A DNA stretch of 38,539 nt from Acholeplasmataceae bacterium. GTDB lineage: Bacteria; Bacillota_I; Bacilli_A; Acholeplasmatales; Acholeplasmataceae. Position numbers and translations under genes: made by a program. Below are positions 1 through 38,539 of the stretch, in pieces (the stretch's first letter is position 1; every line of letters begins with the position of its first letter). A model generated the notes under the pieces. That model searched no databases, was not told the DNA's origin, and saw only the letters and a list, made by a program, of their open reading frames with translations. The stretch covers positions 1 to 38,539 of the forward strand of contig JAGYNT010000005.1 of assembly GCA_018399615.1 (NCBI GenBank), written 5' to 3'.

Positions 1-638
1 TCAGTCGCGGGGAGGACATGGACTTGAGGATCGAAGTCGAAAACGACCTCGATATGGGCGTCATCGGCACCTACTTGATCACCTATTTCCTGATTTTGGA
101 TGGTGAAACGATCCATTCGGTCGAACGAACCGTTGACGTCGTCGATCGTGAGGCACCCGAGGTTTTCCTCAAACCCGGAATCGATACGATCGGCATCCAT
201 GCCCTTCACATCGATCACGGGATCGAAGCCATCGACAACTACGACTCAAGCGTGACGATCAAAGTCGAAGGAACCGTCGACACCACGACGGTCGGCAACC
301 ACGTGATTACCTACACGGCAACCGACAGTTCCAAAAACAGTCGCACGATCCGACGGGTCATCCACGTCATCGCGGATCATGATCCGTCGTTCCAATGCGA
401 CGTCGTTCTCACGACGTATCTTGTAGGAACACCCTATCAGACTCCGACCTGTACGTTCAACGGACGTGAAATCACGGCCGATACGACCCAGGTCATCCGC
501 GACCGGCCCGGGACATACCCGATCACCTACCGGGTCGAACACATGGGTACGACCCACGAACACGTCACATACGTATTCTTCTACGACGTCAAGGACATCG
601 ACGTCGCACACATGCCATTCGATCGGAGGACACAATGA
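1..638 (+). CDS. Ig-like (DUF5011-type) repeat surface protein, 5'-truncated
   Basis: The reading frame is open to the first base of the window, so the gene begins upstream and only its C-terminal part is seen. About three copies of a beta-sandwich repeat are visible. The best has the pattern PGIDTIG...H.DHGI...NYDSS...TVDTTTVGNHVITYTATDSS, the layout of DUF5011/HYR-like bacterial Ig domains (a period of about 70-75 residues ending in ITYxxxD). The last copy contains two cysteines and is more divergent. No membrane segment or sorting motif is seen at the C-terminus, so anchoring, if any, must be N-terminal. The stop codon overlaps the ATG of the next gene (ATGA), indicating translational coupling. 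It is probably an extracellular structural or adhesive protein; the specific role is unknown. An ATG at 18 is an internal methionine rather than a convincing start. Confidence 0.7.
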   Translation, partial: SRGEDMDLRIEVENDLDMGVIGTYLITYFLILDGETIHSVERTVDVVDREAPEVFLKPGIDTIGIHALHIDHGIEAIDNYDSSVTIKVEGTVDTTTVGNHVITYTATDSSKNSRTIRRVIHVIADHDPSFQCDVVLTTYLVGTPYQTPTCTFNGREITADTTQVIRDRPGTYPITYRVEHMGTTHEHVTYVFFYDVKDIDVAHMPFDRRTQ

Positions 639-1144
639 AAAAAGCGCTCATTCTTCTCGTTTTGCTGATGGCGATTGCCGGCTGCAGCGACACCGCGGAA
701 TCACAGGTCGAACTCATGCCCGGCAAAGATATCATCGAGATCGGCAACGAACACGTCGACGAGGGGTGTTATCTCGTCACCGAGGATTCGAGACTTCCCA
801 TGGACGTCGCGAGAAACACCGTCGATACGTCTCGTGTCGGCGAATACGAGATTATCTACCGTCTGTTCGAACAAGGCGAGAACCACACCTGCAAACGTAT
901 CGTCAAGATTATCGAAGAAGGACCACTTCAGGCATCCTTGAATCCCGGTATCGATACGATCACGGTCGGAGAAGAGCACGTCGATGCCGGCATCGACGTC
1001 ACACGAGATGACGTCGAGATCACCGTAACGAATACGGTCGACCCGAATACCCCCGGTACTTACGCGATCACCTACCATGTCCTCGATGCCGCCCATAACG
1101 AAACGACGCTCACGCGTCTGGTTACCGTCCTCGAAGCGGACTGA
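635..1144 (+). CDS. Small lipoprotein with DUF5011-like repeats
   Basis: This 169-residue protein starts with a classical lipoprotein signal (MKKALILLVLLMAIAGC, Cys17 as the lipidated residue). It should therefore be exported and tethered to the outer face of the membrane. The mature part holds about two Ig-like repeats. The second contains PGIDTITVGEEHVDAGI and ends in YAITYHVLD, closely resembling the repeat in the gene just upstream, so the two are tandem relatives. The ATG overlaps the previous stop and the purine-rich GGAGG lies just before it. A terminator follows directly. Function unknown; a surface or adhesive lipoprotein is the simplest reading. Confidence 0.75.
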   Translation: MKKALILLVLLMAIAGCSDTAESQVELMPGKDIIEIGNEHVDEGCYLVTEDSRLPMDVARNTVDTSRVGEYEIIYRLFEQGENHTCKRIVKIIEEGPLQASLNPGIDTITVGEEHVDAGIDVTRDDVEITVTNTVDPNTPGTYAITYHVLDAAHNETTLTRLVTVLEAD

Positions 1145-1150
1145 CGAAAA

Positions 1151-1175
1151 AAAAACCTCGAAATCCGAGGTTTTT
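1151..1175. terminator. Bidirectional Rho-independent terminator
   Basis: The arms AAAAACCTCG and CGAGGTTTTT are perfectly complementary around a 5-nt loop. They give a GC core with an A tract on one side and a T tract on the other, so it can stop transcription from both directions. It sits between two convergent genes (stop at 1144 and stop at 1190). Confidence 0.85.
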
Positions 1176-1189
1176 TTGTTGTTGAAACA

Positions 1190-4100
1190 TCAGCCTTCCT
1201 GATTGAAGACTTCAACCACGACAACCGAGAAACCGGCTGTAAAAATCGGAACCTGTGCGAGAACTTCCAAATATCTCGGCATCGGATGATCCGCTCCCAT
1301 GATTAAGTCCACGGCATCGGCATAATCCATGCCCGACCCCGCGACCTGAAGCGCTTCATAAACGGTAAGGTTGTAGAACCCGGCCAGATAAGCGATATTG
1401 ACGGCTTCCTGTTGTGAAAGCCCGTAGCCCATCGCTTCACCGACCGCCTGCATGAACGCATCGGTCTCGGAGAGAGAACCGACAGGGAAAAGGAAGTTGC
1501 CGTCCATGACACGCGGATCGGTCGGTGCGCTTAGGAAATCGAAGGGACGTTCGATCGTTTCAAGTCCGAGTTCATCGGTCAGTGAAATGCGTACCTCCGC
1601 GCCCGTCGTCGGATTCAATTCGTCGTCCAGGGCACCTTTCGAAGGTTCGGTCAGCATGATGAAATTGATCATCTGCGACGGCAGACCGCTGATCGGATTG
1701 ACGATATCCCTGATGATCGATTTACCCAATGGTGCGATATTCTGCTCGATCGAACTCTTGAGTTGCAGTGCGACAAGCGACATGGCATACGCCTTGAACC
1801 ATCCTTCTTCACCGGAAATCCAGTTGTTGATGACCGTCTCGTTGTCGATGAAAAGCGTCGGATTGGCTATGCCGTCACCTTGCTTGTTGTCGACGAAGTG
1901 AATCGCGGCACCACCGCTTTGTCCGATCAGGGAATTCGTGATCGAAATACCCGTACCACCATGAAGATAGACGCTGTTGGCCCATGAATCATAGACTTCG
2001 ACATAGTCGATGTCCATATATACCGGTTCATCGAGGACTTCATCCTTGGTACCATACGCATTGTCGGTAAAGGCGATCAACGTGAAGCCGACGCGTATGT
2101 TTTCAAAATGACTCGAGCCGTTTCTGACGATGATCCCGTTGTATCCGCCGGAGTTCTCGCTCATCAGCTGTTCCTGACTGGCGATTTCTTCCGCACTCAG
2201 ACCGTAATTGATCGATGGTGTGATGGTATTTCCGATGACGGTCAGATTTCTGATTGAAAGACTGTTGTCATTCAAACCGGGTTTTTCGGCATCGAAGACG
2301 TCATAATAGAAGATCCCCGTTTGTACGTTGATGATCTCGAACGACTGTGCGTATCCGAGTGTCCCCGAACCGCTGTCGGCGTTCATCTTCGGCAATTCGG
2401 AACCATCGATGGTCATGTAGTTCCCATGGATGACGATCTCATCTTCGGATGTGCCGTCATCAAGTCTGCCGTAGACGTTTCCGTAGTAGGTGTTGGTCGC
2501 GGGATTTCCCCTGAGGTTGATCGGTGAACCGTCTTCGTTCATCTGGATCAAAGCCAACTCGGCTTCGATGTTCCGATGGATGTTGATCGCGTGGACATCG
2601 AGATTGCTGTAAAGACTTCTGAGTTCGGTGTTGTCGAAAGCATTGTAGGCATCGTTGACCGAAAATGTGAATTCAAGATCCGAGACCTGCATCAGGTTGG
2701 CCTGATATCGTGGGCTGACGCGCAATGTGAAGGTCAGTCCTTCGGCTTCCGGCGTGAATTGCATCATGTTGTTTTCGAACGCCACATACTCGAGGAGTTC
2801 ATTCCCCTCAAGCGGTGTCGCTTCGTCTTCGAGATAAAAGACGTAATCGAGCAATACGTCCTCGAGTTCGACGCGTTCACCCTGATTGTCGTTGATCCGG
2901 AAATCGAGTTCGAATGCATTCCGATAACCGACGTAATAGGGTTCACCGGTCGTATCCAGGTAGTTGTCGCCGGTCGATTCGGAAAGATAGGTGCTGATCG
3001 ACGAACCGAAACCGAACTGCTTGATGTTCGAGACGACGCGTCCTTCATAGAGATAGGTTTCCTCATCATCCACGGTCATCTCAAACCGGAAGTTTCCGGG
3101 TTCATCGCCGATCGTAAGCGTGTTGTCGGATGCGAGCAGGAATGATCGGCCTTCGATGATCTCGAACTGATAACGATCGGAAAAGTGGTAGGTCATGTTC
3201 GTGTAGAAAATATAGCGCTTGGTCGTCTCGCCGCCGATTTCAACGTCTTCGACGATGAAATAATCATAGATGGCGACACCCGTGACTTCCCCTTCGATCT
3301 CGGTGTCGACCGAATAGAAGACGACATTCGAGTAAGGACCGGTCAGATGATGGACATCATCACCACGGGCTCTGAGGGACACACCGTGGATACCGGGTTC
3401 GAGCAATGTCGAAAACGAGGGATAGAGCGCATGGCCTTCGGGTATCGAGAGCACGTGCATATTCCCATCGACAACGACATCGGTCGAATCGACTACGTAA
3501 CCGACGCCATCGATCAGGAACTGATAGTCAAGCGGACCCGCTCCGTTGATTTCAGCCGGATCGATGACCCAGGAAATCACCAGACCGTCTTCGCTTGAAA
3601 TCACAAGGTTCGTCGGCTGGGCGAATGCTTCCAATACTTCCCACTGGGCATAGACGGTGTTCGAATGTTCGAAACTCGAGAAGAGCATGTCGTCGATCCC
3701 GTATTTCGTCCCACCATCGGGTTGATCGAACCATCCCAGAAAGACGTGTCCGGGCTTGTCGAGCTGCCAGATCAGGGAATCCTCGGTGACGACCTGATCG
3801 CCAGATCCCTGTGTCTTTGAAGCAATGTATTTGATGGCTCCACCATCGACGAATGTGATAGTCTGGATTCTGCTGACATAGTATACGGCGCGAACAATGA
3901 CGCTTTCTTTCAGATTCGTCAGATTCGTGCGATCCCAGCGGGCCTGATAGTCCTCGTCACCGATCAGGATTTCCGGCAGATCACCGGTATAACTGTCATT
4001 GTAATAGAGCAGGTGTTCCTCTTCGATGACATCCCCGGATCCTCCGGCGCTGCTCGGATCCTGAACGAACGTGACCGATAGAATCAGTCGTGTGTAATGG

Positions 4101-5614
4101 ACATCGACATCGATCATGTCCTCGAGCAGATGGAAATCATCCGGATCGTGATAGATCGTGTCCGCCGCGATGAAATAATCGAAGGCATAGCCTTCGAATT
4201 CGACGATCGGCGTGAAAAGCGGGTCATCGGCGACATCGCCGAAACTGTAAGGAATGGGATCCCCATCGCTTTCGATGGCACCCGTTTCGAGATTTTCACG
4301 TTCGAAGACGTAACTGCCGCTGGCATCGATCAACGGAACGTATTTCGCATAGAGATCGGCTCCACCGAGCATCATCGTCGACTGAGGTCCGAAAGAAACG
4401 GAGGAACCGCTGTAATCCTCGTTTTCATACCAACCCGCAAACGCGTGATCGGCGAGGGTCGGTTCTTCCTGTTGACCGATCACACTCTCGTAATCGGCAT
4501 TCAATACCCGCAAGGATTCTCCGTCCGCGAACGCGCCTTCCCCGGCATCGAAGGTAATCGAATAGACGATCGGAACGATGATGGCACGAACTTCCAGGTC
4601 CGTGGTGACCTCGGAATAATCCGTATCCCACGCTTCGAAGAGATAACCCTCTTCGACATGAACGTCCGGTGCGACCGGATTCGATCCGTATTCGACGTCG
4701 AGACTGGCGAGCAAGACGCCATTGTGGTCATAGAAGTCGACCGTGAAAACCAGGATCTGATACACAACCAGGATTTCCGCATCTTCGGTGACGACGAACG
4801 TTAAAAGATCCTCGGAATAGCCGATGAACGCATATCCTTCCCTGCTCGGTTCCTCGGGAACGTCGATCAGGGCGCCATGCGTAACCGTCTGTTCGCTATA
4901 GATCGTTCCCCATTCGTCCTTGATCACGACGTCATAGGTTTTATCCTCATAGACGGCGATGACTTCCATGTCACCGGTAATCCGAGAGAAATCGGTCACG
5001 CTCCACGACCCGACTTTTCCTTCGACTTCGGGAACATCGGGAATGAGAACGAGTTCCTGACCGTGAGCGACTTCACGCGACTGAATGATTTCGGTTCCGA
5101 CATAGAAATCGACCGTATACAAAAACGGGTCGAACGCGAAATAGAGCGTAAGGTCTTCTGCGGGCATGTTCGTACCCTCGAATTCTTCGATCAACGTCCC
5201 ATCTGAGTACCATGCGTCAAATTCATGGCCATCTCTTTCGAGTTCGGGCAACTCCAAAAGCGCACCGAAATCAAGCGTACGCTCGTCATAAACGCCTTCG
5301 TCGACGTCGACGAGCGTCAATTGATAACGGTTTACCGACCATTTGGCATAGATCGTCCGGTTTCGATTGAGCGGTTTCTCGGAATCGAAGGGCTCGGTGA
5401 GCGCTTCGTCCTCATACCATCCGATAAAGGTATGGCCTTCTTTTTCGGGTTCAGGCAACGCATCGAACACGTATCCCTGAACGACGTTCTCATAGGGTAT
5501 GGGTTCGCCGCCGTTGGTCTCGTAATTGAGGCGCACGTAGATCTCGTCGCACGCCGCGAGGCCGAGCATAAGCACGATCAGCAGAATCCCCGTCAAAAGC
5601 ATTCTTTTATTCAT
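1190..5614 (-). CDS. Giant surface lipoprotein: InlB-type repeats plus probable beta-helix
   Basis: The protein has 1474 residues. The start at 5614 is chosen because AAGGAGAG lies 8 nt upstream and the product then begins with a lipoprotein signal ending LGLAAC (Cys22). Residues of about 25-690 hold roughly nine InlB B-repeat/Flg_new-like units, seen as pieces such as GHTFIGWYEDEALTEPF, HAFAGWYENEDYSG and GHVFLGWFDQPDGGTKYG, each followed by a YAKW-like strand. An Fn3-like stretch follows at about 690-790. The region of about 1000-1300 is rich in short Asn/Gly/Ile strands (SIRNLTVIGN, GIIVRNGSSHFENIRVG, SVYLHGGTGISITNS) typical of right-handed parallel beta-helices. No catalytic site is identified. 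It is the last gene of a four-gene unit headed by an ABC transporter and lies 20 nt behind its neighbour. Likely a surface-exposed binding or carbohydrate-interacting protein; the beta-helix and role are inferences. Confidence 0.8.
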   Translation of the reverse strand: MNKRMLLTGILLIVLMLGLAACDEIYVRLNYETNGGEPIPYENVVQGYVFDALPEPEKEGHTFIGWYEDEALTEPFDSEKPLNRNRTIYAKWSVNRYQLTLVDVDEGVYDERTLDFGALLELPELERDGHEFDAWYSDGTLIEEFEGTNMPAEDLTLYFAFDPFLYTVDFYVGTEIIQSREVAHGQELVLIPDVPEVEGKVGSWSVTDFSRITGDMEVIAVYEDKTYDVVIKDEWGTIYSEQTVTHGALIDVPEEPSREGYAFIGYSEDLLTFVVTEDAEILVVYQILVFTVDFYDHNGVLLASLDVEYGSNPVAPDVHVEEGYLFEAWDTDYSEVTTDLEVRAIIVPIVYSITFDAGEGAFADGESLRVLNADYESVIGQQEEPTLADHAFAGWYENEDYSGSSVSFGPQSTMMLGGADLYAKYVPLIDASGSYVFERENLETGAIESDGDPIPYSFGDVADDPLFTPIVEFEGYAFDYFIAADTIYHDPDDFHLLEDMIDVDVHYTRLILSVTFVQDPSSAGGSGDVIEEEHLLYYNDSYTGDLPEILIGDEDYQARWDRTNLTNLKESVIVRAVYYVSRIQTITFVDGGAIKYIASKTQGSGDQVVTEDSLIWQLDKPGHVFLGWFDQPDGGTKYGIDDMLFSSFEHSNTVYAQWEVLEAFAQPTNLVISSEDGLVISWVIDPAEINGAGPLDYQFLIDGVGYVVDSTDVVVDGNMHVLSIPEGHALYPSFSTLLEPGIHGVSLRARGDDVHHLTGPYSNVVFYSVDTEIEGEVTGVAIYDYFIVEDVEIGGETTKRYIFYTNMTYHFSDRYQFEIIEGRSFLLASDNTLTIGDEPGNFRFEMTVDDEETYLYEGRVVSNIKQFGFGSSISTYLSESTGDNYLDTTGEPYYVGYRNAFELDFRINDNQGERVELEDVLLDYVFYLEDEATPLEGNELLEYVAFENNMMQFTPEAEGLTFTLRVSPRYQANLMQVSDLEFTFSVNDAYNAFDNTELRSLYSNLDVHAINIHRNIEAELALIQMNEDGSPINLRGNPATNTYYGNVYGRLDDGTSEDEIVIHGNYMTIDGSELPKMNADSGSGTLGYAQSFEIINVQTGIFYYDVFDAEKPGLNDNSLSIRNLTVIGNTITPSINYGLSAEEIASQEQLMSENSGGYNGIIVRNGSSHFENIRVGFTLIAFTDNAYGTKDEVLDEPVYMDIDYVEVYDSWANSVYLHGGTGISITNSLIGQSGGAAIHFVDNKQGDGIANPTLFIDNETVINNWISGEEGWFKAYAMSLVALQLKSSIEQNIAPLGKSIIRDIVNPISGLPSQMINFIMLTEPSKGALDDELNPTTGAEVRISLTDELGLETIERPFDFLSAPTDPRVMDGNFLFPVGSLSETDAFMQAVGEAMGYGLSQQEAVNIAYLAGFYNLTVYEALQVAGSGMDYADAVDLIMGADHPMPRYLEVLAQVPIFTAGFSVVVVEVFNQEG

Positions 5615-5634
5615 TCTCAACACTCTCCTTGTTT

Positions 5635-6072
5635 CTAGTCTGGGACGATGACGTCGTCCGGCGTTTTGAACCAAAGGATGATCTCCGCTTGATTTTTCGT
5701 GTGATCATCCCAAATCTTGATCGTTACGGTCTGACCGATCGCCTGTGTGTCGTAATAGACATAAACGACCTTCGCCTGCTGGTCGACCTGAACATTCATG
5801 CCCCGGTTGTTCGAACTCGCTTGAATGTCACCTTGGGCCTCCCCGGGTTCGATCACGTATCGGACTTCATAGACGTTGTGTCGTTCCGTGACGACTCCCG
5901 TGACATCCTTGAAACGCTCACCAGCCATGTTCTCCTCGTCGTAGTCGGGAATGAGAATCGTTTCGACGGCTACCGAGCTGCCTCCTTCGGGAAGCGTACC
6001 GAAAACGGCGATCGACATGATCGAGAGCACACTGAACGTGAGTACGGAAAAAAGTATGAGTTTGCGATTCAA
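5635..6072 (-). CDS. Small membrane-anchored secreted protein, unknown function
   Basis: This 145-residue protein has one N-terminal hydrophobic segment (LILFSVLTFSVLSIMSIAVF, about residues 4-24) and an extracellular, beta-rich remainder. TTG at 6072 is the start: AGGAGGTG sits a few bases upstream, and this places the hydrophobic segment right at the N-terminus. A longer reading back to 6183 would run into the coding end of the previous gene. No lipobox cysteine is present, so it is either anchored by an uncleaved signal or cleaved. It lies between the permease (11 nt gap) and the giant lipoprotein (20 nt gap), so a role as accessory factor of the exporter or of lipoprotein display is plausible. 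The family was not recognised. Confidence 0.7.
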   Translation of the reverse strand: MNRKLILFSVLTFSVLSIMSIAVFGTLPEGGSSVAVETILIPDYDEENMAGERFKDVTGVVTERHNVYEVRYVIEPGEAQGDIQASSNNRGMNVQVDQQAKVVYVYYDTQAIGQTVTIKIWDDHTKNQAEIILWFKTPDDVIVPD

Positions 6073-6083
6073 GCGAACACCTC

Positions 6084-7694
6084 CTAAAATTCGATATCCA
6101 TGAAATAAGCCTTGAGAAAACTTTGAAAAAGACGTACTCGAACGACCAGGAATACCGCGGCGAGTCCGAGCAGAATCGTCCATGCCAAAGCGTTGACGAA
6201 GACGAAGAGCACGGCCGAAAGTCCCCCGAAAAGAAAACTCAGAACGAAACCGTTTCGAATCGATCGGCCGATATTCCTGTTTCCGCTCAATGATCCGGTT
6301 GCCGCATAGTCACTCAGCTGCGGATCCAAAAGATCGATCTGAAACGACCAGAGGATATGTCCGCTGTTGATCAGAACGACAAAGACGAACAACAGACCGA
6401 TGTGCAGTTTCGGAAACACCGGCAGAGCCCACATGAACAGCAGGAAACTGAGCGCGATGACGCCGATCGAGAACGCCAGATTGAAGGCGATCTTGGCCCA
6501 TGCCATCTTGGTCGTATCGCTCGGTGCCGTCTTGAAGAGCACGAACTCGCCACCCTCCGTGGAAATCGCGCTCGCGGACGCCGTATTGGCGGCGGTCACG
6601 ATCAGAAGCGCGATGAAAACGTTGAATACGAGGACGAGCTGATTCCCGAACGTACTGCGATTCATGCCCATATATATGTAGTTCAAGACATACATGAAGA
6701 AAGGTAGCGTCAGAAGAATCGCATAGTTTTCCAGCAATTCGTTGGTGCTTCGTCGCGCGATCAGCAGTTCCTTCCGTAAAAACGTCATGAAAATGCTCTT
6801 TTCGGCCATGTTGTCCTTACGATGAACCCGTTCTGTCGCGGTTTCATGCGACGTGCTTGCGAGCTTGAAATAGAGCGGTCTCGCCACGAGAAGGATCAGT
6901 CCCATAAGCGCGAAAACCGTGACGAGAAGCAAAACGTAATTGAAAACGGGGTTCATGCCGTAAAGGAGTTTTCCGATGTTGGTGTAGATCAATCCGTAGT
7001 TCGCGCTCTGCTGCATGAACAGCGTAAGCGAAATGATGAAGGAATTGTAGAGCTGAACGATACGGATCGGCGTCGGAATGCCGGAAACGACACCCCGCAC
7101 CAGAACGAACGCGAAAACGATCAACAAGACGACAAGAAGAAAGGCGATGGTCTGGTGGTTCTTGAGATAATTCTTGATGAAGATCAGCGGCATCGAGAGA
7201 AGTGCGGCAACCGACACCGTCAAGAGCGGCAGGAGAAACAACATGAAAACGATGTTGATGTAATAGAGGATCATGATCTCATTGATGTATCCGAACGCGA
7301 TCAGAACGGGAATGAGCAAGTACAGATTCTTGATGAACTCGCCGATGTAGAACACGGCGAGTTTGCTGATGAAGACCTCGTCGTTTTTCGCCGGGAGCGA
7401 TAACAGAATCGGATTTTCCCGACTCAGATAGAGATCGGTCATGAGCTTGCTCGTCGCCGATACGATTCCGAGTCCTTGCGTGATGATCAGCACGAAGATC
7501 ATGAAATAGTGGTTGACCGGAATATAGAGTATATCGGCGATCACGTGCAGGACGAGTGTCATGACGATCGAGAGGATCGCGATCACGAGCAAACGAAGAC
7601 CGATTCCGGCGAAAAATCGCTTGTGGTCTTCGATCTTGAGATTCATCCGATTGCTCAGTTGTAAACGTATCAGGACACCGATGCGTTTCAGCAT
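6084..7694 (-). CDS. ABC-2 type transporter permease
   Basis: This 536-residue, highly hydrophobic protein has about 12 membrane segments, in two clusters (residues of about 25-275 and 320-525) separated by a charged cytoplasmic stretch with HETATERVHRKD. The length and layout fit the large export-type ABC permeases that pair with a separate ATPase. The start at 7694 has AGGAGA just upstream. The gene follows the ATPase-bearing fusion gene by 12 nt, so the two products very probably form one transporter. Substrate unknown; the co-transcribed surface lipoprotein and anchored protein suggest an envelope substrate. Confidence 0.75.
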   Translation of the reverse strand: MLKRIGVLIRLQLSNRMNLKIEDHKRFFAGIGLRLLVIAILSIVMTLVLHVIADILYIPVNHYFMIFVLIITQGLGIVSATSKLMTDLYLSRENPILLSLPAKNDEVFISKLAVFYIGEFIKNLYLLIPVLIAFGYINEIMILYYINIVFMLFLLPLLTVSVAALLSMPLIFIKNYLKNHQTIAFLLVVLLIVFAFVLVRGVVSGIPTPIRIVQLYNSFIISLTLFMQQSANYGLIYTNIGKLLYGMNPVFNYVLLLVTVFALMGLILLVARPLYFKLASTSHETATERVHRKDNMAEKSIFMTFLRKELLIARRSTNELLENYAILLTLPFFMYVLNYIYMGMNRSTFGNQLVLVFNVFIALLIVTAANTASASAISTEGGEFVLFKTAPSDTTKMAWAKIAFNLAFSIGVIALSFLLFMWALPVFPKLHIGLLFVFVVLINSGHILWSFQIDLLDPQLSDYAATGSLSGNRNIGRSIRNGFVLSFLFGGLSAVLFVFVNALAWTILLGLAAVFLVVRVRLFQSFLKAYFMDIEF

Positions 7695-7706
7695 GACGCG
7701 TATCTC

Positions 7707-9899
7707 CTATTGTTCAAGATGGACTTTACGGACGTTTTTCATGTAGAGCTCTTCGAGCGACGTCCCTTCCTGTTTGAGTTCTTCGAGCGTGTATATGCCG
7801 ATGAGTCGGCCATTGTTGATGATGGCGATGCGGTGACAGATCTTCTCGACGACTTCGATGACGTGACTCGAGAAAAAAACGATATTTCCCTTTTCCGCGT
7901 GTTCCCGCATCGATTCCTTGATCTGATAGGCACTCGTCGGATCGAGTCCGGTCAAGGGCTCATCGAGAATCCAGACCTCGGGTTCATGGATCAAGGAAGC
8001 GATGACCACGAGTTTCTGCTTCATACCGTGCGAATAACTCTTGATTTCCTGGTCGAAGGCATGTTCGAGGTTGAACTGCTTCAAGTACTTGTCCAATCGT
8101 TCTTTTCGGTCCTCCACGCTTACGTGATAGAGGTCGGCGACGTAATCGATGTATTCGCGACCGGTAAGTTTCTCATAGACGGCGTGATTGTCGGAAACGT
8201 AACCGATTCTGAGTTTCGCTTCCAAAGGCTGCGTCCGGATGTCGTAACCGCAGATCTCGATCTCACCTTCGGTAATCGATTGAATGCCGACGAGGCTCTT
8301 GATCGTGGTCGATTTGCCGGCACCGTTATGTCCGAGAAAGCCGAAAACCTCACCCTTGTGAACCTCGAGTGAAAAATCGTCGACCGCTTTTTCTTTGGCA
8401 TTGCCGTATCGCTTGGAAAAATGATTGATTCTGATCATATCGCTACTCTCCGGATTCATGGGTTCACTCAGACTTCGATCGCCGAGCATCGCTTTGAGAC
8501 GCAAGCGCTCCTGCATGTGTTCTTTTTGTTTCAGGTGCAGACGATGATGCCTTTCGACCGTCACCTCAATCGTATCATAGACGACCCACATCATGAACAT
8601 AAGAAAGATAAACGTAAGATAATAGATGATCTGGAACAGATAGAAGAAAGTCAGTTCCAACCCCCATAGATCGATCTCGAACGTGTAATTGTATTGCAGC
8701 TTCCGAGCACCGAAGAGATCGGACAGAAAGTCCGAATAGGTGAAGAAGTAGTCGGTGTTCGCGCCATAGTTTCGAAACCACGTATTCACGATCACGACGA
8801 AGATGAAATAGATGGTGAAGATGATGATGGCGTGAACCATATGCTTGAGCTTCGGTTTCGGAAACGTATGGAGTATGACGGCCAGAAGCGGAATGATCAG
8901 GGCGTAGAGGTGATTGTATCCGAAATGGACGACCGAGAGCCTGAAGATGTCCTGGCTGTAATTCGGCAATATGATCGCGGCGATCGCACCGATCACATTG
9001 GCGAAATAAGCGAAATAGAAGACGCTCTTGATGCGGAACGGGATCGCGATGACAAGAAGGATCACAGCGGTGTTGCAGAGATGCAGGGGTAAACCGTTCA
9101 GTCCCGTTCGACGCAAATAGAAGTACTGGAAGAAAGCGGCGAAGGCGAGAAACGTGACGAAGAGATTCTTTGTGGTCTGACTCTTATTGCGAAACAGATA
9201 AAAGAATCCGATGATCAAAGCGAAGGGAAACCAGATGACGAAGATGTGGGTCAACGTGAAATCCTTCGGGACTTCCCCGTAGTTGCCGAAAAGGTGATAC
9301 AGGAAGCCAAGCGGCATGACGGCGAACGCGGAGAGAAACAAGGTGAGTGCCATGTTTTGAAGTTCGATACGTGTCGGTTTCATCCGCTCCCTGATCAGAA
9401 TCCGAAGATGCATCAGCATCAGAACACCGAAGAGCAACGTCTCGAGCGAAAACTGCAACGCTCGCGTCGAAAAGACAGACTCGTATGTGCCCTCGAAGGC
9501 GATGACGTGCGAGCGGAAAAAGAGAACATTGAGCACGAACACGAGCGGACCGAGAAACCCCAGCAAGGCGTGAACTTCCCGTTTCGGATGAAATGACACG
9601 GCGATCGCACCGGTAATGAACAGCACGGTCAGCCATCTCAAGATCAGAATGAATAAGGTTTTATAAGGCGAAAAGAGCCATGTCGTTTCGGCATCGACAT
9701 CGGTCCTGATATCGATATAAAATATATTGAACGTCTGATCGATCACATCACTTGAAAACAATCTGAAAAGATAGACGGAAAACAACAAAAAAACAAGGAC
9801 CCCAAGCATTGACCGATCGGATATCTTTCTTCGATTTGAGATCAATATGATGCCGATCGAGACGATCAGCGTTAACACAAGGATGATGACGCGTTCCAT
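7707..9899 (-). CDS. YwaF/TMEM164-like membrane domain fused to ABC transporter ATPase
   Basis: The protein has 730 residues. The N-terminal part, about 1-445, holds some twelve membrane segments. Within it, NGLPLHLCNTAVILL (Cys275, His273) followed by VVHFGYNHLYALIIPLLA (His325, His330) is the hallmark of the YwaF/TIGR02206/TMEM164 family, whose human member is reported to be a phospholipid acyltransferase using such a Cys and His. A basic linker (about 446-485) leads into a complete ABC ATPase at about 488-730: Walker A GHNGAGKST (523-531), signature SYSHGMKQK (621-629), Walker B VWILDEP (642-648), D-loop LTGLD and H-loop His679. The ATPase is of the DrrA/CcmA export type and precedes an ABC-2 permease. 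First gene of the operon; a -10 box with TG extension lies upstream at 9937. Both halves are confidently placed; acyltransferase activity in this protein is only inferred. Confidence 0.85.
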   Translation of the reverse strand: MERVIILVLTLIVSIGIILISNRRKISDRSMLGVLVFLLFSVYLFRLFSSDVIDQTFNIFYIDIRTDVDAETTWLFSPYKTLFILILRWLTVLFITGAIAVSFHPKREVHALLGFLGPLVFVLNVLFFRSHVIAFEGTYESVFSTRALQFSLETLLFGVLMLMHLRILIRERMKPTRIELQNMALTLFLSAFAVMPLGFLYHLFGNYGEVPKDFTLTHIFVIWFPFALIIGFFYLFRNKSQTTKNLFVTFLAFAAFFQYFYLRRTGLNGLPLHLCNTAVILLVIAIPFRIKSVFYFAYFANVIGAIAAIILPNYSQDIFRLSVVHFGYNHLYALIIPLLAVILHTFPKPKLKHMVHAIIIFTIYFIFVVIVNTWFRNYGANTDYFFTYSDFLSDLFGARKLQYNYTFEIDLWGLELTFFYLFQIIYYLTFIFLMFMMWVVYDTIEVTVERHHRLHLKQKEHMQERLRLKAMLGDRSLSEPMNPESSDMIRINHFSKRYGNAKEKAVDDFSLEVHKGEVFGFLGHNGAGKSTTIKSLVGIQSITEGEIEICGYDIRTQPLEAKLRIGYVSDNHAVYEKLTGREYIDYVADLYHVSVEDRKERLDKYLKQFNLEHAFDQEIKSYSHGMKQKLVVIASLIHEPEVWILDEPLTGLDPTSAYQIKESMREHAEKGNIVFFSSHVIEVVEKICHRIAIINNGRLIGIYTLEELKQEGTSLEELYMKNVRKVHLEQ

Positions 9900-9936
9900 G
9901 GTGCATCGGACCTTTCTTCTACGTGCAACTCATATC

Positions 9937-9942
9937 ATTATA
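9937..9942 (-). promoter_or_regulatory. Extended -10 promoter of the fusion-transporter operon
   Basis: On the minus strand the sequence reads TGTTATAAT, a perfect -10 hexamer with the TGn extension, about 40 nt before the ATG at 9899. No good -35 is seen at the expected distance, as is usual for extended -10 promoters. It is followed by AGAAAGGT as a weak ribosome site. Confidence 0.6.
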
Positions 9943-9983
9943 ACACCGAAAAGCATAAAAAGCCATACGCCTGATCCTAAGAA

Positions 9984-10775
9984 TCACAATCGACGCGCGC
10001 GAACGACAAGCGTCAAGGGAATGCCCGAATCGTTCAGGTGTGCAAACTGCGCCGAACGATCGGTTGACGATTCAAAGATCGCTTCGATCGCGAAACCGGC
10101 ATCGATCAGACCATTGACCATATCCGAGATCGTATAGGAGTAGCTCGTGAAGGGATGTGACTCATAGACCTGTTTCGCCATGTAGAACATGCCGTCCTTT
10201 TCCACCCACGGTTCTTTCCTGTAATAGTCGTTGACGAGATTATTCGGATGATTCTTTTCATAGTTCTGTTCTCCCGGAATCGCGACCATATTCATGATGG
10301 GGTGAATGTCTTCAATGACAAGACAACCACCCGTTTCAATCGCGTGAGCGATTCTCTTGAACAGAAGACCGAGATCATCGAACCAGGTGACACTCCCCAC
10401 GGTCAGAAATCCGGCATCATATCGTTCATGCGTCTCGAGTTCGAGCATGTCCGTCTGAATGAAGCGTGCCTCGACCCCGAGTTTTTCGGCCATGGCATTG
10501 CCGAAATCGACCATGTTTGAAGCGATATCGTAGCCGACGGCATGCTTGAAACCGAGACTCAAAGCGGAAATCGTTTCTCTACCGTTGTTACAACAGAACT
10601 GCGCGACGCTTCGATCCTGTCCAGCGAGAGCACCCAATTCGCGTTTCATTGTTTCCGACAGAAAAGAACCCGGATCATGCTTCAGTTGTTCAAGAACACG
10701 TTCAAGGTCTTTGGAATCGACCCGATCAAAAGCCTCTTCCCACGCCAACTTGTTGGTGTTTCGTTCAGGTTTCAT
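9984..10775 (-). CDS. Class I SAM-dependent methyltransferase
   Basis: This 263-residue protein has a Rossmann-type methyltransferase core. The SAM-binding motif I is VAQFCCNNGRETISALSLG (about residues 56-74), followed by an acidic strand end at VGYDIASNMVDF and by FIQTDMLELE and DAGFLTVGSVTWFDD, in the usual order. The glycine-rich loop is atypical (CCNNG in place of CGxG) but recurs in proteins annotated with Methyltransf_25/11 domains. The C-terminal half contains the extended insertion seen in small-molecule methyltransferases. The ATG overlaps the stop of the upstream kinase gene (ATGA), so it is translationally coupled. The substrate cannot be told from the sequence. Confidence 0.8.
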   Translation of the reverse strand: MKPERNTNKLAWEEAFDRVDSKDLERVLEQLKHDPGSFLSETMKRELGALAGQDRSVAQFCCNNGRETISALSLGFKHAVGYDIASNMVDFGNAMAEKLGVEARFIQTDMLELETHERYDAGFLTVGSVTWFDDLGLLFKRIAHAIETGGCLVIEDIHPIMNMVAIPGEQNYEKNHPNNLVNDYYRKEPWVEKDGMFYMAKQVYESHPFTSYSYTISDMVNGLIDAGFAIEAIFESSTDRSAQFAHLNDSGIPLTLVVRARRL

Positions 10776-12151
10776 GTTTGAACATCCTTTATGAGTGTCG
10801 GCAGGCTCGCGGCCGCGATGGCCTGGCCGACGCGTCTTTCCGTTTCACCCGGAATCAAGAGTTCGACCGGCTCTTCCGAAAGATCTCTTAGCACACTTTC
10901 GGCTTCCTCGACGATGATTCGTCCGCCCTGACCGGATGTGACACGACCAAGAATCATGACCGTCTCAATCTCGTAAAACATCTTGTAGTGCATAATCCCA
11001 TAACCGAGATAGGTCCCGATGGAGCGAAAAATATCTTTTGCACGTTCGTCTCCCAGTTCGAGCAGGTTCTGTACGACTTTGAGTTTTTCCGCCGGATAGA
11101 GACCTTCTTCGAAGGTGATTTTCGCCCTTTTTGCCAGCTTGATCACGGCATCCTGAGAGAAATACTTGACACCGCAGCCATAGTCGCCGGACCATTCGTC
11201 GATCATGGCTTTCGGATTGTCATCGATCGGGACGAAAGCGAGCTCGTTGAGCCATCCGGTTACCGATCCTTCACGGTCGATATATCCCGCCGCTTCGCTC
11301 GTCCCCATGGCGATCCCGAGAATCCGCGTCTTTCCATAGGACATCGACCCGGCAAGCGCCGTGACGTCTCCGTCATTGGCGACAACCAACGGTACGTCTC
11401 CCATCGCTTTGGCGGCGTCGATATAGATGTTTTTGATGTCTTTCTGGTCCTTGACGTTCATGAACAGGGATGCCGCCATCGCCTTGTTGTCGATGTAGAT
11501 ACCGGCCGAACTGATGCCGATTGCATCGACCCGAGGCATTTTCGACGCCGCGCGACGAAGCGAATCGAGTATGCCTTGACGGTGATAATCGAGGTCGGTT
11601 TCAAGTTTGGGATGCCAGACGACTTCTTCGCTGTATATGGGTTTTCCGTTCACGACGGCCGAGACCTTGCGGTCGCTGCCTCCCGCATCGAATCCGATCC
11701 GGTAACCGTCAAGATGTCTGCCGATTTTCTTCGGACGCTCGCATGCCTCGGGCATGCGTCTTTGATCCCTGAACTCGACGACGAATTCCTTTTCATAGAT
11801 CCGACCCATGAACTCGGCATCGAACGCTCTTTTTCCACCCGGACGGTATAATGACCGGAGGTATTCTCCGATACGCTCGGGTCCGGAAAAAAGAATACGA
11901 TATCCTCCCTTGATCCACAACAGACTTTTGACGAGTCGTTCGATATGAAAACGATTTTCCTGGTCATGCTCGCGATCAGCGAACACTTTCGTCTGAAAAA
12001 CAGCACGTTCATCATTCTGTCGTTCGATCGCGATCGTGACATCGACGCTTTCTGAAGCTTCAACGCGCATCCTGAATCTATGGTTTTCCCGTACGCTCGG
12101 ACGAAAATCCGGGTCGAGTACGGGTATGTGTTTCACGTTCGAATCCTTCAC
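10772..12151 (-). CDS. ROK-like (ASKHA superfamily) putative sugar kinase
   Basis: This 459-residue protein starts with GTG, with AAGGAG 10 nt upstream. Residues of about 150-450 form an actin-fold kinase: phosphate-1 loop RIGFDAGGSDRKVSAVV (153-160 core), catalytic-region VANDGDVTALAG, phosphate-2 loop LGIAMGTSEAAGYID and an adenosine motif LGRVTSGQGG. These match the ROK/BadF-type layout but lack the CxCGxxGC zinc signature of classical ROK enzymes. About 150 N-terminal residues form an additional domain of unknown role, containing PVLDPDFRPSV. It is longer than ordinary glucokinases (about 300 residues). Likely phosphorylates a hexose or amino sugar in the cytoplasm. Coupled to the methyltransferase downstream; no sugar transporter adjoins it. 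Confidence 0.7.
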   Translation of the reverse strand: MKDSNVKHIPVLDPDFRPSVRENHRFRMRVEASESVDVTIAIERQNDERAVFQTKVFADREHDQENRFHIERLVKSLLWIKGGYRILFSGPERIGEYLRSLYRPGGKRAFDAEFMGRIYEKEFVVEFRDQRRMPEACERPKKIGRHLDGYRIGFDAGGSDRKVSAVVNGKPIYSEEVVWHPKLETDLDYHRQGILDSLRRAASKMPRVDAIGISSAGIYIDNKAMAASLFMNVKDQKDIKNIYIDAAKAMGDVPLVVANDGDVTALAGSMSYGKTRILGIAMGTSEAAGYIDREGSVTGWLNELAFVPIDDNPKAMIDEWSGDYGCGVKYFSQDAVIKLAKRAKITFEEGLYPAEKLKVVQNLLELGDERAKDIFRSIGTYLGYGIMHYKMFYEIETVMILGRVTSGQGGRIIVEEAESVLRDLSEEPVELLIPGETERRVGQAIAAASLPTLIKDVQT

Positions 12152-12208
12152 GGTTCACCCGCTCCTTCCTGTTTCGGATGCATGCGCATCCACATATCAT
12201 TTTACTAC

Positions 12209-12238
12209 ATTTTAACTCGAAATGACATGATAAATCAA
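12209..12238 (-). promoter_or_regulatory. Probable promoter of the kinase-methyltransferase operon
   Basis: On the minus strand, TTGATT (12233-12238) and TAAAAT (12209-12214) are separated by 18 nt, ahead of the GTG at 12151. A short inverted repeat, GGATGC-ATGC-GCATCC (12176-12191), lies between this promoter and the start and could be an operator; that part is speculative. Confidence 0.4.
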
Positions 12239-12359
12239 CGAACCGGGCGCTCCTTGTTCCCCCGCATTCACTGTTCTGCTCATAGATCTCCCGATTATGT
12301 GAAAAACGGGATTGAAACCAACCGCTCGATTCGTTTAACCGCTTACATTTGCAAATCCT

Positions 12360-12388
12360 TTGTCCGGAGTCGCTCAATCGACTATAAT
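12360..12388 (+). promoter_or_regulatory. Promoter of the amino acid importer operon
   Basis: TTGTCC (12360-12365) and a perfect TATAAT (12383-12388) are 17 nt apart, 31 nt before the ATG at 12420. A strong ribosome site AAAGGAG (12404-12410) follows. Confidence 0.75.
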
Positions 12389-12419
12389 GAACATACTTCA
12401 CTAAAAGGAGAAACCATTT

Positions 12420-13226
12420 ATGAAGAAAATCATACTCGCATTCATTTTGTCATTCACTGTTCTCGGACTCGCCGCCTGTGACGATGATGATACGCTTCGT
12501 GTCGCCATGGATTTGATCTACCCGCCGTTTGAAACGGTCGATCCGAACAACAAACCGGAAGGCATTTCCGTCGATATCGCCGATGCGTTCGGTGAATATC
12601 TCGGTCGGGATGTCGAGATCGTCAATACCGACTTTCAGTCGATCATTCCCGCACTACGTTCCGGTGAGGTCGATATCGCGATCGCATCCATGAGCATTAC
12701 CGAGGACCGCATGACATCCGTCGACTTTTCAAATCCATATTTCTACTTCAAGATTATTTCGCTGCTCAACAAGGATTTCGCCACGGAAAACGAACTCGAT
12801 GAAGACTCGACGATCGAGGATCTCCTCGCGATCGATGACGTCAACTACATCGGCATCGTATCCCAGGTTTCCACATCCATCCCCGAATCCTACGGTAAAG
12901 ACGTCATCGCGGCGACCGATCTCGGTACTGCGGTCGAAAGCGTGGCTCAGGGTACCGCCGATGTCCTTCTGATGAGTGCCAATCCGGTATTGGACGGATA
13001 TAACGCGAATCCGGACACGACCATGGTTCTCTGGGATTCCTTCGTCTCGAGCCCGATCGGTATGGCGACGAATAAGGGAAACAGCGAACTCATCGCCGAA
13101 GCCAACGCATTCATCGATACCTTCGATGATGACGGCGGCCTCTATGAGCTTTTGAAAGCGCGTTGGGACGACGTGCTTCTCGAAAGACTTGGGCGTTACG
13201 GTTTGGATTTCTACATCAATGAATAG
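12420..13226 (+). CDS. Polar amino acid ABC transporter substrate-binding lipoprotein
   Basis: This 268-residue protein has a lipoprotein signal (SFTVLGLAAC, Cys20). The mature part is a family 3 solute-binding protein: LRVAMDLIYPPFETVDPNN, then GISVDIADAFGEYLG, then AIASMSITEDRM and VDFSNPYF, the standard order for polar amino acid receptors. It captures an amino acid outside the membrane and hands it to the permease encoded next. First of three overlapping genes with a strong promoter and ribosome site. The exact amino acid is not deducible; the pocket Arg expected for the alpha-carboxylate lies in the ITEDRM segment. Confidence 0.92.
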   Translation: MKKIILAFILSFTVLGLAACDDDDTLRVAMDLIYPPFETVDPNNKPEGISVDIADAFGEYLGRDVEIVNTDFQSIIPALRSGEVDIAIASMSITEDRMTSVDFSNPYFYFKIISLLNKDFATENELDEDSTIEDLLAIDDVNYIGIVSQVSTSIPESYGKDVIAATDLGTAVESVAQGTADVLLMSANPVLDGYNANPDTTMVLWDSFVSSPIGMATNKGNSELIAEANAFIDTFDDDGGLYELLKARWDDVLLERLGRYGLDFYINE

Positions 13227-13947
13227 GAAAACAGCCTATCTGCTCGCGATTCTGACACTGATTGCCTTCATGGCATTCATCATTTTTCGTCAGGATAGCG
13301 GCTTTTCCTTTGAATCGTTTCAGGTCTTTCAACGGATGATTCTGATCGGTCTTGGAAACACCATCTACGTCTCACTGATCGCACTTTTCGGAAGTCTGAT
13401 CCTCGGTTTCGTTTTCTATCTGTTGTCAATCTCGAAATCGAAATACTTCAATGCCCTCGTCGATCTTTTCACGGAAATCATCTATGGTACGCCTTTACTC
13501 GTGTTGATCATCATCATGGCCTTCCTGATCGGCCCGGCATTCAATGCCTACAATCGGAACGTCATGGGTTTCAGTGCGCTCATCGTCTACATGACGCCCT
13601 ACATGAAAAACGTGTACAAGTCCGCTTTCTCGAGCATTTCGAACGAGCAGTATATGGCGATGGATCTCTTCGGTTTCACATCGTATCAGCGGTACCGTTA
13701 CATCATCATCCCTCAGGTCACTCGTATTCTCATGCCGCCGCTCATGAACAATTTCTCGATGATCATCAAAGGTAGTGCGCTCTTGAGCGTGCTCAGTTTC
13801 AACGAACTTTTCTACGCGATTCGCGTCACGCAATCGAAATCCTTCGCGTACGTGGAAGGCTATCTCTTGATGTGGGTTCTCTATCTTCTGATCACGATCC
13901 CGCTCTCTCAGGCCACGCGCGTCATCGAAAGGAAGTGGGCCCTATGA
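13219..13947 (+). CDS. Amino acid ABC transporter permease (HisM/GlnP type)
   Basis: This 242-residue inner-membrane protein has about five hydrophobic segments. The cytoplasmic EAA-like loop EQYMAMDLFGFTSYQRYR...PQ marks it as a BPD_transp_1 amino acid permease. ATG at 13219 overlaps the end of the receptor gene by 8 nt. An alternative TTG at 13189 would add ten residues in a hydrophilic overlap and has no better ribosome site, so the ATG with translational coupling is preferred. With only one permease gene in the operon, the channel is likely a homodimer. Confidence 0.88.
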   Translation: MNRKTAYLLAILTLIAFMAFIIFRQDSGFSFESFQVFQRMILIGLGNTIYVSLIALFGSLILGFVFYLLSISKSKYFNALVDLFTEIIYGTPLLVLIIIMAFLIGPAFNAYNRNVMGFSALIVYMTPYMKNVYKSAFSSISNEQYMAMDLFGFTSYQRYRYIIIPQVTRILMPPLMNNFSMIIKGSALLSVLSFNELFYAIRVTQSKSFAYVEGYLLMWVLYLLITIPLSQATRVIERKWAL

Positions 13948-14648
13948 CCATCGAACTCGAACACGTATCACACGCTTATGATGTTGAAGTCCTGCACGAT
14001 CTGAACCTGAAACTCGAGGGTTATCGTTCCCTCGCCCTGATCGGCGTATCCGGGTCGGGAAAATCGACGTTGATCCGGCTTATGTCGGGGCTCGAGATCC
14101 CCAATTCGGGACGTATTTCCATCAACGGTGCCTCCGTTCGCGATGAAGCCTATCGAAAGCGCGTCGGTTTCGTTTTTCAAAATCACAATCTTTTCCCGCA
14201 CCTGACCCTGAAAAAAAATATCACGCTCATTCTTGAAAAGACGCGGGACATGAACAAAGACGACGCGGAAAAAACGGCTCTCAAATATCTCCATATGCTC
14301 CATCTGGAAGACCAGGTCGACAAATTACCGAAAAACGTATCCGGAGGTCAAGCCCAAAGGGCATCGATCGCGCGCGCGCTCAGCCTTGACCCCGACATCA
14401 TCTTTCTCGATGAGCCGACATCATCTCTGGATCCGATACTCACGCACGAAGTGCTCACCGCCGTCGAAGAACTCCGGGGTCTCGGCAAACGGTTCATTTT
14501 CGTCACCCACGTCATGAGTTTCGTCAAGGATTTCGCGGACTATGTCGTTTTCATGGATGATGGGCGAATCGTCGAGCACGGGTTACCGGAGATACTCGAC
14601 AACCCGACCGGTGAAACACTGAAAGCGTTCATGAAACGCGTACGCTGA
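13944..14648 (+). CDS. Amino acid ABC transporter ATP-binding protein
   Basis: This 234-residue cytoplasmic ATPase carries Walker A GVSGSGKST, Q-loop FVFQNHNLFPHLT, signature NVSGGQAQRASIARAL, Walker B IIFLDEPTSSLDP and H-loop FVTHV, all intact and in order. This is the GlnQ/HisP subfamily that powers polar amino acid import. The ATG overlaps the permease stop (ATGA). It completes a receptor-permease-ATPase set, and the operon ends in a strong terminator whose stem begins inside the stop codon. Confidence 0.92.
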   Translation: MTIELEHVSHAYDVEVLHDLNLKLEGYRSLALIGVSGSGKSTLIRLMSGLEIPNSGRISINGASVRDEAYRKRVGFVFQNHNLFPHLTLKKNITLILEKTRDMNKDDAEKTALKYLHMLHLEDQVDKLPKNVSGGQAQRASIARALSLDPDIIFLDEPTSSLDPILTHEVLTAVEELRGLGKRFIFVTHVMSFVKDFADYVVFMDDGRIVEHGLPEILDNPTGETLKAFMKRVR

Positions 14649-14677
14649 CAATGGTCTTTCGACCATTGTCTTTTTTT
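14647..14677 (+). terminator. Rho-independent terminator of the amino acid importer operon
   Basis: A perfect 10-bp stem GACAATGGTC / GACCATTGTC with a TTTC loop is followed by seven T. The first stem bases belong to the stop codon of the ATPase gene. Confidence 0.92.
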
Positions 14678-15143
14678 ATTTCAGGCTTTTGAGCCCGTCA
14701 AAGAGATCGTTGAAACTCTTTTGTGTCCTGCAGCGTCCGTAAGAAAGCGTTTTGTTTTCGCCGAATGCGGCAAGAAAACACTTCGTGAGTTCTTCAACGG
14801 TCTGTTCGAGGCTCGTCATGAACTGGGTGTATACGAAAGTATGGGCCGTGCTGTCCTTTTCATAGTGTGCCTCGATCAGCCCTTCGGTCACCTGGTCGAG
14901 CGGATAGAGTTTCAGGTGCAACAGCTCGTGACAGATGACCTCTTCGAGATTCTCGTGTTTCGGATTGATCCCGTTGATCATGAGAACCGCTTTCCGGTCG
15001 TCACAATCGATTCGGATATCCCCCGTTTTCGCGAACCCGGGATCCGTGACCCAGTCGAGTCGGATACTCCATGGTTCGTTCAGACGCAGAATGTCGCGCC
15101 ATTTGGCAAGCAAACGGGCTGCGTTTTTTGAATCATATGTCAT
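14676..15143 (-). CDS. HExxH putative zinc metallopeptidase
   Basis: This 155-residue protein has no signal peptide. Its core is EEVICHELLHLKLYPLD, where HELLH is a canonical zinc-binding and catalytic HExxH helix, in the style of small SprT/ImmA-like intracellular metallopeptidases. A further acidic residue that could act as third ligand lies shortly after (the Glu of VTEGLIEAHYE). The substrate is unknown and the exact family was not recognised. The gene converges on the amino acid importer operon. Confidence 0.65.
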   Translation of the reverse strand: MTYDSKNAARLLAKWRDILRLNEPWSIRLDWVTDPGFAKTGDIRIDCDDRKAVLMINGINPKHENLEEVICHELLHLKLYPLDQVTEGLIEAHYEKDSTAHTFVYTQFMTSLEQTVEELTKCFLAAFGENKTLSYGRCRTQKSFNDLFDGLKSLK

Positions 15144-15190
15144 ATTGCATGGTCCTCCAAATTAAAGGAGTGGCGCATGGCCACCCCTGA

Positions 15191-15553
15191 TTACAATGCC
15201 TGAAAGTAGAGTTGTGAGAAAACGAATGCGACGATCAGGTAAATGATTCCGATGATGAGTATTTCCAGAGCATAGGGAATCATTTTTTCTTTTTCGCGCT
15301 CTTTCGCATAATCGTAATAGGTCGGATACGTCTTTCGATGCTGTCTTCGGGTCTGTTTGACGCTGTATACGAAGATCATGAAGATCTTCGAGGCGTCGGT
15401 AACCGCCATCAAGCCGATCAGAAACATGATCAGACCGACGACGAAGAATGCATTGGACATGTCTTTGGGCGTATAGGAGTTGTCAAAGAGCGTCAAATGA
15501 ACGACGAAGACCAAAGCGAGACTGATCCCGAGCGGATACAAAATCCGTTTCAT
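15191..15553 (-). CDS. Small integral membrane protein, possibly DUF3899-like
   Basis: This 120-residue protein has three membrane segments (residues of about 5-23, 35-57 and 92-114) and a basic cytoplasmic loop (KQTRRQHRKTYPTYYDYAK) between the second and third. The ATG at 15553 overlaps the oppF stop (TGATG), so it is expressed with the opp operon. The pattern recalls DUF3899 proteins of Firmicutes, but that assignment is tentative. No function can be assigned; its position suggests an accessory role at the end of the oligopeptide transporter operon or mere read-through. Confidence 0.6.
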   Translation of the reverse strand: MKRILYPLGISLALVFVVHLTLFDNSYTPKDMSNAFFVVGLIMFLIGLMAVTDASKIFMIFVYSVKQTRRQHRKTYPTYYDYAKEREKEKMIPYALEILIIGIIYLIVAFVFSQLYFQAL

Positions 15554-16677
15554 CAAGTACCCAACTCTTTCTTATAGCCGGCGAGTTCCTCGTCATTGGC
15601 GTAAATGAAGTGTCCGGGTTTGATTTCGTGCAGTGACGGTCCCTGTTTCGAATAGTTGTGCATGCGCGGATCATAGACGATCCGCTTGCGCGTTCTCTCA
15701 TGGATCGGGTCGGGAAGCGGCACGGCCGACAACAAGGATTTCGTGTAGGGGTGAAGCGGATTGGCGAAGAGTTCTTCCTTGGTCGTCAATTCGACGAGCT
15801 TACCGTAATACATGACGGCGATCCGGTCACTGAAATACTTGACGACCGAAAGGTCATGGGCGATGAACATGATCGTAATGCCGAACTCATCGCGCAGATC
15901 ATTCAACAGATTGATGACCTGAGCCTGAATCGAGACGTCCAGAGCGCTGATCGGTTCATCGGCGATAATGAATTGCGGCGAGACGGCGAGTGCGCGGGCG
16001 ATCCCGATTCTCTGGCGTTGTCCGCCACTGAACTCGTGGGGATAGCGACTCGCGTGTTCGCGCACGAGACCGACGGTTTCGAGCATCTGATTGACACGGT
16101 CGTTGATGACTTTTTTATCCTTGATATTCGCGATTCGAAGACCTTCGGCAATGATTTCCTTGACGACCATGCGCGGGTTGAGCGAAGCGATCGGATCCTG
16201 AAAGATCATCTGCATGTTCTTCATGTGTTCCTTGTCTTCGAGTCGGGTCTGTTTCTTGCGGATCTCGATTTCTTCTTTGATCGTATCGATCCGTTCTTTG
16301 GCTTCATCGTGCAGACGCTTGATCTCGGATTCGTTGTTCGATCCGGTTTTCAGCTTTTCGATCTCGTCTTTCGTGGTCTTGCGGATATCCTTGATTTCCT
16401 GTTTGAGTCCGAGATATCCGGCTGAAATGCGTTTGCCGAGAAAATAGACTTCACCATCGGTTGGTTCGTAGAGTTGGATGATCGTTCGACCGGTCGTCGT
16501 TTTTCCACATCCGGATTCACCGACGAGACTGAAAACCTCGCCCTTGTAAATATCGAAGGATATACCGTCGACAGCCTTGACGATCAGCTTCTTTTTACCG
16601 AAGCCGCTCTTGAAATGCTGTTTCAAGTTTCGGACGCTTAAAATCGGTTCTTGAGGTGTCGTTTGTTTTTCGGTCAT
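15553..16677 (-). CDS. oppF: Oligopeptide ABC transporter ATPase OppF with charged insertion
   Basis: This 374-residue protein carries Walker A GESGCGKTT (53-61), Q-loop MIFQDPIASLNPR, signature EFSGGQRQRIGIARAL, Walker B FIIADEPISALDV and H-loop AHDLSVV. The C-terminal oligopeptide/dipeptide extension is also present (NPLHPYTKSLLSAVPLPDP). Residues of about 85-152, rich in Lys and Glu, are inserted between Walker A and the Q-loop and are predicted to form a coiled coil; ordinary OppF lacks this. It powers peptide uptake together with OppD. Its start overlaps the oppD stop by one base. Confidence 0.93.
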   Translation of the reverse strand: MTEKQTTPQEPILSVRNLKQHFKSGFGKKKLIVKAVDGISFDIYKGEVFSLVGESGCGKTTTGRTIIQLYEPTDGEVYFLGKRISAGYLGLKQEIKDIRKTTKDEIEKLKTGSNNESEIKRLHDEAKERIDTIKEEIEIRKKQTRLEDKEHMKNMQMIFQDPIASLNPRMVVKEIIAEGLRIANIKDKKVINDRVNQMLETVGLVREHASRYPHEFSGGQRQRIGIARALAVSPQFIIADEPISALDVSIQAQVINLLNDLRDEFGITIMFIAHDLSVVKYFSDRIAVMYYGKLVELTTKEELFANPLHPYTKSLLSAVPLPDPIHERTRKRIVYDPRMHNYSKQGPSLHEIKPGHFIYANDEELAGYKKELGT

Positions 16678-18122
16678 CAGTTGGTCACCCCTCTTTCACC
16701 ACGTTTGAATTCTTCGATGCGTTCTTGTATGATTTCCGGCATTTTGACTTCGGGCGCGTCCTTGTGCAAGAGCCAAGTCGCCGCATAGTGCGTGTCACTG
16801 ACTTTGAAGAACGGCGGTTCCTCTTCGAAATCGATTTTCATCGCGTATTGGCTTCGATCGGCAAAGGGGTCACCCTTCGGCGGAAAGAGCATGTTGGGCG
16901 GCGTGCCCGGAATCGAGAAGAGTCGGTCTTTCGAGTTGAGATCCGGCATTGAGGAAAGCAACGCCCACGTATAGGGATGCCTCGGGTTGTAATAGATCTC
17001 TTCGGCCAAACCGATTTCCACGATTTTTCCGGCATACATGACGGCGACGCGGTCCGCCATGTTGGCGACGACACCGAGGTCATGGGTGATGAAAATAACG
17101 GAAATGTTACGTTCATCCTTGAGTTTCTTGATCAGTTCGAGGATCTGAGCCTGAATGGTGACATCGAGCGCGGTCGTCGGCTCATCACAGATCAAGAGAT
17201 CCGGATTCGCCGTCAGAGCGATGGCGATGACGATTCTTTGACGCATACCACCGGAGAACTGGAAGGGATACTGGTTCAGTCTCTTCACGGGTTCCGGAAT
17301 ACCGACTTCGGTCATGACCTGGATCGCGCGTTCGCGCGCTTCCCGACGCGTTACCTTCTTGTAACGGGCGAGTTGTTCTTTCAGATCGGCGATTTCCTTG
17401 TGGTATTTCTTCTTTTCTTCGGGATGCGCGGTTTTCATGCGTGCCTGAACGTCCTTGATCAATCCGTTGACACGTTTTTTCTCGGTGTTCCATTCTTTTT
17501 TAATCGTTTTTCTGGCTTTTGGAATCTCTTTTTTCAGATCCGCTTTCGCCCGTTTGATCCGTTCATCGAAAGTTATCTTCTGCTTTTCGAGTTCGCTTTT
17601 GAGTTCGGTCAGTTTTGCCTGATCGTTCTTTTGATCGAGTTCGGATACACGGTGCCGATAGAGCTTGATCGCTTCTTTTTTCTCATTCTTGGCATTGAGG
17701 TATTCCATACGGGGCTTGTGAATGAGTTTTTTGTGGCGTTCTTTGAGGCGATGACCGTTGATACGGATACCTTCCGTGATCTGTCTTCCGATCTTCATGA
17801 TCGGATTCAAGCTCGACATCGGGTCCTGAAAAATCATACCGATCTTGTCCCCGCGAATCTCGTGGAAGTTTTCTTCACTGATCTTCGTCAGGTCCTGATC
17901 CTCATAAATGATACTACCGTCTTCGATGATGCCGTTTCCGGCAAGAATACCCATGATGGCGCGTGAAGAGACCGACTTTCCGGAACCGGACTCACCGACG
18001 ATGGCGAGTGTCTCGCCTTCCATCAGATCGAAACTGATGCCGCGTACGGCTCGCACCATGCCTTGGGTCGTTCGAAACGATACGGTTAAGTTGTTTACGG
18101 ATAATTTTACGTTTTTATTCAT
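16677..18122 (-). CDS. oppD: Oligopeptide ABC transporter ATPase OppD with long coiled-coil insertion
   Basis: This 481-residue protein is well above the usual length of about 330. Walker A GESGSGKSV is at 43-51, Q-loop MIFQDPMSSLNP at about 96-107, signature FSGGMRQRIVIA at 289-300, followed by Walker B LLICDEPTTALDV and the H-loop of THDLGVV. The C-terminal extension has NPRHPYTWALLSSMPD. Between the Q-loop and the signature lies an insertion of about 130 residues (about 125-258) of almost pure charged helix. Large insertions in Opp ATPases are known from Mollicutes. It forms the ATPase pair with OppF. Confidence 0.93.
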   Translation of the reverse strand: MNKNVKLSVNNLTVSFRTTQGMVRAVRGISFDLMEGETLAIVGESGSGKSVSSRAIMGILAGNGIIEDGSIIYEDQDLTKISEENFHEIRGDKIGMIFQDPMSSLNPIMKIGRQITEGIRINGHRLKERHKKLIHKPRMEYLNAKNEKKEAIKLYRHRVSELDQKNDQAKLTELKSELEKQKITFDERIKRAKADLKKEIPKARKTIKKEWNTEKKRVNGLIKDVQARMKTAHPEEKKKYHKEIADLKEQLARYKKVTRREARERAIQVMTEVGIPEPVKRLNQYPFQFSGGMRQRIVIAIALTANPDLLICDEPTTALDVTIQAQILELIKKLKDERNISVIFITHDLGVVANMADRVAVMYAGKIVEIGLAEEIYYNPRHPYTWALLSSMPDLNSKDRLFSIPGTPPNMLFPPKGDPFADRSQYAMKIDFEEEPPFFKVSDTHYAATWLLHKDAPEVKMPEIIQERIEEFKRGERGVTN

Positions 18123-20023
18123 TATTCAGATCCCCTTAACGATGGATTGAAGGCATCCCTGAGCGCGTTACCGAACATATTGAACGTGATCATGAGAATG
18201 GAAATGATGACGGCAGGGAACATCGTCAGATAAGGTCTGTCGACCAGGGATGTCCGTCCATCAGCAAGCAGGACACCAATGGACACACCGGAAAGTTCGA
18301 AGAGTCCCAACAGTTTGAATGACTGACCGTGCCCGATCCCGTATCCCAGATAGGAAATCGTGGACTCGGAGAAAATGACGGCCGGGATCATAAGAATACT
18401 CGCGGTGATGATGGTCCCGATGCCGTTGGGCAAAATGTGCCTGAAAATGATTCTGGAGTCCTTGGCACCCATGGTTCTCGATGCGAGAACGTACTCTCGT
18501 CCCTTGTAACGGTAGAACTGGGTTCGGGTCGTGCTCGCGACCCCCAACCATCCCGTGATGGTCAAAAGGACGATCAGTGTCAACACTCCCGGTCCGAGAA
18601 TGATGACGAAGAGTCCGAGCCATACCAGGAAGGGAATCCGTCCGATGATTTCACCGAATCTTTCCATGAGCAGGTCGACCATGCCGCCATAATAGCCTTC
18701 GATCGAACCGTAGATGATACCGACGGAAATGTTGATCGTGGCAACGACCAATCCGACGAAGAGCGATGTTCTCAGTCCAAGCCATACGAGCGCGAAGAAG
18801 TCCTTGCCGAAGGCGTTGGTTCCGAACAGGAAGTTCGGGATGTCGTCATATCCGCGATAGATGGAATAGTTCACGAAGAGGTGATAAGAGAAATAGAATT
18901 CACCATCCGGTCCCTGTGTCGGTTCCGTCTGGGCGACAACCTTCGAAAACGGGCACTCCGGACCGAACTGGTCCCAACCGATGAGATCGTCGGGATTCGA
19001 GGGCATATTGCAGACATCGGCATTCGCTGCCGTGATTTCCCGGAACTGATTGGCCGAGAAAACCTTGTATTCCCGTTCACCGAACACGTCGGCGTAAATA
19101 TCGTATTTGAAGGATGCCTGCAGAATAACGCCGTTGACCCGGGAAATGATCGTACTGCCGGCGACAACAGGAGAAAAGCGCGTCAAGGCGTGACCCGTAT
19201 AATCGGCGAGAGGTTCATCACTCGTATTGTCATCGACCGTTACGGCATTCAGACGAATCGAATTGTCGCGAGCTTCGGTCGCGATGATCTCGAGTTCGAC
19301 CTGACCGTCACTGGCGGGCAGTTCGAGCGTATCATAGAGATCGTATGCGTAGACACCGGGTTCGGTGATCGTTCCAAGCGTTGTCCTCTTCGTACCGAAA
19401 TTCGAGACGATATTGACATTGACCTGAATGCTCGACTCGGTATTGAGTTCGAGAATGTCGACGGTTACGCTCGGTTCTTTCGCTTCGGAAAAGGAAAAGA
19501 AATCGGGGGATTGCATACGTGACTCGGTTTTGGTCCGATCAAGCGTGAAATCGACCTGTCCGCCTTTACAGGAATCACTGAGATCGGTACAGGCGACTTC
19601 ATAGTTTTCAAGCGTATCCATCTGGATGAGTTCGGAATCGAATCCGAGTGGCAATCCAAGACCCGTCTCCGGATCGATCGTCGAGAGATCGACCTGCTGG
19701 TCCTCATATTGTTTCATCCCGTCGAAAATACCGATTTCCTTGAGAAGCGGCATTCTCGGTGGGAGATTCGCCAATTCGGTTTCCAAATCCTGATAGTTTT
19801 TCGTGGTCAGAACCGGTACGAAAATCGCCAACAAAATCAAAATACCCAAAATGATCGTCGCGATGACATTCGTTCGGTTCTTGCCGAAACGAATCATGGC
19901 ATCCTTGAAATACCCGATCGGTTTCGTCTCGAAACGCTTGTCGTAGATCTTTTCGTCGCGTTGAACGAACTCGAAGTTGTCAGGGCTTAAATTCTTGTGT
20001 TTCTTATCGTCATAGATTTTCAT
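18122..20023 (-). CDS. oppC: Oligopeptide ABC transporter permease OppC with large extracellular domain
   Basis: This 633-residue protein is about twice the normal OppC length. An N-terminal cytoplasmic stretch is followed by the first membrane helix (VIATIILGILILLAIFVPVL, about 52-72). About 320 residues without membrane segments come next (about 75-395), rich in beta strands and containing five or so cysteines, and must lie outside the cell. The remaining helices and the coupling loop EYVLASRTMGAKDSRIIFRH follow, as in ordinary OppC. It forms the channel with OppB. The extracellular domain could dock the large lipoprotein receptor OppA; that is inference. Overlaps oppB and oppD by one base each. 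Confidence 0.9.
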   Translation of the reverse strand: MKIYDDKKHKNLSPDNFEFVQRDEKIYDKRFETKPIGYFKDAMIRFGKNRTNVIATIILGILILLAIFVPVLTTKNYQDLETELANLPPRMPLLKEIGIFDGMKQYEDQQVDLSTIDPETGLGLPLGFDSELIQMDTLENYEVACTDLSDSCKGGQVDFTLDRTKTESRMQSPDFFSFSEAKEPSVTVDILELNTESSIQVNVNIVSNFGTKRTTLGTITEPGVYAYDLYDTLELPASDGQVELEIIATEARDNSIRLNAVTVDDNTSDEPLADYTGHALTRFSPVVAGSTIISRVNGVILQASFKYDIYADVFGEREYKVFSANQFREITAANADVCNMPSNPDDLIGWDQFGPECPFSKVVAQTEPTQGPDGEFYFSYHLFVNYSIYRGYDDIPNFLFGTNAFGKDFFALVWLGLRTSLFVGLVVATINISVGIIYGSIEGYYGGMVDLLMERFGEIIGRIPFLVWLGLFVIILGPGVLTLIVLLTITGWLGVASTTRTQFYRYKGREYVLASRTMGAKDSRIIFRHILPNGIGTIITASILMIPAVIFSESTISYLGYGIGHGQSFKLLGLFELSGVSIGVLLADGRTSLVDRPYLTMFPAVIISILMITFNMFGNALRDAFNPSLRGSE

Positions 20024-21096
20024 TATTTTCTTGCCCCCATTCTGATTCTCGGGTCAACGATTCCATAGCTCAAGTCGACGAGCAGAACGGCGAACAGGCT
20101 AATGAACGTGTAGAAGGCGGATAGCGCCAGAATCAAGTTGTAGTCGAAATTGTTCGGTGTGAGTGCTCGAAGGTAGACGCGCCCCATGCCGGGAATCGCA
20201 TAGATCCGTTCGATGACGACCGAACCGCTTAACAAAGCGACGAACGCGAAGATAATGCTCGGAACGAGCGGTACCATCGAATTACGCATCGCGTGACGAA
20301 CGACGGCCTGCATCTTCGTAAGCCCCTTGGTTCGGGCGAGGAGAACGAAATCCGATGTCAGCACTTCGGTAAGTTCGGCTCTCGTAAAACGGGTAAGCCC
20401 GGCGATCGCACCGAAAGACAAACCCATGACCGGAAGTACGAGCGCCGCATACCGGACTGAGCCGACCACATCGGATGGCGGATATTGCGAGGGCAGCCAA
20501 TCGAGTCCGTACCCGAAGATCATGACCAGAAAGAGCATGACGACGAAGTTCGGAATGGAGATGAAAATCATGACCCCGAGCGAAATGACATTGTCGGTGA
20601 GCTTGTTTTTCTTGAGTGCGGCGATGATTCCGAGTGTGAAACCCACAGGCATGAAAACGAGCAATGCCAGGAAGTTGACACGCATGGTTACGGGAAGACG
20701 GCTTTGCAAAATTTCAAAGACATCCTTGTTGACCGAGACGCGCGTTGAAACGCCCCAATCCCATGCCGTGAAAATATTGGCCAGCCACGAACCGTATTGG
20801 GTTATGATCGGAACCGGGATGAATACGCGATACTGGTCACCCTCATCCTTGTAAAAACAACCGGAACACCGATCTTCGTAGGTGCCTTCGCGAATGGCGC
20901 GAACCGTGGCATCATCCGTGATGAGTTCGGTCGTCATGTAACCATCCGATTCCTGTCTTGCGTAGTAGATTTCCTGTTCTTTGATTTCGGTCGGCGGATA
21001 TTCCGGAACGAGACGAATGGTGATGAACAAGATGGACAGGAAGGTGGTGAGTACGATGAAAATCCATACCGTCCTGATCGCTGTGTATCTAAGCAT
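20023..21096 (-). CDS. oppB: Oligopeptide ABC transporter permease OppB
   Basis: This 357-residue permease has six membrane segments and the coupling loop LLARTKGLTKMQAVVRHAMRNS, standard for OppB/DppB. The first periplasm-side loop is enlarged and contains a CSGC pair. The ATG at 21096 has AAAGAGGG 9 nt upstream. It is the first gene of the oppB-oppC-oppD-oppF cluster, which has its own extended -10 promoter downstream of the oppA terminator. Confidence 0.92.
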   Translation of the reverse strand: MLRYTAIRTVWIFIVLTTFLSILFITIRLVPEYPPTEIKEQEIYYARQESDGYMTTELITDDATVRAIREGTYEDRCSGCFYKDEGDQYRVFIPVPIITQYGSWLANIFTAWDWGVSTRVSVNKDVFEILQSRLPVTMRVNFLALLVFMPVGFTLGIIAALKKNKLTDNVISLGVMIFISIPNFVVMLFLVMIFGYGLDWLPSQYPPSDVVGSVRYAALVLPVMGLSFGAIAGLTRFTRAELTEVLTSDFVLLARTKGLTKMQAVVRHAMRNSMVPLVPSIIFAFVALLSGSVVIERIYAIPGMGRVYLRALTPNNFDYNLILALSAFYTFISLFAVLLVDLSYGIVDPRIRMGARK

Positions 21097-21306
21097 ATGC
21101 GTTAGCCCTCTTTCTCTTAAGTTTAATCTCTATCATGAAATGAACTTCGTCTGCGAAATCCATGTGAAGCACGTGTTCCTGAAACGATGATTTTTACTGA
21201 TGCATTACTTGTTTCAACTGGGGTTTCCGTCTCTTGATGTGATGATAAAAAAGAGAGCGCGGCTACGTCCTTAAAGGCATTTCCCATTGAGCCAAATAGT
21301 ATAACC

Positions 21307-21312
21307 ATTATA
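21307..21312 (-). promoter_or_regulatory. Extended -10 promoter for oppBCDF
   Basis: The minus strand reads TGTTATAAT, a perfect hexamer plus TGn extension, between the oppA terminator and oppB. This arrangement lets receptor and transporter genes be expressed at different levels. No clear -35 is seen. Confidence 0.6.
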
Positions 21313-21576
21313 ACACATTTTAAGGGATACGCATACCCATATTCACGCAATTTTTTGTCATTTTCGGCCGTTTTTCCCGCTTTATGTGATTTTTCCCGAA
21401 ATTGTCCGATCCGATTGGCACATCGAGCGCGTTCAAAGAAAATTCTTATAAATAGAGGGGCGGCATTCACGGCCTATCAAAGCGCTCTTGTGGCAATTCT
21501 TGCTAAAAAACGAGAAGCGAATGAGCCTTTTCTTCCCGATATGCATGTGTGTTCGCTCGCCTTTGATATCCGAATG

Positions 21577-21613
21577 AAAAAACAAGCCACCCGGATGTGC
21601 CCGGATGGCTTGT
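21577..21613 (-). terminator. Rho-independent terminator after oppA
   Basis: On the minus strand, ACAAGCCA-x-CCGG and CCGG-x-TGGCTTGT pair around a 6-nt loop with a single internal mismatch, followed by a run of T. It lies 40 bases past the oppA stop. Confidence 0.9.
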
Positions 21614-21652
21614 CGTCAATGCTTCAATCGATTGATCTTTGAAAGATTCCTC

Positions 21653-24523
21653 TTATTCTTCAGCAGGTACTTCAGTATCAACGAGGAGGTATGCGACATT
21701 GCCGTCATCGAATGTGAAGATGACTTGGTATGTCGTATCCGCTTCAAGACCAGTGAGTGAAACGGCTGCGAGATCGGCGAAGTCTACGACTGCTTCAGTT
21801 GCAGAGTAGTCCGCGTAATCGAGTACTTCAACTTCGGTGACAACGCGTGCGTAGTCATCGTCATTGAGCGTAATGTCGAGTGTCGCACTCGTTTCATCGG
21901 CTACGACTTCGGAATCTGCGATAACTGAAGGTTGCATCCACCATGGTGAGACGGATTGTCCTTCGCGTTCCGGATCTGCCGCATAACCGAAGTTGATGAC
22001 GACTTGGTAGTCTCCAAGATAAGTCGTTGGATAGTCATCGAATGCCGGCAACAAGCCTTCAACCGTTACGGTTTCGCCTTCAGGAACAACATCGACAAGA
22101 CCTTCGACATCGAGATAACCCGCTGCTGGATCATAATACTGTACGGTATAGGTGATGTCTGTGAAGCCTGTGTTGTTGAACTGATCGATCGTGAATGTTG
22201 CAGTCGTCGGTGTGAGTTCGAAGTCCTTGGCTGCCGGAATTTCCGCTTCAGCGCCTTCGGATAGGTAGATTTCACCATTGAGCGCACTTACGATCGCGTC
22301 ATAGGACCAGAGTTCACGAACGGTTTCACCGAGATATGGGTTTTCGTATTGAACTTCGATATTCGGAATCGATGTGTCAATACCCCAGTTGAGCGTGAAG
22401 CCACCACGGTTATCCGATGTGAAGACATCGAGGAAGCTTGCCGCGTCGAGTGTCGAACCACTGATACCACCGATCGAGAGATCGAATTCACCGACCATCA
22501 TGTAGTCATAATAGATCGATGGGAAATCCTTCGGTGTTGGGGTAACTTCGACCTTGATGTTGTGTTCGAAGCTTTGGAAGACGAATTCGAAGGAATCCTG
22601 AATGAATTCACCAAAGAGTTGCTGTGCGACACTACCGCTGAAGATGTTCAGGTCGATCGAGATGACCGTCGGATCAGCTTGAGTACCAGGTTCATAGACG
22701 CCATCGGCGACGAGATCGTCAATTGCCGATTCGAAGTAAGCCTTCGCGAGGTCGGGGTTATACCCGTACGTATCGGTCGACAGACCTGGATCGACGAGTG
22801 CCGATTCCGCAGTGTTACGGAACGGAGTACCGGAAGCCGGTTCAACGAGATACGCATCGGTGAAGAGATATTGTTGCGTCTGGCTCGTCTTCATGACTTC
22901 TTCGGCGAGACGTTCTCTGTCAATCGCGAAGTACATGGCGCGCTTGAAGTCCTGGTTTGCGAGAATCGGTTCTGGCATCCATGTGCTGTCCGGGAATTGT
23001 TCGCGTTGTGCTTCTTCAGTACCGAGACCATTGATCATGATTCGGAATGTGGTTGCACCTGGAACACGCTTGATGAGCGGACTGTTCTTGTATTGGTCAT
23101 AACTTTCGGTCGGTACGGATGCCGCTTCGAGTTTACCTGCAAGGAACTCTTGGAAACGGATTTCGGCATCTTCAATGATACGATATGTCCAATGTGTGAA
23201 GAATGAACGATCGGGATCATGGAAGTTCGGGTTCTTGCTGTAACGTACGATGCTGTCCGGTTCATAGTAATCGAGCTGATATTCACCATTGTAAGCAGTC
23301 GTTTCAGCAGACGTACCGTATTGTTCGCCTACGAGGTCATAGAGATCCAAGTTGATCGGGCCCATGACGAATGATCCGAGCCAATAACGTACATTCCATT
23401 CAGCCATTTCGTTGACGAATTCGAACTCGAGCGTGTAGTCATCGACTGCACGGAGACCGACGTCTTCCCAATCAGCTGTTTCATCACGGAATTCACGTGC
23501 ATTGAGGATACGTTGTGAAGCGGTCAGGAAGTCACCGCCACCGGAGATCGCTCTGAACCAACCTTCGGTAAGGGCGATTCGATACGTTTCGATGAAGTCA
23601 TGCGCATTGATGTGTTCATGTCCTTCTGGGAATCCGGAAGTGTCCGTATCGGGGTGATACGTCCATGTCAGGTCGTCTCTCAGGGAAACACGCCATACGT
23701 TGGCAACTTCGATACCTGTTTCGGTCAATTCCGATTCAAGTGGTTGTGGGTAATCGGAAGCCATCGAAGGCAGCAAGTCATAGCCGTCCATCGCTTCGTT
23801 GAAGTTGTAGTAGTAAGGTGCATCCAAGAAAAGCGTAATGACATCGGAACTCGTTGCGTCGTCATAGATCCATTGTTGGAAAGTCGTTGGATTCTGACCG
23901 AGTGCCGAACGATAGGTGTACTCACCTGCATTACCTGGCTGGTTGTCATCCATGATGACCGTTGAGTCATCCTCGGACATCGTCGCGTAAGACGTACCGA
24001 ATCCCATGACAGGAATATAGTCTTCAACAGGAAGTTGGAGACGGCTGCTGTATAGGTTGAATCCGGCGTTTGCGAAGACAGGAATACCACCGTCCATCGT
24101 ATTCAACAAGTATTTTTCCGCTGCTGCGAAGAATGTGTGACGTAGGTCAGCAGAAGCGAAACGATAGTTGTAGAAACCTGTCGGCAATGTCAACTCGATG
24201 CTGACTACAGTAAGAGTTCTGGCCTCTGTCGCAGTCTTGCCACCGCTATTCGTGACCGTGTAAACGAGCGTGTAAGAGCCATCCTGAGTGAGGTCATACT
24301 CACCAGTGACTTCGATCTCATCCGTAAGGTCACCATCTACTTCATCGGATGCTGTAACGCCTTCCAGAGGGTCGAATTCGCCTCCGACGAAGACTTCAAC
24401 ATCTTCGACACCCGAAAGAACCGGGGGGTCGACTTCAGGATCGGTCGTGTCGTCTACGAGTTCACAAGCCGTAATCCCGAATACCATAAAGGCAACAGTT
24501 AAAAATAAAAATAACTTTTTCAA
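21653..24523 (-). CDS. oppA: Oligopeptide-binding lipoprotein OppA with N-terminal Ig-like domain
   Basis: This 956-residue protein starts with TTG at 24523, with GAGGAGA 8 nt upstream. The lipoprotein signal is MKKLFLFLTVAFMVFGITAC (Cys20). Residues of about 30-108 form a DUF5011-like Ig domain (VDPPVLSGVEDVEVFVGGEF, ending YTVTNSGGKTATE). The following ~650 residues match family 5 solute-binding proteins: DDLTWTYHPDTDTSG, INAHDFIETYRIAL and FKRAMYFAIDRERLAEEV are recognisable. The last ~200 residues add small beta domains (GLEADTTYQVIFTFDDGN). It binds peptides outside the membrane for OppBCDF. Synonymous codon use looks different from its neighbours, as expected for a highly expressed gene. 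Preceded by two promoters and followed by a terminator. Confidence 0.92.
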   Translation of the reverse strand: MKKLFLFLTVAFMVFGITACELVDDTTDPEVDPPVLSGVEDVEVFVGGEFDPLEGVTASDEVDGDLTDEIEVTGEYDLTQDGSYTLVYTVTNSGGKTATEARTLTVVSIELTLPTGFYNYRFASADLRHTFFAAAEKYLLNTMDGGIPVFANAGFNLYSSRLQLPVEDYIPVMGFGTSYATMSEDDSTVIMDDNQPGNAGEYTYRSALGQNPTTFQQWIYDDATSSDVITLFLDAPYYYNFNEAMDGYDLLPSMASDYPQPLESELTETGIEVANVWRVSLRDDLTWTYHPDTDTSGFPEGHEHINAHDFIETYRIALTEGWFRAISGGGDFLTASQRILNAREFRDETADWEDVGLRAVDDYTLEFEFVNEMAEWNVRYWLGSFVMGPINLDLYDLVGEQYGTSAETTAYNGEYQLDYYEPDSIVRYSKNPNFHDPDRSFFTHWTYRIIEDAEIRFQEFLAGKLEAASVPTESYDQYKNSPLIKRVPGATTFRIMINGLGTEEAQREQFPDSTWMPEPILANQDFKRAMYFAIDRERLAEEVMKTSQTQQYLFTDAYLVEPASGTPFRNTAESALVDPGLSTDTYGYNPDLAKAYFESAIDDLVADGVYEPGTQADPTVISIDLNIFSGSVAQQLFGEFIQDSFEFVFQSFEHNIKVEVTPTPKDFPSIYYDYMMVGEFDLSIGGISGSTLDAASFLDVFTSDNRGGFTLNWGIDTSIPNIEVQYENPYLGETVRELWSYDAIVSALNGEIYLSEGAEAEIPAAKDFELTPTTATFTIDQFNNTGFTDITYTVQYYDPAAGYLDVEGLVDVVPEGETVTVEGLLPAFDDYPTTYLGDYQVVINFGYAADPEREGQSVSPWWMQPSVIADSEVVADETSATLDITLNDDDYARVVTEVEVLDYADYSATEAVVDFADLAAVSLTGLEADTTYQVIFTFDDGNVAYLLVDTEVPAEE

Positions 24524-24696
24524 AATTGTATCTCCTCTCTTTTTTTTATTTGATTATGTCAAATAACCAAATCTATATATAAATTTCATATAAAAGTCAC
24601 AAAGCCGTAACGTTTATATGAAAATTTATAGTCAGTGATTCCATACGTTATTTTTTGTCAAAAGTTATTCAATCCAATCTCTTCAACTTTTAAGTG

Positions 24697-24725
24697 ATTA
24701 TATCACGATTAATCGAATTAGTAAA
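24697..24725 (-). promoter_or_regulatory. Proximal promoter of oppA
   Basis: On the minus strand, TTTACT (24720-24725) and TGATATAAT (hexamer 24697-24702) are 17 nt apart, giving both a fair -35 and an extended perfect -10. Confidence 0.7.
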
Positions 24726-24782
24726 GCCGGTAAAACCGTTTTCAAAGAGCCTTCATGAACAATCTGGGTTGCTCGTAATTCA

Positions 24783-24810
24783 ATTATAACATAATTATCC
24801 TCTTTTTCAA
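24783..24810 (-). promoter_or_regulatory. Distal promoter of oppA
   Basis: On the minus strand, TTGAAA (24805-24810) and TGTTATAAT (hexamer 24783-24788) are 16 nt apart. It lies just past the stop of the preceding gene, so it can only serve oppA. Confidence 0.7.
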
Positions 24811-24870
24811 GATTCAGAGGTAAACTCGTCAACGTTTTTTCATGCGAGCTTTACCTGTCCGGCAAGCGTT

Positions 24871-25191
24871 TTATCGCGCATAACGGACGGATACGTATTC
24901 GATGATGATTCCATAGAGGGCTCCGACGACAAATCCGAGGAAATCGGCATAATCGGTCGCGCTGTAGAAAGCGAACGAGACGATGAGTCCGACGATCGCG
25001 CCACGCACGATCATTTTCCGGAAAACGGGCTCGAGCGGCAAGAGACCGATCACGAGACCCATCAATAGACGATTATACCAGAATGCGAAGAGATAATCGG
25101 TTTCAGGACTCATCCGAACCGATGCTCCGATGATGCAGAAAACGCCGAGTACGGCACCTGCGACAAGCGCGATGATCAATCGTTTTTTCAT
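24871..25191 (-). CDS. Small four-helix membrane protein, unknown function
   Basis: This 106-residue protein is almost entirely membrane embedded. Four helices are apparent: LIIALVAGAVLGVFCIIGA, LLMGLVIGLLPLEPV, GAIVGLIVSFAFYS and FLGFVVGALYGIIIEYV. Glycines are regularly spaced, as in small packed bundles. AAGGAGA precedes the ATG. It follows the MATE gene by 25 nt and is probably co-transcribed with it. The family was not recognised. Confidence 0.65.
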   Translation of the reverse strand: MKKRLIIALVAGAVLGVFCIIGASVRMSPETDYLFAFWYNRLLMGLVIGLLPLEPVFRKMIVRGAIVGLIVSFAFYSATDYADFLGFVVGALYGIIIEYVSVRYAR

Positions 25192-25216
25192 GTTTTTCTC
25201 CTTTCACAATGACAAG

Positions 25217-26656
25217 TCATAAGCTACTTTCGAGCATATGTTTCAAATCGAATCTTCTGAGCTCACGTGACAGCATCCAGGCACTGAACATGCCGGCCAG
25301 AAGATCGGAAACGGCGAATGTGATCCAGATGCCGTCAAGGTCGAAATATCTCGTCATCACGATGGCAACCGGAATAAAGATCCAGAGCTGTCGCGAGGTC
25401 GCGACAATGAGCGCCTTGATCGGAAAGCCGAGAGCCTGATAGATCGCACTCAGAATGATCTGAAAACCCAAAGCGAGAAAACCGATGGCGATGATCCGAA
25501 AGGATCTGGCCCCGTAGGCGATGAAGAAGGTGCTGTCGGCATCGGGGTCGCTGAAGATCTCGAAGATCGTTTGGGCAAAAAACTGAATGAAGAGAAAGCC
25601 GAAAAAGAAATAGATGAACATGAGTTTGGTCGCGTAGCGGATGGAACCGGTCAGTCGATCATAGTTTTTCGCTCCGTAACTGAATCCGGCGATCGGCTGC
25701 AAGCCCTGGACCAGACCGAACCCCGGCATGAAGACGAAGGCCATCGTCCGATTGATCACGCCGTAGATCGACGTGTAGATCGCCGAATCACCCGGTGAAT
25801 AGTGTTTGATCAGATTGAGAATGACGATCGAGAGGATCGCTCCGATCGAACTCCGTATGAAACTCGGGAATCCGACCGACAGAATCTCTTTGGCGATATC
25901 CAAACGAACGGCAAGAAAATGCCTGAGATCGATTCTGAGCGAAGACTTGGGCGACAGAGCGTGGTAGAGCGCATAAGCGAAAGCCACCGTCTGCGAAATC
26001 ACGGTCGCGATCGCCGCACCTCGCACGCCGAGTCCCAAACCGAAATCGAAGATGAATAACGGGTCCAGAAGCATATTGAGTCCGGCGCCGATCATCATCG
26101 TGTACATCGCGATGCGCGGACGTCCTTCCGCCCGTGCCAGATTGTTCATGACGATCGTCAGGGAGAGGGGGAGAAGACCGAGCAGGATGACGCTCAAGTA
26201 ATCCTTGGCGTAGCCGATGTTCGATTTCGATGCGGCGAAGAGAACGAGCAGATCATCGATGTAGATGAGTCCGATCGCGGAAACGACCAAAGCGATCACG
26301 AGATCGATGGCAAGTGCCGTGTTTACGGCATCCTTCATCGTTTTATAATCTTTTCGCCCGAAAGCCCTTGAAAAGACGCTCGCACTACCGATTCCGATCA
26401 TGATTCCGACCGCCATCACGATGATCTGGATCGGAAAAGCCAACGCCAGTGCGCCGATCGCGATCTGCCCTGCGCCTCTGGCGACGAAAAACGCATCGAC
26501 GACATTGTAAAGGGCATTGACCATCATGCCGAGTGTCGCCGGAATGCTCAGTTTGATCAGGAGTTTCTTGATATTCATGTTGGCGAGCATATGGCTCCGG
26601 TTCTCAGCCAAGGCGTTCACTTCCGTTTCTTTGATCGGATCGGATGAATAGGACAT
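25217..26656 (-). CDS. MATE family multidrug/toxin exporter
   Basis: This protein of about 479 residues has twelve membrane helices in two homologous halves. The opening NIKKLLIKLSIPATLGMMVNAL-type helix, then YNVVDAFFVARGAG and GIGSASVFSRAFGRKD, is the typical start of DinF/NorM-like MATE proteins; the second half repeats the layout (PGFGLVQGLQPIAGFSYGAK). It exports cationic or toxic compounds in exchange for Na+ or H+. The start is uncertain: ATG 26656 and GTG 26677 both lack a good ribosome site, and a downstream ATG at 26587 is also possible. Lies between two small membrane protein genes on the same strand. Confidence 0.88.
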   Translation of the reverse strand: MSYSSDPIKETEVNALAENRSHMLANMNIKKLLIKLSIPATLGMMVNALYNVVDAFFVARGAGQIAIGALALAFPIQIIVMAVGIMIGIGSASVFSRAFGRKDYKTMKDAVNTALAIDLVIALVVSAIGLIYIDDLLVLFAASKSNIGYAKDYLSVILLGLLPLSLTIVMNNLARAEGRPRIAMYTMMIGAGLNMLLDPLFIFDFGLGLGVRGAAIATVISQTVAFAYALYHALSPKSSLRIDLRHFLAVRLDIAKEILSVGFPSFIRSSIGAILSIVILNLIKHYSPGDSAIYTSIYGVINRTMAFVFMPGFGLVQGLQPIAGFSYGAKNYDRLTGSIRYATKLMFIYFFFGFLFIQFFAQTIFEIFSDPDADSTFFIAYGARSFRIIAIGFLALGFQIILSAIYQALGFPIKALIVATSRQLWIFIPVAIVMTRYFDLDGIWITFAVSDLLAGMFSAWMLSRELRRFDLKHMLESSL

Positions 26657-26724
26657 CTGGCCATGAAAGCGAATCACACGTCACATTTTGGTCCGAAACG
26701 TTTGGTTTCCTCCGTTGGAACAAG

Positions 26725-27129
26725 TCAGTCAAGAAAGAGTCGTGTTCGAATCAAACTGACGAGCGCGACCTGTAAAAAGAGAAACATCTGAAAAACGGGA
26801 GCAAGCGAAATCTGGCGGAAAAGGATGAGCCAGATGAAAGACAACCCGTCAAGTGCGATCATAACGAGAAGAAGCTTCTTGTACGTGCCATGGATCGCAC
26901 TTCCCTGAAAGCGGTCTTCCTGAACATGCCATGTCCGAAAAAGAATACACGCCAGGACAGTCACGTATAACAGCGGATAGGCCGTTCTGAACAGAATCCG
27001 TTCCTGATCGACATCAAGCGTATCGTAAAAATCGAGTGAGACGAACGAGATCGCCACGAGTGGAACGACCAGAATGACGAGTGCGACGATGACCATGGAT
27101 AAACTCTCGCGGTTTTCATGAAAACTCAC
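26725..27129 (-). CDS. Small membrane protein, unknown function
   Basis: This 134-residue protein has four membrane helices (about 12-31, 47-65, 83-105 and 110-128) joined by short charged loops. GTG at 27129 is the likely start, with AGG at a suitable distance; ATG at 27096 would remove the first eleven residues only. It is the upstream neighbour of the MATE gene (about 70 nt). It lies immediately downstream of a degraded stretch on the same strand, so it could have belonged to a longer operon. No family recognised. Confidence 0.55.
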   Translation of the reverse strand: MSFHENRESLSMVIVALVILVVPLVAISFVSLDFYDTLDVDQERILFRTAYPLLYVTVLACILFRTWHVQEDRFQGSAIHGTYKKLLLVMIALDGLSFIWLILFRQISLAPVFQMFLFLQVALVSLIRTRLFLD

Positions 27130-27139
27130 CTCTTTACCT

Positions 27140-28750
27140 AGGAATCAAAGATTACGTTTGCGCAGTTTCATCTGTTCTTTGAAAAACACATGCGATCGTC
27201 CGCCCCCATTTCATGAGATCGCCCGGCTTAAGATCGATTCGCGATCATAAACGTCGATCCCGTCGACGATATGCGTTTTCGAACAGATACGGTATGACGG
27301 CGTTGAAATCTTCGATATCTAAGGTTTGAACGCATAGAGCCGATGCTGAAAGTTGATTCCTGGAATATGGCGATGCACGCGACCGCCACCGCCGACAGAA
27401 GACTCCAGTCGCCGAAGGCGCCAATCATCGGTATCCTCTTGAGACATACGTCACCGGCGTTGTGCCTGTGTACGTTGATCTGCGTCATTAAATCGAAAAG
27501 ATCAGTCTCAAGTATTTCAGCAGTTTTCCGCGAAATACCATCGAGTTTGCTCCATAGGCAAGCCGGTTCTGGCCTCGTCAACGTATCCATAGGCAAAGCT
27601 TTCTGTATGCCCATTGATAAGGCTTCAACCGCCTGATCAATATGAGCCTGCCGTAATCGATCAACTGCAGAATCATGAAGATGACCGCTCCCAGGAGAAC
27701 GATAGAGGACGCGATCGCCGCCGATGGCGAAGTTGACTGTCGAAGAACGGCGAAGACCATGATTGAGAAAACTGGGATAGCGATCGCTTCGATTCGCCGA
27801 AAAATCTCGATGGTCGCCGTCAGCAGAACGACCAGAAGCCCGAGAAAATCAGGATTCAAATCCAGACCGACTCGAAAAAAGTGAAGCACGCTCGAGGCCT
27901 GCGTTCCGTAATCGCATTGGAAGCCGGAATACAGTCCAATGAAAACTGTATAAGGCCACTGGTATCGCTTCATGGCGAAATCACGGATGTAATGCAGATC
28001 AACTGAACTGGGAAACAGAGTCACATGATATAGGATATACGCCCATGACATAATCAAGGCTCGTCACGAACTGGATCATCCGCGATCCCGAATTCAGAGC
28101 GATATTGCGCGTGTACCGCGAACATGTGCCCAAGTGTCCCTTGCCCCTTCGTGCTCACGGTCGACAACGACGCAATTACTGATGGCGAGTCCGATGGAAA
28201 AAGAGCGCGACCGCGACACCCAGACGAATCGAATAGGACTCGATCCACGAGTTCAGGCCGGCCCGGTCCCCGTAGATGATCGATTGAGAGTCTTCGCCAT
28301 CGCCTCATAAATAAGGCGAGCGATGTGCCATTTGAGTTACAACCAGCGAATCTTCCAGAGTCGTGACGAGTGCCAGAACTCGCGTAAGGAACAAGCGCAG
28401 GCCCTTCGTCGAAATATCTGGTGTAGAGAACGTCCGTCGAGTCTTACTGATATCCTAAAGAGGACGCACGCAACAAGATGCTTTGAGCGCTGAACGCATC
28501 ATCGAGTGTTGACGATCGTAAGAAAACATCTGGCTTCGGGATATTTCGCGCCATCGGAAGTGACTGCAGTTCGATTGTTTTTGTCTTCCAAAAACCAGAG
28601 ACCAATCGTCATTGAGTTCGGTCACCGTGCTCATGCCGAGTCGTTGGTGATTGCGCCGCTGAAATAGCAATCCCGAAATGAACGTGGAAGCTGTGATCAG
28701 GTCAGGATATAGGGCATATGGAATTTCTGCGCATCCGTGGTTCCTCCGCA
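27140..28750 (-). pseudogene. Degraded or error-ridden minus-strand membrane protein gene(s)
   Basis: No intact gene covers this stretch. Minus-strand fragments in shifting frames look protein-coding. The best is 27578-28057, 159 codons with hydrophobic helices (LLVVLLTATIEIFRRIEAIAI, IVLLGAVIFMILQLID) around YTVFIGLYSGFQCDYG. Upstream of it, 28054-28308 ends in VHAQYRSEFGIADDPVRDEP and appears to continue into it after a frame change. Downstream, 27228-27614 carries a further hydrophobic piece (LLSAVAVACIAIFQ). At the far end another frame reads DGIDVYDRESI, and after further shifts FFKEQMKLRKRN before a stop near 27150. This is best explained as one or two membrane protein genes broken by several small indels. 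The family was not identified. Confidence 0.45.
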
Positions 28751-28856
28751 CTTTTTAGAACAAATCCTCGATCAGCGAATCAGGGACATGGTATGTCCGC
28801 CGCTTATTGTTCATCGGACATCCGAAATCCTTGTGAAATCAGGATTCGCCGGCAGC

Positions 28857-28884
28857 TCATTTATCGATTCGTGCCGATAAATGA
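28857..28884. repeat. Perfect 10-bp inverted repeat (hairpin or operator)
   Basis: TCATTTATCG and CGATAAATGA are perfect inverted copies separated by 8 nt. There is no T tract on either side, so it is not a typical terminator. It lies 9 bases upstream of the promoter-like element for the GGDEF gene, so an operator role is possible. Confidence 0.5.
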
Positions 28885-28892
28885 AGTCTTTG

Positions 28893-28919
28893 TTGAACAG
28901 TCAGAAAACTGTATATAAA
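28893..28919 (+). promoter_or_regulatory. Possible promoter of the GGDEF gene
   Basis: TTGAAC (28893-28898) and TATAAA (28914-28919) are 15 nt apart, short of the ideal 17, about 125 nt before the start at 29046. A weak call based only on position and partial match. Confidence 0.25.
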
Positions 28920-29045
28920 AGGCTTCAATATGGTCCTGGGTTATAGCATCTGAATTTGGGTAAGACGCCAGGAAAGAATCTGCAACGCATAACTACGACG
29001 TCGCTGTCACGACGCCACCCGTAATCATAGCGAGGTGTGATCAAG

Positions 29046-30132
29046 ATGGATAGCATCGAACAACTTTTTACCTTGTCATTCGCACTTGAGCGCTCATGAT
29101 CGCCATCGTCTATGGCTTTTGGTGCTTTTTGACAAACCGGAACCTTCACAAAGGCACGCATACTGGTGCCTTTTGACGGTTGCCAACATCGGTTGCTCGT
29201 TTCAACACTTCCAGCCATATATTCGGCAATACGTCTATGCCGCCGCGGCAGTCGGCACATACGCTTTCGTTTTGGGATCCTATGCATACATCGATCGATC
29301 CCCTCACAAAAACGTTCATGTTTTCATGTCGCTTTTTCTTGTTGTCATTCTATGCATGACCTTCTTCAAGAGCACGCTCGTCTTCGTTCCCTTGACGTTG
29401 CTCGTGCTGACGATGAGCTATTTTTCGATTGCGGCAATCGCTTTTCTTCAGGAAAAGGCGAAGCAGAGAAACCTTTACGGCGTCGCCATCATCCTTCTCG
29501 TCATCAACCAGGTCATCTATCTCTTTTCCTATGGAACGGCAGCTTATGACGCGATCGGCTACATCGTCCTGGGCATGTCGGGGACGATCCTCGGCTTCGG
29601 ACCGATCGCACTCTATCACTTCGCAACGTATAAGACACAATCCAAAATCCAGGATCGGCTCTATTTTTTGAGTTATCACGACAGTCTGACGAGTCTCAAG
29701 AATCGCGCGCATCTCGAAGAGATGCTCGACAACTATGAAGTCCATAAAACGGTTCCGTTCAGCATTTTCATGATCGATCTCAATAATCTCAAGGAGATCA
29801 ACGACTCCTTGGGACATCACGTCGGCGATGAACTCCTGATCGAAACGGCATCGCTATTGAAGCACGTATTCGGCAACTTCGAACACATCGTCCGTCTCGG
29901 TGGCGATGAATTTCTCATCCTCTTGCCGAATATTGATGAAAGATCGGCCGAATCCTACAAAAACGACCTCAAAAACACGATCTTGCAATCGGAAGCGCTC
30001 GACATGACGCTCTCGATCGCGATCGGTTCGGCAACGCGAACCGATGAGCGACTATCACTCAGAGAGGTCATACGCAACGCCGAGAAAGCCATGTATGCCG
30101 ACAAACAGCGTACGCGAAACAAACGTACGTGA
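29046..30132 (+). CDS. Membrane-bound diguanylate cyclase (GGDEF), frameshifted 5' end
   Basis: The C-terminal ~160 residues are a GGDEF domain: SYHDSLTSLKNRAHLEEML, the Mg/GTP-binding strand FSIFMIDLNNLKEINDSLGHH, and the active-site loop VRLGGDEFLILLPN, all intact, so synthesis of cyclic di-GMP is expected. No RxxD inhibitory site precedes the loop. Upstream are six or so membrane helices. The 5' end is damaged. ATG 29046 with GAGGTG 8 nt upstream begins MDSIEQLFTLSFAL. The frame then moves near 29090 to LMIAIVYGFWCFLTNRN, and again near 29160 to LLTVANIGC, which runs to the stop. Both shifts fit single-base losses. The longest unbroken frame starts at TTG 29086 but lacks a sensible N-terminus. 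A terminator follows. Confidence 0.75.
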
Positions 30133-30146
30133 AACGAATTGATCCG

Positions 30147-30174
30147 GCCGTGTCATAAGACATGGCTTTTTTTT
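30147..30174 (+). terminator. Rho-independent terminator after the GGDEF gene
   Basis: GCCGTGTC and GACATGGC pair (one G-T) around an ATAA loop and are followed by eight T. The last T bases overlap the stop codon of the convergent sbcC gene. Confidence 0.88.
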
Positions 30175-33100
30175 ATCGGATCCTGCTTCCTTCATTCGTG
30201 ACTTCAAGCGTGATCTTGGCTTCGATTCGATCCTTCAGTTCCTGAACATGACTGATCATGCCGACGACGCGTCCCGTCCGATTGAGATTGAGCAACGTTT
30301 CGATCGCCATGTCGAGTGATTCCGCATCGAGCGTTCCGAACCCTTCATCGATGAACATCGTCTCAAGACTGATTCCTCCCGCATTTCGTTCCACGATTTC
30401 GGCCAACCCGAGAGCCAAAGCCAGAGCGGCTTTGAACGACTCACCACCGGAAAGCGTCGAAACATCGCGTGTCTTCGTCGTATAGGCATCATGGATGATG
30501 AGATCGAGCCCCTGTTTGCCGGAGCCTTTCATGCGATCCGCCTTCCGCAGGAGGGTATAGCGCTCACTCGTCATGTTCGCGAGTTTCCGATTGGCGACGA
30601 TCAGGATCTCGTTGAAAAAGTATGCGAGCACGTAACGTTCGAAAGAAATCCGGTTTCCCCGCATCCCCCGGGCGAGATCGGCGATTTCCTGAGCTTTTTC
30701 ATAGGTCTTTCGGGCTTTCTCGGACGACCGATACGTTTTTCCGATCATGTTTTCGAGTTCTCTATTTCGTGAATATCGGATATCGAGTTCCCGGTTTTCT
30801 TCCTGCATCCGCGCGTGTTTCTCTTCACGTGCGATCACGTCCTCTTTCATCGGTTTCGTGTCGTGTTTTTTTTGATCCACGATCTCCTGTTCGATGATTT
30901 CAAGCCACTTGCTGTTTTGCAGGACGGCATCATCGTGGGTTTTCACCCGTTTTTTCATCGCATCGATGTCTTGTTCTGTTTCGAGCGTTCGATCGAGTTC
31001 TTCCGCAGAAGAAAAGTGCGCATAGAGTTCGTTTTCATAGGCCCTTTTCGCCTGCTCGTATGTCGTTTCGTTTTCGTTGATATCTTTTTCGATTTCCGCA
31101 AGAGCGTGCTCTTCGTGCGTGAGATTCTGTTCGTTGGTCCGATAGGATTCGCGAATGGAATCGATCCGTTTCATATTCCGCTTACTCGCCAGTTCCAGGG
31201 CATCGCGCGTTTTCTTCAGTTCGTCGAGCTCGCGCTTCTCACCATCGAGCTTTCGCTTCAGGAGACCCAGATCGTGTGTGATCCGTTTGGTTTCCCCACT
31301 CAACAGATCGATCGTGCGCTGTGCTTCCGTCTTTCGTTTCAAAATCGACTCCTTGCGCGTCTCCAAATCGCTCAGTTCATTCTTCAATCGTTTGAGTTCG
31401 CGTTCGGTCTCATCGATTTCTCTTTGTTTGGCGTAAGCCGTCTCGAGTTCGTCTTTTCGATTTGTCAATTCTTCCTGGATTTTCGTCTTGTCGATCGAAA
31501 ACGCATATCCGAGCTTCCTTATCGTTTCCCGGATTTTCTCATGCGTATCCTCGTAGCTTTCTTTCAGACGTTCGAGTCTGCTTTCGGCCTGATTGTATGT
31601 GGCGAGATCCTCTTCATAGGCCCTCTTGTTCGCTTCATGGTCCTGATGCGAGATCGTTTCGTCCGTCGCTTCAGCCTTGTTCGGATGATGGATCGAGCCG
31701 CATACGGGACACGGTTTCCCCTCTTCGAGCGACTCGGCGATCAGCGTGGCCTGTCCCTTCAGGTAACGTCGCGATTTTTCGCGAAACGCTTTTTCTTTTC
31801 CGAGAAACACCCGGTGTTTCTCTTCGAATTGAACCTTTTCCTTTCGCAGGTTCTCATCCTTTTCTTCGAGTTCGCCGAATAGATCTGAGAGCTGTTCATC
31901 CTCCCGGATCCGTTTTTCTTTCGCCTGGATGTCGCGCATCAGGTCGATCGCCTTGCCGACGAGATCCTCGTTTTCACGGATCTTCCTGTTCAGTTTCCTA
32001 ATCCTTTTTTCATCGTTTTCGAGTTCCTCGTTTTCCCGTTTCAGGACCTCCTGTTCCGCTCTGATTTTCTGTTCATATGTCTGAATTTCCTGTTCCTTTT
32101 CGTTATAGGACTTCAGTCGTTCGATCATCTCGTCGAGTCGGTTTTGTTCATGTTTGTCGGTTTCGACCTGACGTTCGATCGCGGGAATGTCGTCATATTC
32201 CTTTTTGATTCCGACTGCCTTTTCTTTCAATTCGGACAGGAGGTCTTTTGTCTTTCGTGCCCGTATGAGGTAACGATCCCTGTTCGCCTTGATTTCCGAA
32301 ACCCTTTCCCTGAGCGGCCTGATCGAAAGCGCGCGTTCAAAACGATCGATATTTTTCCGATCCGCATCGATCGTTTCGTTCTCGCTCTCGAGTTCCTGAC
32401 GTATCCGGTTCGCTTCCTGTTTCTGGTCGAGTCTTTCATTGTTTCGCTCGACGGCGCGAATACGCTCCTTCGTTTCGTCGATTTTTTTCTGCATCTTCCG
32501 TTCTTCAGACCGTTTTTGCTGCAAGGATTCATCGAGTTTTCTATTGATCGAACCGAGTTCTTCCAATAACGATTCGACGTGAACGTATTCGCTTTCGAGA
32601 ATCCGGTTCAACTCCGTGTCCTGATCGGTCCGTGCGATCTGCCGACAGTAGCTCTCGAGTCGCGTCTGGTCATCGGTAAACGTCTTTTTCATGGCATCCG
32701 CCTGGTCCTTCAGGCGTTCCTGAAAGCGTTCGAAGAAATCGGTATCGAAAATCCGTCGGAAAATCTTGGTCCGTTCATCGCTCGAGGCGAGGAGAAGCGC
32801 CTGGAACTCACCTTGCGGCAACATGACGATCTGTTTGAACTGATCAAAACTGATGCCGAGTATGTCCATGACTTTGTCATTGACATCCCCGACGCGCGTC
32901 AGGACATCGGTCGGACTTGAAAGCGAGCGGAACTCGGCCTGATGTTGCATCGTAATGACGTCCGTTCCCCGTTTGCTCGGTCTCTCCTGCTTGGGATAAC
33001 GGATGATTTCATAGGTCTTGTCGTGTACGGTGAAGACCAGCTTCACGTATGTTCTCGTCTCGATGTCGGCGAAATCACTGCGGGTGTTTTCCGGATCGGA

Positions 33101-33283
33101 ACGATTCGATCCACTGGCTTTACCGTATAAAGCGAAGCTGATCGCATCGAAGATGGTCGTCTTGCCCGCACCCGTGGGGCCGGAGATCAAAAAGATCTGT
33201 TTTTTGTTGATCGCTTCGAAATCGATTGATTCGACATCCTTGAAGGGACCGAAAGCGGACATTTCCAAGTATTCGATTTTCAC
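30173..33283 (-). CDS. sbcC: SbcC, ATPase subunit of the SbcCD nuclease
   Basis: This 1036-residue SMC-like protein has an N-terminal Walker A GPTGAGKTTIFDAISFALYG and long heptad-rich coiled-coil arms. The zinc hook is CPVCGSIHHP at about residue 525. The C-terminal half has signature LSGGESFKAALALALGLAE and Walker B METMFIDEGFGTLD-type sequence (here LETMFIDEGFGTLD). It works with SbcD to process hairpins and DNA ends. GTG at 33283 is chosen because GAGGAGG lies 7 nt upstream and it overlaps the sbcD stop (GTGA); a longer frame to 33337 would add residues inside sbcD. The length is close to the family norm. Confidence 0.95.
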   Translation of the reverse strand: MKIEYLEMSAFGPFKDVESIDFEAINKKQIFLISGPTGAGKTTIFDAISFALYGKASGSNRSDPENTRSDFADIETRTYVKLVFTVHDKTYEIIRYPKQERPSKRGTDVITMQHQAEFRSLSSPTDVLTRVGDVNDKVMDILGISFDQFKQIVMLPQGEFQALLLASSDERTKIFRRIFDTDFFERFQERLKDQADAMKKTFTDDQTRLESYCRQIARTDQDTELNRILESEYVHVESLLEELGSINRKLDESLQQKRSEERKMQKKIDETKERIRAVERNNERLDQKQEANRIRQELESENETIDADRKNIDRFERALSIRPLRERVSEIKANRDRYLIRARKTKDLLSELKEKAVGIKKEYDDIPAIERQVETDKHEQNRLDEMIERLKSYNEKEQEIQTYEQKIRAEQEVLKRENEELENDEKRIRKLNRKIRENEDLVGKAIDLMRDIQAKEKRIREDEQLSDLFGELEEKDENLRKEKVQFEEKHRVFLGKEKAFREKSRRYLKGQATLIAESLEEGKPCPVCGSIHHPNKAEATDETISHQDHEANKRAYEEDLATYNQAESRLERLKESYEDTHEKIRETIRKLGYAFSIDKTKIQEELTNRKDELETAYAKQREIDETERELKRLKNELSDLETRKESILKRKTEAQRTIDLLSGETKRITHDLGLLKRKLDGEKRELDELKKTRDALELASKRNMKRIDSIRESYRTNEQNLTHEEHALAEIEKDINENETTYEQAKRAYENELYAHFSSAEELDRTLETEQDIDAMKKRVKTHDDAVLQNSKWLEIIEQEIVDQKKHDTKPMKEDVIAREEKHARMQEENRELDIRYSRNRELENMIGKTYRSSEKARKTYEKAQEIADLARGMRGNRISFERYVLAYFFNEILIVANRKLANMTSERYTLLRKADRMKGSGKQGLDLIIHDAYTTKTRDVSTLSGGESFKAALALALGLAEIVERNAGGISLETMFIDEGFGTLDAESLDMAIETLLNLNRTGRVVGMISHVQELKDRIEAKITLEVTNEGSRIR

Positions 33284-34473
33284 GATTCGCCCTCCTCTTT
33301 GATCAAGTTCTGTACGGTTTTCTGAATCAGAGTGCAATCCTGTTCGTCGAGCTCGTATTCCGCCGTCTTGGCGGCGAAATCTTCAAACATGCTCAAAACG
33401 AGTTCCGGAAACCGTGTTTTCTTGTTCTCATGGAGTTGTTTGGCCAGACTTTCACTCATGAGCGACTGTTCGATCGCGAACGCCTTCGGATAGGCATATT
33501 TGAACTCCATGATCAGCGGAAAGACTTCTTTGAGTTTCGGTACCGGTTCAAAGATCTCGTCTTCATCTTCGAGGATGATCTTGACGTAGTCGTTTTCATG
33601 GGCACGGATCCGATCCTTGTCCTTGATGATGTTTTCGAAACAATCCTTGATGATCACGAGATCACGCCTTGGCTTGAGCGGCAGCAGTTCATATGTGATA
33701 TCATGCTTGGCTTTGAGATCGAGTAGGATGGTGCTCTTTTTATGATTGGCTTCGGAAAACGAATATTTCATGATGGATCCGGTATAACGGTTGTTGGGAT
33801 CACCGATTTTCTGGGGTTTGTGGATATGCCCCAAAGCGACGAAATCAAAATCATCAAAGAGCTCACGATCGACGTATTCCAAACCTCCCAAAGCGAGCGT
33901 TTTCTCCGAATCGGACGTCTCGGGCAGGAGGACGTTGGCGACGACATAGGCGTGTGTGACGAGGATGTTTCGTACGCTTTTGTCGATCGTTTCCCGTTCG
34001 AGCATGCGTTGATATGCCATATGAAAGGAATCGATCGTTTCGTCCTCCAAAATGGCTCGGACTTCCTGGTAGGGTATGAACGGGATGAGATGAACATGGA
34101 TGGGTCCGAAAGCGTCATGCAGCGTGACCTTTTCGATCGATTTCTCATACTTTGAAGCGATGTGATATCCGGTTTCGGATAAAAGACTGTTTCCGAAAGA
34201 CAGCCGTTCCTGACTGTCATGATTTCCGGCGATCGCGATGACCTTGATCTTCTTTTTCAGGACCATGTCGGTAACGAACGCATCGAAAAGAAGAATCGCC
34301 TCTTTCGGAGGGATCGCCCGATCATAGATATCCCCTGTTATGATCACGACGTCAACGTCGTGTTCGATCGCCTGTCGCTTGATGGCTTCAACGACCTCTT
34401 TCTGTTCTTCAAGCAACGAATAGTTGTTGATGATTTTCCCCAGGTGCCAGTCACCGGTAACGAGTATGCGCAT
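33280..34473 (-). CDS. sbcD: SbcD, nuclease subunit of the SbcCD complex
   Basis: This 397-residue calcineurin-like phosphoesterase has the metal-binding motifs in order: TGDWHLGK, ITGDIYDR, AGNHDSQER, VTHAYV and ALGHIHKP. It is the Mn-dependent exo/endonuclease partner of SbcC. The ATG has AAAGGAGGAACG just upstream. The 3' end overlaps sbcC, as in most sbcDC operons. An extended -10 lies about 120 nt upstream. No missing residues noted. Confidence 0.95.
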   Translation of the reverse strand: MRILVTGDWHLGKIINNYSLLEEQKEVVEAIKRQAIEHDVDVVIITGDIYDRAIPPKEAILLFDAFVTDMVLKKKIKVIAIAGNHDSQERLSFGNSLLSETGYHIASKYEKSIEKVTLHDAFGPIHVHLIPFIPYQEVRAILEDETIDSFHMAYQRMLERETIDKSVRNILVTHAYVVANVLLPETSDSEKTLALGGLEYVDRELFDDFDFVALGHIHKPQKIGDPNNRYTGSIMKYSFSEANHKKSTILLDLKAKHDITYELLPLKPRRDLVIIKDCFENIIKDKDRIRAHENDYVKIILEDEDEIFEPVPKLKEVFPLIMEFKYAYPKAFAIEQSLMSESLAKQLHENKKTRFPELVLSMFEDFAAKTAEYELDEQDCTLIQKTVQNLIKEEGES

Positions 34474-34591
34474 GGTTCGTTCCTCCTTTTACACGTCCGT
34501 TTTCAAGAACATCGAGCCATTCTTCTGATCGAATATGGATAAAAACCCTATGCATGCCCGATGGGCTCGGTCGGCTCGAAATGTCCTTTTC

Positions 34592-34597
34592 ATTATA
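34592..34597 (-). promoter_or_regulatory. Extended -10 promoter of sbcDC
   Basis: The minus strand reads TGATATAAT with no clear -35, about 120 nt ahead of the sbcD start and downstream of a terminator. Confidence 0.55.
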
Positions 34598-34643
34598 TCA
34601 TGCTTCCGACCCCGAACGACAGCCGATATCCGATGCATGAATG

Positions 34644-34684
34644 AAAAAGAGAGATCGGTGACGTGAATCTCTACCGATATCTCT
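34644..34684 (-). terminator. Terminator of the sigma factor operon
   Basis: On the minus strand, AGAGATATCGGT and ACCGATCTCT pair with a small bulge around a 13-nt loop and lead into CTTTTTC. It lies after the acidic-tail sequence ending at 34763, showing that this tail is inside the transcribed unit. Confidence 0.65.
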
Positions 34685-34762
34685 TGTATTGTGAGTCATT
34701 AACTTTTCCCTGTTTCAACCGGGTAACATCTCTTCATGGCTCTACGATCATGCGTCGCTGTC

Positions 34763-34882
34763 TTATTCGTCTTCTTCGTCTTCCTCTTCGTCTCCCTCTT
34801 CTTCGTCCTCTTCTTCTTCTTCCTCTTCTTCGTCCTCTTCTTCGTCTTCCTCTTCTTCTTCGTCTTCCTCTTCTTCTTCGTC
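34763..34882 (-). repeat. GAA/GAC/GAG trinucleotide-like tract coding an acidic tail
   Basis: About 40 consecutive minus-strand codons are GAA, GAG or GAC (one GGA) before TAA. This is a Glu/Asp tail matching the style of the tail encoded at 36506-36600. On the plus strand the same bases give a Phe/Leu/Val-rich frame, which is an artefact. Confidence 0.8.
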
Positions 34883-35196
34883 CTTCGTCTGCAGTCGATC
34901 CCGAATTATACCATAGGGCCTCATCATCGTCGGATCGACGAAAATGTGATAACGCGCTTGACCGTCATGTCGATCGACGACGATTCGACGATCATTTCTA
35001 CCGGATATGGTCGCGATTGATCGTCGTCTCGAATTCGATTCTGATCACAGATCATTTCGATCTTCCGTAAAATAATCAAACTCATATTTCCTCATTTTCC
35101 CCTTTTCAAAATTGCTGATTTCAACTGGATCTGTTCGTATTGATCTTGAACACGCTCTTTTGAAATCGAGCGGATCGCCTTCGATCACGGTGAATA
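34763..35196 (-). pseudogene. Out-of-frame 3' remnant of the membrane ectodomain gene
   Basis: Past the stop at 35197 the minus strand still codes, in changing frames, for a continuation that matches the paralogous lipoprotein. Right after the stop another frame gives DLIFTVIEGDPLDFK, then GKMRKYEFDYFTED (paralog: SKGKYEFEFENED). Later comes YHIFVDP, which with one base restored reads VDPDDDEAL (paralog: YVDPDDDEAY), and then the acidic tail to 34763. At least four small indels are needed to rebuild one frame. The remnant lies before the operon terminator. It is either decay of the 3' end or local sequence error. Confidence 0.6.
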
Positions 35197-35910
35197 TCAG
35201 GTCTGTTCGTCATTTTCAATCTCATAAACGGATTCAACGCGTCGATTGCCGTCATAAGCCTTGAACGCGATCTTTTCTTCCCCTTCGTCGACTTCTTTCT
35301 TTCCTTCGACATCGTACGTCCTTGACCCGGTTATGAGAATGCCTTCGAGTTCGTACTCCTCGGATTCATCGGTCTTTTGCGAAAGATTGAAATGCATGAC
35401 ATAAGTCGTCGGATTCCCGAGCAGATTCCTCGTTTCAAATGAAATGTAGGCGTCATACTGATCGTACTCGGAAACGCCCGTTGAAACATCGAGGTCGCTC
35501 GAAAGCAACTGATCGACCGCTTTCAAATAGGGTTTGACATACTCGATGGCCGGTTTTTCTTCCGCACTCAAAAGAACGTTTTGTCCTTGCAGCAACTCAT
35601 TCGTCGAAAAGCCCGACAGGATGGAAACCGATGAAACGGCTGAAAACGAGATCACTTCATTGTCGTTTTTCAGAAGTACTCCGGGACCGGGCGGATCAAC
35701 AACCGGTGCGGAGAACAGGGAAAATGCGAGCACGATAACCATGACCGCCATGGCTGTGCCCAAGGCATAACGCAAGAACGGTTTCGGCTTTCTTTGCAAA
35801 ACGACTTCGTCCTTCGCCTCGGCAAAAGGGAAGTCGATTTTAGGAGCCGACTTCGGAATATGCGATTCGATTTGTCGTTTCATGATTCGTCTGATCTCAC
35901 GCTTTTTCAT
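35197..35910 (-). CDS. Membrane-anchored ectodomain protein, putative sigma factor regulator
   Basis: This 237-residue protein has a basic cytoplasmic N-terminus (MKKREIRRIMKRQIESHIPK), one membrane helix (about 47-68) and an extracellular domain of about 170 residues. The ectodomain is paralogous to the lipoprotein encoded at 36711-37511: both share SFxAxxxxS, ETRNLLGNPTTYVMHFN / EVRGLLGETEQYVMHYN and GKKEVDEGEEKIAF / GKREVEEGEEEIEF. The ATG overlaps the sigma factor stop (ATGA). Position, topology and coupling are those of an anti-sigma factor, although no zinc-binding anti-sigma motif is seen. The C-terminus is probably cut short by a frameshift. Confidence 0.65.
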   Translation of the reverse strand: MKKREIRRIMKRQIESHIPKSAPKIDFPFAEAKDEVVLQRKPKPFLRYALGTAMAVMVIVLAFSLFSAPVVDPPGPGVLLKNDNEVISFSAVSSVSILSGFSTNELLQGQNVLLSAEEKPAIEYVKPYLKAVDQLLSSDLDVSTGVSEYDQYDAYISFETRNLLGNPTTYVMHFNLSQKTDESEEYELEGILITGSRTYDVEGKKEVDEGEEKIAFKAYDGNRRVESVYEIENDEQT

Positions 35911-36422
35911 TCGATCCCCTCATACTTCCTTAAAACCTTCAATGCCTGATGATAGAGCCAGATGACCGTGCCGAGCGGTTTGTCGAGCACGCGTGCTATA
36001 TCCTTGAACTTCATGTTGTCAACGATCTTGAGAAGGACGACGGTTCGCTCTTCGGAATCGAGAACATCGAGCATCGCCTCGAACCGAGCGGCTTCATCAG
36101 GCCCCGTCTCGATGCTCGTCTGCCGATTGTCATAGTCCTCCTGATCCATATGAAAAACCCGTTTTTCCCGACGATAGTAGTCGATCGCCATGTGCTTCGC
36201 GATCGTCAACAACCAATTGTTGAAATTCGTTTTCTCCTGGTATTGACCGATCGATTCCATCATTTTCATGTAAACGTCCTGCATGATGTCTTCCGTGGCC
36301 GGATGACTTCTGACGATCGAAAAGATCATCGAATAGACGCCTCTTTTCGTTTGTTGGTATACGTATTCGAATGCCGATTCACGCTTGTTTCTGAGCGCTT
36401 TGATTACGTCTTGATCGATCAT
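35907..36422 (-). CDS. ECF-type RNA polymerase sigma factor
   Basis: This 171-residue protein has region 2 (SMIFSIVRSHPATEDIMQDVYMKM, with the expected aromatic and acidic residues, then NFNNWLLTIAKHMAIDYYR) and region 4 (LDSEERTVVLLKIVDNMKFKDIA followed by the helix-turn-helix RVLDKPLGTVIWLYHQALKVL). Regions 1 and 3 are absent, as in extracytoplasmic-function sigma factors. It is translationally coupled to the downstream membrane protein, its likely regulator. The ribosome site AAGAGG lies 9 nt upstream. An inverted repeat with a -10 hexamer lies just before it and may carry its promoter. Confidence 0.9.
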   Translation of the reverse strand: MIDQDVIKALRNKRESAFEYVYQQTKRGVYSMIFSIVRSHPATEDIMQDVYMKMMESIGQYQEKTNFNNWLLTIAKHMAIDYYRREKRVFHMDQEDYDNRQTSIETGPDEAARFEAMLDVLDSEERTVVLLKIVDNMKFKDIARVLDKPLGTVIWLYHQALKVLRKYEGIE

Positions 36423-36444
36423 CGGAAAAACCTCTTATCATAAT

Positions 36445-36477
36445 ATAATGAAGGAGTATCTCTACCCCTTCATTATA
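36445..36477 (-). promoter_or_regulatory. Inverted repeat overlapping a -10 box upstream of the sigma gene
   Basis: ATAATGAAGG (36445-36454) and CCTTCATTAT (36467-36476) are perfect inverted copies with a 12-nt spacer. The minus strand reads TATAAT at 36472-36477, inside one arm, about 50 nt before the ATG at 36422. The overlap suggests an operator on the promoter of the sigma operon. A terminator for the upstream lipoprotein gene is the alternative, but no T tract follows. Confidence 0.45.
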
Positions 36478-36505
36478 CATGATTATCGATTCATGATGTA
36501 GAGAG

Positions 36506-36745
36506 TTACTCTTGTTCTTCTCGTTCGTCTTCCTCATCATCGTCATCATCTTCGTCTTCGTCATCTTCTTCTTCATCGTCTTCATCGTCGTCGTCATCGA
36601 AGTCTCTGTCGCTACGCTTTTCATAGGCCTCATCATCATCCGGATCGACGTATAGCTGGTAATAGGTTTCACCGGTTACGTCATCGATCATCACGGCCAC
36701 GACGATCGCCCTATTGACGCCATCGATTTCTCCATCGAATCTTCG
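36506..36745 (-). pseudogene. Acidic C-terminal tail of the lipoprotein gene, in another frame
   Basis: One frame off the upstream lipoprotein gene, this stretch reads RFDGEIDGVNRAIVVAVMI, then DDVTGETYYQLYVDPDDDE, and ends in about 35 residues that are nearly all Asp or Glu before TAA. There is no ribosome site for independent translation, and the match to the tail of the paralogous gene shows it belongs to the preceding protein. The frame switch must lie between about 36713 and 36745. Confidence 0.65.
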
Positions 36746-37511
36746 ATTTCAGGATGTCCTGCCCGTCTTCGTTTTCGAACTCGAACTCATATTTTCCCTT
36801 GCTTTGACCATCGAGGAACTCGAGTTCGACCGATGTTTCTTCGCCATCGAATGCGATCTCGACTTTCGTTTCGCTGATCGTTTCACCGTTTCGAACGACG
36901 ATGATCTCGAATTCGGTTTCTTCGGATTCGACTTCATACTTCGATTCGACATAATTGTCATCATCGAGTTTCGCGATGAACTCGATCTCTTCTTCGCCCT
37001 CTTCGACCTCACGTTTGCCCGTAAGTACGTATTCCACGCCATCGACAACCATGATTCCATCCATAGTGAACTCGGATTCATCGTCATCTTCATCGACCAG
37101 TACCATATTGTAGTGCATGACATACTGTTCCGTTTCGCCCAGCAATCCCCGGACTTCAAAACGCATCATCGATTCAAAACCTTCGAGATCGGAGGTTTCC
37201 ACGATCACGGCGAGTCCCTCATTCGAACTCAGATAGGCTTCAACGAGCTTGATATACGGTTCGATCGTCGCGGTAAGAAAATCCTCTTCTTCCATATCTT
37301 CTTCGGTTTCCGATAACAGACGAATCTTTTTCGCCTCGAGCAACACCAGTTCGTCTTCCGTCATCAGGCTCGCCGCTGCGAGTGCCTGGAAGGACAGGAC
37401 GTCTTCGTTGCTGTCAAACGAAGCCGAGGGTGTCTCAACAGTGCCTGGCGTCTGGCAAGCCGTCAAAACCGTCAATAGTACAAACAGTGCAATCCATGTC
37501 AATCGTTTCAT
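36711..37511 (-). CDS. Lipoprotein paralogous to the sigma-linked ectodomain, frameshifted
   Basis: This 266-residue protein has a lipoprotein signal (MKRLTWIALFVLLTVLTAC, Cys19), with AGAGG 8 nt before the ATG. The mature domain shares the ectodomain of the sigma-linked membrane protein. It continues with further acidic beta strands (FEIIVVRNGETISETKVEI, GKYEFEFENEDGQDILKS). The final residues KIRWRNRWRQ are basic and unlike everything before them, the sign of a frameshift. In the next frame the sequence continues naturally to an acidic tail ending at 36506, giving an original protein of about 330 residues. Function unknown; probably a surface sensor or target of the adjacent sigma system. 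Confidence 0.75.
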   Translation of the reverse strand: MKRLTWIALFVLLTVLTACQTPGTVETPSASFDSNEDVLSFQALAAASLMTEDELVLLEAKKIRLLSETEEDMEEEDFLTATIEPYIKLVEAYLSSNEGLAVIVETSDLEGFESMMRFEVRGLLGETEQYVMHYNMVLVDEDDDESEFTMDGIMVVDGVEYVLTGKREVEEGEEEIEFIAKLDDDNYVESKYEVESEETEFEIIVVRNGETISETKVEIAFDGEETSVELEFLDGQSKGKYEFEFENEDGQDILKSKIRWRNRWRQ

Positions 37512-37581
37512 GTCTTTTTCCTCTTTTCTTTGGTTTGTACCATGTAAACGGTTGAGCGGGTTCTTTTATTGGAAGAAAATG

Positions 37582-37608
37582 AAAAAAAAGATCCTTCTTG
37601 GAAGAATC
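37582..37608 (-). terminator. Rho-independent terminator after the ABC-2 permease
   Basis: On the minus strand, GATTCTTC and GAAGGATC pair (one G-T) around a CAA loop, followed by eight T. It lies about 26 bases past the permease stop and isolates it from the lipoprotein gene. Confidence 0.88.
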
Positions 37609-37633
37609 CCTTTTCGGTAACGGTTATGAAACT

Positions 37634-38386
37634 TCAGAGTTCCTGACGATCGAAGGTACGCAAACCGACCAAGACGACCGCGACGGTCGCTGCCAAGAGA
37701 ACCACGAGATTGACTCCGGGAGAACTAAAAACCTCTTTCCCCATGAGATTGTCGAGTGCGATCGGCAGCGCCCCCATCGGATTATAAGCGTTGAAATCGG
37801 ACAGAAGCGTCAGTATGTTGAAAACGGCATAGGCGAAAAACGCCAGGAGCGCCGCGTGTGTCGTCGATTTGACGAGAATACTCATCAGAATCGAAAACGA
37901 GGTGAAGAAGATGCCGAGCATGTAGATCGATACGATTGAAAGCCAGACGCCCTCATAGAAAACCTGATCGAAGAGCACATGCGTATAGTAGATGTGAATG
38001 AGCAGCGCGACGCCGTAAAGAAGGGTGAAAAGCATAAAGCTCGCGATGCATTTGGCGAGAATGAAACCTCTTCTCGTCAGACGTTTGGTCAACACGAGAT
38101 AGATCGAGCCCTTGGCCTTTTCACCGGACACGATGCCGGCGACCATGATGATCAGAACGATCAGAACGATCGAGGTCATATTGCTGTAAAACTGTTCCCA
38201 TGACTGCACATAGGTCGGATCGGGGAAAGAAACTTCGATATCCGATGCGAAAGCGGCGATCAACTCGTTCATATACTTCGCAGTCAACGGACCGATGATC
38301 GAAAAGAAGACGAAAAGCGCCCCCAATATGATGAGTTTGGGCGTTCTGATGAATTCCAGCAGTTCTTTTTTCAGGAAATCGATCAC
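37634..38386 (-). CDS. ABC-2 type transporter permease
   Basis: This 250-residue protein has six membrane helices. The long extracellular loop after helix 1 and the motif VSGEKAKGSIYLVLTKRLTR before helix 3 are typical of the NosY/ABC-2 permease group, which exports drugs, lipids or peptides. GTG at 38386 follows the ATPase stop with a gap of only one base, so the two are coupled. Substrate unknown. The operon ends in a strong terminator. Confidence 0.85.
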   Translation of the reverse strand: MIDFLKKELLEFIRTPKLIILGALFVFFSIIGPLTAKYMNELIAAFASDIEVSFPDPTYVQSWEQFYSNMTSIVLIVLIIMVAGIVSGEKAKGSIYLVLTKRLTRRGFILAKCIASFMLFTLLYGVALLIHIYYTHVLFDQVFYEGVWLSIVSIYMLGIFFTSFSILMSILVKSTTHAALLAFFAYAVFNILTLLSDFNAYNPMGALPIALDNLMGKEVFSSPGVNLVVLLAATVAVVLVGLRTFDRQEL

Positions 38387-38387
38387 G

Positions 38388-38539
38388 TCAGTCCACCACC
38401 TTCAGATAGATGTCTTCAAGCGTAGGCTCTTTGATGACCATGCGTTTGACGCAGAGATCCTTTTCGTGAATCATCCGAATGATTTCACGTCTCGCACTTT
38501 CGAGGTCATGGCACGTGAAAAGATAGGTCGATCCGACGT
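38388..38539 (-). CDS. ABC transporter ATP-binding protein, C-terminal fragment
   Basis: The frame is open to the window edge and ends 1 base before the permease GTG. The 49 or so visible residues include YLFTCHDLESARREIIRMI and finish in VIKEPTLEDIYLKVVD, the common C-terminal ending of DrrA/CcmA-type ATPases (PTLEDxYL). The catalytic motifs lie outside the window. Assignment rests on this ending and on the permease next door. Confidence 0.7.
   Translation of the reverse strand, partial: VGSTYLFTCHDLESARREIIRMIHEKDLCVKRMVIKEPTLEDIYLKVVD

Follow-up and report, generated by a model that had tools for sequence, protein, structure and literature searches.

Gram-positive bacteria use several unrelated enzymes to tailor lipoprotein ends; one of these, LhaT (YpjA, DUF1405), the lipoprotein N-acetyltransferase of Bacillus, works at the outer surface and draws on an acetyl donor carried by a lipid; how this donor crosses the membrane is an open question (PMC12345273). 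TMEM164, which transfers an acyl chain between phospholipids (PMC10474074), has been placed with LhaT in one superfamily, ATGY (PMC12345273). Lnt, LnsAB, and Lit carry out the type of reaction proposed below, i.e., transfer of an acyl group from a membrane donor to the N-terminal cysteine of a lipoprotein; no sequence match between these enzymes and the protein described here was found. We know of no ABC ATPase carried by any of the three. LolCDE provides a functional analogy, as an ABC motor that handles lipoproteins on the outward side of the cytoplasmic membrane, but has a permease of another family, no enzyme domain, and a diderm setting. EcsAB of Firmicutes includes EcsA, the closest solved fold to the nucleotide-binding domain (NBD) described here, while the permease of our locus is PF16949-type. 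To our knowledge, EcsAB has no YwaF domain and no giant partner.

The window (i.e., the whole 38,539-nt stretch of Acholeplasmataceae DNA analyzed here) contains a gene in which a YwaF/TMEM164-like membrane domain is fused to an ABC ATPase. The encoded protein resembles the TMEM164/YwaF family in scoring above the curated threshold of PF14808 and in having His218, Cys275, and His330 in common with standalone members; it differs in having six additional N-terminal helices, a thirteenth helix that leads into the ABC ATPase, and a fixed partnership of four genes. With LhaT, it would share action on lipoproteins at the outer face and, by way of TMEM164, the ATGY grouping (PMC12345273); however, LhaT is a small six-helix enzyme without a motor, and the kinship of the window protein to LhaT rests on the grouping made in the literature, as no DUF1405 match to the fusion protein was obtained in the Pfam and NCBIfam scans. 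The parts each come from known families, and their fixed combination appears to be new; literature searches by family accession and by system, with subscription literature outside their reach, found no description of the fusion or of the four-gene kit.

The fusion gene and its predicted topology

Relatives were collected by scanning prokaryote genomes, one for each species, which gave 266, of which the best 80 were fetched (L025–L104); the testable set comprises the 78 of these best 80 in which the gene is uncut at its 3′ end. Features of the fusion gene are as follows.

7707..9899, minus strand: gene 1, YwaF/TMEM164-like membrane domain fused to an ABC ATPase (730 aa)
9264..9899, minus strand: TM1–6, the N-terminal six helices (residues 1–212), without catalytic residues (AlphaFold2 secondary structure)
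8565..9260, minus strand: TMEM164/YwaF-like core, TM7–12 and the membrane part of TM13 (residues 214–445; PF14808)
9246..9248, minus strand: His218 codon, outer end of TM7 (invariant, 78/78)
9075..9077, minus strand: Cys275 codon (LPLHLC), outer end of TM9 (invariant, 78/78)
8910..8912, minus strand: His330 codon, outer half of TM11 (invariant, 78/78)
7710..8438, minus strand: ABC ATPase (residues 488–730; motifs and ABC_tran)
9937..9942, minus strand: weak candidate for an extended −10 element (TGTTATAAT), 37 bp upstream of the fusion ATG

The fusion frame runs from an ATG at 9899 to a stop at 7707, confirming the original prediction of one uninterrupted 730-residue frame; a search of the source genome (a draft of 1.37 Mb in 184 contigs, 67% complete) recovered it as a single open frame with no internal stop. 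Assignment of the membrane part to the YwaF/TMEM164 family was borne out by Pfam, with PF14808 (TMEM164) matching residues 214–437 (E = 4.8e-14; 52.8 bits, gathering score 25). TIGR02206 (NCBIfam intg_mem_TP0381) also matched the fusion, at 45.8 bits and thus under its curated cut-off of 75, which places the fusion outside the core TIGR02206 subfamily, as a relative rather than a core member. The AlphaFold2 model (59 sequences; pLDDT 89.8, pTM 0.79) contains 13 long helices, the thirteenth continuing into the ATPase, rather than the twelve originally proposed, and the proposed YwaF likeness of the whole membrane part holds for TM7–12 but not for TM1–6. TM1–6 and TM7–12 showed a weak in-register similarity that was not significant (hhalign probability 14%, E = 0.002); TM1–6 may possibly be an old internal duplicate of TM7–12 that has lost the catalytic residues.

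The ABC ATPase, matched by ABC_tran at residues 507–649 (E = 6.3e-27), is complete, as had been predicted, with a Walker A motif (GHNGAGKST), signature (YSHGM), Walker B motif (WILDEP), and H-loop (SSH) whose columns are near-invariant in aligned relatives. A PDB fold search with the whole fusion model was dominated by ABC ATPases, with none of the reported matches for the membrane half; the nearest solved fold to the NBD was EcsA (9a6w_B, E = 1.2e-19), and ABCA lipid exporters and LptB were also among the matches, folds that any ABC ATPase would match. The membrane domain, used as a single sequence and as a profile, had no match among PDB sequences. The candidate −10 element was not picked by the consensus scan, and the promoter and terminator scan yielded no more sites than were found in shuffled sequence.

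Across the 78 fusions, His218, Cys275, and His330 are each present in all 78 and His273 in 77, while His325 is kept in just 22 (28%) and is not a hallmark. Two of the originally named residues, the Cys275 of LPLHLC and His330, therefore stand, whereas His325 does not, and the invariant His218 had not been named. The same three invariant residues are found in 12/12 standalone YwaF rows, two of which are copies of one gene. Lysine and arginine are concentrated in all loops predicted to lie inside and are rare in almost every outer loop, following the positive-inside pattern. Given a cytosolic ATPase, the N-terminus of the fusion is predicted to lie outside, and His218, Cys275, and His330 to point towards the outer face; the model and the charge rule both show this predicted outward orientation.

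Partner genes, distribution, and origin of the fusion

The window carries, all on the minus strand and in this order, the fusion, a permease, a small protein, and a giant surface protein; successive genes are 12, 11, and 20 bp apart and have good ribosome sites.

6084..7694, minus strand: gene 2, PF16949-type ABC permease of 536 aa (12-bp gap; ribosome site AGGAG)
5635..6072, minus strand: gene 3, one-helix protein of approximately 145 aa with an extracytoplasmic Ig-like (Big_2-like) domain (11-bp gap)
1190..5614, minus strand: gene 4, giant lipoprotein of approximately 1474 aa (20-bp gap; ATG after AGGAG)
5549..5551, minus strand: lipobox cysteine codon of gene 4 (MNKRMLLTGILLIVLMLGLAAC), read from the sequence
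1193..3073, minus strand: conserved C-terminal domain of gene 4, a predicted right-handed beta-helix (AlphaFold2)

Gene 2 agrees with the original description of the next gene as an ABC permease, matching PF16949 at 27.2 bits (cut-off 25.7); PF16949 was found in 19 of 30 permease relatives (E up to 0.01), no Pfam match to the EcsB family was reported among these 30, and the permease profile gave a single chance-level match in the PDB. Gene 3 starts with TTG after AGGAGG, and its single helix is N-terminal. The copy in the window has no Pfam match, and Big_2 matches were obtained for 6 of 54 relatives; at loci where the profile missed the small protein, a similar open reading frame is present in the gap.

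Gene 4 of the window has a lipobox (LGLAAC), List_Bact repeats, and the C-terminal beta-helix domain. The lipobox column contains Cys in at least 90% of 40 aligned relatives, and a script detected a lipobox in 61/69 giants as compared to 37/547 other (background) ORFs, rising to about 66/69 giants once the script misses were inspected by eye. Among the eight misses, four (L054, L061, L069, and L070) have a recognizable near-consensus cysteine and one (L038) is frame-shifted; in the remaining three (L052:12486–15554, L055:13838–16894, and L077:5869–8904), the small protein and the giant are fused into one helix-anchored protein without a lipobox, suggesting that the two act together. The fusion enzymes of these three loci keep Cys275 and His330. 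Both Lgt (PF01790, E = 1.2e-53) and Lsp (PF01252, E = 5.6e-29) are encoded in the source genome. A lipidated partner, at which the original prediction had hinted without connecting it to any gene, is likely, in the form of the giant lipoprotein three genes downstream. The N-terminal part of the giants is variable, with List_Bact, Big_3, or InlB-type repeats, while the C-terminal domain is conserved, as held-out tests indicated; for gene 4, this domain was modeled by AlphaFold2 with a pLDDT of 91.5 and a pTM of 0.92. A fold search with the giant head gave weak PDB resemblances to the SRRP adhesin and other beta-helix adhesins and to pectin-acting enzymes, none below E = 1e-3. Complete giants in the fetched loci range from 368 to 2071 aa; a giant frame of 3321 aa adjoins the operon in another genome (G064, C6:99042–100697).

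The four genes form a kit that is found in fixed order and co-occurs across genomes. The in-frame fusion into the ABC ATPase is present in 78/78 testable relatives from the best 80 of 266, the same PF16949-type permease comes next in all 78, and wherever the contig goes on, an Ig-like one-helix protein of approximately 150 aa and then a giant follow, as in the window. The view that the two halves are normally separate proteins is thus correct for ordinary YwaF, but not for the 13-helix subfamily, in which fusion is the rule and one genome is split. Hosts among the best 80 include Acholeplasma (with the cultured A. oculi ATCC 27350), Izemoplasmatales, many uncultured Clostridia, and Christensenella-type gut bacteria; the fusion was also found in several relatives within the same taxonomic family. 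Co-occurrence was assessed in 395 genomes of the class. In 37 of them, the complete membrane domain was matched strongly, and almost all of the matching frames are approximately 700–850 aa long (the exceptions being contig fragments and one split form); weaker matches are almost all ordinary standalone YwaF proteins of approximately 230–300 aa. Strong matches to the beta-helix domain of the giant were confined to genomes that have the membrane domain, 33/37 of these as against 0/358 of the others (Fisher p = 5e-44, which overstates independence because the sampled genomes are related, although 33 versus 0 is still sharp). Among the four genomes without the giant's domain, one (G268) carries a divergent giant at the corresponding place, one (G014) has a giant gene truncated by the contig end, and one (G496) has its membrane domain split across two contig ends. 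Two operon copies lie in tandem at L139 (G219); at L140 (G263), two consecutive giant genes follow one operon, and a second copy of the fusion is found elsewhere on the contig. Searches of viral contigs, plasmids, and phages found no relatives, and PADLOC gave no match for any of the four genes (ATPase half excluded), indicating that the kit is not a phage, a plasmid, or a known defense system. PHROGs gave one marginal match (E = 0.005).

The split form, L135:7960–15479 in G268, has a 493-aa membrane domain and a 238-aa ATPase encoded by adjacent, slightly overlapping genes; after these come the genes for the permease, an Ig-like protein of 323 aa, and a lipoprotein of 907 aa. In a tree rooted with standalone relatives of the 13-helix type, L135 branches outside all fusions, which suggests that the operon association is older than the fusion. 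Probably, the operon already existed when the two halves became joined, in a single event, although the rooting behind this order depends on long branches and a single split genome. L135 also offers a naturally occurring control for the contribution of the fusion. Standalone proteins of approximately 410 aa that match most of the membrane domain were found at L136:7621–8865, L137:7057–8289, and L138:6504–7733; no ATPase is attached to them, and their surroundings lack the permease, small, and giant genes.

Candidate functions of the four-gene operon

We infer the chemistry, substrate, and transport discussed here; the sequence offers no clue to what is transported. In the reading that we favor, with a rough probability of 0.4, the fusion would be the core of a four-component machine, in which an outward-facing acyltransferase and an ABC motor serve the giant lipoprotein or nearby lipids. 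The predicted acyltransferase, of the TMEM164/YwaF/LhaT (ATGY) type, would take an acyl group from a membrane lipid in the outer leaflet and pass it to the anchor of the giant, i.e., the N-terminal cysteine left free after the action of Lgt and Lsp; alternatively, the acceptor could be a lipid needed for holding or releasing the giant. The ATPase and permease would together make up a transporter that supplies the outer leaflet with the acyl-donor lipid or, alternatively, drives the handover of the modified giant, and the small Ig-like protein may dock the giant to the complex. The helix-anchored giants of L052, L055, and L077 accompany enzymes that keep their catalytic residues, so that lipoprotein N-acylation cannot be the only job of this putative machine, and three standalone YwaF genes elsewhere in the source genome indicate that the chemistry is not unique to it. 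The original interpretation, that with an active Cys/His pair a lipid acyltransferase would be hard-wired to a transporter motor, hinting at a machine that modifies and moves a lipid or lipidated substrate, is partly supported: the family, ATPase, permease, and Cys/His pair hold, and His325 and the twelve helices do not. A narrower version, in which an ATP-driven, outward-acting lipoprotein acyltransferase with enzyme and motor in one polypeptide is devoted to a single giant beta-helix lipoprotein, and which would add a new kind of machine to the envelope of wall-less and low-GC Gram-positives, is put forward here only tentatively; if true, it would couple the supply of a lipid donor across the membrane to the maturation of a surface protein.

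The fusion and the co-occurrence tie the poorly understood YwaF/TMEM164 enzymes to a giant lipoprotein, and thereby to a testable substrate. If a motor is indeed joined to an enzyme of this kind, the question of donor crossing becomes directly testable, and the presence of the operon in a cultured species, A. oculi ATCC 27350, makes its function accessible to experiment.

Retention of the catalytic residues alongside non-lipidated giants (L052, L055, and L077) keeps a second explanation close, namely a lipid-remodeling flippase in which ordinary phospholipids or glycolipids are re- or de-acylated by the YwaF part and flipped by the ABC part; the giant would then be a receptor, sink, or beneficiary whose own anchor is unmodified. 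This explanation, which we regard as possible though rather doubtful, agrees with the shift of acyl chains between phospholipids by TMEM164 (PMC10474074, PMC12345273) and with the ABCA lipid exporters and LptB among the NBD fold matches, although these are expected for any ABC ATPase. It leaves unexplained both the lipobox in about 66/69 giants and the fact that the giant's domain was never seen without the machine (0/358).

The strict co-occurrence with one giant surface protein, the small–giant fusions, and the weak similarity of the beta-helix head to the SRRP adhesin could also point to a platform for the assembly or secretion of a giant adhesin, with the YwaF fold mainly serving as a scaffold and the ABC motor driving folding, surface release, or anchoring. 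SRRP adhesins of lactobacilli are a class with their own dedicated export route. A scaffold, however, would need no invariant His218, Cys275, and His330, which are retained in 78/78 fusions and are common to standalone YwaF, making a platform of this kind unlikely.

It is less probable still, and in our judgment quite improbable, that the locus encodes an Ecs-like peptide exporter, in which the ABC part would clear signal or other peptides released by processing of the giant, with YwaF as an accessory. In B. subtilis, Ecs has been linked both to protein secretion and to intramembrane proteolysis (PMC2996298), and EcsA is the closest solved NBD; however, NBD similarity alone is a weak pointer to substrate, and the permease matches PF16949, with no EcsB match in 30 members. 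Finally, an assembly error or chance read-through of two ordinary genes, conceivable for a source that is a fragmented draft (184 contigs, 67% complete), was rejected and can be ruled out because the same in-frame fusion occurs in all 78 testable loci, from many separate assemblies that include A. oculi ATCC 27350.

Other features of the window

A run of short minus-strand frames at 26725–28751 possibly represents a decayed region; three frames tested within 27231–28308 had no Pfam match. At 21653–24523, an SBP_bac_5 solute-binding protein follows a surface Ig-like domain in one lipobox-bearing protein. Triplet-rich tandem repeats were found at 34761–34882 and 36534–36598, near a gene encoding an ECF-type sigma factor (35907–36422).
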